A stretch of DNA of 64,000 nt. Origin: Thermus sp. 2.9 (GTDB lineage Bacteria; Deinococcota; Deinococci; Deinococcales; Thermaceae). Positions 1 to 64,000 of this stretch are shown here, one piece after another. Numbering within the stretch: the first letter of the stretch is position 1; each line of letters starts with the position of its first letter. Below the pieces are notes generated by a model, which was not told where the DNA came from, did not search any database, and saw only the letters and a program-made list of their open reading frames with translations. The stretch lies in assembly GCF_000794385.1 (NCBI RefSeq), contig NZ_JTJB01000001.1, forward strand, positions 62,001 through 126,000, read 5' to 3'. The translations under genes were made by a program, and so were the position numbers.

Positions 1-997
1 GAAAAAAGCTCCGCTGGTGGAGAGCATGGCCCCAGAGCCCGGGTAGCGCCAGGCCCCGAGGAGGGCGGGGAGGAGGATCACCGCCCTTAAGGCGTTCCCG
101 CCCCCGGGGTGGCGGGTCATGCCATAGCCCACCCGCAGGAAAACCCGCTTGGCCTCGCCCAGCTCCCGGGCCAGGGCCTCTATGGCCTCCTTTTCTATTC
201 CGGTAAGGGCGCTCGCCCGCTCCGGGGGCCAGGCCTCCGCCTCCTCCCGGAACGCCTCCACCCCCGTGGCCGCCTCCTCCAGGTAGGCCCAGTCCACCAG
301 GCCCTCCCGGAAGAGGACGTGGGCCAGGGCGTAGGCCAAGGCGGCGTCGGTGCCGGGGCGGATCTTGAGGTGGAGATGGGCGAAGCGGCTTGTCCGGTTC
401 TCGTAGGGGTCAATGTGCACCACCTTGGCCCCCCGGGCCTTGGCCTCCTTGAGGAAGGGGGTGAGGTGGCTGTTGGTGGTGAGGTTGTTGATGCCCCACA
501 GGAGGATGTAGCGGGCGTTTTCCGGGATGTCCTCGGGGTCGGGGGCGAGGCGGGGGCCGTAGGTCATCTCCCAGGCGGCGGCCCCCGCCGTGGCGCAGAT
601 GGTCTCCAGGAGCTCGCTCGCCCCGATGGCCCGGAAGAAGGCCAGGGGGTGCTGGTTCTCTATGAGCCCCATGGTGCCGGCGTAGTGGTAGGGCAGGACC
701 GCCTCGCCCCCCGTGGGTGTCCAAGACGGCCTTGAGCCTATCCGCGATCTCGTCCAAAGCCTCTTCCCAGGAGACCCTTTCAAACCGCCCCTCCCCCTTG
801 CGCCCCACCCGGCGCAGAGGGTGGCGTAGCCTTTCCTTAACCCTTTCGGGGTAGCGGTAGGTCTTGGCGCAGGCGAAGCCCCGGGTGATGGGGTGGCGGG
901 GGTCCCCCTCCACCCGCGCCAGACGGCCTCCCTCCAGGGTGAGGAGGAGGCTGCAGGCGTCGGGGCAGTCCAGGGGGCAGGTGGCGCGGGCGCGCAT
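1..997 (-). pseudogene. Molybdopterin-dependent oxidoreductase, frameshifted and cut by the window edge
   Basis: N-terminal part of a large molybdenum or tungsten bis-MGD oxidoreductase of the DMSO reductase superfamily. The start at 997 gives Cys7, Cys11, Cys15 and Cys43, the CxxxCxxxC...C pattern of the N-terminal 4Fe-4S domain. The frame breaks at a run of six C on the + strand (707-712). With one base fewer the reading continues as GEAVLPYHYAGTMG and stays open to position 1, so a single one-base insertion explains the damage. A -10-like TACTAT (1004-1009) lies 6 nt before the ATG, inside the stop region of the upstream esterase, which ends 4 nt away in the same direction. The substrate cannot be told because the C-terminal two thirds are outside the window. 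True lesion versus assembly error is open. Confidence 0.8.
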
Positions 998-1001
998 GCC
1001 C

Positions 1002-2543
1002 CTATAGTAGGCCAAGGGCCTCGAGGGGGCTACACCGCTCCTCATAAGGGTCGGGAAGAAGCCCTATAGGGACGTCCAGCCGCAGGAGGTATCCCTCCCG
1101 GTAGAGGGGCCAGCGGGGCCATCCCTTGGGCTCCCCCTCCTTGGCGAAGCCCGTCCAGTAGCGGCGCATCCGCTTCCCCAGCCACTCCCCCTTCTCCCAG
1201 GCCTCCGCTCCCAGGAAGAGGGGAAGGAAAGGGGAGGTGTGGAGGTGGCCGAAGAGGGGGGCAAGCTCCAGGCCGTGGAAGCTGCCTAGCCCCTCAAAGC
1301 CGGGGACACGGAAGGTGAAGAGGTAGGCGTAGGTGGGGGCATGGGGGCTTTGCAAGCGGGCCGCTTGCAGGGAGGGGCAGAGGAGGGTGAGGTCGGTCTG
1401 GAGCTCTCCCCAAGCGGCCTGGGGGCTTGGGTGGCGCTTCCGGTAGAGGGCGAGGAGGGCCTCCGCCTGTTCCGGGGAAAGCCCTGACTCCCCAAGCCTC
1501 CCCTTGGCCTCCTCCCAGTCTTTGGGCCCCAAAAGCCCCTGGAGGGCGGGGAAGGTGATCTCCTCAGCGTTGGCCCCGGCGATGAGGGGTAGGTCCTGGG
1601 CCTTTCCTTGCCGGAGGGCCTCCTTGGGGTCTTGGGGCAGGAGGGGAGAGCGGTGGGGCTTGAAGGGGCCTACGCGGAAGATGGAGGGCCGGGAGAGGAA
1701 GCGGTGCATGGCCTCCAGGGTGGGCTCGCGGGGGAGGAGGTGCTCCAGGGGCAGGTTCCGGAGGCAGGCGAGGTCCTTCGGGTTGCAGCCCCGCTCCTTG
1801 GCCCAGGCTTCCCCGAAGGGGAAGTCCTCCTCTAAGGGCCTCGTGTAGGTGCATCCTCCGGACTGGAGGATGGCCCGGTGGAAGAGCCCCTGGGCCTCGG
1901 GGGTGGCGAGGAGGGTGCAGACCATCATGCCTCCGGCGGACTCCCCGAAGAGGGTGACGTTCTTTGGGTTGCCCCCGAAGTGGCGGGCGTAGCGCTGCAC
2001 GAAGCGCAGGGCCTCGAGGGCATCCAGAAGGCCGTAGTTCCCCACCGCCCTCGGGTCTTCCTGGGCGAGGGCGGGGAGGGCCAAGAAGCCCAAGGGCCCC
2101 AGGCGGTAGTTGGGGGCCACCACCATGACGCCCTCCTGGGCCAGGCGGTGTCCCCGGTAGATGGGCTCGGCCCCAGCCCCCGAGGTGAAGGCGCCCCCGT
2201 GAAGGTAGACCATGATGGGAAACCCTTCCGGGGGCGGGGCCTCGAGGGGGAGGTAGATGTTTAGGAGCAAGCAGTCTTCCCGTTGCGGCGGGATGGGCCC
2301 GCCGAACCACTCCGTGATCCCCGGGGTCTGGGGGCAGGCCACCGCCTCCTGGCCCACGCCTTGGGGCCAGGCCCGGACGGGTTTGGGCGCCTTAAACCGC
2401 TCCGCCTCGGCGTAGGGGAGGCCGTAGAAGGCGATGGCCTCCCCTTCTATCCGTCCCTGGGCTTTGCCCAAGGGGGTGTGGACGGTGAAGCCCTGCGCCA
2501 GGGCTAAACCGAACAGGACCAATAATCCCACTTTCTTCGGCAT
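1002..2543 (-). CDS. Secreted type B carboxylesterase
   Basis: Alpha/beta-hydrolase of the carboxylesterase type B (para-nitrobenzyl esterase) family, 513 residues, the usual family length. Residues 1-17 form a signal peptide (basic start, hydrophobic core, ALAQ end), so export is expected. The oxyanion motif HGGAF is at 115-119. The nucleophile is Ser202 in FGESAGG. His423 in FHGLELAPLFG is the probable catalytic base and Glu327 or Glu328 the likely acid. It hydrolyses carboxylic esters; the natural substrate is not evident. The ATG is preceded by a TATAAA box and no strong Shine-Dalgarno. The gene runs 4 nt ahead of the molybdopterin oxidoreductase, suggesting co-transcription. Confidence 0.9.
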   Translation of the reverse strand: MPKKVGLLVLFGLALAQGFTVHTPLGKAQGRIEGEAIAFYGLPYAEAERFKAPKPVRAWPQGVGQEAVACPQTPGITEWFGGPIPPQREDCLLLNIYLPLEAPPPEGFPIMVYLHGGAFTSGAGAEPIYRGHRLAQEGVMVVAPNYRLGPLGFLALPALAQEDPRAVGNYGLLDALEALRFVQRYARHFGGNPKNVTLFGESAGGMMVCTLLATPEAQGLFHRAILQSGGCTYTRPLEEDFPFGEAWAKERGCNPKDLACLRNLPLEHLLPREPTLEAMHRFLSRPSIFRVGPFKPHRSPLLPQDPKEALRQGKAQDLPLIAGANAEEITFPALQGLLGPKDWEEAKGRLGESGLSPEQAEALLALYRKRHPSPQAAWGELQTDLTLLCPSLQAARLQSPHAPTYAYLFTFRVPGFEGLGSFHGLELAPLFGHLHTSPFLPLFLGAEAWEKGEWLGKRMRRYWTGFAKEGEPKGWPRWPLYREGYLLRLDVPIGLLPDPYEERCSPLEALGLL

Positions 2544-2551
2544 ATTGTAAT

Positions 2552-2580
2552 TTTATACCCGGTTCACGTTCCTTAGGCAA
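2552..2580 (-). promoter_or_regulatory. Esterase promoter
   Basis: Read on the minus strand, TTGCCT (2575-2580) and TATAAA (2552-2557) are separated by exactly 17 bp, and the ATG follows 8 nt after the -10. The -35 lies inside a perfect inverted repeat, see next entry. Confidence 0.6.
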
Positions 2581-2717
2581 GCCCCACCGGGCTTGCCTAG
2601 TAAATCGCCTTGTACCCCGGCGGAGGCGGGCGTTTTGGCTTGGGGGTCATCCTTGTAGCCCATGGCTTGCAGGGCGTCGTCTATAATGCAAAAGGCCGCT
2701 ATGAGACGGGAAAGCAT
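2553..2717 (-). pseudogene. Transposase relic
   Basis: An ATG at 2717 opens a frame whose first 28 residues (IAAFCIIDDALQAMGYKDD and flanks) look like the N-terminus of the DDE transposases common in Thermus, where a start of this kind leads into a region ending DAEVLTT. After about 30 residues the likeness stops, and the last residues CLRNVNRV resemble a transposase C-terminal tail. The pattern suggests an element that lost its middle. No convincing terminal inverted repeats or target duplication were found, so boundaries are uncertain. Family assignment (IS4 or IS982-like) is from memory of similar proteins, not from a search. Confidence 0.45.
2574..2599. repeat. Perfect 11-bp inverted repeat overlapping the esterase -35
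   Basis: TAGGCAAGCCC (2574-2584) and GGGCTTGCCTA (2589-2599) pair perfectly around a 4-nt loop. The left arm contains the -35 hexamer of the esterase promoter. It could be a repressor operator, a terminator stem for reads coming from aroB, or part of the end of the decayed insertion sequence that surrounds it. No T-tract follows on either strand, which weakens the terminator reading. Confidence 0.6.
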
Positions 2718-2769
2718 AGCGGCCACTATTTTTTCAGATCCAGGGGATAGGTAGCAACTTGGGTTAACC

Positions 2770-3816
2770 TTAGCTTTTTGCAAAGCCCTCGCGGGCTAAA
2801 AACTTTTGCCACTGAGCATACGTCTCTTGGAGGAGGTTTTCAGGAAGAGGCCTTACTTCAAGCTTTCCCAGGTCCAAGGGGACTACCCAGTGGAGGCTTT
2901 CGGAGAGTTTTTTCTTGTCACGTAGGAGATAGGGTACCAGGGTGGTAAAGGGTACAAGGGGAATGGGGGGCGGGGCTAGCCAGCGGAGGAGCCGAAGCAC
3001 GAGGGGCGTGAGGTCCCTGCCACCCAAAGCCCGGCCTAAAAGGGCAGCGAAGAGGAGGCCGTAGGCCACCGCCGCCCCGTGGGGTAGGGCGTGGCGGGTG
3101 TGGGACTCGAGGGCGTGCCCTAGGGTGTGGCCCAGGTTCAAAAGCCTCCTCTCCCCCTTCTCCAAGGGGTCCTTTTCCGTGATGGCCACCTTCACCGCCA
3201 CCGCCCGGGCTAAATAGCCCTCTAGGCGGGGGCTTTCCGGGGTTAAGTCCTCCACCGCTAAAAGGGCCTCATCCCCCTGGATGATCCCGTGCTTGAAGGC
3301 CTCCACCAGCCCTTCTTTGAAGGTGGCGGGAGGGAGGGTCCTGAGCGTTTTGAGCTCGGCGTAGACCCCCAAGGGGAAGTGGAAGGCCCCCACCAGGTTC
3401 TTCCCCTCGGGGAGGTTTAAGCCCGTCTTGCCCCCCACGCTGGCGTCCACCACCGCCAAGGTGGTGGTGGGAAAGGCCAGGTAGGGTATCCCCCTCAGGT
3501 ACGTGGCGGCCACGAACCCCCCCAGGTCCGTGAGGGTGCCCCCGCCCACCACCAGGAGGGTGGTGTTCCGGGGCAGGCCCCGCGCCGCCAGGAAGGAAAG
3601 GACCTCTCCGTAGACCGCAAGGGTCTTCGCCCCTTCCCCCCCTTCCAGGCCCAGGCGGTGGACCACGCCCAAAGCCTCCGCCACCTCCAGGGCGAAGGCC
3701 TCCACCTTGCGGTCGTAGAGGAGGGCCAGGGGGCCTTCCACCCGCACCTCGGCCAAGACGCCCTCCCCGATGAGGATGGGGTAGGGAACAGGATTACGCA
3801 CGCTTAGCCCTTGCAT
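2770..3816 (-). CDS. aroB: 3-Dehydroquinate synthase AroB
   Basis: Second step of the shikimate pathway: converts DAHP to 3-dehydroquinate using NAD and a divalent metal in the cytoplasm. The 348-residue product has the NAD-site run GGGTLTDLGGFVAAT (residues 91-105), the SVGGKTGLNLPEGKN loop (about 126-140), EGLVEAFKHG (about 168-177) and the metal-binding GHTLGHALESH stretch. The ATG at 3816 overlaps the end of aroK by 23 nt. A GTG at 3801 overlaps it by 8 nt and is a real alternative start. The upstream extension of the same frame into aroK is not coding. Last gene of aroC-aroK-aroB. Confidence 0.95.
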   Translation of the reverse strand: MQGLSVRNPVPYPILIGEGVLAEVRVEGPLALLYDRKVEAFALEVAEALGVVHRLGLEGGEGAKTLAVYGEVLSFLAARGLPRNTTLLVVGGGTLTDLGGFVAATYLRGIPYLAFPTTTLAVVDASVGGKTGLNLPEGKNLVGAFHFPLGVYAELKTLRTLPPATFKEGLVEAFKHGIIQGDEALLAVEDLTPESPRLEGYLARAVAVKVAITEKDPLEKGERRLLNLGHTLGHALESHTRHALPHGAAVAYGLLFAALLGRALGGRDLTPLVLRLLRWLAPPPIPLVPFTTLVPYLLRDKKKLSESLHWVVPLDLGKLEVRPLPENLLQETYAQWQKFLAREGFAKS

Positions 3817-4348
3817 ACGCCCAAAGCTTCTCCACAATCTCCTCCACCACCCCTTCCACCTTGCGGTGGTCGGTGGACACGTGCACGTGGGCCTCTCGGT
3901 AGATGGGGGTGCGGGCCTCGAGGAGGGCGCGGATGCGCTCCAGAGGGTTTTCCACCTGCAGAAGGGGCCTTTCCCCCGGTTTTCTCGTGGCCCGCTCCAG
4001 AATGGTTTCCGGGCTGGCCCAGAGGGCCACCACCGGGCCCCGGGCGAGGAGGAGGGAGCGGCTTTCCGGGTCCACGAAGGTCCCCCCGCCCAAGGAGAGG
4101 ACCAGGAAGTCCTTGGCCAAAAGCTCCCGCACCGCCTCCTTCTCCATGCGGCGGAAGGCCTCCTCTCCCAGGTGGCGGAAGATGTCGGGGATGGAAAGGC
4201 CGGTCCGCCGTTCAATGTAGCGGTCCAGGTCTATGAAGTGAAGCATTAGGGCGCGGGCCAACTCCCGCCCGATGCGGCTTTTCCCCACCCCCATGAAGCC
4301 GGTCAGGCTGATGAAGGTGGCGGGGCGGGGGACCTCGAGGCGGGCCAT
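3794..4348 (-). CDS. aroK: Shikimate kinase AroK
   Basis: Phosphorylates shikimate with ATP, the fifth step of chorismate synthesis. The 184-residue protein carries the Walker A loop GFMGVGKS (17-24), the shikimate-binding Asp region FIDLDRY (38-44), the GGG motif (87-89) and the arginine-rich lid around TRKPGERPLL. The family is usually 160-180 residues. TAGGAT (4355-4360) lies 6 nt before the ATG, so this gene may also have its own nearly leaderless promoter in the 19-nt gap after aroC. Confidence 0.95.
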   Translation of the reverse strand: MARLEVPRPATFISLTGFMGVGKSRIGRELARALMLHFIDLDRYIERRTGLSIPDIFRHLGEEAFRRMEKEAVRELLAKDFLVLSLGGGTFVDPESRSLLLARGPVVALWASPETILERATRKPGERPLLQVENPLERIRALLEARTPIYREAHVHVSTDHRKVEGVVEEIVEKLWAYARAKRA

Positions 4349-4367
4349 GGACCTATCCTACGCCCCG

Positions 4368-5519
4368 CTAGTATTGGAGAGCTCGCTCCCGGTAGCGGGC
4401 CACCCGCTCCTGGATCTCTTCCAGGGTGTCCCCGCCAAACTTCTCCAGGTAGGCCTGGGCCAAGACGATGGCGGAAAGGGCGCAAAGGATCACGCTGGCG
4501 GCGGGCACGGCGGTGGTGTCCGAGCGCTCCCGGGCGGCGTCCTTGGGCTCGTGGGTCACCACGTCCACCGTGGGCAGGGGGCGCATGAGGGTGGCGATGG
4601 GTTTGAGGGCGGCCCGCACCACCAGCTCCTCCCCCGTGGTCATGCCCCCTTCCAGCCCCCCAGCCCGGTTGGTCTTGCGGTAAAACCCCCGCTCCGGGCT
4701 CCAGTAGATGGCGTCGTGCACCTCCGAGCCCCGCTTCATGGCGTTCTCAAAGGCGGGGCCGATCTCCACCCCCTTGACCGCCGGGATGGAGAGGGCCATC
4801 TGGGCCAGGCGGCCGTCCAGCTTCCGGTCCCAGTGGACGTGGCTGCCGAGGCCGGGCACCAGGCCGCGGAAGCGGGCTTCAATGACCCCGCCCAGGGTGT
4901 CCCCTTCCGCCTTGGCCTGGTCAATGCGGCGGATCACCTCGGCCTCCGCCTCGGGGTCGGTCATGCGCACCGGGCTTTCCTCTATGCGGGGTACGAGCTC
5001 CCAGGCGAAGGGGACCTGGCTCCACACCCCCGCCATCCCCGCCACGTACCCCACCCCTTCCACCCCCAGGAGGGAGAGGAGCTTCATGGCCACCGCCCCC
5101 ACCGCCACCCGCATGGCGGTTTCCCGGGCGCTGGCCCTTTCCAGCACGTCCCGCAGGTCCTTGTGCCCGTACTTGATGCCCCCCGCCAGATCGGCGTGGC
5201 CGGGACGGGCGGCGGTGAGGGCCTTTTTGCGGGGCTCGTTGCCGGGGGTGGGGTCCATGATCTCCAGCCAGTTGCGGTGGTCGGCGTTCCGGATGGCCAA
5301 GGCCACGGGAGCCCCGGTGGTGCGCCCGGCCCGCACCCCGGCCCGGAACTCCACGCGGTCCGTTTCAATGGCCATGCGTCGCCCCCGGCCGTAGCCCTTT
5401 TGCCGCTTTTCCAGCCAGGGGTTGATGTCCGCCTCCGTGAGGGGTAGCCCGGCGGGAAGCCCCTCAATGATGGCCAAAAGCTCGGGGCCGTGGGACTCGC
5501 CTGCCGTGAGGAACCTCAT
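4368..5519 (-). CDS. aroC: Chorismate synthase AroC
   Basis: Makes chorismate from EPSP with reduced FMN, the last common step to aromatic amino acids. The 383 residues match the family length. GESHGPEL (7-14), the basic QKGYGRGRRM stretch (about 39-48), GRTTGAPVA and the C-terminal region around RSDTTAVPAASV are characteristic. It is the first gene of aroC-aroK-aroB and follows the pil operon on the same strand, insulated from it by a hairpin. Confidence 0.96.
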   Translation of the reverse strand: MRFLTAGESHGPELLAIIEGLPAGLPLTEADINPWLEKRQKGYGRGRRMAIETDRVEFRAGVRAGRTTGAPVALAIRNADHRNWLEIMDPTPGNEPRKKALTAARPGHADLAGGIKYGHKDLRDVLERASARETAMRVAVGAVAMKLLSLLGVEGVGYVAGMAGVWSQVPFAWELVPRIEESPVRMTDPEAEAEVIRRIDQAKAEGDTLGGVIEARFRGLVPGLGSHVHWDRKLDGRLAQMALSIPAVKGVEIGPAFENAMKRGSEVHDAIYWSPERGFYRKTNRAGGLEGGMTTGEELVVRAALKPIATLMRPLPTVDVVTHEPKDAARERSDTTAVPAASVILCALSAIVLAQAYLEKFGGDTLEEIQERVARYRERALQY

Positions 5520-5525
5520 GGGGAC

Positions 5526-5531
5526 ATTGTA
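5526..5531 (-). promoter_or_regulatory. aroC -10 box, near-leaderless promoter
   Basis: TACAAT ends 6 nt before the aroC ATG at 5519, so transcription would begin at or beside the start codon. No Shine-Dalgarno precedes the gene. No good -35 is visible; the hairpin of the next entry occupies that place. Confidence 0.55.
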
Positions 5532-5533
5532 AA

Positions 5534-5556
5534 GGGGGCGGGAACTTCCCGCCCCC
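5534..5556 (-). terminator. pilQ terminator hairpin
   Basis: A perfect 11-bp inverted repeat (GGGGGCGGGAA, one base, TTCCCGCCCCC) between pilQ and aroC. On the minus strand it is followed by CTTTACAAT, a short weak T-tract. It most likely ends the pil transcript. Confidence 0.6.
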
Positions 5557-5573
5557 CTAGGGCCCAGGGCCCT

Positions 5574-7838
5574 TTAGGGGTTTTGGGTTACTTCCCGCAC
5601 CACGTTGGCGTTGATGACCACCAAAAGCTCCTTCTCGGTGGTTTCGTTGGTGCGTTGCTTGAAGAGTTCCCCGATGAGGGGGATGTCCATGAGGAGGGGT
5701 ACACCCTGTTGCGTCTGGTTGGTTTCCTGAGAAGTAAGCCCTCCTAGGACCACGGTTTGCCCGTCCCGCACCCGCAAGGTGGTGGTCACCACCTGCTTGG
5801 TGAAACGGTCCACGTCCCCATCCACGGGGTTGCGCTGGACGTTGCCGGAAACCTCGGCCTTGATGTTCAGGAGGATCTGACCGTCGGCGGTGATCTGGGG
5901 AGTGACCTCCACGATGATGCCCACGTCAAAAGGCACCCGTTCTACCTGATCGTTTACCACCCGCCGGATGAAGAAGGTCTCGCCTGACTGGAGCCGCGCC
6001 GTTTGGTTGTTGAGCACGAGTTGGTTCACGTCCCTCAGGGCCCGGGAAAGGCCTTGCTTCTGCAAGGCGTCCAAGGTGGCCATCACGTTCAGGCTGGCGA
6101 GGCTGCGGGTGCTGTCAAAGATCAAGGAGAGGCCAGAACTCAGGATGCTGGCCACCACATTGCCGCCGGAAATGGTGTTCCACTGGATCCCCAGGTTGCG
6201 GCTCAGGTTGGACTGCACCTCCTGGATGCGCACCCTAAGGTTCACCTGGGGCACCGCCTGGTCCAGCCGGGGGATGAGCCCCTCCACCAGGGCCAAGTCC
6301 TCCTGGGTCCCAGTGACGATGAGGGTGTTGGTGCGCTCGTCCGCCACCACCGTGGCCGGGCGGCGGGCGGGCTGGGCCGCTTGCTGGCCTTGCTCTTGGG
6401 GCTGCCTTGCCTGCAGCGCCTCCTGGAGGACCTTGGCCAGCTCGGCGGCCTTGGCGTTGGAAAGCTGGTAAGCCCGCTGGAAGACCGGGGGGCCCTGCTC
6501 GGGGGCCCGGTCAATCTGCGTGAGGAGGTTTTCCACCTCGCTGAGCTGCTTCTCCGTGCCCCGCACGGAGAGGACGGGCTGGCCCGGCACGGTCTGGACC
6601 ACGATCCCCGGCACCTCCCGGGCCAGGAAGGGGGCCACCTTCTCGGCGTCGGCGAAGCGCAAGGGGTAGAGGCGCCTTACCGTGGCCTCTTGGGCGGGCG
6701 CGGGGACCTGCGCGGGCACGTCCGCCGCCTTGAGCAGCTCGGCGAAAAGGGCTTGGTCCGCCTCCGTGGCCTCTAGGAGAAGGGCCTTGGGGTTGCCGGG
6801 GATGCTTTCCAGGCGGGCCTGGGGAAGCTCCTTCTCCAGGAGGGGCTTTAGGCGTTCTTGGGCCTCAGGGAAGGTGAGGTTTTGCAAGGTGTAGACCCGG
6901 CGCACCTTGGCCGGGGGCTTGGGGACGTCGGCGGCCTTGAGGAGCTCGCTCAAGCGGGCGTGGTCCTCCTCTGTGGCCAGGACGAGGGCCCGCTTGGGGT
7001 TCGTGGGCACCACGCTGATTTGGGCCCCTGGCACCTGGCCTTGGAGGAAGGCGAGGAGTTCGGGGAAGGTGGCGTGTTCCAAGGTGTAAGCCCGCTCCAA
7101 GCGGGGCTTGGGCTGGGCCAGGGGGGGAAGGGGCCTAAAGTCAATCCCCGCCCGTTGCAGGATGTCGGAGAAGCGGGCGTGTTGCTCCGGGGTGGCCAGG
7201 ACGGAGAGGATGGCCTTGAGGCGGCCCCCTTCCTCCACCACGATCCAGTTCACGTTGAGCCCGGCGGCTTCCCGGGAGAGGAAGGGGAGGAGGTCGTTTT
7301 GGACCCAAGCCTTGGCGGACTCCACGTTGGAAACCACCTGGACCTGTCCCCCTTGACCTTGGATGGCTTGGCGGTAGGCGGCCTCAGGAATCCCTATCAC
7401 ATAGGGCCTCCGCTCCGCTGCCCCGGCGCGGCTTGGGGCGTCCACCAGGGCGGTGATCACCTGGTTGGGGGCTACCACCACCACGTCTGGGGGCAGGAAG
7501 AGGTAATCCAGGTTGAACTGGGCCCCGTAGGTGGCGAAGAGGAGGTCCCAGACCTCGCGGAAGGGCTTTCCTTGGAAGTCCAGCTTCACGTTGGGCAAGG
7601 GGGGTTGGGCCTTGGCCGGGTCCCCCGAGGCGTCGTAGGCCCGGTAGATGAGGGGCTGAAGGCCCACGCTCTTGGCCAAGGCTTCCAGGACCACGTCCAG
7701 GGGCAAGGTGGCCCCAGCCCGCACCTGGCTTTCCGAAACCTTCAAGTCCACCTTGGCGGCGAAGCGGGGCTCATCGGGCAAGCTCCCCGCCAGGGCCGCG
7801 AGGCCCAAGGCACCTAAGGCAAAGAGCACGGGCTTCAT
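5574..7838 (-). CDS. pilQ: Type IV pilus / DNA-uptake secretin PilQ
   Basis: Outer-membrane secretin that forms the pore for type IV pili and for DNA uptake. The 754-residue product starts with a signal peptide (MKPVLFALGALGLAALAGS), contains several repeated N-domains (LEHATFPELLAFLQ, LQNLTFPEAQERL, LRFADAEKVAPFL recur at about 75-residue intervals) and ends with the conserved secretin domain including VPLLMDIPLIGELFK. The ATG at 7838 follows a GAGAGG Shine-Dalgarno and begins 12 nt after pilW stops. A GTG five codons upstream overlaps pilW but has no better signal. Last gene of pilM-N-O-W-Q. Confidence 0.95.
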   Translation of the reverse strand: MKPVLFALGALGLAALAGSLPDEPRFAAKVDLKVSESQVRAGATLPLDVVLEALAKSVGLQPLIYRAYDASGDPAKAQPPLPNVKLDFQGKPFREVWDLLFATYGAQFNLDYLFLPPDVVVVAPNQVITALVDAPSRAGAAERRPYVIGIPEAAYRQAIQGQGGQVQVVSNVESAKAWVQNDLLPFLSREAAGLNVNWIVVEEGGRLKAILSVLATPEQHARFSDILQRAGIDFRPLPPLAQPKPRLERAYTLEHATFPELLAFLQGQVPGAQISVVPTNPKRALVLATEEDHARLSELLKAADVPKPPAKVRRVYTLQNLTFPEAQERLKPLLEKELPQARLESIPGNPKALLLEATEADQALFAELLKAADVPAQVPAPAQEATVRRLYPLRFADAEKVAPFLAREVPGIVVQTVPGQPVLSVRGTEKQLSEVENLLTQIDRAPEQGPPVFQRAYQLSNAKAAELAKVLQEALQARQPQEQGQQAAQPARRPATVVADERTNTLIVTGTQEDLALVEGLIPRLDQAVPQVNLRVRIQEVQSNLSRNLGIQWNTISGGNVVASILSSGLSLIFDSTRSLASLNVMATLDALQKQGLSRALRDVNQLVLNNQTARLQSGETFFIRRVVNDQVERVPFDVGIIVEVTPQITADGQILLNIKAEVSGNVQRNPVDGDVDRFTKQVVTTTLRVRDGQTVVLGGLTSQETNQTQQGVPLLMDIPLIGELFKQRTNETTEKELLVVINANVVREVTQNP

Positions 7839-7849
7839 AAGCAATCCTC

Positions 7850-8779
7850 TCACTGACCACCTCCCGCTTGTGCCTGCAGTAGCGTCATGTCTAGGGTTTC
7901 TTCCTTCAGAGCCAAGGTGATGCGGTCGCCTTCTATGCGCCGCACCACCGCCTCGGTTCCGGGGATTTGGCTACCCACGGGCAACACCAGGTAGCCCTCC
8001 TTGCTTTCCAAAATGGCCACGCTCACCGGGCCCAAGAGGGTGCCGGAAAGCTTCAGGCCCTTTTCCGCCACCAGGGCCTCGAGGGGGGTCTTGGCCCCAG
8101 GGGTTTGCGGCGCTTCCCGGGTCCCTTGGGGGGCTTCCTCTTGGGCTAAGGGGGCTTCCACCAATGTTGCCGGCGGGGTCAAGGCCACGCCCGCTTCCAC
8201 TTGGGCCGCCGGGACCGCCGCCTTGGGGGTGGGGGTGAGGACCTTGGGGGCGGGAAGGGCGCCCTGGGTGCCCGGAAGGGGCCTGGGAGCGGTGGCCACC
8301 TGGGGCGCGGGCAAGGGGGTGCCCTGGCTTACCCGCACCGGGGCCCCCGTGGGAACGGGCTGGGGCCGGATGGATGGGGTGGGCGAGGGAGCTTTGGGCG
8401 GGGCCTCCACCACCAGGGGCACGAAGGGGTTCGGGGGCGGGGCCTCCTGCTTGGCCTGGGGCAGCACCGGGAGGGGAGTGGCCTTGGGGGCCTCCGCCTG
8501 GGGCGCGGGGGTTTGGGGGGCCGCGGCCTGGGAAGGAGCGGCGGGCTGGCTCGGGGTGGGCTCGGCGAGCGGGGGGATGGGGGGGGCCTCGAGGGTCTTG
8601 GGCGTTTCCCCCGTGGGGGCTTGGGGCGCTTCCACCGTCACCGGTGTTTGGGCCGGCAGGTAAAAGCCCACGTACCACAAGCTGATGGCGCTCACCAGGA
8701 GTAGCCCTGCGAGGAGGATTTTGGTGGACTGGGGCAGGTTCCGCCAGGCCTGGGCGAGGCGCGCGAGGGCTTCCTTCAC
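7850..8779 (-). CDS. pilW: Pilus-assembly protein PilW
   Basis: Thermus-specific member of the pilMNOWQ cluster, identified by position and architecture. The 309 residues have one membrane segment (about 20-42), then roughly 190 residues rich in Pro, Ala and Thr, and a compact C-terminal domain (about 230-300) with GTLLGPVSVAILESKEGYLV that resembles PilP-type domains. It probably links the inner-membrane PilMNO platform to PilQ. The GTG start overlaps the pilO stop in a GTGA arrangement, implying translational coupling. The low-complexity middle is probably an extended periplasmic spacer. Confidence 0.85.
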   Translation of the reverse strand: MKEALARLAQAWRNLPQSTKILLAGLLLVSAISLWYVGFYLPAQTPVTVEAPQAPTGETPKTLEAPPIPPLAEPTPSQPAAPSQAAAPQTPAPQAEAPKATPLPVLPQAKQEAPPPNPFVPLVVEAPPKAPSPTPSIRPQPVPTGAPVRVSQGTPLPAPQVATAPRPLPGTQGALPAPKVLTPTPKAAVPAAQVEAGVALTPPATLVEAPLAQEEAPQGTREAPQTPGAKTPLEALVAEKGLKLSGTLLGPVSVAILESKEGYLVLPVGSQIPGTEAVVRRIEGDRITLALKEETLDMTLLQAQAGGGQ

Positions 8780-9387
8780 CGCTCACCTCCTTGGCCTTGC
8801 TGGCCGGAAGGCGTGCCGGCGCTCTCCAGATCCTTGGCCAGCATGTAAAGGGTCAGGGTCAGGCTGGTGCTCAAGAGGGGGTTCAGGTCCTGGCCCTGGA
8901 CGCTCAGGTTGATCCCGGAAAGGGAGCTAAAGCGGGAGAGGCTTTCCAGGCGCCTTAGGTAAGCGTAGGTTTCCGGGAAAGGCCCCTCCAGGGATAGGGC
9001 CAGGTTCACCGCCCGCACCTCGGGCACGGGGGCCGAGGTGGGGGAGCGGGTGAAGGACCGCACCGTCACCCCGCTGCGCAGGGCTTCGCCCAGGATCTCG
9101 TTCAGCACCTGGGCTAGCCGCTCCTCCCGGGGAAGCGCCCTGAGGAAGGCTTGGCGCTCCGCTTGGAGCTGGGCGATGGCTGCCCGGAGCTCGGGGAGGG
9201 CCCGTTGCGCCTGGCGGCCCCGGTCCCGCTCGGGGATGAGGGTTTGGATCTCCTGACGCACGGCCTCGGTTTCCTGCCGGAGGGGAACGATAAGGAGGAA
9301 GTACCAGAGGAGGGCCACCACCACCGTGAGGAAGATGGTGATGAGGGCCCACTCCCGCTGCCCCAGCCTAGCGAGCACCTTGCTCAC
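8776..9387 (-). CDS. pilO: Pilus inner-membrane platform protein PilO
   Basis: Bitopic inner-membrane protein of the type IV pilus alignment complex. One transmembrane helix near residues 13-35 (ALITIFLTVVVALLWYFLL) is followed by a coiled coil (about 40-90, ETEAVRQEIQTLIPERD onward) and a ferredoxin-like periplasmic domain. It is expected to pair with PilN. The GTG at 9387 gives a compact N-terminus; a GTG at 9399 would add four residues. Both overlap the end of pilN. Confidence 0.88.
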   Translation of the reverse strand: MSKVLARLGQREWALITIFLTVVVALLWYFLLIVPLRQETEAVRQEIQTLIPERDRGRQAQRALPELRAAIAQLQAERQAFLRALPREERLAQVLNEILGEALRSGVTVRSFTRSPTSAPVPEVRAVNLALSLEGPFPETYAYLRRLESLSRFSSLSGINLSVQGQDLNPLLSTSLTLTLYMLAKDLESAGTPSGQQGQGGER

Positions 9388-9991
9388 CCCCCACCGCACC
9401 CACCCGGGCGCTAAAGGTGTAAATGCCCCGGTTCTGGTCCAAGGAAGCCCCCTGAAACTCTATGCCGAAGCGGGGCGAGGTTTCAAAGGCCTGGATGAAG
9501 CGCACCAAGGCGTTTTGGTTCAGGGCTTCCCCCTGGAGGGTGAACTCCACCCGCACCTTCTTGCCGTCAAAGGCCCCGTTTTGCGCTTGTTGCGCCGCTT
9601 CCTCCTCCGTGAGGGCCCGGGTGCCCACGGAGCGAAGCGCCACGGGGAAGCGCCCCCCTTCCCGGGGGATTTGGTTGATGAAGGCCGCCAGGTACTCGGA
9701 CCAGGGGACGAAGTTCTTGCGCAAGCCCTCCCGGATGGAGAGGAGGGCCTCGAGGGCCTTCCTCTCCTGCTGCAGACGATTTTGCTCCTGGATGAAGGGC
9801 TTTAGCGCCTCCACTTCGGCCCTTAGGGCGTCCCGCTCCTCCTTGGCCAGGGAAAGCTCGGTGTAGGCGGTGTAGTGCAGGAAGCCCAGGGTGAGGAGGA
9901 CCACCAGGGCGAATAGCGCCGCCGCCAGCCGCCACCAGCCGGGCTCCACCCGGCGGCGCAGGTTCTTGGGCAGGAGGTTTAGCCTAATCAA
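9368..9991 (-). CDS. pilN: Pilus inner-membrane platform protein PilN
   Basis: Short cytoplasmic N-terminus MIRLNLLPKNLRRR, the PilM-binding consensus of PilN proteins, then one transmembrane segment (about 21-42), a coiled coil and a periplasmic domain, 207 residues in all. The start is TTG at 9991, overlapping the pilM stop by 8 nt. A TTG is unusual but no other start preserves the conserved INLLP-type motif. Confidence 0.9.
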   Translation of the reverse strand: MIRLNLLPKNLRRRVEPGWWRLAAALFALVVLLTLGFLHYTAYTELSLAKEERDALRAEVEALKPFIQEQNRLQQERKALEALLSIREGLRKNFVPWSEYLAAFINQIPREGGRFPVALRSVGTRALTEEEAAQQAQNGAFDGKKVRVEFTLQGEALNQNALVRFIQAFETSPRFGIEFQGASLDQNRGIYTFSARVGAVGGEQGAR

Positions 9992-11117
9992 GGGGACTCA
10001 CCCCCCTCAGGGCCAGGCCCATGGGCACCATGAGCTCGGGCCCCGCTTCCCGTAGTTTCTCCAGGTCAAAGCGCTTGGGGTCCACCTGGATGCTCGCCCA
10101 GGGGTCGGGCACCTGGAAGTTGACCCCCAGGGTGTCGGTGAGCAAGGTGGCGAGCCCTCTCAAGCGGCTTCCGCCCCCGTAGAGGTAGCCCACCTCGGGT
10201 TGGATGTCCCCGAGCTGTACTCGGAAGAACTCAAGGCTGCGGCGGATTTCCTGCGTCAAGTCTACGAGGACGGGCCGGATGGCGTCGTAGATGCGGGCGG
10301 GGCTATACCGTTCCCGCTCGGCGTCAAAGTCCAAGAGGAGCTCCTCGTCCTCGGTGGGGATGGTGGCGAGGCCGTAGGTGCGCTTGACGTCCTCGGCGGT
10401 GAGGAAGTCCAGGCCGAAGGTCTTGGCGATGGCCTCGGTGAAGTCCTTGCCCGAAAGGGTGAGGACGCGCACCGCCAAGGGGCGGTCCCCCCGGGTGAGG
10501 ACCAGGCTGGTGCTTTCCGCCCCAATCTCCACCGCCACCGTGACCCGGTCCGGCTCCTTGGTGAGCTCTTCCTCCAAGGGGTAAAGCCCGGCGAAGGGCT
10601 TGACGTCCAGGACCACCGGGGTAAGCCCCGCCCCCCGCAGGGCCTCAATGAGGCCGGCCACGGCCTCCTGGCGGGCCGCCGCCACCATGACCTCCATCTG
10701 CTCCCCTTCCGCCACCTCGGCCAAGGGGTCCAGGGGGGCGAAGTCCAGGATGACCTCGTCTATGGGGAAGGGAATGTAGCGCTCCGCCTCCCAACGCACT
10801 GCCTCCTCCATCTCCTTGGGGGGCATCTTGGGCACTTGGAGGGTGCGTAGGATGACGGCGGGGTTGGGCACGGCGCTCACCACGTACCGCTTCTTCGTCC
10901 GGGCCTCGCCGAGAAGCTCGCGGATTTCCTGGGATAAGGCCCCGGGCTCCGTCACCATCCCGTCCACCACGGTGCCGGGAGGGAGGGGGCGGGTGGCGTA
11001 GGCCCGGAGGACGGGCGGGTGGCCGGAAAGCTCCACCAGCTTCAGGCTGGAGGCGCCCACCTCGAGGCCCAAGGCTTCTACCCGAGGTCTAAATAGCTTG
11101 CTCAAACCCGAAAACAC
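9984..11117 (-). CDS. pilM: Pilus-assembly ATPase-like protein PilM
   Basis: Actin-fold cytoplasmic protein that binds PilN and anchors the type IV pilus platform. The 377 residues show the FtsA/PilM pattern: LGLEVGASSLKLVEL near the N-terminus, VAVEIGAESTSLVL in the middle and YLYGGGSRLRGL near the C-terminus. The GTG start at 11117 is preceded by AAAGGAGGT (a near-perfect anti-16S match) with 4-nt spacing. First gene of the pil operon. Confidence 0.95.
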   Translation of the reverse strand: MFSGLSKLFRPRVEALGLEVGASSLKLVELSGHPPVLRAYATRPLPPGTVVDGMVTEPGALSQEIRELLGEARTKKRYVVSAVPNPAVILRTLQVPKMPPKEMEEAVRWEAERYIPFPIDEVILDFAPLDPLAEVAEGEQMEVMVAAARQEAVAGLIEALRGAGLTPVVLDVKPFAGLYPLEEELTKEPDRVTVAVEIGAESTSLVLTRGDRPLAVRVLTLSGKDFTEAIAKTFGLDFLTAEDVKRTYGLATIPTEDEELLLDFDAERERYSPARIYDAIRPVLVDLTQEIRRSLEFFRVQLGDIQPEVGYLYGGGSRLRGLATLLTDTLGVNFQVPDPWASIQVDPKRFDLEKLREAGPELMVPMGLALRGVSPLD

Positions 11118-11295
11118 GGCACCTCCTTTAGGCTAAATGGGGAACCCAAACCAAGGTCATAGACGAACCTAACTTTACTCTATACCACCCAGGGCAGTTT
11201 AGGGAAGAGGCCCTAAGGGTACATGCAGTTTACCTTGTTTCCACCAGAAATAAAAATCCCTCCCCAATCCAGGGGAGGGTGTAGGGCGCTAAGGT
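11118..11295 (-). promoter_or_regulatory. Intergenic leader of the pil operon
   Basis: This 178-nt gap holds the pilM Shine-Dalgarno (11120-11129), a candidate -10 TATAGA (minus strand of 11179-11184) without a convincing -35, and a 6-bp inverted repeat TTAGGG/CCCTAA (11199-11204, 11211-11216). The terminator of the upstream gene is listed separately. Confidence 0.4.
11258..11279 (-). terminator. Rho-independent terminator after homoisocitrate dehydrogenase
   Basis: CCCTCCCC and GGGGAGGG pair around a 6-nt loop. On the minus strand the stem is followed by ATTTTTATTT. It lies 17 nt after the stop of the 11296-12300 gene. Confidence 0.85.
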
Positions 11296-12300
11296 TTAAA
11301 GGGCTTGGAGGGCTTCCACCACGGCGCGTGTGAAGGTTTCCGTGGTGGCGTCGCCGCCCAGATCGGGGGTGCGGGGGCCTTTTTCCAGGACCAGGTCCAC
11401 CGCCTTTTCCACCTTTTTGGCCGCCTCCTTCTCCCCGAGGTAATCCAACATCATAGCGGCGGAGAGGATGGTGGCGGTGGGGTTGGCGATGCCCTTTCCG
11501 GCGATATCCGGGGCCGAGCCGTGGACGGGTTCAAACACCGCCGTGGTGTCCCCGATGTTGGCGGAAGGCGCGAGCCCCAGGCCGCCCACAAGCCCGGCCG
11601 TGAGGTCCGAGAGAATGTCTCCCAGGAGGTTGGTGGTGACGATGACGTCAAAGCGCTCGGGACGCATGACAAGCTGCATGGCGCAGTTGTCCACGATGAT
11701 GTCCTGCACGTTGACCAAGGGGTAATCCTTGGCCACCTCCCGCACCGTGTCCAGGAAGAGGCCCTGGGTCACGGGCAGGACGTTGGCCTTGTGGGCGATG
11801 TGGAGTGTCTTGCGGGGGCGGCTTTCGGCAAGCTTCAGGGCCACGCGCCCGATGCGCTCGCTGGCCTTTTTGGAAATCACGGCGTCGGCGATGGCCACGT
11901 CCAGGTAGCGCCGTTCCTGCTCCACGTAAAGGCCTTCCGTGTTCTCCCGCACGATAATGAGATCCACCCCGGGGCGACTCCCGGGGATGGGGCGGCTCTT
12001 GGCGGGGCGCACGTTGGCGTAAAGGTCCAGCCGCCGCCTAAGGTAGCGGATGGCCCCGAAAAAGCCCGGTACCTTGCGGGTGGGGCTCGTGGCGGCCCCG
12101 AAAAGGGTGGCGTGGCAGGAAAGGATCTTCTCTACGGTTTCTTCTGGGACGGAGGTCCCTCTTCGCTCAAAGGTTTCCCAGCCGGCCTCGGCCTCCACGA
12201 ACTCCAAGGGAAGCCCAGTGGCCTCCAAGACTTTCCTGGCTGCAGGCACCACCTCGTGGCCGATGCCATCCCCTTCAATAAGACAGATGCGGTACGCCAT
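11296..12300 (-). CDS. hicd: Homoisocitrate dehydrogenase
   Basis: Oxidative decarboxylation of homoisocitrate to 2-oxoadipate with NAD, in the alpha-aminoadipate route of lysine synthesis that Thermus uses instead of the diaminopimelate route. The 334 residues closely follow the known T. thermophilus enzyme: the substrate loop has Arg85 followed by RRR (88-90), YANVRP (94-99), [12 protein letters not shown] and the NAD-site [10 protein letters not shown]. Arg85 in this loop is the specificity position of the Thermus enzyme, which also accepts isocitrate. The ATG follows AGGAGG with 4-nt spacing. A perfect terminator follows. Confidence 0.93.
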
Positions 12301-12350
12301 CTCGCCTCCTGGTCAGGGGTATCCCCCTCCATATACACTACACCGAACGG

Positions 12351-12977
12351 CTAGGCCCGCAGGAGGAGGGCCCACACCAAGGCCAGGAAGAGGAGAACCC
12401 TTAGGGCCTGTACCCGCCGGGGAAGGCGCGGGCGGCTAGACCTTAGGGCACCTTCCACCACCACCCCTGCGATGCCGAGGAGGATAAAAAGGTCCCCAGG
12501 GCTCACCACCTTGCGCAAGGGTGGCAAGGGGATCACGTCCCCCAGGAAGGGCAGGCGGGTGGTTTCGTCCAGGAGGGCGTGTACTGCATCCCCTTTGCTT
12601 TCCACAATGGGCACGAAGTCCCCGATGCCTGCCCGTTCCAGCGCCTCGGCGCTCACGGGCATGTGCCCCCCATTGACGAAGATGACGGCGGTATTGAGAA
12701 GAAGCCCTACCAGGACCAGGTAGAGGCTTTTCAGGTGGCGGTTTTGGTACAGGCCGTAGCCCACCAGGAGGAGGACCGCAACCTTGGCCAAAGGCCCCGC
12801 CCATGCCGGTGAAAAGAGTTCCCGGTAAGTGCCATAAGCCAGACCTCCCTCGGCCAAGGCGGCGAGGAGGAAGGCCCAAGGGGCCTTTAGGTCTACTCCT
12901 CCGAGGTCCTTGGGCCGGGCTCCGAGGGCGAGGGCGAGGCCGAGGCCGAAGAGAGCTGCGGTGAGGTAGAGCGTAAT
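12351..12977 (-). CDS. DUF5317-type membrane protein, probable ATT start
   Basis: Integral membrane protein of unknown function with about six transmembrane segments; the middle carries VNGGHMPVSAEALERAG, the kind of loop seen in DUF5317 proteins. The start is unusual. AGGAGG (12985-12990) sits 7 nt upstream of an ATT at 12975-12977, which gives a 208-residue product beginning with a hydrophobic helix. In this frame no ATG, GTG or TTG occurs near the ribosome site. The only usual start is a TTG at 13040, which would add 21 polar residues coded over the HD-GYP gene and has no Shine-Dalgarno. It overlaps the 3' end of the HD-GYP gene by 85 nt. Confidence 0.75.
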   Translation of the reverse strand: MTLYLTAALFGLGLALALGARPKDLGGVDLKAPWAFLLAALAEGGLAYGTYRELFSPAWAGPLAKVAVLLLVGYGLYQNRHLKSLYLVLVGLLLNTAVIFVNGGHMPVSAEALERAGIGDFVPIVESKGDAVHALLDETTRLPFLGDVIPLPPLRKVVSPGDLFILLGIAGVVVEGALRSSRPRLPRRVQALRVLLFLALVWALLLRA

Positions 12978-14296
12978 AAGGATCCCTCCTTTGCTGCGAT
13001 GTAGGCTTTGCGGTCGCGCCAGATGGGGTTTTGCTCCCAAAGCTGGGTGAAGAGGCGGACCAGGTCGGGGTCAAACTGGCGGCCGGAGTTCTCTTGAACT
13101 TCCTTTAGGGCTTCTTCGGGTGTTAGCGCCTCCCGGTAGGGACGCCCGGCGGTCATGGCTTCGTAGGCGTCCGCCAGGCCCACGATGCGGGCTTCGTCCG
13201 GGATGTTGTGCCCGGCAAGGCCCTTAGGGTAGCCCCGCCCATCCCAGCGCTCGTGGTGGTAGAGGATGACCCGGTAGACCAGGTCGTCAAAGGCCACCTT
13301 CCGGGCGGGGGAGAGGAGCTCCACCCCCCTTTGGGAGTGGGTTTGGATGAGGGCGTACTCCGCTTCCGTTAGCTTGCCGGGCTTTAGAAGAACCGCTTCC
13401 GGGATGCCAATTTTGCCGATGTCGTGAAGCCTCGCCGCTCGGTAGATGTCTTGGGCCTTGGCCTGGTCCTTGTAGAAGGCCAGGGCCAGGTCCCGGGAGA
13501 TGTCCGCCACGCGCTCAGAGTGGAAGCGGGTTTCCTGCTCTTTTGCCTCCAAGGCGTTCATCAGAAGCTCCAAGGTGGTGTCAAAGGCCTGCTCCAGGCG
13601 CACCTTCTCGTCCCAGTAGAAGCGGCTGTAGTAGAGGGGGATGAGGAAGAAGAGCACCGTCCACCCACCCCAGTTCCCCAGGAGGGGCGTTTCATACGCC
13701 CGGGCGAGGAGGAGGGCGATGGGGGAGAGGAGGAGGTAGCTGAGGGCAAGCCAGCTGAAGTTTTTTCGCCACGCTTCACGCCAGGGGACGTTGTTGGCAA
13801 GGTGGATGGCGGTGGTTACCAGGGTGGTGTTGACCAGGAAGAAGGCTAAGGAGGCTGCGACGATGCCCACCCCTGCAGATAGGTTCCAGGAACCGAGGTA
13901 AAGGGGGTTCTGCTGGAAGAACTGCCAAACCAGGGCCGCCAGGGCGGTGGCCAAAGCATTCTGGGAGCTATTAAAAAGCTCCTTATACCAGACTTTTCGG
14001 CGCCACTGGAGCAAAAAGCTGAGAAGGGGGGGTACCCATGGGGATGTTAACGCTATCAAAGCCAGAGCAAAGATAAAAAACTGGCTCATGCTGGCGCTTA
14101 AGGGGAGCGGGACACGAACAGACACGCTCCAAAGCATGAGCGCCCCCCAGAAGAGCAGGTCCAGGAGGCTCAAGCGGAGGGGCATATCTCTATAGGCCCA
14201 AAACAGGAAACCTTCCAGGGCCAGGAAGCCCAAGAAGGCCGAGAGGACCAAGAGGAGCACCCGCGGAGGGGGAAGCTCCAGGCGTTTAAGGGCCAT
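12893..14296 (-). CDS. Membrane HD-GYP domain protein
   Basis: Probable signalling phosphodiesterase for cyclic di-nucleotides, or a metal-dependent phosphohydrolase of that fold. The 467 residues have an N-terminal membrane sensor of about seven hydrophobic segments (to about 210), a short helical linker and a C-terminal HD-GYP domain: ARLHDIGKIGIPEAVLLKPG, then HHERWDGRGYPKGL and ADAYEAMTAGRPYR. The metal-binding HD, HH and the GYP signature are all present. The ATG at 14296 is chosen because a promoter ends 9 nt before it; the longer open frame upstream covers non-coding sequence and a terminator. Confidence 0.9.
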   Translation of the reverse strand: MALKRLELPPPRVLLLVLSAFLGFLALEGFLFWAYRDMPLRLSLLDLLFWGALMLWSVSVRVPLPLSASMSQFFIFALALIALTSPWVPPLLSFLLQWRRKVWYKELFNSSQNALATALAALVWQFFQQNPLYLGSWNLSAGVGIVAASLAFFLVNTTLVTTAIHLANNVPWREAWRKNFSWLALSYLLLSPIALLLARAYETPLLGNWGGWTVLFFLIPLYYSRFYWDEKVRLEQAFDTTLELLMNALEAKEQETRFHSERVADISRDLALAFYKDQAKAQDIYRAARLHDIGKIGIPEAVLLKPGKLTEAEYALIQTHSQRGVELLSPARKVAFDDLVYRVILYHHERWDGRGYPKGLAGHNIPDEARIVGLADAYEAMTAGRPYREALTPEEALKEVQENSGRQFDPDLVRLFTQLWEQNPIWRDRKAYIAAKEGSLLRSTSPQLSSASASPSPSEPGPRTSEE

Positions 14297-14305
14297 GGTG
14301 GCCTG

Positions 14306-14334
14306 AGTGTAGCAAATCCCCCTTCTTGGCGCAA
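14306..14334 (-). promoter_or_regulatory. HD-GYP gene promoter
   Basis: TTGCGC (14329-14334), 17 bp, TACACT (14306-14311) on the minus strand. The ATG lies 9 nt after the -10, so the message has almost no leader. Confidence 0.65.
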
Positions 14335-14339
14335 GAAAT

Positions 14340-14366
14340 AAGGAGGCCAGCTTAGCTGGCCTCCTT
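14340..14366 (-). terminator. Terminator of the 29-residue peptide gene
   Basis: A perfect 13-bp inverted repeat around one central base, AAGGAGGCCAGCT and its complement. On the minus strand it is followed by TATTTCTT. It starts 2 nt after the small gene's stop and directly precedes the HD-GYP -35. Confidence 0.8.
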
Positions 14367-14367
14367 C

Positions 14368-14457
14368 CTATTCCCAGCGAGCACTTGCTCCAGCCGCGAG
14401 CCCGAGAGCGATCAAGCTGCCGAGAAGAACCAACACACGTGCGATCAGCTTCTTCAT
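14368..14457 (-). CDS. 29-residue hydrophobic peptide
   Basis: A short gene encoding a peptide that begins MKKLIARVLVLLGSLIALG and ends ASARWE. It looks like a bare signal peptide or a single membrane helix with a basic N-terminus. Support for real expression is strong for its size: a GGAGG Shine-Dalgarno about 8 nt before the ATG, a consensus-like promoter 50 nt upstream (14514-14542) and a perfect terminator directly downstream. Function is unknown. It could be a small membrane protein, a type I toxin-like peptide, or the translated part of a small RNA. It sits between the tRNA pair and the HD-GYP gene. Confidence 0.65.
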   Translation of the reverse strand: MKKLIARVLVLLGSLIALGLAAGASARWE

Positions 14458-14513
14458 CTTTATCCCTCCTTTTCCTCCGCTTCCGGGGGGTCGGCCCCGT
14501 CTGCTTGGCTTTC

Positions 14514-14542
14514 ACTTTAGGGGGGGTCGTCAATACTGTCAA
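14514..14542 (-). promoter_or_regulatory. Promoter of the 29-residue peptide gene
   Basis: TTGACA (14537-14542), 17 bp, TAAAGT (14514-14519) on the minus strand. This is a full-consensus -35 with optimal spacing, among the best promoters in the window. Confidence 0.75.
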
Positions 14543-14616
14543 GAGGGGAAGAATAGGTATCAGCACGTAATAGATTGCTTTGCTCCTCACATAATCCTGG
14601 AATGGTTAGTATCTTG

Positions 14617-14705
14617 CTTTAGCCTAGCACAGACCGGCGCCGCTAGGCTTGGTGGGTAAACCCGGGGGTAGGGCCTGGGGTCCTTGCGGACGTCCAGGCC
14701 CCGGC
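14617..14705. other. Structured non-coding stretch
   Basis: The region 14545-14810 has no supportable gene. It holds two hairpins: AGCCTAGC/GCTAGGCT (14621-14628 with 14642-14649, loop 13 nt containing GGCGCC), and GGGCCTGG...CCAGGCCC (14671-14678 with 14694-14701) with an inner GTCC-TTGC-GGAC stem. I see no 4.5S, 6S, RNase P or tmRNA signature. It may be a small RNA, a long leader or inert sequence. Confidence 0.4.
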
Positions 14706-14810
14706 GAACCCTTACCGCCTCATACCCTCGCCTCCAAGGGGGGAGGGAAGCGTGGGTGTAACGCGTGTCGCCCCCTTCTTGCCCAGTTTAGCAACCTGCC
14801 AAAACAAAAC

Positions 14811-14832
14811 GCCCGCTCACTTTGGAGCGGGC
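14811..14832 (-). terminator. Terminator of the tRNA operon
   Basis: GCCCGCTC and GAGCGGGC pair around a 6-nt loop. On the minus strand the stem is followed by GTTTTGTTTTGG. It lies 14 nt beyond the tRNA-Phe CCA end. Confidence 0.9.
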
Positions 14833-14846
14833 GCCAGGCTCGTCTT

Positions 14847-14922
14847 TGGTGCCGAGGGGCGGAATCGAACCGCCGACACTGCGATTTTCAGTCGCATGCT
14901 CTACCAACTGAGCTACCTCGGC
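14847..14922 (-). tRNA. tRNA-Phe (GAA)
   Basis: A 76-nt cloverleaf with encoded CCA. The acceptor arms GCCGAGG and CCTCGGC pair, the D-arm is GCTCAGTTGGTAGAGC, the anticodon loop CTGAAAA gives GAA, and the T-arm reads GGCGGTTCGATTCCGCC. Second gene of the tRNA operon, only one base after tRNA-Asp. Confidence 0.98.
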
Positions 14923-14923
14923 G

Positions 14924-15000
14924 TGGCGGCCCCGACGGGACTCGAACCCGCGATCTCCCACGTGACAGGCGGGTGTGTTAACCAACTACACCACGGGGCC
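14924..15000 (-). tRNA. tRNA-Asp (GTC)
   Basis: A 77-nt cloverleaf with encoded CCA. The acceptor arms GGCCCCG and CGGGGCC pair, the anticodon loop CTGTCAC gives GTC, and the T-arm reads GCGGGTTCGAGTCCCGT. It is transcribed first. The single-base gap to tRNA-Phe means processing must cut almost flush. Confidence 0.98.
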
Positions 15001-15043
15001 TTGAGGTTTTGCCGGGTCGGGGGCGTCCGACCGGGCACTTAGG

Positions 15044-15072
15044 ATGATAGCCGGGGGAAGGGGAAGTGTCAA
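15044..15072 (-). promoter_or_regulatory. tRNA-Asp/Phe operon promoter
   Basis: TTGACA (15067-15072), 17 bp, TATCAT (15044-15049) on the minus strand. Its -35 overlaps the start codon of the divergent gene at 15066. Confidence 0.85.
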
Positions 15073-15431
15073 GGTTAACCTGGAGCGAGGTCTTCGCCTT
15101 TCACCGCACCCGGCGGGGGATTGGACGGCAAAGCCTCCTGGTGGACCGGGGCGAGTCGGGGTACCGGAACGTTTTTCTGCCGGATGGCCGCATCCTCTAC
15201 ATGGGCGAGGGGAAGCGGGGGCATCAGGAGCCCGTGGGGGGAAACCTGCGCCTCCTTTTGGCCCACCGGGAGGGCAGGCCCCTAAGGGTCTTCCTCCGGG
15301 AGCGGCCCGGGGTGTGGCGGGACCTGGGATGGTACCGGGTGGAGGGGTGGCGGTACGCCCTTTGGGAAGAGGAGGGGCGGTACGTGTACTGGTTTACCCT
15401 TGCGCCCGGTGGATGCGAAGAAGCCCCTTGA
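15066..15431 (+). CDS. Uncharacterised 121-residue protein, possibly SRA/PUA-like
   Basis: Function not recognised. The GTG start yields a basic, aromatic-rich protein with GYRNVFLPDGRILYMGEGKR, a GGNLRLLLAHREG stretch, then PLRVFLRERPGVWRDLGWYR and a Trp/Tyr-rich end. The order DGR-I-Y-GEG, GN-L, PLRVF, LGWYRV recalls the SRA-YDG / PUA-like nucleic-acid-binding fold found in some restriction systems, but this is a hunch from pattern, not a search. It converges on coaX with a 38-nt overlap. A TAGGAT (15040-15045) could serve as its -10, overlapping the divergent tRNA promoter. Confidence 0.65.
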   Translation: MSRLTWSEVFAFHRTRRGIGRQSLLVDRGESGYRNVFLPDGRILYMGEGKRGHQEPVGGNLRLLLAHREGRPLRVFLRERPGVWRDLGWYRVEGWRYALWEEEGRYVYWFTLAPGGCEEAP

Positions 15432-16152
15432 GGGTGAGGTCCTCGTCCACCACGTTAAAGGAGGGGCAGAGGTCCTTGAGGGTTCCGGCGAAGCCCCCGG
15501 TGGCGATGACCAAGGCTTCCCCCGCTTCCTCCTTGAAGCGCCGCACCATTCCTTCCACCAAGGCGGCGTAGCCCAGGACGAGCCCCGAGCGCAGGGCGTC
15601 CAGGGTGTTTTTGCCCACCACCCCCTTGGGGGGCACCAGGTCTATGCGGGGTAGTTTGGCGGTGCGGGCGGCGAGGGCGTCGGCGGCGGTCTGGGGGCCG
15701 ATGGTGATGGCCCCGCCCAGGTAGCGGTTGGGGGCTTCCACCAGGTCAAAGGTGGTGGCGGTGCCGAAGTCCACCACGATGTAGCGGCCCGTGGGGCTGG
15801 GGTAGCCTAGCGCCCCCACGGCGTTCACTAGGCGGTCGGCCCCCGCTTCCTTGGGGTTGTCAAGGAGGACCTCGAGGCCCGTGCTTTCGGCGTCCACCAC
15901 CCGGGCCCGGATGCCGAAGAGTTTTTCTATGGCCTCCTTCATCTCCCGCTCCACCGGGGGGACCACGCTGGAGAGGAGGGCGGCTTTGGGGGGCGGGAGG
16001 CCGTCCAGGGAAAAGAGGTTTTTGAGGAGGACGCGGTACTCGCTTTCCATCCGCATCCGGTCGGTGTGGATGCGGAAGTGGGCCACGAGGTTTTCGCCGG
16101 CGAAGACCCCGAGGGCGGTGGAGGTGTTGCCGATGTCTACGGCCAGGAGCAT
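15394..16152 (-). CDS. coaX: Type III pantothenate kinase CoaX
   Basis: First step of coenzyme A synthesis: ATP-dependent phosphorylation of pantothenate. The 252-residue product is of the ASKHA fold with AVDIGNTST (4-12) as the phosphate loop, KEAGADRLVNAVGAL in the substrate region, VVDFGTATTFD and GGAITIGPQ. Type III enzymes need a monovalent cation and are not feedback-inhibited by CoA. The ATG abuts the stop of the upstream OsmC gene, so the two are co-transcribed. Confidence 0.93.
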   Translation of the reverse strand: MLLAVDIGNTSTALGVFAGENLVAHFRIHTDRMRMESEYRVLLKNLFSLDGLPPPKAALLSSVVPPVEREMKEAIEKLFGIRARVVDAESTGLEVLLDNPKEAGADRLVNAVGALGYPSPTGRYIVVDFGTATTFDLVEAPNRYLGGAITIGPQTAADALAARTAKLPRIDLVPPKGVVGKNTLDALRSGLVLGYAALVEGMVRRFKEEAGEALVIATGGFAGTLKDLCPSFNVVDEDLTLKGLLRIHRAQG

Positions 16153-16575
16153 TTAGCTTTCCTCTCCCCCTTCCCAGGGTTCCAGGACCACGCGGGTGGT
16201 GATCTCGGCGTTGAGGCTAGCGGAAACGGAGCAGTACTTGGTGTGGGAGAGGTGGACGGCCCGTTCCAGAGCCTCGAGGGTCACCCCTGGCCCCGAGGCG
16301 ATGTGGGTCACGGTGATGTGGGTGTAGCGCCGGGGATGGGTTTCCGCCCGCACCCCCTCCACCTCCACCCGGTAGCGGGCGAGGGGCTGCTTCTTCTTGC
16401 GCATGATGTCCACCACATCGTAGGCGGTGCAGGCTCCCAGGGCCATGAGAAGGAGCTCCATGGGGCGGGGCCCGGTGGCGGGCTGGTCCCCGTCAATCAT
16501 CACCTTGTCCCCTTGCTCGTTCACCCCTAGGAACCGGTGCCCCACGATGTTATGGACCACCACCTTCTTCGTCAT
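16153..16575 (-). CDS. OsmC/Ohr-family peroxide-detoxifying protein
   Basis: A 140-residue OsmC-fold protein. Both family cysteines are present: Cys49 in MALGACTAYD and Cys114 in HTKYCSVSAS. These reduce organic or inorganic peroxides. HITVTHIASGPGV and the C-terminal NAEITTRVVLEP strand complete the domain. Closer to the OsmC branch than to Ohr, judged by the absence of typical Ohr motifs; this is inference. Directly upstream of coaX. Confidence 0.88.
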   Translation of the reverse strand: MTKKVVVHNIVGHRFLGVNEQGDKVMIDGDQPATGPRPMELLLMALGACTAYDVVDIMRKKKQPLARYRVEVEGVRAETHPRRYTHITVTHIASGPGVTLEALERAVHLSHTKYCSVSASLNAEITTRVVLEPWEGGEES

Positions 16576-16585
16576 GAGCAGGATT

Positions 16586-16615
16586 TTACCAAGCCCTCAG
16601 CTTTGCCGCTAGAAT
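16586..16615 (+). promoter_or_regulatory. Amidase promoter
   Basis: TTACCA (16586-16591), 18 bp, TAGAAT (16610-16615). The ATG at 16624 follows 8 nt after the -10, so the transcript is probably leaderless or nearly so. Confidence 0.6.
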
Positions 16616-16623
16616 GGGCGTGA

Positions 16624-17721
16624 ATGCGGGTTCTCCTTCTGGTTTTCGCCCTGGTATGGAGCCTGGCCCAAGCCTTTCCCCGCATAGGGGTGCACGAGGG
16701 CTTCACCCGGCTCGTGTTTGACCTGCCGGGGAAAGAGGTGGCCTACACCCTGTCCCAAGAGGGGGGGCTTTTGGTCCTCCTCTTTAAGGGGGTGGACGCC
16801 GAGGCCAAGGACCAGGTGGTGAACTCCCAAGAGGTGGCCTCGGTCCAGACTGTCCCCGAAAAGGGGCAGGTGCGGGTCCTGGTGCGGCTGAAGGCCCCGG
16901 TGGAGGTGGCGACCCACCGCTATGGCGACCCTGAGCGCTTGGTGGTGGACCTGAGCCTTAAATCCCCCACCCCTGCCCCTCCCGCCAAGCCCGAGGCCCC
17001 GCCCAGCGCCAAGGCGCCCAAGCCCCCTAGGCCCGTGGTCCTCCTGGACCCCGGCCACGGGGGGGTGGACCCGGGGATGGTGGGGTACGTGGTGGAGAAG
17101 GAGGCGGTGCTGGACGTGGCCCTTCGCCTAAAGCGCCTTCTTGAGCGGGAGGGGGTGGAGGTGCGCCTCACCCGGGATAGGGACATGCATCTTTCCCCGG
17201 ACAAGCGGGAGGACCTTTCCCGCCGGGCGGCCCTAGCGGATAGCTCCCAGGTGAACCTCTTCATCTCCATTCACGTGAACGCCACCCCCACCCGCACCGC
17301 CCAGGGGGTGGAGGTCTTCTACTTCGGCCGGGCCCAGGACCCCCGGGTTCTCGCCCAGGTCATCCGGGAAAACGGGGGTGGGGACTTGGGGCAAAGGCTC
17401 ACCCGGGAGGCCCAGGGCGTGGCCGAGCGGATCCTCACCGACATCGTGGCCCAGGCCAACCAACGCTACAGCCAGCGCTTGGCGGAGACCCTGGGGCGGA
17501 AGCTCTCCCAGGCCACGGGGAGCCCTTACCGGGGTAGTTTCCCCGGCGACCTCTTCGTCCTCCGCTACGCCAAGGTGCCGGCGGTTTTGGTGGAGATCGG
17601 CTTCGGCGACCATCCGGTGGAGGGGCGGCGGCTGGCCGACCCCGCGTACCGGGACAAGGTGGCGCAAGGGCTTTTGGCGGGGGTCCTCACCTTCTTGGCC
17701 AACGGGGCCTTCGCCCGCTAG
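16624..17721 (+). CDS. Secreted N-acetylmuramoyl-L-alanine amidase
   Basis: Zinc amidase that cleaves the lactyl-peptide bond of peptidoglycan, used in cell separation. The 365 residues comprise a signal peptide (1-17), an AMIN-type domain (about 20-110), a Pro/Ala linker (114-137) and an Amidase_3 catalytic domain (138-360). Zinc ligands are His145 in DPGHGG, Glu158 and His217 in FISIHVNA; the catalytic Glu is in AVLVEIGFGD. The AMIN domain should target it to the envelope. It converges on the kinase gene, the two stops sharing a CTAG. Confidence 0.93.
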   Translation: MRVLLLVFALVWSLAQAFPRIGVHEGFTRLVFDLPGKEVAYTLSQEGGLLVLLFKGVDAEAKDQVVNSQEVASVQTVPEKGQVRVLVRLKAPVEVATHRYGDPERLVVDLSLKSPTPAPPAKPEAPPSAKAPKPPRPVVLLDPGHGGVDPGMVGYVVEKEAVLDVALRLKRLLEREGVEVRLTRDRDMHLSPDKREDLSRRAALADSSQVNLFISIHVNATPTRTAQGVEVFYFGRAQDPRVLAQVIRENGGGDLGQRLTREAQGVAERILTDIVAQANQRYSQRLAETLGRKLSQATGSPYRGSFPGDLFVLRYAKVPAVLVEIGFGDHPVEGRRLADPAYRDKVAQGLLAGVLTFLANGAFAR

Positions 17722-18482
17722 AAGGGGAGGGCTTCCAGGGCTTCCTTGGCGGTGGGGAAACGCTCCGCCGGGCTTTTGGCCAGGAGGCGTTCCAGAAAGG
17801 CTTGTTGCTCCGCCTCGAGGCCAGGGACGGCGGGGATGGGGCCTTGAAGGTGCCCCCAAAGCACCTCCTCCGGCGCCCCCACAAAGGGGTGCTCCCCGGT
17901 CAGGATCCAGTAGAGGATGACCCCGGCGGCGTAGACGTCCGCCTCGGGGCCGGGGCTTTGCCCCAGGACCTGCTCCGGGGCCAGGTAGGGGAGGGTGCCC
18001 ACCCTGAGGGGTTTTTTGAAGGCCTCGAGGGCGGGCCCCGAAAGGTCAAAGTCCACGAGCCTGGCCTCGTCCGTGCCCGCCACGATGATGTTCTCCGGCT
18101 TCACGTCCCGGTGGACCAGGCCTTGCTCGTGCATGTGGGCCAGGGCGGCGAGGAGCTGGCGGAAGACGAAAAGGGCCCGCTTGCGCTCGGGGCGGCGGAG
18201 CATCCAGCGGCCCAGCTCCTCCCCGGGGGCGTAGGCCAGGAGGAGGGCGGGGCCTTCTTCTAGGTCCAGGGGCTCGAGGACGGGGTTGAGGTTGGGGTGG
18301 GAAAGCCTTCTCCCCACCCATAGCTCCCGGTCCCTTCGGGCCTTGGCCCCTTGGGGGAAGACCTTGAGGGCGTAAGGGGTACCGAAGCGGTCAAAGGCCA
18401 GGAAGACGCTGGCCAGGGCCCCTTGGCCTAAGAGCCGCACCACCCGATACCTTTGCAGGAGCACCTTCCCGGTGAGGCTCAC
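17718..18482 (-). CDS. Hanks-type serine/threonine protein kinase, catalytic domain only
   Basis: A soluble kinase domain with no membrane helix or sensor domain, 254 residues. Seen: LLGQGALASVF glycine loop, YALKVF lysine, LVHRDVKPENI catalytic loop, LVDFDLSG metal loop, YLAPEQ and DVYAAGVILYWILTGEHPF. The metal-binding DFG is DFD here. The GTG at 18482 is preferred because TATAGT (18490-18495) ends 7 nt before it; a GTG at 18491 overlaps that box. The target is unknown. Confidence 0.88.
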   Translation of the reverse strand: MSLTGKVLLQRYRVVRLLGQGALASVFLAFDRFGTPYALKVFPQGAKARRDRELWVGRRLSHPNLNPVLEPLDLEEGPALLLAYAPGEELGRWMLRRPERKRALFVFRQLLAALAHMHEQGLVHRDVKPENIIVAGTDEARLVDFDLSGPALEAFKKPLRVGTLPYLAPEQVLGQSPGPEADVYAAGVILYWILTGEHPFVGAPEEVLWGHLQGPIPAVPGLEAEQQAFLERLLAKSPAERFPTAKEALEALPF

Positions 18483-18489
18483 CGCCCTC

Positions 18490-18534
18490 ACTATACCCGC
18501 CCCTCACCTCTTTCACCCATAGGCCCTTTAGGAT
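18490..18534. promoter_or_regulatory. Divergent near-leaderless promoters, kinase and patatin
   Basis: TATAGT on the minus strand (18490-18495) serves the kinase with 7 nt to its GTG. TAGGAT on the plus strand (18529-18534) serves the patatin gene with 6 nt to its GTG at 18541. No clear -35 is visible for either. Confidence 0.5.
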
Positions 18535-18540
18535 TTTTCC

Positions 18541-19296
18541 GTGCGCGGGCTTGCGCTTTCAGGCGGCGGGGCCAGGGGCCTTGCCCACATCGGGGCTTTG
18601 GAGGTTTTCTTGGAGGCGGGGCTAGCCTTCCAGGCGGTGGCGGGGACCAGCATGGGGGCCATCGTGGGGGCCTTTTTCGCCGCCGGGCTTGCTCCCAGGG
18701 AGATCCTGGCCATCGCCCGCAAGACCCCGTGGCTTGGCCTCTTGGGCCTTTCCCCTCGGGAAGGGGTCTTTTCCCGGCGGAAGCTCAAGGACTTCCTGGC
18801 GGAGCACCTCCCTCCCACCTTCGCCGAGCTCCAAAGGCCCTTGGCGGTGACCGCGGTGGACGTGCGCTCGGGAAGGCTTCTTTTCCTCACCCAAGGCGAC
18901 CTTCCCAGCGCTGTCTTGGCCTCCGCCGCCTACCCGGGCCTCCTCGCCCCGGTGGAGCGGGAAGGGCGGCTTCTCTTTGACGGGGGCGTTTTGGACAACC
19001 TGCCCGTGGACGCCGCCCGGCTCCTGGGGGCCACGGAGGTCTACGCCGTGGACGTGACCCCAGAGCGCTCCCTGGAGGAAGGCCCCCGGGGGCTTCTGGC
19101 CCTGGCCCGGCGGGCGGTGGACCTGATGCAGGCCCACCTCACCTCCGTGCGCTTAAGCCTTTACGCCCCCGAGGTCTACGTGCGGCCTTCCCTTCCCGGG
19201 GTGGGCATAGAGGACTTCCGCCGCCTGGAGGAGATCGTGGAGGCGGGGCGCGAGGCGGCCAGGCGCGCCCTTGGGGGTAGAGTAGGAGGGGTATGA
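18541..19296 (+). CDS. Patatin-like phospholipase
   Basis: Serine-Asp dyad acyl hydrolase of the RssA/YchK bacterial patatin group, 251 residues. SGGGARGLAHIG (7-18) is the oxyanion hole, Ser37 in GTSMG the nucleophile, and DGGVLDN holds the catalytic Asp. It is expected to cleave membrane phospholipids at the inner face. No signal peptide is seen. Its stop overlaps the lepB start (ATGA), so the two are coupled. Confidence 0.9.
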   Translation: MRGLALSGGGARGLAHIGALEVFLEAGLAFQAVAGTSMGAIVGAFFAAGLAPREILAIARKTPWLGLLGLSPREGVFSRRKLKDFLAEHLPPTFAELQRPLAVTAVDVRSGRLLFLTQGDLPSAVLASAAYPGLLAPVEREGRLLFDGGVLDNLPVDAARLLGATEVYAVDVTPERSLEEGPRGLLALARRAVDLMQAHLTSVRLSLYAPEVYVRPSLPGVGIEDFRRLEEIVEAGREAARRALGGRVGGV

Positions 19297-20099
19297 AGGC
19301 CTTTTGGGAATACCTTTTCAAGGAGTGGTTTCGCCAGGTGGGGGAGGCCCTCCTGGTGGCCTTCTTGGTCACCACCTTCGTCTTTACCACCGTGGGGGTG
19401 GTGGGTCAGAGCATGTTCCCCACCCTAAGGAACGGGGAGCGGGTTCTGGTGCCCAAGTGGGAAACTTGGCTGGTGCGTTTTGGCCTTAGGGAGTGGCGCC
19501 GGGGGGAGATCGCCATCCTCAAGCCCCCGGAGGGCACCCCCTACGCCACCGCCCGCTTCCCTGTCCTGGGCTTTTCCTTCCGCGCCTTCTTCATTAAGCG
19601 CATCGTGGCGGTGCCGGGGGACGAGGTGTACGTGGAGCGGGGGGTGGTCTACGTGAACGGAACCCCCCTGGACGAGCGGCACATCACCGACCACCTCTCC
19701 CCCTGGCCCGACTCCTTCCCCGGGGTGTGCTACAAGGAGGGGCGCATGACCCGGATCATCACCCAGCAGGGGGACTTCCCCGTGGAGCTCCTTCCCGCCT
19801 ACCTGAAGCCCCTCAAGGAGATGCTCCTTCCCCCCTCGGAGGAGGTTTTGGCCCGAAGCCAGCTTGCCGAGGCCTGCGAGGTGGGGAAGATTAAGCTGAA
19901 GAAAGGCTACTACTTCGTCATGGGGGACAACCGCACCCTGGGGGGCAGCGAGGACTCCCGCACCTTTGGCCCCGTGCCGGTGGAGGCTATCGCCGGGCGG
20001 GCGAGCTTCGTGTGGTGGCCCCTTGTCGTGCGGGAGGAGGGGGGGGTGCGCCTGAACCTCAGGCCCCTTTCCCCGCCTCCCGTCTACGGGCTCAAGTGA
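19293..20099 (+). CDS. lepB: Signal peptidase I LepB
   Basis: Membrane-bound protease that removes signal peptides from exported proteins. The 268-residue protein has one N-terminal transmembrane segment (about 16-38), the catalytic Ser40 in GQSMFPTL, the catalytic Lys102 in FIKRIVAVPGD, and the conserved MGDNR and SEDSR segments. About 70 extra residues between the catalytic Lys and MGDNR form an insert common in this group. Its 3' end overlaps convergent lutC by 8 nt. Confidence 0.95.
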   Translation: MKAFWEYLFKEWFRQVGEALLVAFLVTTFVFTTVGVVGQSMFPTLRNGERVLVPKWETWLVRFGLREWRRGEIAILKPPEGTPYATARFPVLGFSFRAFFIKRIVAVPGDEVYVERGVVYVNGTPLDERHITDHLSPWPDSFPGVCYKEGRMTRIITQQGDFPVELLPAYLKPLKEMLLPPSEEVLARSQLAEACEVGKIKLKKGYYFVMGDNRTLGGSEDSRTFGPVPVEAIAGRASFVWWPLVVREEGGVRLNLRPLSPPPVYGLK

Positions 20100-20655
20100 G
20101 GACGGCCACGATGAGCCTCCCGGGCCCGTGGACCCCCTTCACCATCACCTGGCCGATGTCCGCGCTCTTGGAAGGGCCGGAGTGGAGGCCGAGGGCGCTG
20201 GGGAGCTCCTTTAGGTCCTGGAAGGCCTGGAGGAGGGTGGGGTAGACCCTTTCCCTTTCCACCAGGACCAGGTGGGTGGGGGGGAGGAGCTGGGCCCGGC
20301 GCCCGTCGGCGCTGGAAAGGGCCAGGGTGCCCGTTTCCGCCACGGCGAAAAGCGCCCAGGAAACCCCCAGAGGGGCCTCCTCGGGGGGGAGGGGGTTGAG
20401 GCCTTCGCGGAAGGGGGTAGGGACCCCCTGGCCGAAGGCCACCCCGGGAAGCCCCTGGGCCAGTTCCCTCAGGAGGGCCTGGGCCCCTTCGGGGGAAAGG
20501 AGGTGGGGTTCGGCCCCGTTTTCCGCCAGGCGCGCCAGGAGGAGGGGTATGGGGTCCTCGGGGAAGGGCGAGTGGGGGTGTTCGGGAAGAAGGGCCTTGG
20601 GGCGGCCCTCCAGGGCCCGCCGCACCCGGTTTAGGATGCGGGTCCTAGCGTCCAT
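20092..20655 (-). CDS. lutC: Lactate utilisation protein LutC
   Basis: LUD-domain protein of the LutABC system for L-lactate oxidation to pyruvate. The 187 residues include FAVAETGTLALSSADGRRAQLLPPTHLVLV, characteristic of LutC. Its role in the complex is not enzymatic by itself as far as known. The start overlaps lutB by 11 nt. Order lutA-lutB-lutC as in Bacillus. Confidence 0.88.
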   Translation of the reverse strand: MDARTRILNRVRRALEGRPKALLPEHPHSPFPEDPIPLLLARLAENGAEPHLLSPEGAQALLRELAQGLPGVAFGQGVPTPFREGLNPLPPEEAPLGVSWALFAVAETGTLALSSADGRRAQLLPPTHLVLVERERVYPTLLQAFQDLKELPSALGLHSGPSKSADIGQVMVKGVHGPGRLIVAVLT

Positions 20656-22039
20656 GGCCTTCCTCCATCTCCCGCCAGAGCTGGTGGAAGGGCTTGGGGC
20701 TGGGCTTTAGGGGGCCTCTTCCCTCCGTCCAGGCCCTGAGGAGGGGGAGGAGGTCCTGGGGGAGGGGCAGGCCCCTGAGGGCCTTGGAGAAGAGGCGGTA
20801 GAGGGCGGGGCTTTCCATGACCCTGCGGTAGGCGGCGAGCATGGCCCGTTCCCAGGCGGGGCTTAGGCCCTCCGCCACCGCCCGGTGGCGCCAGGTGAGG
20901 AGGAGCTTGGGGATGGGGATCTTGACGGGGCAGGCCTCGAGGCAGGCCCCGCAGAGGGTGGAGGCGTAGGGGAGGGGGTACGCCTCCTCCAGGGAGAGGA
21001 GCCCGGGGTCCAGGACCGCCCCGATGGGGCCGGAGTAGACGTAGCCGTAGGGGTGGCCCCCGGTTTGGCGGTAGACGGGGCAGGCGTTGAGGCAGGCCCC
21101 GCAGCGGAGGCACCTTAGGGTCTCCCAGGCCTCGGGGTCGGCGAGGAGGGCGGTGCGGCCGTGGTCCACCAGGACCACGTGCACCTCCTCGGGGCCCTCC
21201 TCCCCCTTTCGGGCGGGGCCTTGGATGAGGGAGACGAAGGTGGAAAGGCGCTGCCCCGTGGCCGCCCGGGCGGTGAGGGGGAGGAAGAGGGCCAGGTCCT
21301 GGAAGCGGGGGAGGAGCTTCTCAATCCCCACGAAGGCCACGTGGACCTTGGGCAAGGAGGTGGAGAGGCGGATGTTCCCCTCGTTCTCCATGAGGGCCAG
21401 GGTGCCCGTTTCCGCCACCAGGAAGTTGGCCCCGCTAATCCCCAGTTCGGCGGTGAGGAAGGCCTCCCGGAGCACCTTGCGGGCCACCTGGGCCAGGGCC
21501 TCGGGGGAGGCGTCCAGGGGGGTGCCGAAGCGCTCGTGGAAAAGCGTTTGGATCTCCTTAAGGGAGAGGTGGATGGCCGGGCCCACGATGTGGCTTGGGG
21601 GCTCCCCCAGGAGCTGGATCAAGTACTCCCCCAGGTCGGTCTCGTAGACCTCCACCCCCAAGGAGGCCAGGAGGGGGTTTACCCCGAGCTCCTCCGTGAG
21701 CATGCTCTTGGCCTTCACCGCCCGCTTCACCCCGCGCCGCTCTACGATCTCCCTTAGGAGGCGGTGGGCGTCCTCCGGCTCCTCGGCGTAGTGGACCTGG
21801 ACCCCGTTTTCCTTTAGCCGCTTTTCCGCCAGCTCCAGGTACTGGTCCAGGTGGCTCAGCGCGTGGTCCTTGACGGCCTTGGCCCGCTCCCGCCACTCGG
21901 CGATGGGCACCTCGGCGTAGGCCTTGAGGCGGTTCCTATCAAAGTGCAGGGTGGCCCCTGTTACCGCCTCCCGCACCCCAGGTTTTTCCCGGAGGAGCCT
22001 CGCCGCCTCCTTGGGGTAAAGCTTGGCCTTAGCCCGCAT
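20645..22039 (-). CDS. lutB: Lactate utilisation iron-sulfur protein LutB
   Basis: Iron-sulfur subunit of the LutABC lactate oxidation complex, 464 residues. It contains a LUD domain (about 70-300, with FLVAETGTLALMENEGN) and a ferredoxin-like pair of 4Fe-4S motifs, CLRCGACLNACP and CGACLEACPVKIP. Electrons from lactate pass through these clusters to the respiratory chain. The 3' end overlaps lutC by 11 nt and the 5' end overlaps lutA by 11 nt, a tightly coupled operon. Confidence 0.92.
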   Translation of the reverse strand: MRAKAKLYPKEAARLLREKPGVREAVTGATLHFDRNRLKAYAEVPIAEWRERAKAVKDHALSHLDQYLELAEKRLKENGVQVHYAEEPEDAHRLLREIVERRGVKRAVKAKSMLTEELGVNPLLASLGVEVYETDLGEYLIQLLGEPPSHIVGPAIHLSLKEIQTLFHERFGTPLDASPEALAQVARKVLREAFLTAELGISGANFLVAETGTLALMENEGNIRLSTSLPKVHVAFVGIEKLLPRFQDLALFLPLTARAATGQRLSTFVSLIQGPARKGEEGPEEVHVVLVDHGRTALLADPEAWETLRCLRCGACLNACPVYRQTGGHPYGYVYSGPIGAVLDPGLLSLEEAYPLPYASTLCGACLEACPVKIPIPKLLLTWRHRAVAEGLSPAWERAMLAAYRRVMESPALYRLFSKALRGLPLPQDLLPLLRAWTEGRGPLKPSPKPFHQLWREMEEGHGR

Positions 22040-22739
22040 ACGCCTCCCAAAGCAAGGTGGCGAGGGGCGCCACCTTTAGGCCCACCCCCTTCTTGCTCAA
22101 GCGCCCCGCCAGGTGGAGGAGGCAGCCCGCGTCCGTGGAGGTGAGGACCTCCGCCTGGGGCAAGGTGGCGACCTTGCGGTCCGCCATGGCCAAGGAGACC
22201 TCGGGGAGCTTCACCGAGAAAAGCCCCCCAAAGCCGCAGCACTCCTCCGCCGCCTCCCAGGGCACGAGCTCCGCCCCGGCTCCCTTTAGGAGAAGGAGGG
22301 GCTCCTCCCGCACCCCAAGCTCCCTCAGGGCGTGGCAGCCGTGGTGGTAGGCGATCCGCTTTCCCTTAAGCCCTTCCCCCAGCTTTTCCACCCCCAGGAC
22401 CCCCACCAGGAAGGCGGAAAGCTCATAGGTCCTCTCGGCGAGGTCCAGGGCCTTTTGGCTTCCGGGAAGGAGCTCGGGGTAGTGGTTTTTCACCATGCTG
22501 GCGCAGCTTCCCGAGGGCAGGACCACGTAGTCCGCTTCCCGGAAGACCTCGAGGGTCCTTCGGGCCAAGGGCCTCGCCCCCTCCCAGTAGCCGGCGTTGA
22601 AGGCGGGCTGGCCGCAGCAGGTCTGGCCCTCGGGAAAGTCCACCTCCACCCCCAAGGCCCTTAGAAGCCGCACCGCCGCCACCCCGGCCTCGGCGAAGAA
22701 CTGGTCCGCCAGGCAGGTGATGAAGAGGGCTACCCGCAT
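22029..22739 (-). CDS. lutA: Lactate utilisation protein LutA
   Basis: CCG-domain (heterodisulfide-reductase-like) subunit of LutABC, 236 residues. Two cysteine-rich CCG motifs are present: TCCGQPAFNAGY (about 40-51) and EECCGFGGLFSVK (about 164-176), plus HHGCHALRELG. A -10-like TATACT (22749-22754) lies 9 nt before the ATG, allowing a nearly leaderless transcript of lutABC separate from the ATPase upstream, whose stop is 23 nt away. Confidence 0.92.
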   Translation of the reverse strand: MRVALFITCLADQFFAEAGVAAVRLLRALGVEVDFPEGQTCCGQPAFNAGYWEGARPLARRTLEVFREADYVVLPSGSCASMVKNHYPELLPGSQKALDLAERTYELSAFLVGVLGVEKLGEGLKGKRIAYHHGCHALRELGVREEPLLLLKGAGAELVPWEAAEECCGFGGLFSVKLPEVSLAMADRKVATLPQAEVLTSTDAGCLLHLAGRLSKKGVGLKVAPLATLLWEAYAG

Positions 22740-22761
22740 TTGCGCCCCAGTATACCTCCGC

Positions 22762-23163
22762 TCACGCGCCCTTCTGCTTCCGCCAAGCCGCCTTAAGAAG
22801 GGCGTCTCCCAGGGCCACCAGGGGGAAGGCTAGGACCGAAAGGCCAAGCCAAGGACCCGGGTAGGCGTGGTGGAAGGCCTGGGCCAAGGGGGAGGTGTAG
22901 GTGAGGAAGAGGAGAGCAAGGCTCGCCAAAAGGGCCCAGGCCATAAAAGGGTTGGTTTTGAGGGACAGGCGCCAAAGGGGATGAACGTCGCTCCGGCTCG
23001 CTAGGGCGTTGGCCGCTTGGCCGAAGACCACGGCGGCGAAGGCGCTTCCCGAGGCCGCCGCATGGTTCCCCAGGAAGAGGACGAGGAGGAAGGTGGCCAT
23101 GGTCCAGAGGGCCTCGAGGGGGCCGAGGACCCCCAGGGCCCTCAGGAGCACCTCCCGGGTCAC
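22762..23163 (-). CDS. C-terminal segment of the P-type cation ATPase
   Basis: Membrane domain (133 residues, about four helices) that matches the last helices of P2-type ATPases: GVLGPLEALWTMATFLL, then HPLWRLSLKTNPFMAWALL. It is not a protein in its own right by homology. A GTG start overlaps the upstream stop in a GTGA arrangement. It would be joined to the preceding open frame by one base of shift. Coupled re-initiation, ribosomal -1 frameshifting at 23172-23178, or a lost base are all possible. Confidence 0.75.
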   Translation of the reverse strand: MTREVLLRALGVLGPLEALWTMATFLLVLFLGNHAAASGSAFAAVVFGQAANALASRSDVHPLWRLSLKTNPFMAWALLASLALLFLTYTSPLAQAFHHAYPGPWLGLSVLAFPLVALGDALLKAAWRKQKGA

Positions 23164-25199
23164 CAGGCCGCTTTTGGGCGGGGGGTTCGCATCACCGCCG
23201 CCTCGGGGGGTTCGGTGCCCAGGGCCAAGGAAGGGAGGGCGTCGGTGCCCAGGTCCAAGGCGAGGACGTGGAGCACGTTCAACGCCAAGGGGATCCGCCC
23301 CCCGGTGAAGGCCCAGGCCAAGAAGGGGAAGAGCTCGGCCACGTTGTCCGTGAGGTGGTAGGCGAGGAGGCGGCGCAGGTTGGTGTAGGTGGCCCGGCCT
23401 TGGCGGATGGCCTCGAGGATGGTGGCGAAGTGGTCGTCCAAAAGGATGATGTCCGCCGCTTCCCGGGCCACGTCCGTGCCCCTTAGACCCATGGCCACCC
23501 CCACATGGGCCGTCCGCAGGGCGGGGGCGTCGTTCACCCCATCCCCGGTCATGGCCACCACGTGCCCCCGCGCCTGGAGCGCCTGGGTGATGCGGAGCTT
23601 GTCCTCCGGGGTGGAGCGGGCGATGACCACCTCGTCCCGGTCCACCAGGGCCCCTAAGAGGGCAAGGTCTTGGGGAAGTTCGGAGCCCAGGAGCAGCGTG
23701 GGGTTTTCCCGAACCAACCCCACTTTTCGGGCCACGGCCAGCGCCGTGGCCGGGTGGTCCCCGGTGACCATGAGGACCCGGATCCCCGCTTCCTGGGCCA
23801 GGCGCACCGCCTCCGCCGCTTCGGGGCGGATGGGGTCTTCCAGGGCCAAAAGGGCGAGGAAGCGAAGCTCCCTTTCCGCCTCCTCGGCGGTGGCGGGGGG
23901 CGGGCCGGAAAGCTCCCGGTAGGCCAAGGCCACCACCCGATACCCTTCCTCTGCCCAGGCCTCCGCCTGGGCCAGGAGGGTTTCCCCCTGGGGCACTAAG
24001 GGGGCGATGGCTTCGGGGGCGCCTTGGACCACCAAAACGTTCCCGGCCACAAAGCCTGAGCGGCGCCGCCTAGGGTCAAAGGGGTAGCGGTGGACCACCG
24101 GGCCCAGGGGCTTCCCGCCCAAGGTCGCCCCCAAGCGCCTTAGGGCCTCCTCCAAAGGGTCTAACCCGGAGAGCTCCTCGGTGGCCAGGATGTCCGCCAG
24201 CACCTTGAGGTGGAAGGGGAGGGGGCCTTGGACCGCTTCGGGCCGCACCACGCCTTGGGGAGTGAGGAGGAGGCGGGCCTCGAGGCGGTTTTCGGTAAGG
24301 GTCCCCGTTTTGTCGGTGCAAATCACCGTGGTAAGCCCGAGGTTTTCCACCGCCTCCAGGCTCCGCACCAAGGCCTTCCGCGCCGCCATCCGCTGGGCGG
24401 CCACGGCCAGGGAAAGGGTGAGGGTGGGCACCAACCCCTCGGGTACCAAGGCCACCGTGACGCCAAGGGTGAAGACAAAGGCCTTGTAAAGGTCCAGCCC
24501 GGCCACCAAGAAGAGGACGAAGAAGGCCGCGCCAGCGCCCAAGGCCACCCAGGCGATGGTCTGCACCAGGCGCCGAAGCTCCTTTTCCAAAGGCGTGGCC
24601 TCCCGGGGAGGCGTCTGGCTGAGGCGGGCGATCTCCGCCAGGCGCGTGCGCCTTCCCGTTGCCACCACCTCCCCAAGTCCCTCCCCTCGGACCACCAGGG
24701 TGCCAGCCAAGACCAGGTCCCCGGGTCCAGGCGTTTCCGGCAGGCTTTCCCCGGTGAAGGCGGAGGCGTCCACCGCCAAGTCTTCGCTTTCCAAAAGGCG
24801 GATGTCCGCCGGGACGCGGTTGCCCAGGGTGAGCTTCACCACATCCCCGGGCACCAGCTCCCGGGCATCCAGGAGGCGGAAGCGCCCATCCCGCAGGACC
24901 ATCACCCGCTGGGGCACGAGCTTGAGGAGCTCTTCCGCGGTGCGCTCAGCCCGGTACTCCTGCCAAAAGGAAAAAAGCCCGTTCACCCCGATGACCGCCA
25001 GGATGGCCACCGCCAGCTCGGGGGTGCCCGCCAGGTAGGCGAGCCCTGCGGCGGCCCAAAGAAGGAGGGCCAGGAGGTGGACGAACTGGCGCAGCAAAAG
25101 GACCCAGGGGCTAACTTTACGCCCCCGGGGGATCTCGTTGGGGCCGTAAACTTTTAGGCGTTCTTGGGCCGCGGCTTCGCTGAGTCCTAAAACGGCCAT
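23160..25199 (-). CDS. P2-type cation-transporting ATPase, main part
   Basis: ATP-driven cation pump of the calcium/sodium type, 679 residues. Seen in order: N-terminal cation-ATPase domain, TGES actuator loop, [19 protein letters not shown] (TM4 ion site), DKTGTLTEN with the phosphorylated Asp, [12 protein letters not shown] hinge. It stops after about six helices, and the remaining helices are coded by the next open frame, so the intact pump would be about 810 residues. The ion is not certain; PEGL in TM4 fits Ca2+ or Na+/K+ types. It starts 2 nt after sufS ends. Confidence 0.88.
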
Positions 25200-25201
25200 G
25201 G

Positions 25202-26416
25202 CTAAACCCAGGCGGCCATCCCTTTGCGGATCTTGAGGAGGGCTTCCACCAGGCGGTCCACGTCCTCCTTCGTGTTGTAGAGGTAAAAGCTCGCCCGGGC
25301 GGTGGCGGGCACGCCCAGCTTGCGGTGGAGGGGTTGGGCGCAGTGGTGGCCCGCCCGCACGGCGATCCCCTCCTGGTCCAGGAAGGTGGCCAGGTCGTGG
25401 GCGTGGAGCCGGCCCAGGGTGAAGGGGATGACCCCGCCCCGGTCCTCCCCTTTGGGGCCGTAGACCTTGAGGTCCGGCACCTCCTCCAGGCGCTCCAGGG
25501 CGTAGGCCAAAAGGGCCCGGTCGTGGGCGAAGACCTTGTCCATGCCCACCTCCATGAGGTACTGGGCGGCCTCCCCCAGGGCGACGGCCTCGGCGATGGG
25601 CGGGGTGCCCGCCTCAAAGCGCTGGGGCGGGGGGGCGTAGGTGGAGCGGTCCACGTGCACCTCGAGGATCATCTCCCCTCCTCCCAGGAAGGGCCCCATG
25701 CCTTCCAGGACCTCATACCGCCCCCAAAGCACCCCGGCCCCCGTGGGCCCCAACATCTTGTGGCCGGAAAGGGCGAAGAAGTCTGCCCCCAAGGCCTTCA
25801 CGTCCACGGGCAGGTGGGGGGCGCTTTGCGCCCCATCCACCACCATCAAAGCCCCCACCTCCTTGGCCCTCCTGGCGATCTCCGCCACGGGGTTAATGGT
25901 GCCCAGGACGTTGGACATGTGCACCACCGAGACCACCTTGACCCTCTCCGTAAGCAGGCGGTCCAGGGCGGAAAGGTCCAGCCGGCCCTCCTCGGTGAGG
26001 GGGATGGCCTTGATCCGGGCTCCCTTGAGCCCCGCCACCAGGTGCCAGGGCACAAGCCCTGCGTGGTGCTCCATTTCCGTGACCAGGATCTCGTCGCCCT
26101 CCTTAAGGTTCCTTAAGCCCCAAGCGTAGGCCACCAGGTTCAGGGCCTCGGTGGTGTTGCGCACGAAGATGATCTCCCTTTCCTCGGCGTTGAGGAAGCG
26201 GGCCATGCGGCGCCTTGCCTCCTCGTAGGCCTCGGTGGCGGCCACGGAAAGCCGGTAGGCTCCCCGGTGCACGTTGGCATTAAGCTCCTTGTAGTAGCGG
26301 TCCAGGGCCTCCAGGACCCGCTTGGGCTTCTGGCTGGTGGCGGCGGAGTCCAGGTAGACCAAGCCCGGCCGCCCCGCAATCAAGGGGAAGGCTTCCCTTA
26401 GGCTGGTGAAGTCCAT
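25202..26416 (-). CDS. sufS: Group II cysteine desulfurase SufS
   Basis: PLP enzyme that moves sulfur from cysteine to the Suf scaffold for Fe-S cluster assembly. The 404 residues have the PLP Lys in ALSGHKMLGPTG, the active Cys in RAGHHCAQPLH and the class V aminotransferase pattern VDGAQSAPH. Together with sufCBD at 39.3-43.1 kb it would complete the system, although no SufE/SufU gene is in the window. The start follows CTGGAGGC. It lies 15 nt after copB, in the copper operon direction. Confidence 0.92.
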   Translation of the reverse strand: MDFTSLREAFPLIAGRPGLVYLDSAATSQKPKRVLEALDRYYKELNANVHRGAYRLSVAATEAYEEARRRMARFLNAEEREIIFVRNTTEALNLVAYAWGLRNLKEGDEILVTEMEHHAGLVPWHLVAGLKGARIKAIPLTEEGRLDLSALDRLLTERVKVVSVVHMSNVLGTINPVAEIARRAKEVGALMVVDGAQSAPHLPVDVKALGADFFALSGHKMLGPTGAGVLWGRYEVLEGMGPFLGGGEMILEVHVDRSTYAPPPQRFEAGTPPIAEAVALGEAAQYLMEVGMDKVFAHDRALLAYALERLEEVPDLKVYGPKGEDRGGVIPFTLGRLHAHDLATFLDQEGIAVRAGHHCAQPLHRKLGVPATARASFYLYNTKEDVDRLVEALLKIRKGMAAWV

Positions 26417-26431
26417 GCCTCCAGTTTAGCC

Positions 26432-28456
26432 CTAGGTATCCAGGCGCGCCCGCCTTAAGAGGAGGGCGTTGAGGGCTACCACCACCGTGGAAAGGCTCAT
26501 GAAGAGGGCCCCGAGGGCCGGGGGAAGCAGGAGGCCAAAGGGGTAGGCTACGCCGGCGGCCAGGGGCAGGGCCACGATGTTGTACCCCGTGGCCCAGAAG
26601 AGGTTTTGGAGCATCTTCCTCCGGGTGGCCCGGGCCAGGTGGAGGAGGCGGACCACGTCCAGGGGATCGCTTTTGACCAGCACCACATCGGCGGATTCCA
26701 TGGCCACATTGGTCCCCGCTCCGATGGCCACCCCAAGGTCCGCCTCCAAGAGGGCAGGGGCGTCGTTGATCCCGTCCCCTACAAAGGCGGTGGGGCCTTG
26801 GGATTTTAGTTCCCGCACGATACGGGCCTTGTCCTGGGGTAGCACCCGGGCGCGGTAGCGCTCTATCCCCAGCTCCCGGGCCACGGTTCGGGCCACGGCC
26901 TCCGCGTCCCCAGTGAGCATCACCGGGGTGATCCCCATGCGCTTCAGGGCGTCTATCGCCTGCTTGGCCGTGGGGCGGAGGCGGTCGCGGAGGGCCAGGT
27001 AGGCGAGGACCCGACTTTCGTCCATCAGGGCCACCACGCTCTCCCCCCGGGCCTCGGCCTCCTCCAGGCCCTGCCGCAGGGAAGGGGGCACTTCCAGGCC
27101 CAGCTCCCCCGCCCACTCTGGGCGGCCCACCCGGTAGAGGCGGCCTTCCACCCGGCCCTCCACCCCTTTCCCGGGGATGGCCCGGAAGTCCTGGACCGAG
27201 GGGAGGGGAAGCCCCCGCTCCTTGGCGGCCTCCAGGATGGCCTGGGCCAGGGGGTGCTCGGAGAAGGCCTCGAGGGCCGCGGCCAAGGTTAGGGCCTCCT
27301 GCTCCCCAAGGCCATCCGCATACACCGCCCGCACCTCAAACTGCCCTTCGGTGAGGGTGCCGGTCTTGTCCAGGGCCACGTACCGGAGGCCCGTGGCCCG
27401 CTCAAAGGCCTCCCGGTTTCGGATGAGGATTCCCCTTTGGGCGGCCATGGCTGTGGCGTTGACCACCACCAAGGGTATGGCCAGGCCCAGAGCGTGGGGA
27501 CAGGCGATAATCACCACGGTCACCGCCCGCTCCAGGGCGAAGGACAAGGATGCGTCGGCTAGAAGCCATAGGAGGAAGGTTGCGCTTCCACCCAGCACCG
27601 CCACGTAGAAAAGCCACCCCGCGACTCGTTCACCAAGGTCCTGAAACCGGCTCCGGGAAACCTGGGCTTCCTCCACCAGGCGCATGATCTGCCCCAGGGT
27701 GGTGGAGGTTCCGGTGCGGGTTACCCGCACCACGATGGCTCCTTCCCCGTTTAACGCCCCAGCCAGCACCTCGTCCCCCACCCCTTTGGCCACGGGCCGG
27801 GACTCCCCGGTGAGGAAGGCCTCGTTCATGCTGGTGGCTCCTTCCACCACCACGCCATCCGCGGGCACCTGCTCCCCCGGGCGGATGAGGATGAGGTCGC
27901 CTTCCTTTAGGGCCTCGGTGGGCACGTCCTCAATCCGGCCATCCCGGACCCGGTGGGCCGTCTGGGGCATCAGCTTGGCCAAGGCCCTTAGGGCCTCCCC
28001 TGCCCCCAGGATGGCCTTCATTTCCAGAAAGTGGCCCAGGAGCATCACGTCCACCAAGGTGGCCAGTTCCCACCAGAAGGGTTTCCCCTTTAGGCCCAGC
28101 TCCACAGCCAGGCTGTAGGCAAAGGCCACGGTGATCCCCAAGGCCACCAGGGTCATCATCCCCGGCCGCCTTCCCCTTAGCTCCCGGCTGGCACCCTGGA
28201 GAAATACGCCCCCGCCATAGAAGTAGATAATGGTTCCGAGGAGGAGGGGCATCCAAGGGACCCCGTCCCAGGGGGGTAAGCGGAGGAAACCCCTCACCTC
28301 ATCAGAGGCGTAAAGGATCGGCAGGGTGAGGAGAAGTGAGACCAGGAAGCGATTCCGGAACATCTCCGGGGTATGGCCGGCATGCCGGTCCAAAGCCTTA
28401 GTAGAGGCAGTGTGGGAAGGGTGGTGATGGTGGTGGTGATGGTGGTGGGGAGGCAT
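26432..28456 (-). CDS. copB: Copper-transporting P1B-3 type ATPase CopB
   Basis: Exports copper, probably Cu(II), from the cytoplasm. The 674-residue protein has a run of nine His (residues 4-12) instead of a CxxC domain, eight predicted helices, the diagnostic CPH motif in [24 protein letters not shown] and the GDGINDAPALLEADLG hinge. CPH with a His-rich N-terminus defines the CopB class. Its ATG overlaps the stop of the multicopper oxidase by one base (TAATG), so the two are coupled and share the promoter at 29869-29901. Confidence 0.94.
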   Translation of the reverse strand: MPPHHHHHHHHHPSHTASTKALDRHAGHTPEMFRNRFLVSLLLTLPILYASDEVRGFLRLPPWDGVPWMPLLLGTIIYFYGGGVFLQGASRELRGRRPGMMTLVALGITVAFAYSLAVELGLKGKPFWWELATLVDVMLLGHFLEMKAILGAGEALRALAKLMPQTAHRVRDGRIEDVPTEALKEGDLILIRPGEQVPADGVVVEGATSMNEAFLTGESRPVAKGVGDEVLAGALNGEGAIVVRVTRTGTSTTLGQIMRLVEEAQVSRSRFQDLGERVAGWLFYVAVLGGSATFLLWLLADASLSFALERAVTVVIIACPHALGLAIPLVVVNATAMAAQRGILIRNREAFERATGLRYVALDKTGTLTEGQFEVRAVYADGLGEQEALTLAAALEAFSEHPLAQAILEAAKERGLPLPSVQDFRAIPGKGVEGRVEGRLYRVGRPEWAGELGLEVPPSLRQGLEEAEARGESVVALMDESRVLAYLALRDRLRPTAKQAIDALKRMGITPVMLTGDAEAVARTVARELGIERYRARVLPQDKARIVRELKSQGPTAFVGDGINDAPALLEADLGVAIGAGTNVAMESADVVLVKSDPLDVVRLLHLARATRRKMLQNLFWATGYNIVALPLAAGVAYPFGLLLPPALGALFMSLSTVVVALNALLLRRARLDT

Positions 28457-29859
28457 TAGCTCACCTCCAGAATCCCCATCATGCCCCGGTCCTCGTGCTC
28501 CACGATGTGGCAGTGGAAGACGGTCTTCCCGGGCAGGTTCCTAAGGGGAACCAGAAGGCGCACCACCTCCTTGGCCTTTAGGTTCACCACGTCCTTAAGG
28601 GCGCGGTAAGGGAAGGCCTTGCCGTTCACGGAGAGGACCTGGAAGGGATGGGTGTGGAGGTGGAAGGGATGGTCCATGTCCCCTTGGTTTTCCAACTCCC
28701 AGACCTCGAGGTCGCCCACCCGCCCGCGGAAGTCCACCCGACGGTGGTCAAAGGTCTTGCCGTTGATGAAGAAGCGCCCGGCCATCATGTCCTCCGTGAA
28801 GGTGATGCGCCGGGTCACCCTGGCCTGGTTGGGGCTGAGGGCGGGCAGTTTGGCCAGGGCCTTGGGCAGGGGGAGGGGTTTGGGGCGGGGCGGGGCCACC
28901 AGGGTGAGGAGGGTTTGGGGCCTTTGGCTTGTTCCCATGGCCATTCCTCCGTGGCCCATGTGCTCCATCCCGCCCATCATGTGGACCCCTCGGTCGTAGG
29001 GAAGGGCGAGGAGGCGGAAAGCCCCTTCCTTCTGGAAGCGCACCAGGACCTCTGCCCGTTCCCCGGGGGCCAGGAGGAGTTCGGGGACCTCATAGGGTTC
29101 CTCCAGGAAGCCCCCGTCGCTGGCGATGAGGTAAAGGGGGTGCGCCTCCAGCTTAAGCAGGAAGTAGCGGGCGTTGCTGGCGTTCAGCAGGCGGAGGCGC
29201 AAGGTGGCCTTGCCGGCCCGCAAGGTGGGGCGGGAGGCCCCGTTGACCAGGAGGAGGTTGCCCTCCTTGCCGTTGATCCAGTCCATGGGGGTGTGGGCGG
29301 CGGGGCGGCCTGATGCGAGTTCCAGGTCCTTGAGGACCAAAAGGTGCTCCTCGGCTTCCCGGAGTTCAGGAATCCCGTCCACGGGGCTTTCCACCACCAG
29401 GGCCCCCGCTAGTCCGGCGAAGAGCTGGGGGGCCACCCGCCCGTGCAAGTGGGGATGGTACCAGAAGGTTCCCGCCAGGTCCTGGGGGACGGTGAAAACA
29501 TAGCTCCAGGTTTCCCTGGGCGGGATTTCCAAAAAGGGGTCGTCCACCTTGGGGGAGATGGGAAGCCCGTGCCAGTGCAGGTTGGTGGATTCGGGGAGGA
29601 GGTTTTCCAGCTCGAGGCGAACCGTATCCCCGGGGCGTACCCGAAGGGTGGGCCCCGGGAAGCTACCCCCATAGGTCCAAAGCCGAGCTTCCCGCCCGGC
29701 CACGGTAACGGGAGTGGGGGCCACCTTCAACCGCACCTGTAATAGCCCTTCCCGGCTTTTGAGCACCGGGGGCTCGGGAAAGGGGGCCTGCCCCCTGGCC
29801 AGGGGAGATAGAAGAAGGCCTGCCGTGAGCTTAAGAAGGGCTCGGCGGTCGGTATTCAT
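28456..29859 (-). CDS. Multicopper oxidase (laccase-type)
   Basis: Three-cupredoxin oxidase, 467 residues, like the thermostable Thermus laccase. The N-terminus TDRRALLKLTAGLLL suggests Tat export. Copper ligands are visible in NLHWHGLP, WYHPHLHG, HPFHLHTHPFQV and HCHIVEHEDRGM (type 1/2/3 sites). A Met-rich loop (HMMGGMEHMGHGGMAMG) near residue 290-310 is typical of cuprous oxidases such as CueO. It probably oxidises toxic Cu(I) in the periplasm. First gene of the operon with copB. Confidence 0.94.
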   Translation of the reverse strand: MNTDRRALLKLTAGLLLSPLARGQAPFPEPPVLKSREGLLQVRLKVAPTPVTVAGREARLWTYGGSFPGPTLRVRPGDTVRLELENLLPESTNLHWHGLPISPKVDDPFLEIPPRETWSYVFTVPQDLAGTFWYHPHLHGRVAPQLFAGLAGALVVESPVDGIPELREAEEHLLVLKDLELASGRPAAHTPMDWINGKEGNLLLVNGASRPTLRAGKATLRLRLLNASNARYFLLKLEAHPLYLIASDGGFLEEPYEVPELLLAPGERAEVLVRFQKEGAFRLLALPYDRGVHMMGGMEHMGHGGMAMGTSQRPQTLLTLVAPPRPKPLPLPKALAKLPALSPNQARVTRRITFTEDMMAGRFFINGKTFDHRRVDFRGRVGDLEVWELENQGDMDHPFHLHTHPFQVLSVNGKAFPYRALKDVVNLKAKEVVRLLVPLRNLPGKTVFHCHIVEHEDRGMMGILEVS

Positions 29860-29868
29860 ACCCTTATG

Positions 29869-29901
29869 AGGATAAGGGGGGTTTGTAAAGGAAGTATAAA
29901 G
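29869..29901 (-). promoter_or_regulatory. Copper-regulator promoter, oxidase-copB operon
   Basis: On the minus strand: CTTTAT (29896-29901), 5 bp, CTTTAC (29885-29890), 10 bp, TATCCT (29869-29874). It has the same layout and spacing as the other four copper-island promoters. The ATG lies 9 nt after the -10. Confidence 0.7.
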
Positions 29902-29917
29902 GTCCCTCCAGAACCCC

Positions 29918-30307
29918 CTAGAGTTTGGCCAGGGCTTTCTCCAGCCGGTTTCTCGCCTCCTCGGCTACGGGTTTGAGCGCCTCCTGGGTTTCTGTAGGAA
30001 GGATCCGGAACATCTCCCTGGGATCCTGCAAGAGGACCTCCACGCCCTCTGGCCCCTCCTTGAGCACCGCATTGCAGGGGAGGAGGAGGCCGATATCGGG
30101 CTCGGCCTCGAGGGCCTTAGCGGCCAGGTTCGGGTTGCAGGCCCCCAGGATCAGGTAAGGGGGCCTTTCCAGGCCCAGGCGGGCTTTTAGGGTGGCGGCC
30201 ACATCGATCTCCGTGAGGATGCCGAAGCCCTCTTCCTTTAGAGCGGCCTCCAGCCGGGCCCGGGCCTCGGCCAGGCTGGCTTTTAGGGTTTTCCTTAGGT
30301 CCGTCAC
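29918..30307 (-). CDS. DUF302 protein
   Basis: A 129-residue protein of the DUF302 family, often found near copper or thiol-stress genes; function unknown. KTLKASLAEARARLEAALKEEGFGILTEIDV (two segments here) begins the domain, and YLILGACNPNLAAKALEAE with a Cys is its conserved core. No signal peptide. The GTG at 30307 is chosen because AAGGAGGG lies 5 nt upstream; the longer frame beyond it is non-coding. TACACT about 20 nt upstream of the start is a possible -10. The copper boxes found at neighbouring promoters are absent here. Confidence 0.85.
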   Translation of the reverse strand: MTDLRKTLKASLAEARARLEAALKEEGFGILTEIDVAATLKARLGLERPPYLILGACNPNLAAKALEAEPDIGLLLPCNAVLKEGPEGVEVLLQDPREMFRILPTETQEALKPVAEEARNRLEKALAKL

Positions 30308-30401
30308 GATACCCTCCTTACCTAAAGTGTAGCGGAACCTGAGGGAAAAGGCCTTTCGTGAAAGTTGTGTTGAGGGGTTTTGGGGGGTATAGGAAAGGCC
30401 C

Positions 30402-30438
30402 GGGCCCCGCCCAGGGCAGCTGCCCCGGGCAAGGGCCC
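30402..30438 (-). other. GC-rich hairpin after the Met-rich gene
   Basis: GGGCAGCTGCCC (30414-30425) is a perfect palindrome, flanked by GGGCCC arms (30402-30407 and 30433-30438). It lies just after the stop of the 30447-31100 gene. No T-tract follows on the minus strand, so it may end or protect the transcript without being a classical terminator. Confidence 0.4.
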
Positions 30439-30446
30439 TACCGGGA

Positions 30447-31100
30447 TCACTCTCCCAGGAAGAAGCCGTGCCAGGTGTGGACCCAGACCTCCCCCGTGTA
30501 GGCATTCACGGAAAGCATGCCCTCCACCTCCTTGCGCCCGAAGTCAAAGGTGTAGTACCCGGGGAAAGCCCCGGCTTCCATCACCTGGGCACCCGGGAGG
30601 TAGCCTTTCAGGAAGGTCTCGGCCAGCTTCCTGGCTTCCGCCAAGGGGAAGCGGACAGGAGTCTGCACGGGCCCGCCCATCATGCCGTAACGGGTGTTCC
30701 ACATCATGTTGGGGCCAGGTTCCGGGGAAACCACCCCGGTGTAGCGATCGGCGATGAGCTCAAAAAGCCCCTGCCCTTTCTCGTCCACCACCTGGGCGTA
30801 GTAGTTTTGGCTGAAGGCCATGAAGTCCTTAAGGCGTGCCCCTGGGTAGAGGCGCTTGGCGTAAGCCTCCATCCGCGCTTTGGCTTCTGCCTGGGGAATG
30901 GGCCGGGCTTCCGGAGGGTAGACCGCCATCATGCCCATCATCCCGTGGCCGCCCATCATGCCGTAGCCCATCATCCCCGGGCCGTACTGCGGGCCGTAGC
31001 CCATCATCCCCGGGCCGAAGTCCCCCATCATGCCCTGGGTGAGGGCAAGGCCTAAAAGCGCAAGGGCCAGAACTCCTAGAGTTAAACCGTAGCGTTTCAT
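30447..31100 (-). CDS. Met-rich secreted copper-associated protein
   Basis: Not assigned to a named family. The 217 residues have a signal peptide (1-22), a Met/Gly/Tyr-rich repeat region (about 23-58) in which GPGMMGYG-type units recur, and a C-terminal domain (about 60-215) with repeated YAKRLYPGARLKDFMAF and FLKGYLPGAQVMEAGAF segments, a PepSY-like internal duplication. The Met-rich part should bind Cu(I). It overlaps the preceding SHOCT gene by 4 nt, and both are under the divergent promoter at 31357-31378. Confidence 0.8.
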   Translation of the reverse strand: MKRYGLTLGVLALALLGLALTQGMMGDFGPGMMGYGPQYGPGMMGYGMMGGHGMMGMMAVYPPEARPIPQAEAKARMEAYAKRLYPGARLKDFMAFSQNYYAQVVDEKGQGLFELIADRYTGVVSPEPGPNMMWNTRYGMMGGPVQTPVRFPLAEARKLAETFLKGYLPGAQVMEAGAFPGYYTFDFGRKEVEGMLSVNAYTGEVWVHTWHGFFLGE

Positions 31101-31339
31101 GCTTCACCTCTCTTTTCCAGTTCCTTCCGCAACCTTCTGTAGGTTTCCTCGTCCAGCTCGCCCCTGGCGTACCGGAGGCGCAGGGCCTCCAGGGCCGCAT
31201 CCTTTTTGGGCCCGCCGCCTCCCCCCCAGGCCCGAAGCCCCAGGTAAAAGAGGCCAGCCAAGAGGGCCAGGATGAGGAGCATGTTGAGAAGCCCGAGGAA
31301 CCACCCGAAACCCATGCCGCCCCAACCCATCATGCCCAC
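31097..31339 (-). CDS. SHOCT-domain membrane peptide 1
   Basis: An 80-residue protein: a Met/Gly start, one transmembrane segment (about 13-36), a Gly-rich hinge and a C-terminal SHOCT motif, LEALRLRYARGELDEETYRRL. SHOCT tails occur on small membrane proteins near metal and envelope stress genes. The GTG at 31339 is 6 nt after GGAGG. A paralogue lies at 35973-36194, next to the regulator genes. Confidence 0.85.
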   Translation of the reverse strand: MGMMGWGGMGFGWFLGLLNMLLILALLAGLFYLGLRAWGGGGGPKKDAALEALRLRYARGELDEETYRRLRKELEKRGEA

Positions 31340-31356
31340 GATCCACCTCCATCTGT

Positions 31357-31429
31357 ACCCTAGGCCGGTATTGTTAAGCTGGCGTAAAGGAGCTGGCTTT
31401 ACCTGGGCTTAACATTGGGCCCCTAGTCT
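31357..31429. promoter_or_regulatory. Divergent copper-regulator promoters with back-to-back boxes
   Basis: Two inverted copies of the same module face each other. Minus strand: CTTTAC (31384-31389), N5, CTTAAC (31373-31378), N10, TAGGGT (31357-31362). Plus strand: CTTTAC (31397-31402), N5, CTTAAC (31408-31413), N10, TAGTCT (31424-31429). The two are separated by 7 bp. The first drives the SHOCT-Met-rich pair, the second the CcdA-like gene, whose ATG is 8 nt after TAGTCT. Confidence 0.8.
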
Positions 31430-31437
31430 TTACGTAG

Positions 31438-32262
31438 ATGCCGAGAGGATACGTGGGGCTTGGTTTCGCTTTCCTGGTCCTGATTGGGTTGGCCTTGGGA
31501 AGTGGGTTACTGAAAGAGGTATCCTGGGAGCTTTACCGGGTAGCCAACTCCTTATACGCCCTCTTGGCCCCGTGGGTGGACGGGCTGAGGCGGGAGGTGG
31601 GGGTGCCATGGCTTTCCGCTTTTCTCCTGGGAGTCCTGGCGGCCTTCGCTCCCTGCCAGATCACCACGGGGGCCAGTGCCCTGGCCTACCTGGCTCCTTC
31701 CGCCCTCGAGGGGAGGGTCTGGCCCCGGTTTCTGGCCTTTCTCCTGGGGAAGGCCTTCACCTACCTGGCGCTGGCCGGGGTCGTTCTCTTTTTCCTGGGC
31801 GGGGTTTTGGACAACCCCGGGGCGGTCTTCCGCCCGGTGCGCTTGGCCCTTGGCCCCTTCATGGTCCTGGTGGGCTTGGGCCTTTTGGGGGTGGTGCGCT
31901 GGCCCCTGGCCTGGGGGGTGCCGGAGGGCGTGGGGGCCCGGGTGGGAACGTGGGGCGGGCTTCTTGGGCCCCTAGCCCTCGGGGGGGTTTACGGCCTGGC
32001 CTTCTGCCCCACCCTCTTCTGGCTTTTTTTCGGTCTTTTGCTTCCCCTGGCCCTGGCCTCCCCCCTGGGTTTCCTGCTCCCCGGTGTGTTTGCCCTGGGG
32101 ACGGGTCTCCCCTTGGGTTTGCTGCTACTGCTCTTCGCCCGCCTGGGCCGGGGCCAAGCCCTTAAGGGGATGCGCCATCTGGGGAGCGCGCTTTTGAGGG
32201 GTGCAGGAGGGGTCTTCGTGGTGCTGGGGATTTTGGACACGGTGCTTTACTGGAACCTCTAG
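31438..32262 (+). CDS. CcdA/DsbD-like membrane protein
   Basis: A 274-residue polytopic protein with six to seven helices. It has a Cys in two membrane segments, FAPCQITTGASALAYL and GLAFCPTLFWLFFGL, each beside Pro, the arrangement of CcdA/ScsB-type transmembrane electron carriers that pass reducing equivalents from cytosolic thioredoxin to envelope thiols. In this copper context it may keep copper-exposed thiols reduced. The start at 31438 fits the nearly leaderless promoter. Followed by the methyltransferase gene 17 nt later. Confidence 0.8.
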   Translation: MPRGYVGLGFAFLVLIGLALGSGLLKEVSWELYRVANSLYALLAPWVDGLRREVGVPWLSAFLLGVLAAFAPCQITTGASALAYLAPSALEGRVWPRFLAFLLGKAFTYLALAGVVLFFLGGVLDNPGAVFRPVRLALGPFMVLVGLGLLGVVRWPLAWGVPEGVGARVGTWGGLLGPLALGGVYGLAFCPTLFWLFFGLLLPLALASPLGFLLPGVFALGTGLPLGLLLLLFARLGRGQALKGMRHLGSALLRGAGGVFVVLGILDTVLYWNL

Positions 32263-32278
32263 CATGGGAGGCAAGGGC

Positions 32279-32899
32279 ATGAAGAGGGGTCTAAGGGCCC
32301 GGTTTTTCGCGGCGCTTCTTCCCGCTCTTTCCCAGGGGCACGCCAGGGTAAGCGAGCCCTGGCGGAGGAAACTCCTGGGAGGCCTGGCGGGCACGGTGTT
32401 GGAGATCGGCCCGGGAACGGGGGTCAACCTGGCCTACCTGCCGGATGGGGTCTACTGGATTGGCCTCGAGCCCAATCCCTACTTCCACCCCCACCTCCGG
32501 CGGGCTCTAAGCCTCAGGGGGCTTTCCGGCGATGTTCTTTTAGGTCAGGCGGAGGCCATCCCCCTGCCGGAGGGAAGCGTGGAGGCCGTGGTGGCCACCT
32601 TGGTCCTGTGCTCGGTGGAGGATCCCAGGCGGGCGTTGGCGGAGATCCTTAGGGTGTTGAAGCCCGGGGGGCGTTTCGTCTTTTTGGAACATGTGGCCGC
32701 TCCCCGGGGTTCCGGCCTGCGCTGGGCCCAGGACCTCCTCTGCCCCCTATGGGCCTTCTTGGGGGATGGCTGCCACCCCAACCGGGAAACCCTGGCCCTT
32801 ATCCGGGAGGCCGGGTTTGCCCGGGTGGAGGCAGCGTCCTTCGCTTTGCCCCTTCCCCTGGTGGCCCCCCATGTGGCCGGGGTGGCCTGGAAGGAATAG
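32279..32899 (+). CDS. SAM methyltransferase, METTL7-like
   Basis: Class I methyltransferase of 206 residues with the SAM motif LEIGPGTGVNLAYLP, then LCSVEDPRRAL and RVLKPGGRFVFLEH. The tail (CPLWAFLGDGCHPNRET, then PLVAPHVAGVA) closely recalls eukaryotic METTL7/TMT1 thiol methyltransferases, where LGDGC and a PHIxGxA end are typical. Thiol S-methylation is therefore a fair guess, not shown. The ATG at 32279 follows GGAGG with 7-nt spacing; one at 32264 is an alternative. Confidence 0.8.
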   Translation: MKRGLRARFFAALLPALSQGHARVSEPWRRKLLGGLAGTVLEIGPGTGVNLAYLPDGVYWIGLEPNPYFHPHLRRALSLRGLSGDVLLGQAEAIPLPEGSVEAVVATLVLCSVEDPRRALAEILRVLKPGGRFVFLEHVAAPRGSGLRWAQDLLCPLWAFLGDGCHPNRETLALIREAGFARVEAASFALPLPLVAPHVAGVAWKE

Positions 32900-32902
32900 C
32901 CC

Positions 32903-33661
32903 TTAGCGCCCCCGCCAGAGGGTGCCCCTTCCGTCCACCCAGGCCAGCAGGCCCTCCTCCTGGGGGTGGGCGGCCAGGGCCAGGACCGTCCCCTGCCAGA
33001 GCCTGCGCCACCCTGCCTCCGTCTGCCGCCAGAGGCCGAGCTTTCCTCCCAGGTGCAGGGTGCCGGAGGGGGAGAGGGCCAAGGGTCCCGGGGCAGGGTC
33101 TGGGGAGGGGAGGGGGCGGAAGCTTTGGCCCCCGTCCTCGCTCAGGAAGAGCCCTCTTTCCATAAGGGAGGCCCAGAGGCGCCCTTTTTGGTCCACCAGT
33201 AAAAAGGCCATCCCCGCCTTGGGCAGGCCCTGGGCAGGCAACTTCGTCCAGGTCTGCCCTCCATCCTGACTCTGGAAGTAGCCGTAGGTGGCCTCGAGGG
33301 TGTAGTGGACCTCGGGCTTCTTGGGATTTACGGCATAGGCGTGGAGGTCCAAGGCGGGAAGGCCCTTGGGCTTTAGGTCGCGGAAGCGCTTGAGATCCTG
33401 GCTTTCCGCAAGAATCCAGTGCCCGGCAACCAGGAGGCGCCTGCCGTCCCAGGCCAGGTTCATGGCGTCCCAGTCCCGCCGCCGCACCAGGTCCTGGGAG
33501 GTGCTGTTATTCCAGAGAACAATGCCGTCGTGGTGGCCCAGGAGCAAGGCTCCGGAGGGATGCCACAGGAGGGCGTGAACGTCCCGCGTGGGCACCGGAC
33601 ACAGGGGAGTTTGGGCCAGGGCGAGGCCGAGGAAGAGGGTAAAAAAGGTGAAAGGGCGCAT
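32903..33661 (-). CDS. Secreted Asp-box repeat protein
   Basis: A 252-residue exported protein (signal peptide 1-16) that looks like a beta-propeller or sialidase-like repeat protein: Asp-box units SQDGGQTW and SEDGGQSF, with flanking RLLVAGH and GRLWASL strands. Such proteins near copper genes are usually of unknown function. The catalytic residues of true sialidases are not evident. It follows the CueP-like gene after 6 nt and shares its promoter. It converges on the methyltransferase gene with 3 nt between. Confidence 0.75.
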   Translation of the reverse strand: MRPFTFFTLFLGLALAQTPLCPVPTRDVHALLWHPSGALLLGHHDGIVLWNNSTSQDLVRRRDWDAMNLAWDGRRLLVAGHWILAESQDLKRFRDLKPKGLPALDLHAYAVNPKKPEVHYTLEATYGYFQSQDGGQTWTKLPAQGLPKAGMAFLLVDQKGRLWASLMERGLFLSEDGGQSFRPLPSPDPAPGPLALSPSGTLHLGGKLGLWRQTEAGWRRLWQGTVLALAAHPQEEGLLAWVDGRGTLWRGR

Positions 33662-33667
33662 GGCGTT

Positions 33668-34183
33668 CTACCGTGAGGCGAGGCGGAAGCCGGTCAAGCA
33701 GGTGGGGCTTTGGCTGAAGGTGGCCACGGAGCCGGTGGCCGCCAGGTTCCCCCAGCGGATCTCCAAGGTGTAGCGGCGGTTGCGGGGCAACCAGAGCTCA
33801 AAGAACCCGTCCTTCCCCGATCTGACCTGGGTCTTGAGCACCTCCTTTTCCCCCTCCAGCACCCGGACCTCAAAGACCTCCTCCTGGAGTTCCCCCGTGC
33901 AGCTGGAGAAGTAGTGGACCTGGCAGGGATGGGTACGGCTCACGTAGGGGGCTATCGCCAGAAGGAAGCGGTCCTTGAGGGCCACCTGGGCTTTGCGACC
34001 GTCCGGGAACTCGAAGAAGAAGGCCTTGGGGGTCACGTAGCTCACCACCCTTTGCCCTTCTTCCCGCCACCGCTTGGCCAGGGCCAGGGCCTCTTCGGGC
34101 TTCAGGCCTTTGAGGGCCTCGGGGGAGGGAGTCTGGGCCAGGCCTAAAGCCACGCCTAGGGCAAGCGCCAGAAGCTTCTTCAT
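33668..34183 (-). CDS. cueP: CueP-like periplasmic copper-binding protein
   Basis: A 171-residue exported protein (signal peptide about 1-17). It contains the CueP hallmark around YVSRTHPCQVHYFSSCTGEL: Cys, His and Cys spaced as in Salmonella CueP, which binds copper in the periplasm, followed by the EVFEVRV strand. A third Cys lies near the end (QSPTCLTG). The ATG at 34183 is preferred because TAGGGT ends 7 nt before it; a GTG at 34192 lies within that box. Confidence 0.85.
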   Translation of the reverse strand: MKKLLALALGVALGLAQTPSPEALKGLKPEEALALAKRWREEGQRVVSYVTPKAFFFEFPDGRKAQVALKDRFLLAIAPYVSRTHPCQVHYFSSCTGELQEEVFEVRVLEGEKEVLKTQVRSGKDGFFELWLPRNRRYTLEIRWGNLAATGSVATFSQSPTCLTGFRLASR

Positions 34184-34190
34184 GGCTCTC

Positions 34191-34223
34191 ACCCTAAGCC
34201 CTGCCTGTTAAGCCTGTGTAAAG
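34191..34223 (-). promoter_or_regulatory. Copper-regulator promoter, cueP operon
   Basis: Minus strand: CTTTAC (34218-34223), 5 bp, CTTAAC (34207-34212), 10 bp, TAGGGT (34191-34196). The boxes lie inside the last codons of the histidine kinase gene. Confidence 0.75.
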
Positions 34224-35315
34224 GGGTAGGGTGAAGCGGAAAACGCTTCCCCGGCCCAGCTGGCTTTCCACCCAGATCCTTCCCCCCATGGCCTCCACCA
34301 GGCCCTTGGCGATGGTGAGGCCCACTCCGGTTCCCCCGTCCTGACGGCTGCGGGAGGGGTCTATGCGGTAGAAGCGCTCAAAGATGCGGGGAAGGTGTTC
34401 CTCGGGGATGCCGGGTCCTGTGTCCTCCACGCTGAAGACCACTGCCTGGCCTGTCCTTTCCGCCCCAAGCCTCACCCTTCCTCCCTCCGGGGTGTGGCGG
34501 AGGGCGTTGGAAAGCAGGTTGGCGAGCACCTGGAGGGTCCGTTCCGCATCGGCCCAGACCCGGGGAAGCAAGGAGGGGGTCGCCACCTCCAGGGCCACGC
34601 CCTTGGCCTGGAAGGCGGGGCGGAAGCGTTCCGCCGCCTGTTCCAAAAGCGCGTGGGGGTCCAGGGGCTGGGGGTGAAGCTCCACGGCTTTGGACTCCAC
34701 CTGGGAAACCAGGGAGAGATCCCGGACCAGCCGGCTCATGGCCCGCACTTCCTGCTGGATTCTCTCCGCTGCCCTCTCGGGTTCCATGACCCCGTCCGCC
34801 AGGGCCTCGGCATAGGCTTGCAGGGCGGATAGGGGGGTCCTCAGTTCGTGGGCCACGGTACCGATGAGCTCCACCCGGCTTTGTTCCACCCTTTCCAGGG
34901 CCTCGGCCAGGCGGTTGAAGTGGAGGGCCAGCTCGCCCAGCTCGTCCTGCTCCAGAAGGGGAAGGCGCACCCGGTACTCCCCTTGGGCCATGCGCCGGCT
35001 TCCCTCGGAAAGAAGCCTTGCGGTGCGGGAGAAACGCAGGCTGGCGAAGGAGGCGGAGAGGGCGGCCCCGGCTACGGAGAGGGGAAGGGCGGCGAGGAGG
35101 GCGGTAGTGAGGGTGGAACGCAGGCCCTCCTCGAGGTCCCGCCTCAAGGCCTCGCCCATCATGAGCCCCCCCATCATGGAGAGGGCGTGGTACATGCGTT
35201 CCACATGTTCCCGGTAGAAGGAGGGGGCCAGGGCCTCGGCCAGGAGGAAGAAGAGAAAAAGGGTCAGGAGGGCTACCAGAAGGTGGCTCAGGAAAAGCTT
35301 AGCGAAGAGGCGCAT
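34194..35315 (-). CDS. Sensor histidine kinase, Met-rich periplasmic loop
   Basis: Two-component sensor of 373 residues. Helix 1 at about 9-29, periplasmic loop about 30-70 with MMGGLMMG (47-54), helix 2 about 70-92, HAMP, then His156 in HELRTPLSAL, the N box near NALRHTPEGG, DTGPGIP and GGTGVGLTIAK. The Met cluster suggests Cu(I) or Ag(I) sensing, as in CusS-type sensors, by inference. It overlaps the regulator gene by 17 nt. Confidence 0.92.
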   Translation of the reverse strand: MRLFAKLFLSHLLVALLTLFLFFLLAEALAPSFYREHVERMYHALSMMGGLMMGEALRRDLEEGLRSTLTTALLAALPLSVAGAALSASFASLRFSRTARLLSEGSRRMAQGEYRVRLPLLEQDELGELALHFNRLAEALERVEQSRVELIGTVAHELRTPLSALQAYAEALADGVMEPERAAERIQQEVRAMSRLVRDLSLVSQVESKAVELHPQPLDPHALLEQAAERFRPAFQAKGVALEVATPSLLPRVWADAERTLQVLANLLSNALRHTPEGGRVRLGAERTGQAVVFSVEDTGPGIPEEHLPRIFERFYRIDPSRSRQDGGTGVGLTIAKGLVEAMGGRIWVESQLGRGSVFRFTLPLYTGLTGRA

Positions 35316-35976
35316 CGCCTTCCCGGAAGCGGTACCCCACCCCCCGTACCGTTTCGATGAACCGGGGGTTTTCCGGATCGTCCATGAGCTTCTTCCTAAG
35401 CCCGGCGATGTGCACGTCCACCACCCGGTCTATGCCCGGGAAATCCGGCCCCCATACCTTTTCCAAGAGCCTTTCCCGGGTGAAGACCATCCCCGGATGC
35501 TGGGCCAGGGTGAGGAGGAGGTCAAATTCCAGCTGGGAAAGGGGAAGGGGCTTGCCCTCCAGGTAGGCCTGCCGCTCCTTGGGAAGAAGGCGCAAGGGGC
35601 CATAGTTGAGCTCTTCCTTGAGGCCAGCCCGCCTGAGGAGGGCCTTGACCCGGGCCACCACCTCCTTGGGGCTGAAGGGCTTGACCACGTAGTCGTCGGC
35701 CCCGAGCTCCAGCCCCTTAACCCTTTCCTCCTCCTCTCCTCTTGCCGTCAGCATGAGGATGGGTAGCTCGGGCCTTTCCCGGCGCACCTCCTCCAGGACC
35801 TTGAAACCGTCCAGCTTGGGCAGCATGAGGTCCAGGATGATGAGATCGGCCCGGGGGTAAAGCTCGAGGGCCCTTTCCCCATCCTCGGCCTGCAAAACCT
35901 CAAACCCCGCTCCTCTTAGGTAGACCCCCAGGACCTCGAGGAGGGCCGGGTCGTCGTCCGCCAGGAGGACCTTCAT
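35299..35976 (-). CDS. OmpR/PhoB-type response regulator
   Basis: DNA-binding regulator of 225 residues: receiver domain with Asp pair (7-8) and phospho-acceptor Asp49 in LIILDLMLP, Lys in DDYVVKPFSP, then a winged-helix domain ending VDVHIAGLRKKL and ETVRGVGYRF. OmpR/PhoB proteins bind tandem repeats spaced about 11 bp. Exactly such repeats (6-mer, 5 bp, 6-mer) precede five promoters in this island, so it is the likely regulator. The ATG overlaps the preceding gene's stop (ATGA). Confidence 0.94.
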   Translation of the reverse strand: MKVLLADDDPALLEVLGVYLRGAGFEVLQAEDGERALELYPRADLIILDLMLPKLDGFKVLEEVRRERPELPILMLTARGEEEERVKGLELGADDYVVKPFSPKEVVARVKALLRRAGLKEELNYGPLRLLPKERQAYLEGKPLPLSQLEFDLLLTLAQHPGMVFTRERLLEKVWGPDFPGIDRVVDVHIAGLRKKLMDDPENPRFIETVRGVGYRFREGDAPLR

Positions 35977-36194
35977 GCCAGGTCCCACTTCATCCGCTCA
36001 AAGGTTTCCTTGTCGATCTCCCCCCTGGCGTAGCGCTCCCTTAGCACCTCTAAGGCCCGGTCCCGCCGCTCAGGGGCTAAGGTCCTGACGATCCAGTAGA
36101 CCAAGAGGCCTAGGAGGGCGAACCAAAGGAGGCTTAAGAGGGGCCCCCACCAGCCCAGGTACCCACCGTGGTCGCACCACCACATACCTTTCAC
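35973..36194 (-). CDS. SHOCT-domain membrane peptide 2
   Basis: A 73-residue protein: CDHGG near the N-terminus, one transmembrane segment (about 15-40) and a C-terminal SHOCT motif ALEVLRERYARGEIDKETFE. Paralogue of the peptide at 31097-31339. First gene of the operon with the regulator and sensor, so perhaps an accessory to copper signalling, inferred from position. AGGAGGTG lies 8 nt before the ATG. Confidence 0.85.
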   Translation of the reverse strand: MKGMWWCDHGGYLGWWGPLLSLLWFALLGLLVYWIVRTLAPERRDRALEVLRERYARGEIDKETFERMKWDLA

Positions 36195-36205
36195 CTCCTA
36201 GTTCC

Positions 36206-36238
36206 AGCTTAGCCTCGGCGGATTAAGCTACGGTAAAG
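36206..36238 (-). promoter_or_regulatory. Copper-regulator promoter, regulator-sensor operon
   Basis: Minus strand: CTTTAC (36233-36238), 5 bp, CTTAAT (36222-36227), 10 bp, TAAGCT (36206-36211). It straddles the stop of copA and would make the two-component operon autoregulated. Confidence 0.7.
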
Positions 36239-38598
36239 CTCCTTGGCTGGAACCCTTTTAGCCTCAAGGAGTTGCTGAGCACGAAGAGGCTGGAGAGGGT
36301 CATGGCACCGGCCGCCAGCATGGGGTTCAGAAGAAGCCCGGTGAAGGGGTAAAGAGCCCCGGCTGCCACCGGAATGAGGAGGATGTTGTAGGCATAAGCC
36401 CAGAAGAAGTTGAGGTAAATGGTCCTTAGGGTGCGCCGGGATAGGAGGATGGCGTGCACCAATCCTTCCAGGCTCGGCGAAAGCAGGATCACATCCCCGG
36501 CTTCCACCGCGATGTCCGTGCCCGTGGCCAGGGCGATGCCCGCATCGGCCTGGGCCAAGGCGGCGGCGTCGTTGATGCCGTCCCCCACAAAGATCACCTT
36601 CCGCCCCTGGGCCTGGAGGTGCCGTATGGCCTCCACCTTACCCTCAGGGCGCACCCCGGCCAGCACCTCCTCTATGCCCAAGGCCTCGGCCACCCGCCTG
36701 GCCGGGATGGGGTGGTCCCCGGTGAGGAGGACGGGTTTGAGGCCCAGGGCCTTTAAAGCGGCTACCACCTTCTTGGCCTCGGGCTTGGGGGGGTCAAAGA
36801 CCCCGAAGGCGGCCAAAAGCCTCTCCCCATCCGCCAGGTAAAGGGGAGTGTAGCCCTTTTCGGATAGCTCCCAGGCCTCCTTGGGAAGCGCCACCCCAAG
36901 CCTCTCCATCAGGGCTGGACCCCCCAGGTAAAGCCTTCTCCCCTCCACCACTCCCTCGATGCCCTCCCCGGGCAGGGCCCGCACCCCTTCGGCCTCGGGC
37001 AGGCTGAGATCCTTGGCTGCCTCCAGAACCGCCTTGGCGATGGGGTGTTCGCTTCCCCGCTCCAAGGCGGCGGCGAGGCACAAGGCTTCCTCAGGGCTTA
37101 GGGCAAACCCCAGGCGTTCCGTGAGGGTGGGCTTCCCTTGGGTCAGGGTCCCGGTTTTGTCCAGGACCACGGTATCCGCCCGGGCGAGGCCTTCGATGGC
37201 CTGGCCCTTGCGGAAAAGGAGGCCGAGCTGGGCCGCCCGCCCCGTGGCCACAGCGATGGCCGCTGGGGTGGCGAGGCCCATGGCGCAAGGGCAGGCGATG
37301 AGGAGAACGGAAAGGAGGGCCATGAAGGCGTAGGAGAGGCCGGGGCCATAGAGAATCCAAAGGGTAAAGGTGATAAGGGCGATGATGAGCACGATGGGCA
37401 CGAAGACGCTGGCGATGCGGTCCGCCACCTCCTGCACCCGGGGCTTGTAGGCCTGGGCTTCCTCCACCAGGCGGGCCATCTGGGCCAGGACCGTGGCCTC
37501 CCCCACCCGGCTTACCCGGATGAGGAGGGGACCTTCCCCGTTCACCGTTCCCCCCACCACCTCATCCCCGGGCTTCTTGGCCTTGGGGATGGGCTCCCCG
37601 GTGAGCATGGCCTCGTCCACATGGCTGAAGCCCTCCACCACCACCCCATCTGCAGGGATGCGCTCCCCGGGAAGCACCCGCACCAGATCCCCGGGGATGA
37701 GGGCCTCGGCGGGGATTTCCCTTTCCTCCCCTTCCTGAACCACCCGGGCGGTCTTGGGCCTCAAGGCCAGGAGCTTGCGGATGGCCTCCGAGGCCTTCCC
37801 CTTGGCCTTTTCCTCCAGGTGCTTGCCCAAAAGGATCAGGGCCAGGATCACCGCCCCCGCCTCGAGGTAGAGATGGCGGGCCTCCTCCGGGAAAAGGGTG
37901 GGAAAGAGCAGAACTAGAAAGGAGTAGAGGTAGGCGCTTCCTGCCCCCAGGGCCACCAGGGTGCTCATGCCCAGGGAACGGTGCCGGATCTCCGCCAGGG
38001 CCTGGCGGAAGAAGCGGCGGCCGGCGTAGAGGACGGGGAGGGCGGTGAGGGCCTGCAAAAGCGGAGGGAAGTGGGGAAGGGGAAGAAGCAGGGGCCCCAT
38101 GGCTAGGAGAAGGGTGAGGAAGGCAAAGGGCAGGGCGATGAGGAGATCCAAGGGGTAAGCGGGGGCCCGTTTTTCCTCCTGGGCCACCTCCAGGGGCTCG
38201 TACCCTGCATCCCGGATGGCCTGGCGCAGGCGGGGGAGGGTCACGGTGTCCGGGAGGTACTCCACGAAGGCCTTCTCCGTGGCCAGGTTCACGTGGGCGG
38301 AAAGCACCCCGGGTAGCTTCTTCAAGGCCCTTTCCACCCGGGCCACGCAGGCGGCGCAGGTCATGCCCCGGATGGGGATCTCCACCCGGGCCACCACGGG
38401 CTCGTAGCCGGCTTCCTCCACCTGCTTCAGGACCTCCTTGAGGTCTATGCCTTCCTGAAGGCGCAAAAAGGCTTCCTCGGTGGTGAGGTTGACCCGGGCT
38501 TCCTCCACGCCCGGGGCCCTCTTTAAGGCCCTTTCCACCCGCACCACGCACGAGGCGCAGGTCATGCCCTTTACCCCTACCTTCACTTCCAATGCCAT
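36223..38598 (-). CDS. copA: Cu(I)-transporting P1B-1 ATPase CopA
   Basis: Exports Cu(I) from the cytoplasm. The 791 residues contain two N-terminal metal-binding domains with GMTCASC (11-17) and GMTCAAC (about 78-84), eight predicted helices, TGEP, the membrane CPC site in [21 protein letters not shown] and [14 protein letters not shown]. The ATG at 38598 is preferred. A TTG at 38688 that overlaps the csoR stop would add 30 residues of low-complexity Pro/Gly-rich sequence. Third gene of copZ-csoR-copA. Confidence 0.95.
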
Positions 38599-38684
38599 GG
38601 CTTCGTACCCCCTAGCGGAAACCCCTTTGCTTTCCCCGGGCTGGTGTGCCCTTGGGCCTCTACCCCGCCCTGGACCGGGTGGGA

Positions 38685-38969
38685 TCAACGGTACTTGAGG
38701 GCCTCCATCAGCTCCTCCACGATTTCCTCCACGTCCCCCCGCTCGTGGGCGGTGGCCACGTGGTCCCGGAGGTGGGCCCTTAGGACCATCTCCCCCACCC
38801 GGTCCAGGGCACCCTCCACCGCCTTCAGTTGCTTCAGCACGTCCACGCAGTAGACGTGGGGATCCTCCAGCATGCGCAGGATGCCCTCGAGGTGGCCCTT
38901 GGCGGAGAGGAGGCGCCTTTTGGCCTCTTCCCGCACCTTGGGGTCCAGGTGGAGGGGGTGGCGGGGCAC
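38685..38969 (-). CDS. csoR: Copper-sensing repressor CsoR
   Basis: All-helical DUF156 repressor that leaves DNA when it binds Cu(I). The 94 residues hold the ligand set Cys41, His66 and His70, the Cys-His-His pattern known for T. thermophilus CsoR, where other CsoRs have a second Cys. The GTG start follows AAGGAGG, which itself contains the copZ stop codon. The operator is expected at 39192-39211 before copZ. Confidence 0.94.
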
Positions 38970-38978
38970 AGGGCCTCC

Positions 38979-39179
38979 TTAGCCCGCCAGGGCGGCCCGG
39001 TAGCCTTCCTCTTCCACGGCCCGGATCAAGGCCTCAGGGTCCGCCTTGCCCTCCACCAGGGCCTCGGCCCGTTCCAGGCTTACCTCGGCCTTCTCCACCC
39101 CGGGCACCTTCATGAGGGCCTTCTTGACCGCCATCACGCAGTGGTTGCAGGTCATGCCTTCTACCTTGAGTTTCAGCAT
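38979..39179 (-). CDS. copZ: Copper chaperone CopZ
   Basis: A 66-residue ferredoxin-fold chaperone with the MTCNHC motif (residues 9-14) that carries Cu(I) to CopA and CsoR. First gene of copZ-csoR-copA. The leader between promoter and ATG holds a strong palindrome. AGGTAAGGG before the ATG acts as the Shine-Dalgarno. Confidence 0.95.
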
Positions 39180-39191
39180 CCCTTACCTCCC

Positions 39192-39211
39192 CCCACCCCA
39201 GGTGGGGTGGG
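39192..39211. promoter_or_regulatory. Probable CsoR operator
   Basis: CCCACCCCA and TGGGGTGGG form a perfect 9-bp inverted repeat around GG, within a longer TACCTCCC...GGGTGGGTA setting. G/C-rich palindromes of this kind are the known CsoR sites. It lies from about the transcription start into the leader of copZ, so bound CsoR would block initiation. Confidence 0.8.
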
Positions 39212-39218
39212 TACTCTC

Positions 39219-39247
39219 ACCCTAGCGCTTCTTCCGCCCGCCGTCAA
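39219..39247 (-). promoter_or_regulatory. copZ-csoR-copA promoter
   Basis: TTGACG (39242-39247), 17 bp, TAGGGT (39219-39224) on the minus strand. It has a proper -35, unlike the five activator-type copper promoters. Confidence 0.75.
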
Positions 39248-39252
39248 GGACA

Positions 39253-39279
39253 AAGGCCCCAAGTCCTCCTTGGGGCCTT
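39253..39279 (-). terminator. suf operon terminator
   Basis: AAGGCCCCAAG and CTTGGGGCCTT form a perfect 11-bp stem around 5 nt, 18 nt after the stop of the Rieske gene. The following TTTGTCCTT is only a weak T-tract. Confidence 0.65.
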
Positions 39280-39296
39280 GCGGACGGGATGGGCGT

Positions 39297-39599
39297 TTAG
39301 AGGTCCAGAAGGATGGTATCCCCCTCCAGCTTGGCGGGGAAGACCTTGACGGGCCTGGGGGCGGGAAGGGTCTGCCGGCCTGTTTTCAGGTCGAAGCGGG
39401 CCCCGTGCCGGGGGCAGACGATCTGGCCGTCTTCCACATCCCCCTCGTGGAGGGGGCCGCCGTCGTGGGTGCAGATGTCCTCCAGGGCGAAGACCTCCTC
39501 CCCGGTGTAGAGGAGGAGGATGGGCTTCCGGTGCTCGGGCCTTTTGACCACCAGCCTGCCGTTTTCCAGCTCGCTCAGCTTGGCCACCGGGGTCCACAT
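39297..39599 (-). CDS. Rieske-type 2Fe-2S ferredoxin
   Basis: A 100-residue soluble Rieske protein. Both cluster motifs are intact: CTHDGG (Cys43, His45) and CPRHGARFD. It resembles the small subunit of NirD or a stand-alone biphenyl-dioxygenase-type ferredoxin. As the last gene of sufC-B-D, 5 nt after sufD, it may supply electrons for cluster assembly; this is inferred from position only. Confidence 0.9.
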   Translation of the reverse strand: MWTPVAKLSELENGRLVVKRPEHRKPILLLYTGEEVFALEDICTHDGGPLHEGDVEDGQIVCPRHGARFDLKTGRQTLPAPRPVKVFPAKLEGDTILLDL

Positions 39600-39604
39600 G
39601 GTCT

Positions 39605-40897
39605 TCAGATTCTAACCTTTTCCTCGATCACCGCCTCGAGGTGGGCCCTTAAGGCCTTTAGAGGAATGCGGTTAAGGACGTCCGCCAGGTGGGCTTTGAC
39701 CAAAAGCTCCTGGGCGAGGCTACGGGACAGGCCCCGGGACTGCAGGTAGAAGAGTTGCATCTCGTCCACGGGGGCGGTGGTGCTGCCGTGGGTGCAACGC
39801 ACGTCGTTGGCCCCGATCTCCAGCTGGGGGATGGAGTCCACCCGGGCGGTGGGGGAGAGGATGAGGTTGCGGTTGGCCTGGTAGGCGTCGGTCTTCTGGG
39901 CCCCCCGTTCCAGCTTGATGAGGCCGGAAAAGACCGCCCGGGCCTCGTCCTTCACCGCTCCCTTGTAGAGGAGGTCGCTTCGGGTATGGTGCTCCACGTG
40001 GTGCTGCAGGGTGTAGTGGTCAAAGTGCTGCTGCCCATGGCCGAAGTAAAGGCCCAGCATCTCGCTTTCGCCGCCGGGGCCGAGAAGCTCGGAAGCCACC
40101 TCGCTCCGGGCGTAAGCGCCCCCCAGGTTCACCACCAGGTCGTTTAGCCCGGCGTCCCGCTCCAGGAGGGCCCGCTGGCGGTGGAAGTGCCACACCCCCT
40201 GGCCAAAGGTCTGGATGTGGGCGTGGCGGAGCCTGGCCCCGGGGCGGAGCACCATCTCCGTGGCGGAGAGGTGCAGGGTGGGGGGGAGGTCCAAGGAGAG
40301 GTACTCCTCGATGTAGGCGGCCTTGGCGTTGTCCTCCAGGAAGATGAGGCTCCGGCCCGCCGAGGCCTTGCCCCCTTCCAGCACCTTGAAGACCCCCAGG
40401 GGCTTTTCCACCTCGAGCCCCGCGGGTACGTAGAGGAAGGCCCCGTGGGTGAAGAAGGCGCTGTTCTGCGCGGCGAACTTGTCCTCGGTGTAGACCCCTT
40501 GGAAGAGGGCGCTTTCCACCTGGGCCGGGTGGGTTTTCAGGGCCTCGGTCAATGAGGTGAAGACGAGGCCCTTGGCCGAAAGCTCCTCAGGCACCTCGGC
40601 GTGGACCAGATCGGGCCCCACGAAGACCAGGAAGCCGGAAACGTCCGTCTTCTCCAAGCGGCGCCGCACCAGCTCGGGAAGCTCGTCCCGGGAAAGCCGT
40701 AGGCCCTTGGGGGCTTCCACCTCCTGTTCCAAGGGGGCCTCGGAGAGGTCGGTGTAGCGCCAGTTCTCGTCCTTCTTGCTGGGGTAGGGGAGTTTGGCGA
40801 AGGCCTCGAGGGCCTTAAGCCTCTTCTCCAGAAGCCAGGCGGGCTCGCCTAGAGCCTGGGAGATGGCCTCCACCCGCGTCTTGTCCAGTACCTGCAT
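39605..40897 (-). CDS. sufD: Fe-S assembly scaffold subunit SufD
   Basis: Partner of SufB in the SufBC2D cluster-assembly complex, 430 residues. The beta-helix core and the C-terminal region RCTHGSTTAPVDEMQLFYLQ are conserved, including the His used with SufB Cys in cluster formation. The ATG at 40897 follows GAGGAGG with 5-nt spacing; a start at 40912 would include the ribosome site. 58 nt separate it from sufB. Confidence 0.93.
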   Translation of the reverse strand: MQVLDKTRVEAISQALGEPAWLLEKRLKALEAFAKLPYPSKKDENWRYTDLSEAPLEQEVEAPKGLRLSRDELPELVRRRLEKTDVSGFLVFVGPDLVHAEVPEELSAKGLVFTSLTEALKTHPAQVESALFQGVYTEDKFAAQNSAFFTHGAFLYVPAGLEVEKPLGVFKVLEGGKASAGRSLIFLEDNAKAAYIEEYLSLDLPPTLHLSATEMVLRPGARLRHAHIQTFGQGVWHFHRQRALLERDAGLNDLVVNLGGAYARSEVASELLGPGGESEMLGLYFGHGQQHFDHYTLQHHVEHHTRSDLLYKGAVKDEARAVFSGLIKLERGAQKTDAYQANRNLILSPTARVDSIPQLEIGANDVRCTHGSTTAPVDEMQLFYLQSRGLSRSLAQELLVKAHLADVLNRIPLKALRAHLEAVIEEKVRI

Positions 40898-40955
40898 CCT
40901 GCCTCCTCGCAAAAGGGGAAGAGGCCTTTAGGCCCCTTCCCACGCCATAGGGCCT

Positions 40956-42362
40956 TTAGCCGACCGAGCCCTCCATCTCCAGCTCAATGAGCCGGTTGAG
41001 CTCCACGGCGTACTCCAAGGGAAGCTCCTTGGCGATGGGCTCAATGAAGCCCCGGACGATGAGGGCCGCCGCCTCGTCTTCCTTGAGGCCCCGGGACTGG
41101 AGGTAGAAGATCTGCTCGTCGTTGATCTTGGACACCGTGGCCTCGTGGCCCACGTGGGCGGTGTCCTCCTCAATCTCAATGTAGGGGTAGGTGTCCGTGC
41201 GGCTTTCCGGGTCAATGAGGAGGGCGTCGCACTCCACGTTGGCCTTGGCGCCTTTGGCTCCCTCCAGCACCTTCACCAGGCCCCGGTAGCTGGCCCGACC
41301 CTCGCCCTTGGAGATGCTCTTGGAGACGATGGTGCCCGAGGTGTGGGGGGCACCCAGGATGATCTTGGCCCCGGTGTCCTGGTGCTGCCCCGTCTTGGCA
41401 AAGGCGATGGAGAGGATCTCCGTGCGGGCCCCCGGCTCCAGGAGGTAGCTGGAGGGGTACTTCATGGTGACCTTGGAGCCCAGGTTGCCGTCCAGCCACT
41501 CGTGGAAGGCGTCCCCGTAGACCAAGGCCCGCTGGGTCACCAGGTTGTACATGTTGGTGGACCAGTTCTGAATGGTGGTGTAGCGGCTCCGCGCCCCCCG
41601 CTTCACCACGATCTCAATGACCCCGGTGTGGAGGCTTTCCGTGGAGTACATGGGGGCGGTGCAGCCCTCAATGTAGTGCACCTCCGCCCCCTCGTCCACG
41701 ATGATGAGGGTGCGCTCAAACTGGCCGAACTCGGGGGTGTTCACCCGGAAGTAGGCCTGCAAGGGGAGCTCCACCTTGACCCCTGGGGGCACGTAGACGA
41801 AGGAGCCTCCAGACCAGGCGGCGGAGTTCAGGGCGGCGAACTTGTTGTCCTCGGGGGGGACCACCTTGGCGAAGTACTCCCTGAAGAGGTCCTCGTACTT
41901 TTTCAGGCCCTCCTCAATGGCCACGAAGATAACCCCCTGCCGCTCCAGCTCCTCCCGCACTCGGTGGTAGACCATCTCCGAGTCGTACTGGGCCCCCACC
42001 CCGGCCAGCACCTTGCGCTCCGCCTCGGGGATGCCCAGGCGCTCGTAGGTTTTGCGGATCTCCTCCGGGACCTCTTCCCAGCTCTTGGCGTCCCGCACCT
42101 CGGCGGGCTTCACGTAGTAGACGAGGTTGTCCAGATCCAGGCCCGAGAGGTCGGGGCCCCAGGTGGGCATGGGCTTCTTCTGGAAAATCTCCAGGGCCCG
42201 CAGGCGGAACTTCAGCATCCACTCGGGCTCGCCCTTGTGGTAGCTGATGGCCTCAATGACCCGGCGGGTAAGCCCCCGCTCGGCCACGAAGACCGGCTTG
42301 ACCTCGTCCACGAAGTGGTACTTGTACTCCTCGCCAATGGCGCTCAGGTCAACCTGGCTCAT
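40956..42362 (-). CDS. sufB: Fe-S assembly scaffold subunit SufB
   Basis: Main scaffold of the SufBC2D complex, on which nascent Fe-S clusters form, 468 residues. Conserved: the [20 protein letters not shown] region with its Cys, [11 protein letters not shown] and the final [12 protein letters not shown]. The start at 42362 overlaps the sufC stop in an ATGA; the longer frame would overlap sufC more and adds low-complexity residues. Confidence 0.95.
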
Positions 42363-43111
42363 GCTCCCTCCTTCACCCGTTCCCGCAGCCACTCGTACCC
42401 CTTGGCCTCCAGCTCCAAGGCGAGCTCGGGGCCGCCGGAGGTTACTATGCGCCCGTCCATCATCACGTGGACCTTATCGGGCTGGATGTAGTTCAGGATG
42501 CGCTGGTAGTGGGTGATGACCAGGGCGCCGAAGCCGGACCCCCGCATGGCGTTCACGCCCCGGGCCACCACCTTGAGGGCGTCAATGTCCAGCCCCGAGT
42601 CCGTCTCGTCCAGCACGGCGTAGCTGGGCTCCAGAACCAAAAGCTGCAGGATCTCGTTCCGCTTCTTTTCCCCGCCCGAGAAGCCGTCGTTGAGGTAGCG
42701 GGAGAGGTAGCTTTCGTCCCAGTCCAGGATCTCCAGGGCCTTCTTCACCTTGGCCCAGAACTCCGCCACCCCCACCTCCCGGCCCAGCTTGGCCTGCAGG
42801 GCCAGGCGCAGGAAGTTGGCGATGGTGACCCCTGGCACCTCCACCGGGTACTGGAAGGCCAGGAAAAGCCCCTTGCGGGCCCGCTCGTCCGGGGAAAGCT
42901 CCAGGATGCTCTCCCCGTCCAAGAGGATGTCCCCCTTCTCCACCACGTACTCGGGGTCGCCGGCCAGGATCTTGCCCAGGGTGCTCTTGCCCGCCCCGTT
43001 GGGGCCCATGAGGGCGTGCACCTCCCCCTTGGGGACCACCAGGTTCACGCCCTTGAGGATGGTCTCGCCGTCAATGGAAGCCCATAGGTCGCGGATTTCC
43101 AGCTGGTTCAT
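42359..43111 (-). CDS. sufC: Fe-S assembly ATPase SufC
   Basis: ABC-type ATPase that drives the SufBD scaffold, 250 residues. Walker [11 protein letters not shown] (35-44), the Suf-specific signature [11 protein letters not shown], and Walker [12 protein letters not shown]. It lacks membrane partners, as usual for SufC. AGGAGG lies 7 nt before the ATG at 43111. First gene of sufC-sufB-sufD-Rieske. Confidence 0.95.
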
Positions 43112-43140
43112 GCTTCTGCCTCCTAAGGCCGGGCCGCGCC

Positions 43141-43165
43141 CTTACTGCGACCCGTTCGCAGTAAG
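43141..43165. repeat. Perfect 10-bp inverted repeat in the suf leader
   Basis: CTTACTGCGA (43141-43150) and TCGCAGTAAG (43156-43165) around 5 nt. It begins 1 bp downstream of a TATACT -10 box, covering the expected transcription start. This is the place of a repressor operator; an RNA hairpin in the 5' leader is the alternative. The regulator is unknown; none of the IscR or SufR type is in the window. Confidence 0.7.
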
Positions 43166-43194
43166 AGTATAGCCCCTCCGCCTCCAAAAGTATA
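43166..43194 (-). promoter_or_regulatory. suf promoter region
   Basis: Two TATACT hexamers occur on the minus strand, at 43166-43171 and 43189-43194, 17 bp apart. Either can be a -10. The downstream one has the other TATACT at the -35 position, so it lacks a normal -35 and may need an activator. Confidence 0.5.
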
Positions 43195-43199
43195 GTGGT

Positions 43200-45962
43200 T
43201 TAGTCGGGATTTGCCAGGTGGAAGCCCAAGGCCTCGGGGAGGGCCAAGGGGCCGGGAGCGAGGCGGGCCTCCAGCTCTGGGCAGAAGCGGCCCAGGGCGC
43301 GGCCAAGTTGGAAGCGGAAGGGTTCGGGCAGGCTTCCTTGGCGGGCCTCGGAGAGCTTGTGCCAGGCGGCCTCCCGTTCCCCAAGCCCCAAAAGGGAAAG
43401 CACCTCCACCGCCCGGGCCTGGGCCAAAAGGCCGGGGTCCTCCAAGGGGGGGAGGGCCACGATCTGGGCCAGGGCTTCGCCGAAGCTTCTTTCCCGGGCC
43501 AAGGCCTCGGCGTAGCCCAGGCGGGCCTGGGCCCTGAGGTAGGGGTTCTCCAGGCCCAGGAGGGGTTTGAGCAGGGCTCGGCCTTCCTCCGGGGGGAGGA
43601 GGAGGGCGAGGAGGCTTGCCGTATCCAGGCGCAAGGCGGTGTAGCGGTCCGTGGCCTCTTCGGGGATTTCCCGAAGGAGGTCCCGGAGGAGGCGAAAGGC
43701 GGTGGGGGCGGAAAGCCCTCCCAGGAACGGGGCCCGGTAGGGCTGGCCCGCCTCCAGGAGGAGGTAGGCGGCCCCCAAGCGGAAAAGGGTGCGCAGGTGG
43801 CGGTAGCGGGCCTCCTTGGGGCGCTCGGGGGTGGTGCGGAAGTAGGCCTCGGCCCGCCGGAGGTAGCCCAAGGCCTCAAAGGCCCGGCCTCGGGCGGCCT
43901 CGAGGATCCCCGCCTCGCTTTCCACCCGGGCCCGGGTGAAGGGGTCTTCCGCCTCGGCCAGGGCCTTTTGGATGGCGGCCTCCGCTTCGCCGTAGCGGCC
44001 GAGGCGCCGAAGAAGGGTGGCGTAGCGGGCCCGGACCCGGGCCACCTCGTCCTTGGGGGCCCCGGCTTCCTCCAAAAACCTTAGGCCCTCCGCCATGCGG
44101 GTTTCCGCCTCCAAACGGCCTAGGCGCATGAGGAGGTCCCCCATCTGGTAGCGGGCCCGGCCTAGAAGCAGGGGATCGTGTCCCACCTGGGCCAAGGCGG
44201 CCAGGGCCTCCTCGTAGCGGCCCAGGTCCTTGGCCACCAGGCCCCGCCAAAGCTGCACCCGGTCCCGCAGGAAGGGGGCCACGGGCAGGGCTTCCGCCTC
44301 CTCCACCAGCTTGGCCGCCTTCTCGTAATCCCCCTTCCAGCGCTCCACCGCCGCTATGACCAAAAGGCCTTCCGCCTGGGCGGTCTCGTCCAGGTGGAGG
44401 AGGTCCTCCTTGGGGGGGAGAAGGTCCTCCGCCTCCCGATAAAGGGCGGCGTCCGCCTTGGCCTCCGCCCCCTTGATGCGGGCCCAGGTGCGCAAAGAGG
44501 GGTCTTCCGCCTGGGAGAGGACCTTTAGGGCCTCTTCCGCCTCCGGGTGGGCGTACTGGCCCAGGACCGCCCGGTAGCGCACCACCACCGCTGCCAGGGT
44601 TTTTAGGTCCTCCTTGGGCCAGGTCTGGGCCTCCGGCCAAAGGCCCGGGAGGAGGGCCAGGCGGGCGGGGTCTTCTTGTAAGAGTTCAAGGAGTATTTTC
44701 CGTTCCCCCGCTTTGTGGGCGTGGTAGAGCTTGCGGAAGAGGTTTTCCTTGGGGAAGTACGCCAGGGCCAGGCGGTGGAGCTCCTGGGGAGCCTCCTCGG
44801 GGAGGAAGGTGCGCAACGAGGGGCGCACCAAACCTTCCCCCACCCAGTCCAGAAGGGCCCGCTCCGCCTGGGAAAGCTTTTCCAGGGGGCGGCCCAGGGC
44901 CTTTTCCAGAAGCTCCAAGGGAAAGGCGGGGTCGGCCTCGGGGCTAAAGGCGGCGAGGGCCTGGAGGAGGGGGCGTAGGGTGGGGTCGTCCTGGAGGGGG
45001 GTCTTGGGGTCGTGCTTGGCCGCCTCCAGGAGGACGAGGCGGGAAAGCTCCCCGAAGTTGCGGCCTGCCTGGTTCACCAGGGCCTCGAGGCGCTCGGGGG
45101 GCAGGTGGGGAAGCCTCTCCCGCACGAAACGCCTCGCCTCTTCCCGGCTCGGCGGGGAGAGGGGTTGGTAGGGAAGGGTGGGGGGTGGCTCGGAAAGGGC
45201 GGCCAGGTAAGGCACCTGCAGGGCCTTTAGGAAGGGTTCAAGCCAGGCCGCTAGGCTCCGTTTGCTCCCGTCCGGCCCCCGCAAGGGGAGGCCCTCTAGG
45301 GTTCCCTCCGCCTCGGCCCGAAGCAAGAGGGGGCGGCCCCGCCCGTTCAGGGCCCGGGCCAAAAGGGTCAGGACCTCTTGCGCCAGGGCCCCTTGCAGGA
45401 TGTAGGGCTGGGTGGGGGAAAGCTGGGCCAAAAGCCCCCGCGCCTCCTCCCCCACCCCCAGGGTTTCCGCCAAGGGCACCAGGGCCTGGGCCAGCTCCCC
45501 CCCCAGGTTGAGGAGCACGGGCTCCCGCCCCGGCAGGGCGGAAAGGGCCCGGGCCAGGGCGGAAAGGAGGACGCCTTTCCCCGTGGCCGGACCCCCCACC
45601 ACCACCATCTGGGGCCGCCCCCCCGCCTCCAGCTCCTTGAGGAAGCGGCGGAAGATGCGGCGCTTGTCCCGGCCCAAGGCCTTGCGGGCGCTTTCCAAGA
45701 AAAGCTCCGCTGGCGGGGGTGGAGGGGTGAGGCCCGCCTCCCGGTAGAGGTCGGCGATGACCTCGTAAAGGCGCTCCTTCTCCTCGGGGCTTCCCAGGTC
45801 CTTGTAGAGGATGTTGCGCACGGTGCCGGCCCGGCCTCCCCGCTCGGTCATGAGGGCCTCGAGCCAGCGCAAGGAACCCCGCTTACCCCGGTGGTCCCGG
45901 CCCCGGAGGTGGGGCCTTAGCTCCTCCAAGTAGCGGAGCCAGGGTGTAGGTGCTTCGGCCAT
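43200..45962 (-). CDS. Large NTPase with tetratricopeptide-like repeats
   Basis: A 920-residue soluble protein. Residues about 1-85 form a conserved-looking helical region (RNILYKDLGSPEEKERLYEV). An AAA/STAND-like NTPase follows with Walker A VVGGPATGKG (about 116-125), then helical repeats (about 450-900) of TPR type, such as RYEEALAALAQVG and RYGEAEAAIQKALAEAED. The layout is that of STAND signalling or transcription-regulating ATPases, but no classical HTH domain is visible. The function is unknown. Its promoter carries an inverted repeat over the -10. Confidence 0.8.
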   Translation of the reverse strand: MAEAPTPWLRYLEELRPHLRGRDHRGKRGSLRWLEALMTERGGRAGTVRNILYKDLGSPEEKERLYEVIADLYREAGLTPPPPPAELFLESARKALGRDKRRIFRRFLKELEAGGRPQMVVVGGPATGKGVLLSALARALSALPGREPVLLNLGGELAQALVPLAETLGVGEEARGLLAQLSPTQPYILQGALAQEVLTLLARALNGRGRPLLLRAEAEGTLEGLPLRGPDGSKRSLAAWLEPFLKALQVPYLAALSEPPPTLPYQPLSPPSREEARRFVRERLPHLPPERLEALVNQAGRNFGELSRLVLLEAAKHDPKTPLQDDPTLRPLLQALAAFSPEADPAFPLELLEKALGRPLEKLSQAERALLDWVGEGLVRPSLRTFLPEEAPQELHRLALAYFPKENLFRKLYHAHKAGERKILLELLQEDPARLALLPGLWPEAQTWPKEDLKTLAAVVVRYRAVLGQYAHPEAEEALKVLSQAEDPSLRTWARIKGAEAKADAALYREAEDLLPPKEDLLHLDETAQAEGLLVIAAVERWKGDYEKAAKLVEEAEALPVAPFLRDRVQLWRGLVAKDLGRYEEALAALAQVGHDPLLLGRARYQMGDLLMRLGRLEAETRMAEGLRFLEEAGAPKDEVARVRARYATLLRRLGRYGEAEAAIQKALAEAEDPFTRARVESEAGILEAARGRAFEALGYLRRAEAYFRTTPERPKEARYRHLRTLFRLGAAYLLLEAGQPYRAPFLGGLSAPTAFRLLRDLLREIPEEATDRYTALRLDTASLLALLLPPEEGRALLKPLLGLENPYLRAQARLGYAEALARERSFGEALAQIVALPPLEDPGLLAQARAVEVLSLLGLGEREAAWHKLSEARQGSLPEPFRFQLGRALGRFCPELEARLAPGPLALPEALGFHLANPD

Positions 45963-45969
45963 AGTACTT

Positions 45970-45989
45970 ACACCATCCTAACTTGGTGT
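45970..45989. promoter_or_regulatory. Promoter with flanking inverted repeat, NTPase gene
   Basis: ACACCA (45970-45975) and TGGTGT (45984-45989) flank a minus-strand TAGGAT (45975-45980). TTGTAA (45999-46004) stands 18 bp upstream as a possible -35. A protein bound to the repeat would cover the -10. Confidence 0.5.
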
Positions 45990-46010
45990 TGGCGTTTTTT
46001 ACAAGCAAAA

Positions 46011-46032
46011 GCCGCCCCACCCAGGGGGCGGC
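46011..46032 (-). terminator. Isocitrate lyase terminator
   Basis: GCCGCCCC and GGGGCGGC pair around a 6-nt loop. TTTTGCTTGT follows on the minus strand. It lies 16 nt after the aceA stop. Confidence 0.85.
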
Positions 46033-46047
46033 CGGGAAGGGGTTTCC

Positions 46048-47364
46048 TTAGTGGACGGGCTCGTTGAACTGAGCCTCCTCGGTGGAGCCCTTCAGGGCCA
46101 GGGTGGAGGCCTGCCCTTGGGTCAGGGCCAGGACCACCTCGTCAAAGTAGCCCGCCCCCACCTCCCGCTGGTGCTTCACGGCGGTGAAGCCTTGGGCCTG
46201 GGCCAGGAACTCCTTCTGCTGGAGCTCCACGAAGGCGGGCATACCCCGGGCCTTGTACCCCTTGGCCAGCTCCCAGGTGTAGTAGTTCAGGGTGTGCCAG
46301 CCCGCCAGGGTGATGAACTGGAACTTGTAGCCCATCTCCCCCAGCTCCCGGTTGAACTTGGCGATGGTCTCGTCGTCCAGGAACTTCTTCCAGTTGAAGG
46401 AAGGAGAGAGGTTGTAGGCGAGGAGCTTGTCCGGGAACTCCCGCTTCACCGCCTCGGCGAACTTGCGGGCCTCCTCGAGGTCGGGCTTGGAGGTCTCCAT
46501 CCAGATGACGTCGGCGTAAGGGGCGTAGGCCAACGCCCGGGCGATGCCCGCTTCAATCCCGTTCTTCACCCGGTAGAAGCCCTCGGGGGTGCGCTCGTCC
46601 TTGAGGATGAAGGGGCGGTCGCGCTCGTCAATGTCGCTGGTGATGAGGGTGGCGGCCTCGGCGTCGGTGCGGGCGATGATCACCGTGGGCACCCCCATGA
46701 CGTCCGCCGCCAGGCGGGCCGCCTGCAGGGTGCGGATGTGCTGGGAGGTGGGCACCAGGACCTTGCCCCCCAGGTGGCCGCACTTCTTCTCCGAGGCCAG
46801 CTGGTCCTCGTAGTGGATGCCGGCGGCTCCCGCCTCAATCATGGCCTTGGTGAGCTCAAAGACGTTGAGCGCCCCGCCGAAGCCCGCCTCGGCGTCGGCC
46901 ACGATGGGCACGTACCAGTCCCGGGTCACCTTGCCTTCGGAGCGCTCAATCTGGTCGGCCCGCATGAGGGCGTTGTTGATGCGCTTCACGATCTGGGGCA
47001 CGGAGTTGTAGGGGTAGAGGGACTGGTCGGGGTAGGTTTGCCATGCCAGGTTGGCGTCCGCCGCCACCTGCCAGCCGGAGAGGTAAATGGCCTCGAGGCC
47101 CGCCCGCACCATCTGCACCGCCATGGCTCCGGTGTAGGCGCCGAAGGTGTGGACGTAGGGGCGCTCGTGGAGGAGCCGCCAGAGCTTCTCCGCCCCCCGT
47201 TTGGCCAGGGTGTACTCTATGGGGATACTGGGCCTGAGGCGCACCACGTCCTCGGGCCGGTAGTCCCGCTTCACGCCCTTCCACCTTGGGTTGGTTTCCC
47301 ACTCCCGCCTGAGGGCCTCCGCCTCTTCCCGCATTTCCGGGGTCAGCATGCTGAGGGGTTCCAC
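46048..47364 (-). CDS. aceA: Isocitrate lyase AceA
   Basis: Splits isocitrate to glyoxylate and succinate, the first step of the glyoxylate shunt for growth on acetate or fatty acids. The 438 residues have the catalytic loop KKCGHLGGK with Cys195, the Mg2+ site [10 protein letters not shown] and the C-terminal NLSPSFNW. The start is GTG at 47364, 6 nt after GGAGG. No malate synthase is in the window. Strong terminator downstream. Confidence 0.95.
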
Positions 47365-47426
47365 GCTTCCACCTCCGAGGACCAGTCTGGAGTCTGGAAG
47401 CAGTGTGGTGTAGTGTGTAAGGTCCG

Positions 47427-47444
47427 AAGGCCCACACGGGCCTT
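47427..47444. repeat. Inverted repeat upstream of aceA
   Basis: AAGGCCC and GGGCCTT around ACAC, 63 nt before the aceA GTG and 28 nt after the stop of the upstream gene. Without a T-tract. It could be a weak terminator of the 47472 gene or a regulatory site for aceA. Confidence 0.4.
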
Positions 47445-47471
47445 TGGTGTGAACGGGAATTTTCTACACCG

Positions 47472-48803
47472 CTAGCGGGCCTGCTGGGCGGCGATGAGGA
47501 GGGGGTCCCAGACAGGGCTATAGGGAGGGGCGTAGGCCAGGTCCAGGGCCAAGAGGTCCTCCAGGGTGCCCCCTCGGTGGAGAAGGGCGGCCAGGACGTC
47601 CACCCGGAGCGCCCCGTGGCCGTGGGCCACCACCGCTCCCCCCAAGAGCCTTCCTGTGCCCTCCTCGTACACCAACTCCACCCATAGGGGGGCGCTTCCC
47701 GGGTAGTAGTGGGCCCCGTCCCGGCTTTGGATGAAGACTTTCTTGGCCCGGTACCCCTCCTTGAGGGCGGCCTCTAGGGGGAGCCCGGTGGTGGCCACCG
47801 CCAGGCCGAAGGCCTTGAAGATGGCCGTGCCCACCACCCCGTGGAAGAGGGCCTCCTTGCCGGCGATGACGCTTCCCGCCGTGCGGCCGTGCTTGTTGGC
47901 CACGTCCCCCAGGGGAAGCCAGTAGGGGCGCCCAAGCACCCGGTGGAAGCTTTCCGCCACGTCCCCGGCGGCGAAGACCCCTTCCAGGTTGGTGCGCATC
48001 TCCTGGTCGGTGGCGATGGCCCCCGTGGGGCCCAAGACCACCCCCATGGCCTGGGCCAGTTCGGTGTTGGGCCGCACCCCCGTGGCCACCAGGACCAGAT
48101 CCGCCGGCACCACCCCTTCCGAGGTTTCCACCGCCTCCACCCGGCCTGCGCCCCCTATGGCCAGGACCCGCACCCCGGTCCAGACCTCCACCCCGTGGCG
48201 CTCCAGCTCCCCCTTGAGGAGGGTTCCCACCTCCTCGTCCCAGTGGGGCAGGGGGCGCTCCTTGGCCTCCAGGAGGGTGACCTCGAGGCCCCGCTTGCGG
48301 AAGGCCTCCGCCACCTCGAGCCCGATGTACCCCGCCCCCAGGATGGCGGCCCGCCGGGCCCCTTCCAGGGCCTTCAGGAGCCTTTCCCCGTCCTCCATGC
48401 TCCTTAGGGTGTAGACCCCCGCCTGCTCCGTGCCCGGAATGGGGGGGATGGCGGGCCTCGCCCCCGTGGCCAGGACCAGGTAATCGTAGCGGTCCTGGAA
48501 GGTGCGCCCCTCCCGGTGGTCAAACACCGTGAGGACCCGCTCGTGGGGGTTTATGTCCACCACCTCGTGGCGGGTGTGGACGAGGACCCCCTGTTTGCGG
48601 AACTCCTCCGGGGTGCGGGCCACGAGCTTGGCGAGGCTTGGGATCTCCCCTGAAAGCACGTACGGCAGGCCGCAGGCCCCGTAGGAGACCCATCCCGACT
48701 TCTCGTAAACCACCACCTCCAGCTCGGGGTTTTCCCGCTTGGCCTTGGCGGCGGCGGAGGCACCCCCCGCCACCCCGCCCACCACCACCATGCGCTTGCC
48801 CAT
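47472..48803 (-). CDS. CoA-disulfide reductase / NADH oxidase-type flavoprotein
   Basis: FAD-dependent pyridine nucleotide-disulfide oxidoreductase of the CoADR/NOX group, 443 residues. FAD motif VVVGGVAGGASAAAKAKR (6-23), single redox Cys44 in WVSYGACGLPYVLSG, NAD motif ILGAGYIGLEVAEAF and VFAAGDVAES. The single-Cys site fits CoA disulfide or NADH-dependent peroxide/oxygen reduction; which is undecided. Start at 48803 is chosen over upstream ones because the frame before it is a promoter-like A/T stretch. Confidence 0.9.
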   Translation of the reverse strand: MGKRMVVVGGVAGGASAAAKAKRENPELEVVVYEKSGWVSYGACGLPYVLSGEIPSLAKLVARTPEEFRKQGVLVHTRHEVVDINPHERVLTVFDHREGRTFQDRYDYLVLATGARPAIPPIPGTEQAGVYTLRSMEDGERLLKALEGARRAAILGAGYIGLEVAEAFRKRGLEVTLLEAKERPLPHWDEEVGTLLKGELERHGVEVWTGVRVLAIGGAGRVEAVETSEGVVPADLVLVATGVRPNTELAQAMGVVLGPTGAIATDQEMRTNLEGVFAAGDVAESFHRVLGRPYWLPLGDVANKHGRTAGSVIAGKEALFHGVVGTAIFKAFGLAVATTGLPLEAALKEGYRAKKVFIQSRDGAHYYPGSAPLWVELVYEEGTGRLLGGAVVAHGHGALRVDVLAALLHRGGTLEDLLALDLAYAPPYSPVWDPLLIAAQQAR

Positions 48804-48846
48804 GGGGGGTATTTTGCCACAAGGAGGTTGGGCCAAGTGTCCCGGC

Positions 48847-49527
48847 CTACGGCACCTTCCGGGGTACCTCTTCCCGCAGGAGCCTCCCCCCCTTCAGGTG
48901 CAGGATGCGTTCCGCCCGGGCGGCCAGCTCCAGATCGTGGGTCACCAGGATGAGGGTGCGCTCCTTTCCCGCCTGGAAGAGAAGGGCCGCCATCTCTTCC
49001 TTGGCCTCGGCGTCCAGGTTGCCCGTGGGCTCGTCGGCGAAGAGGATGGGGGGGTCCAGGGCCAGGGCCCGGGCCAGGGCCACCCGTTGTTGCTCCCCGC
49101 CGGAAAGACGGTTCGGGAGGTGGTGGGCCCTCTGGGAAAGCCCCACCCCTTCCAAAAGCGCCAGGGCCCGGGCGCGCCTTTTGGCGGGGGGCCAGCCCGC
49201 AAGGAGGAGGGGGAAGGCCACGTTTTCCCAGGCGGTGAGGGTGGGGATGAGGTTCCACTGCTGGAAGACGAAGCCCATGTGCTTTAGGCGCGCCTCCGAC
49301 CGCTCGTCCTCGGAAAGGCGGTGGAGGGGGATTTCCCCCAGGTAGACCCCGCCCTCCGTGGGCAGGTCCAGCCCGGCGAGGAGGTTTAGGAGGGTGGTCT
49401 TGCCGCTTCCCGAAGGCCCCACGATGGCGGTGGCCCCTCGGGGGAAGGTGTAGGTGAAGCCCTCGAGGGCCACCACTTCCTTCTCCCCTTGCCGGTAGCG
49501 CTTGGTCAGGTTCTCGGCCCGGAGCAT
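48847..49527 (-). CDS. MacB/LolD-type ABC exporter ATPase
   Basis: ATP-binding subunit of 226 residues: Walker A GPSGSGKTTLLN (about 38-49), signature LSGGEQQRVALARAL, Walker B ILFADEPTGNLD. This is the LolD/MacB class that powers extraction of lipoproteins, peptides or lipids rather than import. It follows the permease gene directly (stop and start abut). Confidence 0.92.
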   Translation of the reverse strand: MLRAENLTKRYRQGEKEVVALEGFTYTFPRGATAIVGPSGSGKTTLLNLLAGLDLPTEGGVYLGEIPLHRLSEDERSEARLKHMGFVFQQWNLIPTLTAWENVAFPLLLAGWPPAKRRARALALLEGVGLSQRAHHLPNRLSGGEQQRVALARALALDPPILFADEPTGNLDAEAKEEMAALLFQAGKERTLILVTHDLELAARAERILHLKGGRLLREEVPRKVP

Positions 49528-50670
49528 CTAGACCCTCCCCAAGGCTTCCACCACGGGGATGCGGCTCGCCTGGTGGGCGGGAAGGAGCCCGGCCAAAAGC
49601 CCCAGGCTCAAGGCCACCAGGAGGGCGAAGAGGGAAAGCCTGGGCGTCACCGCGGATAGGGCCAGGCCCACCTCGCTTTGGGTGTAGAGGTTGATGGCCT
49701 GGGATGCCACACCCCCCAGGGCGAGCCCGCCCACCCCGCCCAGGAGGGCGAGGAAGAGGGCTTCCAGCACCACGAGGCGGAAGATGAAGCCCCGTTTAGC
49801 TCCCAAGGCCCGCATGACCCCGAATTCCCGCGTGCGTTCGTAGACAGACATCATCACCGTGTTGGCCACCAGGAGGCCGCCCACCGCCAGGGCCACCAGG
49901 CTGATGCCGAAGCGCACCAGGTCGCTGATCCTAAGGGCCCGCTCGGCGAAGCGCATCACCTCCCCCGTGGTCTGGGCCTTGAGGCCGGGAACCGCCCTTT
50001 CCAGGGCCCGGGCCACCTCCTCCGCCTTCTTGTCAGGGCTTAGGGCCACCAGGACGGCGCCCACGTTTTCCGTGCCCAAAACCATTTGCAGGGCCTTGAG
50101 GGGGGCGAAGATGAGGTTGTCGGCGAGGCCCCCGCTCTCCTCCAGGATTCCCTCCACCTTCAGGGTCACCTGGGGAGAAAGGCGCAAGGGGCTTCCCACG
50201 GCCAGCCCGGTCCGCTCCGCCAGCTTGGCCCCCACCACCGCCCCGCCCTTTGAGGGAAGGAGGCGGCCTTCCTTAGCCCGAAGCCCGGGGTAGAGGAGGT
50301 CCGGGCTCACCCCTGGGGGAAGCCCTTGGAAGAAAAAACTATTTTGCGGGTCAAGGCCGCCCCGGGCCAGGAAGAGGGTGGGGATCACCGCCTGCGCCCC
50401 CAGGGCTTCGGCGGCCCGCTTGAGGGCTTCCACCTGGGTGGGGGTGATCTCCGGGTAGGCGCTAAAGGCCAGCCCCTCGCTCCCTTCGGGCACCACCTGG
50501 ATGGCGGGGCCCACCCGGGAGAGCTCCTGGAATAGGGCGCGCCGAAGCCCCTCCCCAAAGGAGAGGAAAAGGACCATGCTGGCGGTGGCGATGAGGACTC
50601 CGAGGAGAGTGAGGAGGCTCCGCACGGGCCGGGCCAGGAGGTTGCGCAGGACCAGGTAGAAGACTTCCAT
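49528..50670 (-). CDS. MacB/FtsX-type ABC permease
   Basis: Mechanotransmission permease, 380 residues: helix 1 near the N-terminus (SLLTLLGVLIATASMVLFL), a large periplasmic MacB-core domain (about 50-250) and three C-terminal helices with VYERTREFGVMRALGAKRGF, the FtsX-family signature. The substrate is unknown. The ATG at 50670 follows TAGGCT (50678-50683) by 7 nt, a nearly leaderless start. Confidence 0.92.
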   Translation of the reverse strand: MEVFYLVLRNLLARPVRSLLTLLGVLIATASMVLFLSFGEGLRRALFQELSRVGPAIQVVPEGSEGLAFSAYPEITPTQVEALKRAAEALGAQAVIPTLFLARGGLDPQNSFFFQGLPPGVSPDLLYPGLRAKEGRLLPSKGGAVVGAKLAERTGLAVGSPLRLSPQVTLKVEGILEESGGLADNLIFAPLKALQMVLGTENVGAVLVALSPDKKAEEVARALERAVPGLKAQTTGEVMRFAERALRISDLVRFGISLVALAVGGLLVANTVMMSVYERTREFGVMRALGAKRGFIFRLVVLEALFLALLGGVGGLALGGVASQAINLYTQSEVGLALSAVTPRLSLFALLVALSLGLLAGLLPAHQASRIPVVEALGRV

Positions 50671-50714
50671 CCCCCCAAGCCTACCCAAAGGAGGCGGAAG
50701 GGGGGTGGCGGGGG

Positions 50715-50983
50715 CTACAGGAGGCGCTCCACAAACTGGGTTTCCACCTCTTCCAGGAAGGCCGGGGGTTCACCTTTTGTCTTTCCGGGTGGTTGTAGTA
50801 GGCCTTCTCCGCCCGGGCGAAGTCCTCGTGGGCCACGAACCAGAGGAAGTCCCGGTCGGAAAGCTAGGCCCCGTGGATCTCAAAGCCCAGGGCCTTTCGC
50901 AAGGGGACGATGGTTTCCAGAAAGACCTTTTGGAACTCCTCCTTGGCCCCCTCTTTCAGGCGGTAGCGGCGCATCTGGACCAT
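50715..50983 (-). pseudogene. NIPSNAP-like small protein, decayed
   Basis: An ATG at 50983 opens MVQMRRYRLKEGAKEEF, a dimeric alpha/beta-barrel start of the NIPSNAP/ABM kind. A TAG (50864-50866) interrupts it where a Trp is likely. The frame then continues (LSDRDFLWFVAHEDFARAEK) to a C-run on the minus strand (G 50764-50768), after which the sense continues in another frame as PAFLEEVETQFVERLL and a stop at 50715. So one nonsense and one one-base deletion break it. It lies 9 nt after glcD in the same direction. Confidence 0.7.
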
Positions 50984-50992
50984 GAGGAAAGT

Positions 50993-52342
50993 CTAGACCA
51001 CCTTGCCCGGATTCAGAAGGCCCTCGGGGTCCAGAAGGGCCTTTAGTCGCCGCATCCAGTCCAGGGCGGGGCCGTGCTCCAGGGGAAGGCACTTTTTCTT
51101 CCGCAGGCCCACTCCGTGCTCCGCGGTGCAGGTGCCCCCGAGTTCCAGGGCCTTTTTTACCAGTTTTTCCGCGTAAGCCTCCGCCTTTTTGTACTCCTCG
51201 GGAAGGACGGGGACCAAGGTGTGGAAGTTGCCGTCTCCCACGTGGCCCAGGATGTTCCCGGTGAGGCCCATTTCCCGAATGAGTGCCTGGGCGAAGCGCA
51301 CCGCCTCGGGGAGGCGGGAAAGGGGGACGGCGGTGTCCGTGATCATGAAGCGGTGGCCGGGGAAGAGGTGAACCAGGGCCCAGTAGGCCTGGTGGCGGGC
51401 CTCCCACTGCTTCTTGCGCTCCTCCTCCGTCTTGGCCGCCTCCACCGCCAGGGCCCCCGCCTCCCGCATGAGCTCCAGGGCCAAGGCGCTTTCCGCCTCC
51501 AGGGCCTCCCGGGTGGAGGAGTGGAACTCCAGGAAGAGGGCGGGGCGCTCGGGGAAGCCCGACCCCAGGTGGCGGTTGAGGGCCTTCAGGGCGAGTTCGT
51601 CCAGAAGTTCCAGGCGGGCCACGGGAAGCCCCGCTGCCATAACCCGGTAGCTTGCTTCCGCCGCCTCCTCCACCCCGGGGAAGAAGACCCTTAGGGCGTG
51701 GACGTGCTCGGGCAAGGGGTGGAGGCGCAGGGTCAGGCGGGTGATGACCCCCAAGGTGCCCTCGGAGCCGATGAAGAGGTCCTTCAGGTCGTAGCCAGCA
51801 CTCGTCTTGCGCACCCCTCGCCCAAGCTCCAGGACCTCGCCGCTTGCCAGGACCACCTGCAGGGCCAGGACGTTTTGCCGCATGCCCCCGTAGCGCACCG
51901 TGGTGGTGCCGCTGGCGTTGGTGGCGGCCATGCCCCCCAAGGTGGCGTCGGCCCCGGGGTCCACGGGGAAGAAGAGGCCCGTGCCTTTGAGGGCCTCGTT
52001 GAGCGCCTTGCGGGTGAGGCCGGGTTCCACCACGCAGAGGAAGTCCGCGGGATGGACCTGAAGGATCCGGTTCATCCGGGACATGTCCAGGCTGATGGCC
52101 TCGCCCACGGGCAAAAGGGCCCCCTCCAGGCTCGTTCCCGCCCCGAAGGGGATGACGGCCACGTTGTGCTCCCGGGCCCAGGCGAGGGCCCTTTGCACGT
52201 CCTCCACCCCTTCCGGGTAGACCACGGCCAGGACCTCCCCTTCCTCGGGGTAGCCCTCGTCCTTGCCGTGGCGCCGCCTTTCCGCAAGGGAGGTTTCCAC
52301 CTTCCAGGGCAGGAGGCTTTTCAGGGCTTCCACCTTGTCCAT
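50993..52342 (-). CDS. FAD-linked oxidase, GlcD/D-lactate dehydrogenase type
   Basis: Flavoprotein of 449 residues that oxidises a 2-hydroxy acid, glycolate or D-lactate. FAD-binding VIPFGAGTSLEGALLPV (64-80), PGADATLGGMAATNASGTTTVRYG (two stretches), then the C-terminal HVGDGNFHTLVPV and CTAEHGVGLRKKKCLPLE regions, all typical of GlcD. No GlcE or GlcF accompanies it. A link with LutABC in lactate use is possible but they are 28 kb apart. Confidence 0.9.
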   Translation of the reverse strand: MDKVEALKSLLPWKVETSLAERRRHGKDEGYPEEGEVLAVVYPEGVEDVQRALAWAREHNVAVIPFGAGTSLEGALLPVGEAISLDMSRMNRILQVHPADFLCVVEPGLTRKALNEALKGTGLFFPVDPGADATLGGMAATNASGTTTVRYGGMRQNVLALQVVLASGEVLELGRGVRKTSAGYDLKDLFIGSEGTLGVITRLTLRLHPLPEHVHALRVFFPGVEEAAEASYRVMAAGLPVARLELLDELALKALNRHLGSGFPERPALFLEFHSSTREALEAESALALELMREAGALAVEAAKTEEERKKQWEARHQAYWALVHLFPGHRFMITDTAVPLSRLPEAVRFAQALIREMGLTGNILGHVGDGNFHTLVPVLPEEYKKAEAYAEKLVKKALELGGTCTAEHGVGLRKKKCLPLEHGPALDWMRRLKALLDPEGLLNPGKVV

Positions 52343-52351
52343 GGGGAAAGT

Positions 52352-53596
52352 TTAGTCCGCTTTGGCGTCGGGGAGGAGGGTTTCCACCTCCCGCACCCGG
52401 GGAAGGAGGTAACCGGAAAGCCCCCAAAGCACCCCCAGGCCCCCGAAGAGGAGGAGCATGAGGGCGATCCCCTCCCCCTGCCCCAAGCGGGGTCCGAAGA
52501 CCCGGTCGGCCAGGGGGCCGGAAAGGACCATGGCCAAGGGGGTGGCGAACCAGGCGATCATGCGCCGGGCGGCAAAGACCTTGCCCTGGACCGCCAGGGG
52601 CACCTTGGCTTGCCAGATGGCCTGGTTGGAGCCATTTAGAAGTGGAATAAAAAACGCCTCCAGGAAGGCCAGGGCCGCCCAGGCCCAAGGGCCCTCCACC
52701 ACCCCCATGAGGGCCAGGGCCAGGCTGGACAGGGCCATGCCCAAGAAGACCCCGTGGACGCGCTGCTTGGGGCCGCCCCAGAGGGAGAGGAAAAGCCCTC
52801 CCACCACCCCGCCCAGGCCCGAGGCGGAGCGCACCAGGGCCAAGGCGCTTTCCGAAAGCCCTGTCTTGGCCAGGACCATGGCGGGCATCACCGTGGCCGC
52901 CAGGGTGGTGAGGAAGTTGACCCCAAAGAACAGGAGCTGGAGGCCGAGAAGGGGTGGCCTTTCCAGGATGAAGCGAAAGCCAAAAAGGGCCTCCCCCAGA
53001 AGGGAGGTCTTTTCCTGGGCCTGGGGTTTGGGGTTAGGGATGGGCACGAGGAGGAGGGTGGTCACCGCCGTGGCAGTTCCCAAAAGGTCCAAGGCGAAGA
53101 TGCCCTCGAGGCCCAAGGGCTTGAGGAGGGCCGCCGCCAGGACCGGGGCCCCCACCCCGGCCAGGGACTCCGCCAGGCTCATCATGCCGCTGGCCCGGGC
53201 GTAGTCCTTCTTGTCCAACATGGCGGAAAGGGCGGCGGAAAGGGCGGGCCAGTGCAGGCTGGAAAGCGCCCCGGTAAAGGCGGACACCAGGTAGAGGTGC
53301 CAGACCTCGAGGCGCCCCACGAGGAAGAGGAGCAGGAGGACTCCCGTGGCCACCCCTCCCGCCAGGTCCGAGGCCAGCATGGCCCACTTCCGGGGATACC
53401 GGTCCACCAAGGCCCCCGCCAAAGGGGAGAGGAGGATGAGGGGCAGGAAGTGGAAAAACCCCAAAAGGGAAAGGGTGGTGGCCAGGCCCGTCTTCTGGTA
53501 GGCGAAAAGGGTGAGGGCGAACCAGGTCATCTCCCGGCCCATCAGGGCCAAAGCCTGGCCCGCCCAGAGCAGGCGGAAGGCGGCGAAGCCCGCCAC
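52352..53596 (-). CDS. MFS transporter
   Basis: Twelve-helix major facilitator, 414 residues, of the multidrug-efflux-like (MFS_3/enterobactin exporter-like) group: LSPLAGALVDRYPRKWAML is the loop 2-3 motif. The GTG start overlaps the stop of the aldo/keto reductase by one base. The substrate is unknown. Confidence 0.88.
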   Translation of the reverse strand: MAGFAAFRLLWAGQALALMGREMTWFALTLFAYQKTGLATTLSLLGFFHFLPLILLSPLAGALVDRYPRKWAMLASDLAGGVATGVLLLLFLVGRLEVWHLYLVSAFTGALSSLHWPALSAALSAMLDKKDYARASGMMSLAESLAGVGAPVLAAALLKPLGLEGIFALDLLGTATAVTTLLLVPIPNPKPQAQEKTSLLGEALFGFRFILERPPLLGLQLLFFGVNFLTTLAATVMPAMVLAKTGLSESALALVRSASGLGGVVGGLFLSLWGGPKQRVHGVFLGMALSSLALALMGVVEGPWAWAALAFLEAFFIPLLNGSNQAIWQAKVPLAVQGKVFAARRMIAWFATPLAMVLSGPLADRVFGPRLGQGEGIALMLLLFGGLGVLWGLSGYLLPRVREVETLLPDAKAD

Positions 53597-54555
53597 TAAA
53601 CCTCGTCCCTTAGGATGGCTTCAATCTTCTCCAGGGCTTCCTTGGGCAGGTCCACCCCGGCCGCGCCCAGGCTCTCCCGGATTTGCTCGGGCCGCGTGGC
53701 CCCGGTGATGGCGCTGCTGATCCCGGGAAGCCTGAGGACCCAGGCCAGGGCCAGCTGGGTGCGGGTGAGGCCCAGCTCCTCCGCCACCTCCTTGAGCTTC
53801 AGCACCTTCTTGCGGTTTTCCTCCGTGAGGTAGCGGGCCCGGAACTGGTCGTAGCGGGCGAAGCGGCTGTCTTCGGGGATCCCCTCGTCGTACTTGCCCG
53901 TGAGCATCCCCTGGGCCAAGGGGCTCCACACCACAAGACCCAGGCCGAACCGCTCCGCCTCGGGGAGGATCTCGTTTTCCACCCGTTCCCGGTAGAGCAT
54001 GGAGTACTGGGGCTGCTCCACGATGGGGGGGTGGAGGCCGTTCGCCTTGGCGAAGGCCACCGCCTCGGCGATGCGGGGGGCGGGCCACTCCGAGGTGCCC
54101 CAGTAGAGGGCGTAGCCCTTCTCCACGATGGTGTGCATGGCGTAGACGCTTTCCTCCATGGGCACCTCGGGGTCGTAGCGGTGGGCGAAGAAGAGGTCCA
54201 CGTAGTCGGTCTTGAGCCGCTTCAGGCTTTTGGTGACGCTCTCCAGAAGGTGCTTGCGGCTCAGGCCCCGGTCGTTGGGGTCTTCGGACATGGGCCAGTA
54301 GGCCTTGGTGGAGAGGACCAGGGTGTGCCGGGGGAACTCCTTAAGCACCTCCCCCATGATCTCCTCCGCCAGGCCCCGGGCGTAAACGTCGGCGTTGTCA
54401 AAGAAGTTCACCCCGCCTTCGTAGGCGATCTTCACGATCTCCCGGACCGTCTCCTTGTCCTTGACCACGTCCCCAAAGGTCACCCAGGCCCCCAAGGAGA
54501 TCTCGGAGACCTTCAGGCCCCACTTGCCGAGTTTCCGGTAGCGCATCTCACCCAT
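53596..54555 (-). CDS. Aldo/keto reductase (Kv-beta-like)
   Basis: NADPH-dependent reductase of 319 residues. FFDNADVYARGLAEEIMG carries the catalytic Asp and Tyr; STKAYWPM has the Lys; HRYDPEVPMEE the His; and GLVVWSPLAQGMLTGKY is the voltage-gated potassium channel beta-like signature. The substrate is not evident. TAGACT (54565-54570) is 9 nt before the ATG, so transcripts start almost at the codon. First gene of the operon with the MFS transporter and GlcD-like oxidase. Confidence 0.92.
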   Translation of the reverse strand: MGEMRYRKLGKWGLKVSEISLGAWVTFGDVVKDKETVREIVKIAYEGGVNFFDNADVYARGLAEEIMGEVLKEFPRHTLVLSTKAYWPMSEDPNDRGLSRKHLLESVTKSLKRLKTDYVDLFFAHRYDPEVPMEESVYAMHTIVEKGYALYWGTSEWPAPRIAEAVAFAKANGLHPPIVEQPQYSMLYRERVENEILPEAERFGLGLVVWSPLAQGMLTGKYDEGIPEDSRFARYDQFRARYLTEENRKKVLKLKEVAEELGLTRTQLALAWVLRLPGISSAITGATRPEQIRESLGAAGVDLPKEALEKIEAILRDEV

Positions 54556-54598
54556 GGCAAGAGGAGTCTACCCCTTGCCCCGGCAATTGACCAGCGGG

Positions 54599-54808
54599 TC
54601 AGTCCCCTTCCACCTCCAGCACCCCGGCTTCCGCCTGGAAGCCAATCCTCTTGTGGGTACCGTCGCAGAAGGGCTTGTTGGCCGAGCCCCCGCAGCGGCA
54701 GAGGAAGACCCGGGGCTTCTCCAGGACCTCTTCCTTCTCCCCCAGGCGCAGGACAAAGCGGGCGCCTTCCAGGCGGATGGGGCCGTTTTCCAGGAACACG
54801 AGCCGCAT
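54599..54808 (-). CDS. CDGSH iron-sulfur protein
   Basis: A 69-residue protein with the single CDGSH motif CRCGGSANKPFCDGTH, which binds a 2Fe-2S cluster through three Cys and one His. Redox or cluster-transfer roles are usual. TAGCAT (54815-54820) lies 6 nt before the ATG. Divergent from the IscA gene, another cluster protein. Confidence 0.92.
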   Translation of the reverse strand: MRLVFLENGPIRLEGARFVLRLGEKEEVLEKPRVFLCRCGGSANKPFCDGTHKRIGFQAEAGVLEVEGD

Positions 54809-54814
54809 GCCCCT

Positions 54815-54910
54815 ATGCTACCCGAGGCCCTGGGCTAGCGACAGGTATGAGAGCTATGGCACCTTCTTTTACCCTTGCCGTGCTAGGCTACGGGGTAAGG
54901 AGGTTGGGGG
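54815..54910. promoter_or_regulatory. Divergent control region, CDGSH and IscA genes
   Basis: Minus-strand TAGCAT (54815-54820) serves the CDGSH gene. On the plus strand TAGGCT near 54890 and the Shine-Dalgarno TAAGGAGG, 7 nt before the ATG at 54911, serve the IscA gene. I see no shared operator. Confidence 0.45.
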
Positions 54911-55291
54911 ATGGTAGAAACGCAGGAGGCGGTTATCCGCATCACTCCTTTGGCAGCGGAAAAGGCTAAGGAGATCCTGACCCGCTACGGCAAGGAGCAC
55001 GCGGCCATCCGGGTCTACATCAAGTCCGGGGGGTGCTCTGGCTTCCAGTACGGCATGGCCGTGGACGAGCGGGAGTTGGAGGGGGACACCTTCGTGGAGA
55101 TGCACGGGGTGCGCCTGGTGGTGGACCCCATGTCCTTACCCTACCTGGTGGGCTCGGAGATTGACTGGGTGGAAAGCCTGATGGGGGGCGGCTTCACCGT
55201 GAACAACCCCAACGCCGCCAGCACCTGTGGCTGCGGCCATTCCTTCCGCACCAAGGACCAGGAGGGCGAGGCCCGCACCTGCGGCCACTAA
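54911..55291 (+). CDS. A-type Fe-S carrier, IscA/ErpA family
   Basis: Carries Fe-S clusters from scaffold to target proteins. The 126-residue HesB-fold protein has Cys42 in [10 protein letters not shown] and the terminal CGCGHSF pair. The last 15 residues ([11 protein letters not shown]) extend beyond the family end. Strong terminator follows at 55312-55331. Confidence 0.92.
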
Positions 55292-55311
55292 GCCTTTCGC
55301 ACCGTTATTTG

Positions 55312-55331
55312 GGGGCCTGGTTTCAGGCCCC
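55312..55331 (+). terminator. Terminator after the IscA gene
   Basis: GGGGCCTG and CAGGCCCC pair around GTTT, followed by TTTACCTTT on the plus strand. It lies 20 nt after the stop. Confidence 0.85.
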
Positions 55332-55346
55332 TTTACCTTTGGCCCA

Positions 55347-55374
55347 TTGACCTTCAGAGTGGGCGCCGTATAAT
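55347..55374 (+). promoter_or_regulatory. Peptide-transporter operon promoter
   Basis: TTGACC (55347-55352), 16 bp, TATAAT (55369-55374). A perfect -10, consistent with strong expression of the binding protein. Confidence 0.85.
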
Positions 55375-55420
55375 GACCTCGGCCACTAAGGAGAGTGCCG
55401 CACACACGAAAGGAGGCAGT

Positions 55421-57289
55421 ATGAGGAAACTAGGCAAACTCGCTGTACTCGGTTTAACCACCCTGGGGCTTGCCCTGGCGGGGCCCCAGGACAACAGCCT
55501 GGTGATCGGGGCCTCGCAGGAACCCCGGGTGCTGGCGGGGGACTTCCTGTCCATCATCTCCAACCAGGCCATCAAGAGTGAGATTGAGGGCTATCTTTTC
55601 GCCCCCTTCATCGGCTTTAACGCCGATAGCCAGAACTTCCCGGTGCTGGCCACCGAGGTGCCCACGCAGCAGAATGGGCGCCTTCGGGTGACGGACATCG
55701 GCGGGGGCAAGAAGCGCCTGGAGATGGACCTGACCATCCGGCCGGATGCCCGCTGGTCCGACGGAAAGCCCATTACTACGGATGACGTGGCCTTTTTCTT
55801 TGAGGTGGGCAAGGCCAAGGGTATGGCCGTGCTGAACCCGGACTACTGGGAGCGGGTAAGCGTGCGCATTCGGGATGCCCGTAATTTTACCCTCATCTTT
55901 GAACCTGCCTACTACTACGACACTTATGGACCCATCGCTACCTATGCTCCTAAGCACATCATGGGCGCAGAGTGGGAAAAGGTGAAGGCGGCGGCCCGCA
56001 ACCTGGACCCCGACAAGGACGCGGAGAAGCTCAACGAGCTTTACCGCAACTTCTTCCTCAAGTTCGCCACGCCCCAGGCCCTGAACCGGGGGGCTATGGT
56101 CTACTCCGGAGCTTTCAAGCTCCGCCGCTGGGTGCCGGGCAACTCCATTGAGATGGAGCGGAACCCCAACTTCCCCATCAAGCCGGAAGGTGGGGAGAGC
56201 CGCTACGTGCAGAAGGTGGTCTACCGCTTCATCCAGAACACCAACTCCCTCCTCGTGGCCATCCTCGGGGGCTCCATTGACGCTACCTCTAGCGTTTCCA
56301 TCACCTTTGACCAGGGCCGTAGCCCGCAGCTTGCCCGCCGTGCTCCTGGCCGCTTTGACATCTGGTTCGTGCCCGGGGCCATCTGGGAGCACATTGACAT
56401 CAACAAGTTTGAAAACTGCCAGGCCGTGCGCGACCTGGGCCTGAACGACAAGCGCACCCGGCAGGCCATCCTCCACGCCCTGAACCGCGAGGGGTTGGTG
56501 AAGGCCTTCTTTGACGGGCTCCAGCCCGTGGCCCACACCTGGATCGCTCCCGTCAACCCCCTCTTCAACCCCAACGTCCGGAAGTACGAGTTTGACCTGA
56601 AGAAGGCGGAGGCCCTCCTCGCGGAAATGGGCTGGCGCAAGGGGCCCGACGGCATCCTGCAGCGCACCGTGGGCGGGCGCACCGTGCGCTTTGAGATTGA
56701 ATACGTGACCACTGCCGGCAACGCCACCCGCGAGCGCACGCAGCAGTTCTTCGCCGAGGACCTGAAGAAGATCGGCATCGCCGTTAAGATCAACAACGCT
56801 CCTTCCGCCGTGGTCTTCGCCGACGACTACATCCAGCGCGCCTCCGAGTGCAAGTGGACGGGGATGTTTGAGTTCGCCTGGGTGTCCAGCCTCCAAGAAG
56901 ATGGCGGCCTCTTCCAGTACAAGAACCTGAACACCGGGGCCATCATGGTGCCCACCAAGGAAAACAACTACCAGGGCCTGAACATCGGTGGCTGGCGCAA
57001 CGACGAGTTTGACCGCTTGACCAGCCAGGCGGTGCTGGAGTTTGACGAGGCCCGCAGGAAGCAGCTCTTCGCCCGGGCGCAGGAGATCTGGGCCGAGGAG
57101 CTCCCCGCCCTGCCCCTCTACTTCCGCGCCAACCCCTACGTGGTGCGCCAGGGCCTCGTGAACTACGTGGCCAGCGCCTACGCCGGCGGCTTCGGCTACC
57201 CCGGCTGGAACGCCTGGGAGATCGGCTGGGCCAGCCGCGGGGCCGTGAAGAAGTGGGACCAGGCGAAGTACGCCCTTTCCATCAAGTAG
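55421..57289 (+). CDS. Peptide-type ABC transporter substrate-binding protein
   Basis: Family 5 extracellular solute-binding protein, 622 residues, exported through a signal peptide (about 1-19, LGLALA). It is recognised by RPDARWSDGKPITTDDVAF, GAFKLRRWVPGNSIEMERN and TRQAILHALNREGL. Ligand likely oligopeptides. AAAGGAGG stands 6 nt before the ATG at 55421. Codon use is more strongly biased than in neighbours, fitting high expression. First gene of the operon. Confidence 0.92.
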   Translation: MRKLGKLAVLGLTTLGLALAGPQDNSLVIGASQEPRVLAGDFLSIISNQAIKSEIEGYLFAPFIGFNADSQNFPVLATEVPTQQNGRLRVTDIGGGKKRLEMDLTIRPDARWSDGKPITTDDVAFFFEVGKAKGMAVLNPDYWERVSVRIRDARNFTLIFEPAYYYDTYGPIATYAPKHIMGAEWEKVKAAARNLDPDKDAEKLNELYRNFFLKFATPQALNRGAMVYSGAFKLRRWVPGNSIEMERNPNFPIKPEGGESRYVQKVVYRFIQNTNSLLVAILGGSIDATSSVSITFDQGRSPQLARRAPGRFDIWFVPGAIWEHIDINKFENCQAVRDLGLNDKRTRQAILHALNREGLVKAFFDGLQPVAHTWIAPVNPLFNPNVRKYEFDLKKAEALLAEMGWRKGPDGILQRTVGGRTVRFEIEYVTTAGNATRERTQQFFAEDLKKIGIAVKINNAPSAVVFADDYIQRASECKWTGMFEFAWVSSLQEDGGLFQYKNLNTGAIMVPTKENNYQGLNIGGWRNDEFDRLTSQAVLEFDEARRKQLFARAQEIWAEELPALPLYFRANPYVVRQGLVNYVASAYAGGFGYPGWNAWEIGWASRGAVKKWDQAKYALSIK

Positions 57290-57307
57290 CCTGGGTGGTA
57301 TAGTGGG

Positions 57308-57333
57308 GCCCGCTGGGGTTAACCCCAGCGGGC
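57308..57333 (+). terminator. Terminator between binding protein and permease
   Basis: An 11-bp stem, GCCCGCTGGGG and its complement, around TTAA, followed by TTTTTAG. It lies within an operon, so it probably limits transcription of the permeases relative to the binding protein. Confidence 0.85.
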
Positions 57334-57363
57334 TTTTTAGTGCCATAAACGGGAGGTACAACG

Positions 57364-58373
57364 GTGTTTGCCTACACGGTGCGCAGGCTTTTGCAGACGA
57401 TCCCTTTACTCCTGGCGGCCAGCGTGGTGATCTACGCCCTTTTGGCCCTGCAGCCGGGGGACCCTTTGGAGGAGCTCAAGCGGCAGAACCCCCGCATGAC
57501 CGCCGAGCAGTTTGAGGCCTTGAAGCGGGCCTACGGCCTAGACAAGCCCCTCTATATCCGCTACTTCAAGTGGCTTTCCCGCGCCGTACAGGGGGACTTG
57601 GGCTACAGCCGCACCTACGGCATTCCGGCGGCGGAGTACATCTTCGTCCAGCGGCTACCCAAGACCCTACTCCTCTCGGGCTTGGCCCTCACCCTGGCTT
57701 TGCTGGTGGCCATCCCCGTGGGGGTGTTTTCCGCTGTCCGCCAGTACTCCGTGGCCGACTACGTCATCACCTTTCTGTCTTTCGTGGGGTTTTCCATGCC
57801 GGTGTTCTTCCTGGGCATCCTCCTCCTCTATCTCTTTGCCATTTGGCTACCTGACCATGTTCCCGGTTTCCCCCGCTTCCCCACGGGGGGGTGCCCGGGG
57901 TCTTGTGGGAGGACGTGCGCTCGGGGGCGGTGAGCCTTTGGGAGTTTATTGGCCAGTGGGCTTGGCACCTGATCCTTCCCGTCATCGCCCTTTCCTCCTT
58001 GCAGATGGCGGAGTGGACCCGCTTCATGCGGGCTTCCCTCTTGGAGGTCCTCTCCCAAGACTACATCCGCACCGCCCGGGCCAAGGGGCTTTCCGAGCGG
58101 GTGGTGCTCTACAAGCATGCCCTAAGGAACGCCCTCATCCCCATCGTTACCCTGGTGGGCTTGGCCATCCCGGGGGTTTTGGGCGGGGCCACCATCACCG
58201 AGACCATCTTCAGCTACCCGGGCATGGGACGGGCCATCTTTGACGCCTTGGTGGAGAAGGACTACAACGTGGCCATGGCCGCCTTGGCCTTCTTGGCCTT
58301 GATGACCGCCTTTTTCAACCTGTTGGCGGACCTTGCCTATGCGGTGGTGGACCCCCGCATCCGCTACAGCTAG
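57364..58373 (+). pseudogene. DppB-like permease, frameshifted at a G7 run
   Basis: Membrane permease of the dipeptide/oligopeptide importer. The frame from the GTG at 57364 reads as a DppB N-terminus to about residue 175, then leaves the homology after PTGG at the run of seven G (57885-57891). The sense continues one base back as [12 protein letters not shown] to the stop at 58373, with [20 protein letters not shown], the inner-membrane EAA loop. A lost G would explain it; so would -1 ribosomal slippage, because the run is a correctly phased G_GGG_GGG heptamer. The rejoined protein would be about 336 residues, the normal length. Confidence 0.85.
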
Positions 58374-58382
58374 AGGTGAACC

Positions 58383-59570
58383 ATGGCGACCGCGACCGCA
58401 TCCCCTAAGCCCAGGACCTTCTTCGGCCTCTTCTGGCGCCGCTTGCGGCGGCACAAAATGGCCATGGCCAGTCTGGTGGTCATCGTCTTCCTCATCCTGA
58501 TGGCCATCTTCGCCCCCTGGCTGGCCCCGTATGACCCCACGGCCCAGCCCACGGGGGAGGACGTGGGCCAGTACTACTTCAACCCCCCTTCCCGGGAGCA
58601 CCCCTTGGGCACCGACGACCTGGGGCGGGACGTGCTTTCCCGCATCATCTATGGCTCCCGCATCTCCCTTTTGGTGGGCTTCGCCGTGGCCTTTTCCAGC
58701 GTGATCCTGGGGACCGTTATGGGCACGCTGGCGGGCTACTTCTCCGGGCGCCCCTTGCGCTTTTACCTGGGCCCTTTGCGCCGGGAGCGGGAGGGGTTTT
58801 ACCCTTGGAGCTTCGCCCTTTGGCGGGTGGTTTCCTGGTTCCTCTACTACGGGGTGCTTTACCTGGTCCTTTCCATCGCCTGGGCCTTGGCCCAAGACGG
58901 CATCCGGGCGGGAAGCGTGGGGAGCTACCTGGGCTTTGGGCTCACCTTGGCCCTGGTGCTCTGGGCCGCCTGGTATGGGCTTAAGGGGCAGATCCGGCTG
59001 GACCTGGACGTGGCCATCAGCCGCCTCATTGACTTCATGCTCACCATCCCCACCCTGCCTTTGCTCCTGGTGCTTTCCGCCCTCCTCCGGGACCCTGGGG
59101 TCAAGGTGGGGCAGTGGGCGCAAGGGGTGTTTGGGGATGCGGCGAGCGTTTTCATCATCATCGCCATCTTGGTGCTTTTCGGCTGGCTGGGCACGGCGAG
59201 GCTGGTGCGGGGGAACATCCTCTCCCTGCGGGAGCAGGACTACGCCACCGCCGCCCAGGCCCTGGGGGCCACGGACGCCCGCATCATGTTCCGCCACCTG
59301 GTGCCCAACACCCTGGCCCCCCTCATCGTCCAGGCTACCCTGCAAGTGGGTGGGGCGATCCTTACGGAGGCGGCGCTTTCCTTCCTGGGCTTTGGCATCC
59401 AGCCCCCGGTGGCCACCTGGGGCAACATGCTGACCAACGCCCAGGAGTACATCTTCACCGCCCCGTGGCTGGCCCTGCCCCCGGGCTTCATGATCTTCAT
59501 CACCGTCTTGGCCTTTAACTACCTGGGGGACGGCCTGCGGGACGCTCTGGACCCGCGGAGCCGGCTCTAG
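58383..59570 (+). CDS. DppC-like permease
   Basis: Second permease of the peptide importer, 395 residues, about 90 more than usual. The EAA loop REQDYATAAQALGATDARI and HPLGTDDLGRDVLSRIIYGSRIS are standard. The extra sequence (residues about 125-200) lies between helix 2 and helix 3 and has two added hydrophobic segments, VVSWFLYYGVLYLVLSIAW and LGFGLTLALVLWAAWYG. The ATPase subunits DppD/F are not in the window. Confidence 0.9.
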   Translation: MATATASPKPRTFFGLFWRRLRRHKMAMASLVVIVFLILMAIFAPWLAPYDPTAQPTGEDVGQYYFNPPSREHPLGTDDLGRDVLSRIIYGSRISLLVGFAVAFSSVILGTVMGTLAGYFSGRPLRFYLGPLRREREGFYPWSFALWRVVSWFLYYGVLYLVLSIAWALAQDGIRAGSVGSYLGFGLTLALVLWAAWYGLKGQIRLDLDVAISRLIDFMLTIPTLPLLLVLSALLRDPGVKVGQWAQGVFGDAASVFIIIAILVLFGWLGTARLVRGNILSLREQDYATAAQALGATDARIMFRHLVPNTLAPLIVQATLQVGGAILTEAALSFLGFGIQPPVATWGNMLTNAQEYIFTAPWLALPPGFMIFITVLAFNYLGDGLRDALDPRSRL

Positions 59571-59587
59571 GGCTTCGGGGGTCCAGG

Positions 59588-59610
59588 GGCCGGCTACGCC
59601 GGTCTCTTTT
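59588..59610 (+). terminator. Terminator after dppC
   Basis: GGCCGGC and GCCGGTC pair (one G-T pair) around TAC, followed by TCTTTTA. It covers the gap between convergent dppC and truA. Confidence 0.6.
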
Positions 59611-60373
59611 ACCTTGGGGTGAGGCGGTCTTCCGGGTAGGCCGCCTCCACGAAGTAAAGCCCGTGGGGTGGGGCGGAGGGGCCGGCGAGGCGGCGGTCTT
59701 GGGTTTGCAGGATGGCCTTTAGGCTTTCCGGGGAGCGTTTGCCCAGGCCCACTTCCAGAAGCGTTCCCACCATGCCCCGCACCTGGCCCCGGAGGAAGCT
59801 CGTGCCCCGGAAGTGGAAGTGGACCTCGAGGCCCCCCTCCCCCTCCACCACCGAGAGCCTGGCCTCCAAGAGCTCCCTTACCCCTTCCCGCACCTCCTCC
59901 TTGGCGAAGCCCAGGAAGTTGTGCCGCCCAAGGAGAAGGGGAAGGGCCTCCTCCACGGCCTTTAGGTCCAAGGGGTGCCGGAGCCAAAGGGCCCGGTGGC
60001 GGAGAAGGGGCGAGGGGTGGGGCCTTAGGAGGACCCGGTAGCGGTAGGCGCGCCACAGGGCATCCTTGCGGGCGTGGAAGTCCCTCGCCACCTCCCTGGC
60101 GCCATGCACCTTGAGGTCCTCGGGGAGGAGGCGGTTTAGGGCCTCGGGGATCCTTTCCACGGGGATGCGGCCTTGCAGGTCCACGTGGAAGGGCATGGCC
60201 AGGGCGTGGACCCCGGCGTCGGTGCGGCCGGCGGCCACCGCCTTGGGGAGGGCCCCGATGGCGGGAAGGACCTTCTCCAGCTCCCCCTGCACCGTGCGCA
60301 AGCCCTCCCGTTGCCGCTGGAGCCCGGCGAAGTGGGTGCCGTCGTATTCGGCGAGGAGGAGGATGCGGCGCAC
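59609..60373 (-). CDS. truA: tRNA pseudouridine synthase TruA
   Basis: Converts uridines 38-40 of the tRNA anticodon stem to pseudouridine. The 254 residues have the catalytic Asp52 in [12 protein letters not shown] and [17 protein letters not shown] near the C-terminus. It starts with GTG, 9 nt after fbpC ends, so it may be carried on the iron-transport transcript. Confidence 0.94.
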
Positions 60374-60382
60374 GCCCTAAGC

Positions 60383-61432
60383 TTAGTCGGTGCCCACGGG
60401 GGCCTTGGGGCTTTGGCCTTCCAAGGCCACCCCTTCCCCCACCACCTGGACCGCCACCACATCCCCCACCCGGAAGGGGCTTTCCGGCCCCTCTTGCACC
60501 AGGACCTCCCGCTCCGGGGCCAGGAGGCGCACCCGGTAGGTGAGGTCGTGCCCCTTGAACTCCCGGGCCACCACCCGACCTAAGGCCCCGCCCGCCTCCG
60601 GGGGGGCGAGCCGCAAGGCCTCGGGGCGCAGGGAAAGGAGAAGGGGTCCGTGGGCGGGCTCGGCCAAGGCCACGGGGCCAAGGCAGGTTTCGGCGTAGCG
60701 CCCCTTCCCCTCCCCGGAAAGGAGGTTGGTGCGCCCCAGGAACTGGGCCACAAAGGGGGTCTTGGGCCTAAGGTAGACCGCCTCGGGGGTGTCCACCTGC
60801 AAAAGCCTCCCGTCCCGCATCACCCCCAGGCGGTCGGCGAAGGAAAGGGCCTCCTCTTGGTCGTGGGTGACCAGGAGGGCGGTGGTGCCCGTTTCCTTGA
60901 GCACCTTGCGCACCTCTTCCCGGGTGGCGGCCCGGAGGCTTGCGTCCAGGCTGGAGAAGGGCTCGTCCAGGAGGACCAGCTTGGGGCCGGGGGCCAGGGC
61001 CCGGGCCAAGGCCACCCGCTGCTGTTGCCCGCCGGAAAGCTCCTGGGGCTTGCGGTGCTGGAAGAGGGTCATGCCCACCCGTTCCAGGGCCTTCTGCGCC
61101 CGGAGCAGGCGGTCTTTCCCCTTGAGCCCGAAGGCCACGTTGCCCAAGGCGGTGAGGTGGGGAAAGAGGGCGTAGTCCTGGAAGACGAAGCCGATGCCCC
61201 GCCTTTCTGGGGGAAGGTGGGTGATGTCTTGGCCCTCCAGAACCACCCTTCCCCCGTCGGGGCTTTCCAGGCCGGCGATGACCCTAAGGAGGGTGGTCTT
61301 GCCGCAACCCGAAGGCCCAAGCAAGGCCAAGATCTCCCCGGGGTAGACGGCGAGGTCTATCCCCTTCAGCACCTCGTGCTCCCCGAAGCGTTTGCGGATG
61401 CCCTTTAGGGCTAAAAGCGGCGCTCGGTCCAA
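60383..61432 (-). CDS. Ferric-iron-type ABC transporter ATPase FbpC
   Basis: ATP-binding subunit, 349 residues: Walker A LLGPSGCGKTTLLR, signature LSGGQQQRVALARAL, Walker B LVLLDEPFSSLD, plus a C-terminal TOBE-like regulatory domain (about 240-340). The start TTG overlaps fbpB by 22 nt, and no ATG is better placed. Confidence 0.9.
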   Translation of the reverse strand: MDRAPLLALKGIRKRFGEHEVLKGIDLAVYPGEILALLGPSGCGKTTLLRVIAGLESPDGGRVVLEGQDITHLPPERRGIGFVFQDYALFPHLTALGNVAFGLKGKDRLLRAQKALERVGMTLFQHRKPQELSGGQQQRVALARALAPGPKLVLLDEPFSSLDASLRAATREEVRKVLKETGTTALLVTHDQEEALSFADRLGVMRDGRLLQVDTPEAVYLRPKTPFVAQFLGRTNLLSGEGKGRYAETCLGPVALAEPAHGPLLLSLRPEALRLAPPEAGGALGRVVAREFKGHDLTYRVRLLAPEREVLVQEGPESPFRVGDVVAVQVVGEGVALEGQSPKAPVGTD

Positions 61433-62964
61433 AGCAGCACCCCCACAAAGGCCGCCGAAAGAAGGGCGATGAGGAGGGCGAAGGGGGCGGCCTCAGCGAA
61501 CATGGCCTCTTGAGTGTAGCTGAAAACCCGGGTGGCCAAGGTGGCGTAGCCCATGGGGGCCAGGAGGAGGGTGATGGGGAGTTCCTTCACCGCCCCGATG
61601 AAGGCCAAGGCTCCCCCCGCCACCGCCCCCCGCCAAAGGAGGGGGAAGGTGACGCGGAAGAAGGCCCCCGTGGGGGTTTCCCCCAGGGTCCTCGCCGCTT
61701 CCTCCAGGCGCCTTGGCACCTGGAAAAGCGCTCCCCGCACCGGGCCCAGGCTCTCCGCCAGGAAGTGGAAGGCGAGGACCAGGACCAAAAGGGGCAGGGT
61801 GCCGTAGAGGAAGGGAAGGCTCCGGAGGCTGAAGAAGATCCAGGCCAGGGCGAAGGCCAAGGGGGGGATGGCGTACCCCAGGTAGGCCAGGCGCTCCAGG
61901 AAGCGGGAGGCGGGGGAGGGAAGGCGCACCGCCAGGTAGGCCAAGGGCAGGGCCATCCCCACGGCCAAGAAGGCGGCGGGGGCCGCGGCCAAGGCGGAAT
62001 GCCCTAAAGCCTCCCAGAGCCCGCTAAGCCCCTCCTGGGGAAAGCGGCGGGCCAGGTGGAAGAGGGCATAGAGGGGAAGGGCCAAGGCGACAAGAGGGGG
62101 GAGGAGGGCTAGGGCGTAGCCCAAGGGGGCGAAGGGTCCCAGGCGAAGGGGCTTATGGTGCCGGCTTGCTCCCTTTCCGGTGCGGGCCAGGGTGAGGCGG
62201 CGGAGGAGAAGGCCCTCCAGCCACAAAAGCCCCCCGGTGAGAAGGAGGAGCAGCAGGGCCAGCCAGGCGGCGTACACCCGGTCAAAGGCGGCGCTGTACT
62301 GCAGGTAGATGGCGTAGGAGAAGGTTTCGTAGCGCAGAAGGCTCACCGTGCCGAAGTCTCCCAGGACGTGGAGGCCCACCACCAGGTAGCCCGAGAGCAA
62401 GGCGGGCAGAAGCTGGGGGAAAGCGGCCCGGAAGAAGGCCCGCCAAGGGCCCATCCCCAGGGTCCTCGCCGCCTCCTCCAAGGCGGGATCCAGGCCCAAA
62501 AAGGCGGCGCGCAAGGAGAGGAAGAGGTAGGGGTAGGTGATGAAGGAAAGGACGAAAAGGGCCCCCACGTACCCCTCGAGGCGGGGCAAGGGCAGGATGC
62601 CCCCCGGGCCGGTGGCGGCCAGGAGGACGTAAGCCCCCACGTACCCCGGGACGGCCAGGGGCAGGGTGAGGAGCAGGGAAAACAAGCGCTTGCCCTTGAG
62701 GTCGGTGCGGGTGGTGAGGAAGGCGAGGGGCAGGGCGAGGAGGGTGGTGAGGGCCAGGACCCCCACGAGGAGGGCCAGGGTGTTGCGGAGGAGCTCCAGG
62801 TTTTTGGGGCGAAGGAGGATTTCTTGGAGGGCGCCGGGGTCGGCCTCCAGGGCCCGCAGGACCAGGTAGGCCAGGGGCAAGGCCACCCCGCCCCCCGTGA
62901 GGAGGGCGGGCACCAGGAAGGGCAAAAGCCCGGGCAGGTGGTGGAGGCCTCGAGGCCGGACCAT
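61411..62964 (-). CDS. Ferric-iron-type ABC permease FbpB, fused double unit
   Basis: A 517-residue membrane protein with about twelve helices, two permease units in one chain as in FbpB. Each unit has an EAA-like loop: EEAARTLGMGPWRAFFRAAFP and EEAARTLGETPTGAFFRVTFP. The ATG follows the fbpA stop with no gap (TAGATG). Confidence 0.92.
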   Translation of the reverse strand: MVRPRGLHHLPGLLPFLVPALLTGGGVALPLAYLVLRALEADPGALQEILLRPKNLELLRNTLALLVGVLALTTLLALPLAFLTTRTDLKGKRLFSLLLTLPLAVPGYVGAYVLLAATGPGGILPLPRLEGYVGALFVLSFITYPYLFLSLRAAFLGLDPALEEAARTLGMGPWRAFFRAAFPQLLPALLSGYLVVGLHVLGDFGTVSLLRYETFSYAIYLQYSAAFDRVYAAWLALLLLLLTGGLLWLEGLLLRRLTLARTGKGASRHHKPLRLGPFAPLGYALALLPPLVALALPLYALFHLARRFPQEGLSGLWEALGHSALAAAPAAFLAVGMALPLAYLAVRLPSPASRFLERLAYLGYAIPPLAFALAWIFFSLRSLPFLYGTLPLLVLVLAFHFLAESLGPVRGALFQVPRRLEEAARTLGETPTGAFFRVTFPLLWRGAVAGGALAFIGAVKELPITLLLAPMGYATLATRVFSYTQEAMFAEAAPFALLIALLSAAFVGVLLWTERRF

Positions 62965-63954
62965 CTACAAGATGCCCAGGTCGCGCAGGAGCTTCAGGGC
63001 TTGGTCCAGGGGTAGGCGCTCAAAGTCCAGCTTGGGGCTTTTCCGCAGGGCCTGGTCCAAGGGGAGCAGGTTGGGGTCCACCACCACGCCTTTCACCAAG
63101 GGGTACTCCCCCACGTTGCCCACGAAGTACTGCTGCCCCTTGGGGGAAAGGAGGTAGGTGAGGAAGCGGTTGGCGGCCACCAGGTTCTTGGAGGTTTTGA
63201 GGATCCCCGCCCCCGTGACCAAGGCCAGGTTGCCCACGTCCCCGTCTTGGAAGTGGTGCATGCCCAGGTTGTACCCGGCCCGGCGGAAGCGGACCACGTA
63301 GTAGTGGTTGGTGGAGCCCAGGTCCACCTCCCCCGCCCGGATGGCGTCCAGCATGGCGGGGTTGGAGGCGTAGGCCTTGGGGTTCAGGGCCTTCATGGCC
63401 AAAAGCCACTCCCGGGTCCGGGCTTCCCCGTACAGGGCGATCATCCCCGCCACCATGTCCTGGAAGCTGGAGTAGGTGGGGGTCCAGCCCACCCGGCCCT
63501 GGAGGCCCTTCTCCTGGGCGAAGCGGGGGAGGTCTAGAAGGCTTTGCGGCAGCTCCTCCGGCTTGAACTTCTGCGGGTTATAGGCCAGCACCCTAAGGCG
63601 CACGGTCACCGGCACCCAGGTCTTGGAAGCGGGCACGAAGGCCAGGGGCTGCTTGAGGAGGGTTTCCCCCAAGGGCCTAAGAAGCCCCCGGGACGCCGCC
63701 TGGCCCAAGGCCCCGGCGGTGTTGGCCCAGAAGAGGTCTGCCGGGGAGCGGCTTCCTTCTTCCTGCAAGGCGGCCAGGATCTGGGCGTCGGAACCGTAGC
63801 GCACCTGGACCCGGATCCCCGTTTCCTCCTGAAACTGCTTGATTAGGGGTTCCACCAGGCTTTGGCCCCGGCCAGAGTAGATGGTGAGGGTCTGCGCCTG
63901 GGCCAGGCTCAGGGCGGTTAAGCCGACTAGCACGAGCCACGTTCTCTTTCGCAT
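62965..63954 (-). CDS. Ferric-iron-type substrate-binding protein FbpA
   Basis: Periplasmic iron-binding protein, 329 residues, with a signal peptide (1-20). LTIYSGRGQSLVEPLIKQF starts the mature part; NHYYVVR holds the tandem Tyr that binds Fe3+ in this family, and VGEYPLVKG is the third conserved site. AAGGAGG lies 4 nt before the ATG. Immediately upstream (63968-63983) is a 6-bp hairpin, CCCGGA/TCCGGG. First gene of fbpA-fbpB-fbpC-truA; the promoter lies outside the window. Confidence 0.92.
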   Translation of the reverse strand: MRKRTWLVLVGLTALSLAQAQTLTIYSGRGQSLVEPLIKQFQEETGIRVQVRYGSDAQILAALQEEGSRSPADLFWANTAGALGQAASRGLLRPLGETLLKQPLAFVPASKTWVPVTVRLRVLAYNPQKFKPEELPQSLLDLPRFAQEKGLQGRVGWTPTYSSFQDMVAGMIALYGEARTREWLLAMKALNPKAYASNPAMLDAIRAGEVDLGSTNHYYVVRFRRAGYNLGMHHFQDGDVGNLALVTGAGILKTSKNLVAANRFLTYLLSPKGQQYFVGNVGEYPLVKGVVVDPNLLPLDQALRKSPKLDFERLPLDQALKLLRDLGIL

Positions 63955-64000
63955 CCTACCTCCTTCTCCCGGAAGCCTCCGGGGGGGCGAGGGCGCCCTC

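Follow-up and report, generated by a model that had tools for sequence, protein, structure and literature searches.

What does a reading frame of 29 codons in front of a membrane-bound HD-GYP gene of Thermus sp. 2.9 stand for: a chance pattern, a regulatory RNA or the gene of a very small protein? The frame lies on the minus strand of the window, i.e. the whole stretch of 64,000 nucleotides of DNA that was analysed, and the original prediction had described it as a complete expression unit for a membrane microprotein or a dual-function small RNA. The question deserves attention, as conserved microproteins with one helix often prove to serve important membrane machines as subunits or regulators, and gene finders miss such genes on account of their small size. 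Comparison with related genomes indicates that positions 14457-14368 (minus strand) very likely hold a translated, selected gene for a membrane-targeted peptide, and this protein-coding microgene is probably equipped with its own sigma-A-type promoter, a strong ribosome-binding site and a terminator.

Expression signals of the microgene

The microgene (14368..14457, minus strand) starts with the ATG at 14457, comprises the predicted 29 codons and ends with a TAG, the last nucleotide of which is 14368; it encodes MKKLIARVLVLLGSLIALGLAAGASARWE. The TTGACA-N17-TAAAGT promoter described earlier was recovered by a promoter scan at 14542-14514 (minus), with the -35 element TTGACA at 14542-14537, a 17-nt spacer and the -10 element TAAAGT at 14519-14514, in sum 10/12 consensus matches. 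The presumed start site would give a 5' leader of approx. 50 nt (14458..14507, minus), in which the GGAGG of the original prediction is contained in the ribosome-binding site AAGGAGGG (AAGGAGG, 14471-14464, minus). The GGAGGG of this site does not vary across 11 aligned Thermus leaders. The stop codon is followed by an inverted repeat that would form an intrinsic terminator hairpin (14366-14340, minus) with a tail at 14339-14331. A perfect 13-bp terminator had been claimed, and its 13-nt arms are indeed 100% complementary, but the folded stem consists of 12 bp and a 3-nt loop, and it lies just outside the interval to which the unit had been assigned. The tail, ATTTCTTGCG, is only moderately T-rich.

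Upstream of the -35 element, column conservation revealed a box, GATACCTATTCTTCCCCTC (14543..14561, minus), with a mean conservation of 0.89 versus 0.68 farther upstream in 25 Thermus loci. The 25-mer comprising this box and the TTGACA has a single genomic occurrence at up to three mismatches, and the box is possibly an UP-type element or the site of a regulator or activator.

Three promoter-like sites were found in a 5-kb scan, compared with 0.5 expected, and terminator-like patterns are frequent by chance in the scanned DNA (8 found, 5.2 expected). By these counts, the promoter is mildly unusual when taken alone, whereas the terminator is not; the case for the microgene is carried by conservation, not by pattern matches. 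Of the 57 orthologous loci, 54 have an upstream sense promoter with at least 9/12 matches, and in 54 the stop codon is followed by a hairpin and a T-rich tail. The unit as a whole exceeds chance because nearly all sampled species of two families share the frame together with its promoter and terminator.

Selection on the reading frame

The comparison of aligned loci indicates that the short frame is under amino-acid selection, within a fixed architecture and with a conserved adjacency to the downstream gene. The peptide has 29 residues in 52/57 aligned loci and 30 in the other five, and a 28-residue form occurs in one genome beyond these loci (G039). Frame-breaking indels, which the original prediction had named as evidence against itself, are absent from all 57 loci. 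It had also proposed that the frame be kept by synonymous change in other Thermus species, and this is borne out by a dS of 0.58 and a dN of 0.16 in 25 Thermus genomes, in which the other two frames have no comparable excess of dS over dN. In three clades, pN/pS values of 0.354, 0.399 and 0.291 stand against null means of 0.88-0.93; 0/2000 column shuffles reached the observed value in each clade, and nearly all shuffles brought in stop codons. Conservation in Thermus is 0.844, 0.913 and 0.777 for codon positions 1, 2 and 3, respectively. From the comparison of these loci we infer that the unit is both transcribed and translated.

Distribution across genomes

In a first sample, tblastn searches with the peptide detected full-length relatives in 23/24 other Thermus genomes and also relatives in three to four genomes of the sister family. 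Two profiles (A1 and A2), built from relatives found by tblastn, match 49 of the 50 genomes examined from the family to which Thermus sp. 2.9 belongs and, in the sister family, 11 of the 14 examined. At a threshold of E <= 0.001, none of the 47 other genomes examined of the same phylum is matched. The three sister-family genomes without a peptide match are drafts of 71-88% completeness; the HD-GYP match of G041 and that of G050, two of these drafts, begin at a contig edge. The single Thermus genome without the peptide (G011) carries a deletion of approx. 0.7 kb, through which the promoter, the peptide and the first ~110 HD-GYP codons were lost in one step. This deletion is located in L118 around 2262, with otherwise collinear flanks. 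Because the peptide is absent from this near-complete assembly, it is not strictly essential.

The peptide locus is found once per genome, with the exception of G067, which has two identical copies. These are located on two contigs (C1 and C2; L066 and L119), agree in both the peptide and the HD-GYP match, and reflect either a large duplication or an assembly artefact. No peptide relatives were detected in the plasmids and viral contigs searched.

Comparison of the peptide with Pfam, NCBIfam, PHROG, PADLOC and PDB sequences gave nothing near significance, and neither Pfam nor NCBIfam contains a model that covers it. A search of the literature on Thermus small proteins and small RNAs, the scope of which excluded most subscription journals, returned no description of the locus. 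As far as its sequence can be classified, the peptide falls into a known kind, the small membrane proteins, without being a member of any known family. Apparently, a gene that lacks a family model and encodes an invariant Trp near its end is near-universal in two thermophile families, which include the genus of a model organism.

Features of the peptide and a putative membrane helix

A basic-hydrophobic microprotein of the membrane had been predicted, and the composition fits. Residues 1 to 8 contain three positive and no negative charges in 56/57 loci, and the best 19-residue Kyte-Doolittle mean is 1.89-2.51 in 57/57, with one segment that is long enough to span the membrane. K2, K3, K/R7, L15, A17, L18, G23, A24 and W28 are invariant or nearly so, and L15, A17, L18, G23, A24 and W28 do not vary at all in the 52 peptides of 29 amino acids. 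Positions 25-27 and 29 vary strongly between species. In one genus, the C-terminal part consists of six residues, xxx[FY]xP, instead of xxxWx. This pattern fits a single-pass helix with a cytoplasmic N-terminus and also a signal peptide that is cut after AGA.

We favor the first of these readings, in which the 29 residues would form a single-pass microprotein of the inner membrane. K2, K3 and K/R7 would keep the N-terminus in the cytoplasm, while residues 4-24 would constitute a membrane helix in which L11, L15 and L18 form a Leu face and S14, A17, A21 and A24 a face of small residues. The polar tail, which is short and variable, may be anchored by W28 at the outer interface. We infer this topology and, from the conservation of the segment, that the peptide most likely stays uncleaved; it would then contact a helix of a larger membrane protein and stabilize or tune this partner. 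That the peptide works uncleaved as a membrane helix is more probable than a secretory role, and a larger membrane protein is probably the partner of this small helix.

The peptide shares its size class and its one hydrophobic helix with single-pass membrane microproteins such as KdpF, MgtR, CydX and DinQ. According to published accounts, these have approx. 30-40 residues and one helix, are usually overlooked by annotation and contact membrane proteins (PMC3618439, PMC6813294, PMC6005532, PMC3567139). In contrast to KdpF, which is co-transcribed with the operon of its partner, the Thermus peptide would be monocistronic, and it matches no library sequence.

Alternative explanations

The resemblance to a signal peptide raises the possibility of a secreted peptide. 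Residues 1-24 would then serve as a Sec signal peptide, and cleavage after A22-G23-A24 would free a pentapeptide xxxWx (SARWE in this genome). Such a peptide could act as a signal in the periplasm or outside the cell, and the MASE9 domain that the neighboring protein has in the membrane might be its sensor. Short peptide pheromones are cut from signal peptides or from small precursors, and the microgene product has in common with them a signal-peptide-like body and a short variable end. The -3,-1 rule of signal peptidase I is satisfied by an Ala at position 24 and an Ala or Val at position 22, each in 52/52 peptides, and the K-rich start and the short hydrophobic core are equally typical. Variable positions 25-27 and 29 around a constant W28 also recall species-specific peptide signals. 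Different from such pheromones, however, the membrane segment of the peptide is under residue-specific selection: segment 4-24 has a fixed length and 86% identity among 12 Thermus genomes, whereas the signal peptide of a nearby amidase, the one control used, is 62% identical and variable in length in the same 12 genomes. In addition, G23 at position -2 is invariant, although the rule does not demand it. A secreted-peptide precursor is thus unlikely.

Two further explanations involve the RNA. Besides encoding the peptide, the short transcript could use its conserved leader for base pairing or for the binding of proteins. No stretch of the unit is more conserved in Thermus than this leader, with a mean conservation of 0.945 compared to 0.845 for the coding part, 0.90 for the promoter and 0.64-0.68 for the flanks, and the leader sequence occurs only once in the genome. 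Nevertheless, the leader sequence differs from genus to genus, and a strong ribosome-binding region together with a 5' stabilizer would also allow for its conservation. Minimum-energy folds contain a GC-rich 5' hairpin in Thermus (possibly CGGGG-CCGACC-CCCCG, 14499-14484, minus) and in several other genera, but the Thermus leader fold does not exceed dinucleotide shuffles in stability (mean z -0.42), and the folds in other genera are only moderately better. Since the hairpin is not significantly stable in Thermus, only conservation of the leader sequence is claimed here, and a structural role is a mere possibility. Among the Rfam covariance models, only those of two tRNAs pass the gathering score, and the microgene unit is left without a match. 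A dual function of the RNA is improbable. Alternatively, translation of the 29 codons, with a Trp codon next to the stop, might decide on terminator formation and hence on read-through into the HD-GYP gene. Such attenuation would agree with the shared strand, the terminator between both frames, the invariant W28 and a terminator arm 0-20 nt from the stop codon in Thermus. It is very improbable nonetheless: the HD-GYP gene has its own promoter, in other genera the stop codon and the terminator are up to ~37 nt apart, an alternative antiterminator was not seen, and selection extends along the whole hydrophobic segment.

A type I toxin, i.e. a small hydrophobic peptide that is silenced by an antisense RNA, would account for the size, the hydrophobicity and the individual promoter and terminator, in which the locus resembles TisB-type loci; TisB and Ibs are short hydrophobic peptides with their own transcription unit (PMC8309996). 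In contrast to these toxins, the peptide is near-universal in two families and vertically kept, while type I toxins have a patchy spread, and no antisense partner is visible. A consensus scan, which was the sole method applied here, detected no antisense promoter-like site in 25 Thermus loci, and the matches in loci of other genera are scattered and mostly cover the sense promoter region. With a clean Shine-Dalgarno site, a single copy in every genome except G067 and no plasmid or viral relatives, a toxin function appears highly improbable. We also considered subunit IIa of the ba3 cytochrome oxidase, which was first found in Thermus thermophilus, has 34 amino acids and is encoded directly upstream of oxidase subunit II (PMC3128077). 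Subunit IIa resembles the peptide in being a tiny membrane protein with one helix and a conserved Trp, and in occurring in the same bacteria, but it carries a Pro motif, PX1-3GT/A (PMC3128077), and the alignment of the Thermus forms of the peptide lacks a conserved Pro. Furthermore, the downstream neighbor is a MASE9-HD-GYP gene in 54/54 testable loci and not oxidase subunit II, and this candidate was rejected.

The adjacent MASE9-HD-GYP/DUF5317 module

Which larger protein could an uncleaved membrane helix contact? The gene immediately downstream (12893..14296, minus) encodes a membrane protein of 467 amino acids that resembles c-di-GMP phosphodiesterases, with Pfam matches to MASE9 (E 1.2e-24, residues 12-227) and HD_5 (E 1.4e-40, residues 244-412). 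As the original prediction had it, the microgene directly precedes the promoter of this gene, a putative leaderless-type TTGCGC-17-TACACT (14334-14306, minus) that was read from the sequence and ends 9 nt before the start codon, the ATG at 14296. The HD-GYP gene would thus be independent of the peptide transcript. It is followed by a gene for a DUF5317 protein (12351..13040, minus; PF17248, E 7.2e-37), which overlaps the end of the HD-GYP frame and has an uncertain start codon.

A MASE9-HD-GYP gene is located directly downstream of the microgene in all 54 loci of both families that have sufficient downstream sequence, and alignment projection places the start of its frame 142-221 nt after the peptide ATG. 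DUF5317 is present in 53/54 testable loci and a dehydrogenase farther on in only about 39, while the genes upstream of the microgene change from genus to genus. As DUF5317 is nearly as well linked, the adjacency of the HD-GYP gene may partly reflect a general conservation of gene order. In the genomes sampled outside the two families (f2, f3 and f5), neither the peptide nor a full-length MASE9-HD-GYP relative was found, and only the HD domain of the HD-GYP protein matches, with ~40%.

The peptide remains intact in three genomes with a damaged HD-GYP gene: an insertion sequence splits this gene in G002, an insert that includes an assembly gap breaks it in G018, and G068 has it in pieces. Survival of the peptide in these strains indicates that the link is not obligatory in every strain, although the breakages may be recent losses. 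In G002, a two-contig Thermus assembly, the insertion in locus L086 extends from approx. +385 to +1300 relative to the peptide ATG, follows HD-GYP codon ~75 and contains a transposase-like frame of ~290 amino acids.

The MASE9-HD-GYP/DUF5317 membrane module is the best candidate for the partner of the peptide, which would then bear on c-di-GMP breakdown. This assignment is tentative, and the separate transcription of peptide and HD-GYP gene counts against such a partnership. The fixed adjacency nevertheless leads to a direct hypothesis on c-di-GMP control in Thermus. In a more specific and rather doubtful version, the Trp-containing C-terminal pentapeptide, or the whole membrane peptide, would serve the neighboring MASE9 sensor domain as its specific ligand or as a subunit. 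If true, peptide and c-di-GMP phosphodiesterase would constitute a two-part signaling module of the Thermales that sets c-di-GMP levels and hence pili, twitching, biofilm formation and competence.

Further observations at the locus

The HD-GYP frame is open upstream of its start codon across the entire microgene unit (14297-14590, minus), and gene finders could for this reason extend the HD-GYP gene too far and miss the microgene. The resulting frame of 565 amino acids (12893-14590) was rejected as marking the gene start and is considered an upstream read-through of the HD-GYP frame, because homology to HD-GYP relatives begins at 14296 or later.

Genes for tRNA-Asp and tRNA-Phe are located at 14808-15072 (minus) and have a terminator as well as a promoter with 11/12 matches (TTGACA-17-TATCAT). 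These two are the upstream neighbors in most Thermus loci, and genes for tRNA-Cys/Val are found near the locus in several other genera. A 121-amino acid protein of unknown function (15066-15431, plus) is encoded divergently from the tRNA promoter and is conserved beside the tRNAs in at least 11 loci.
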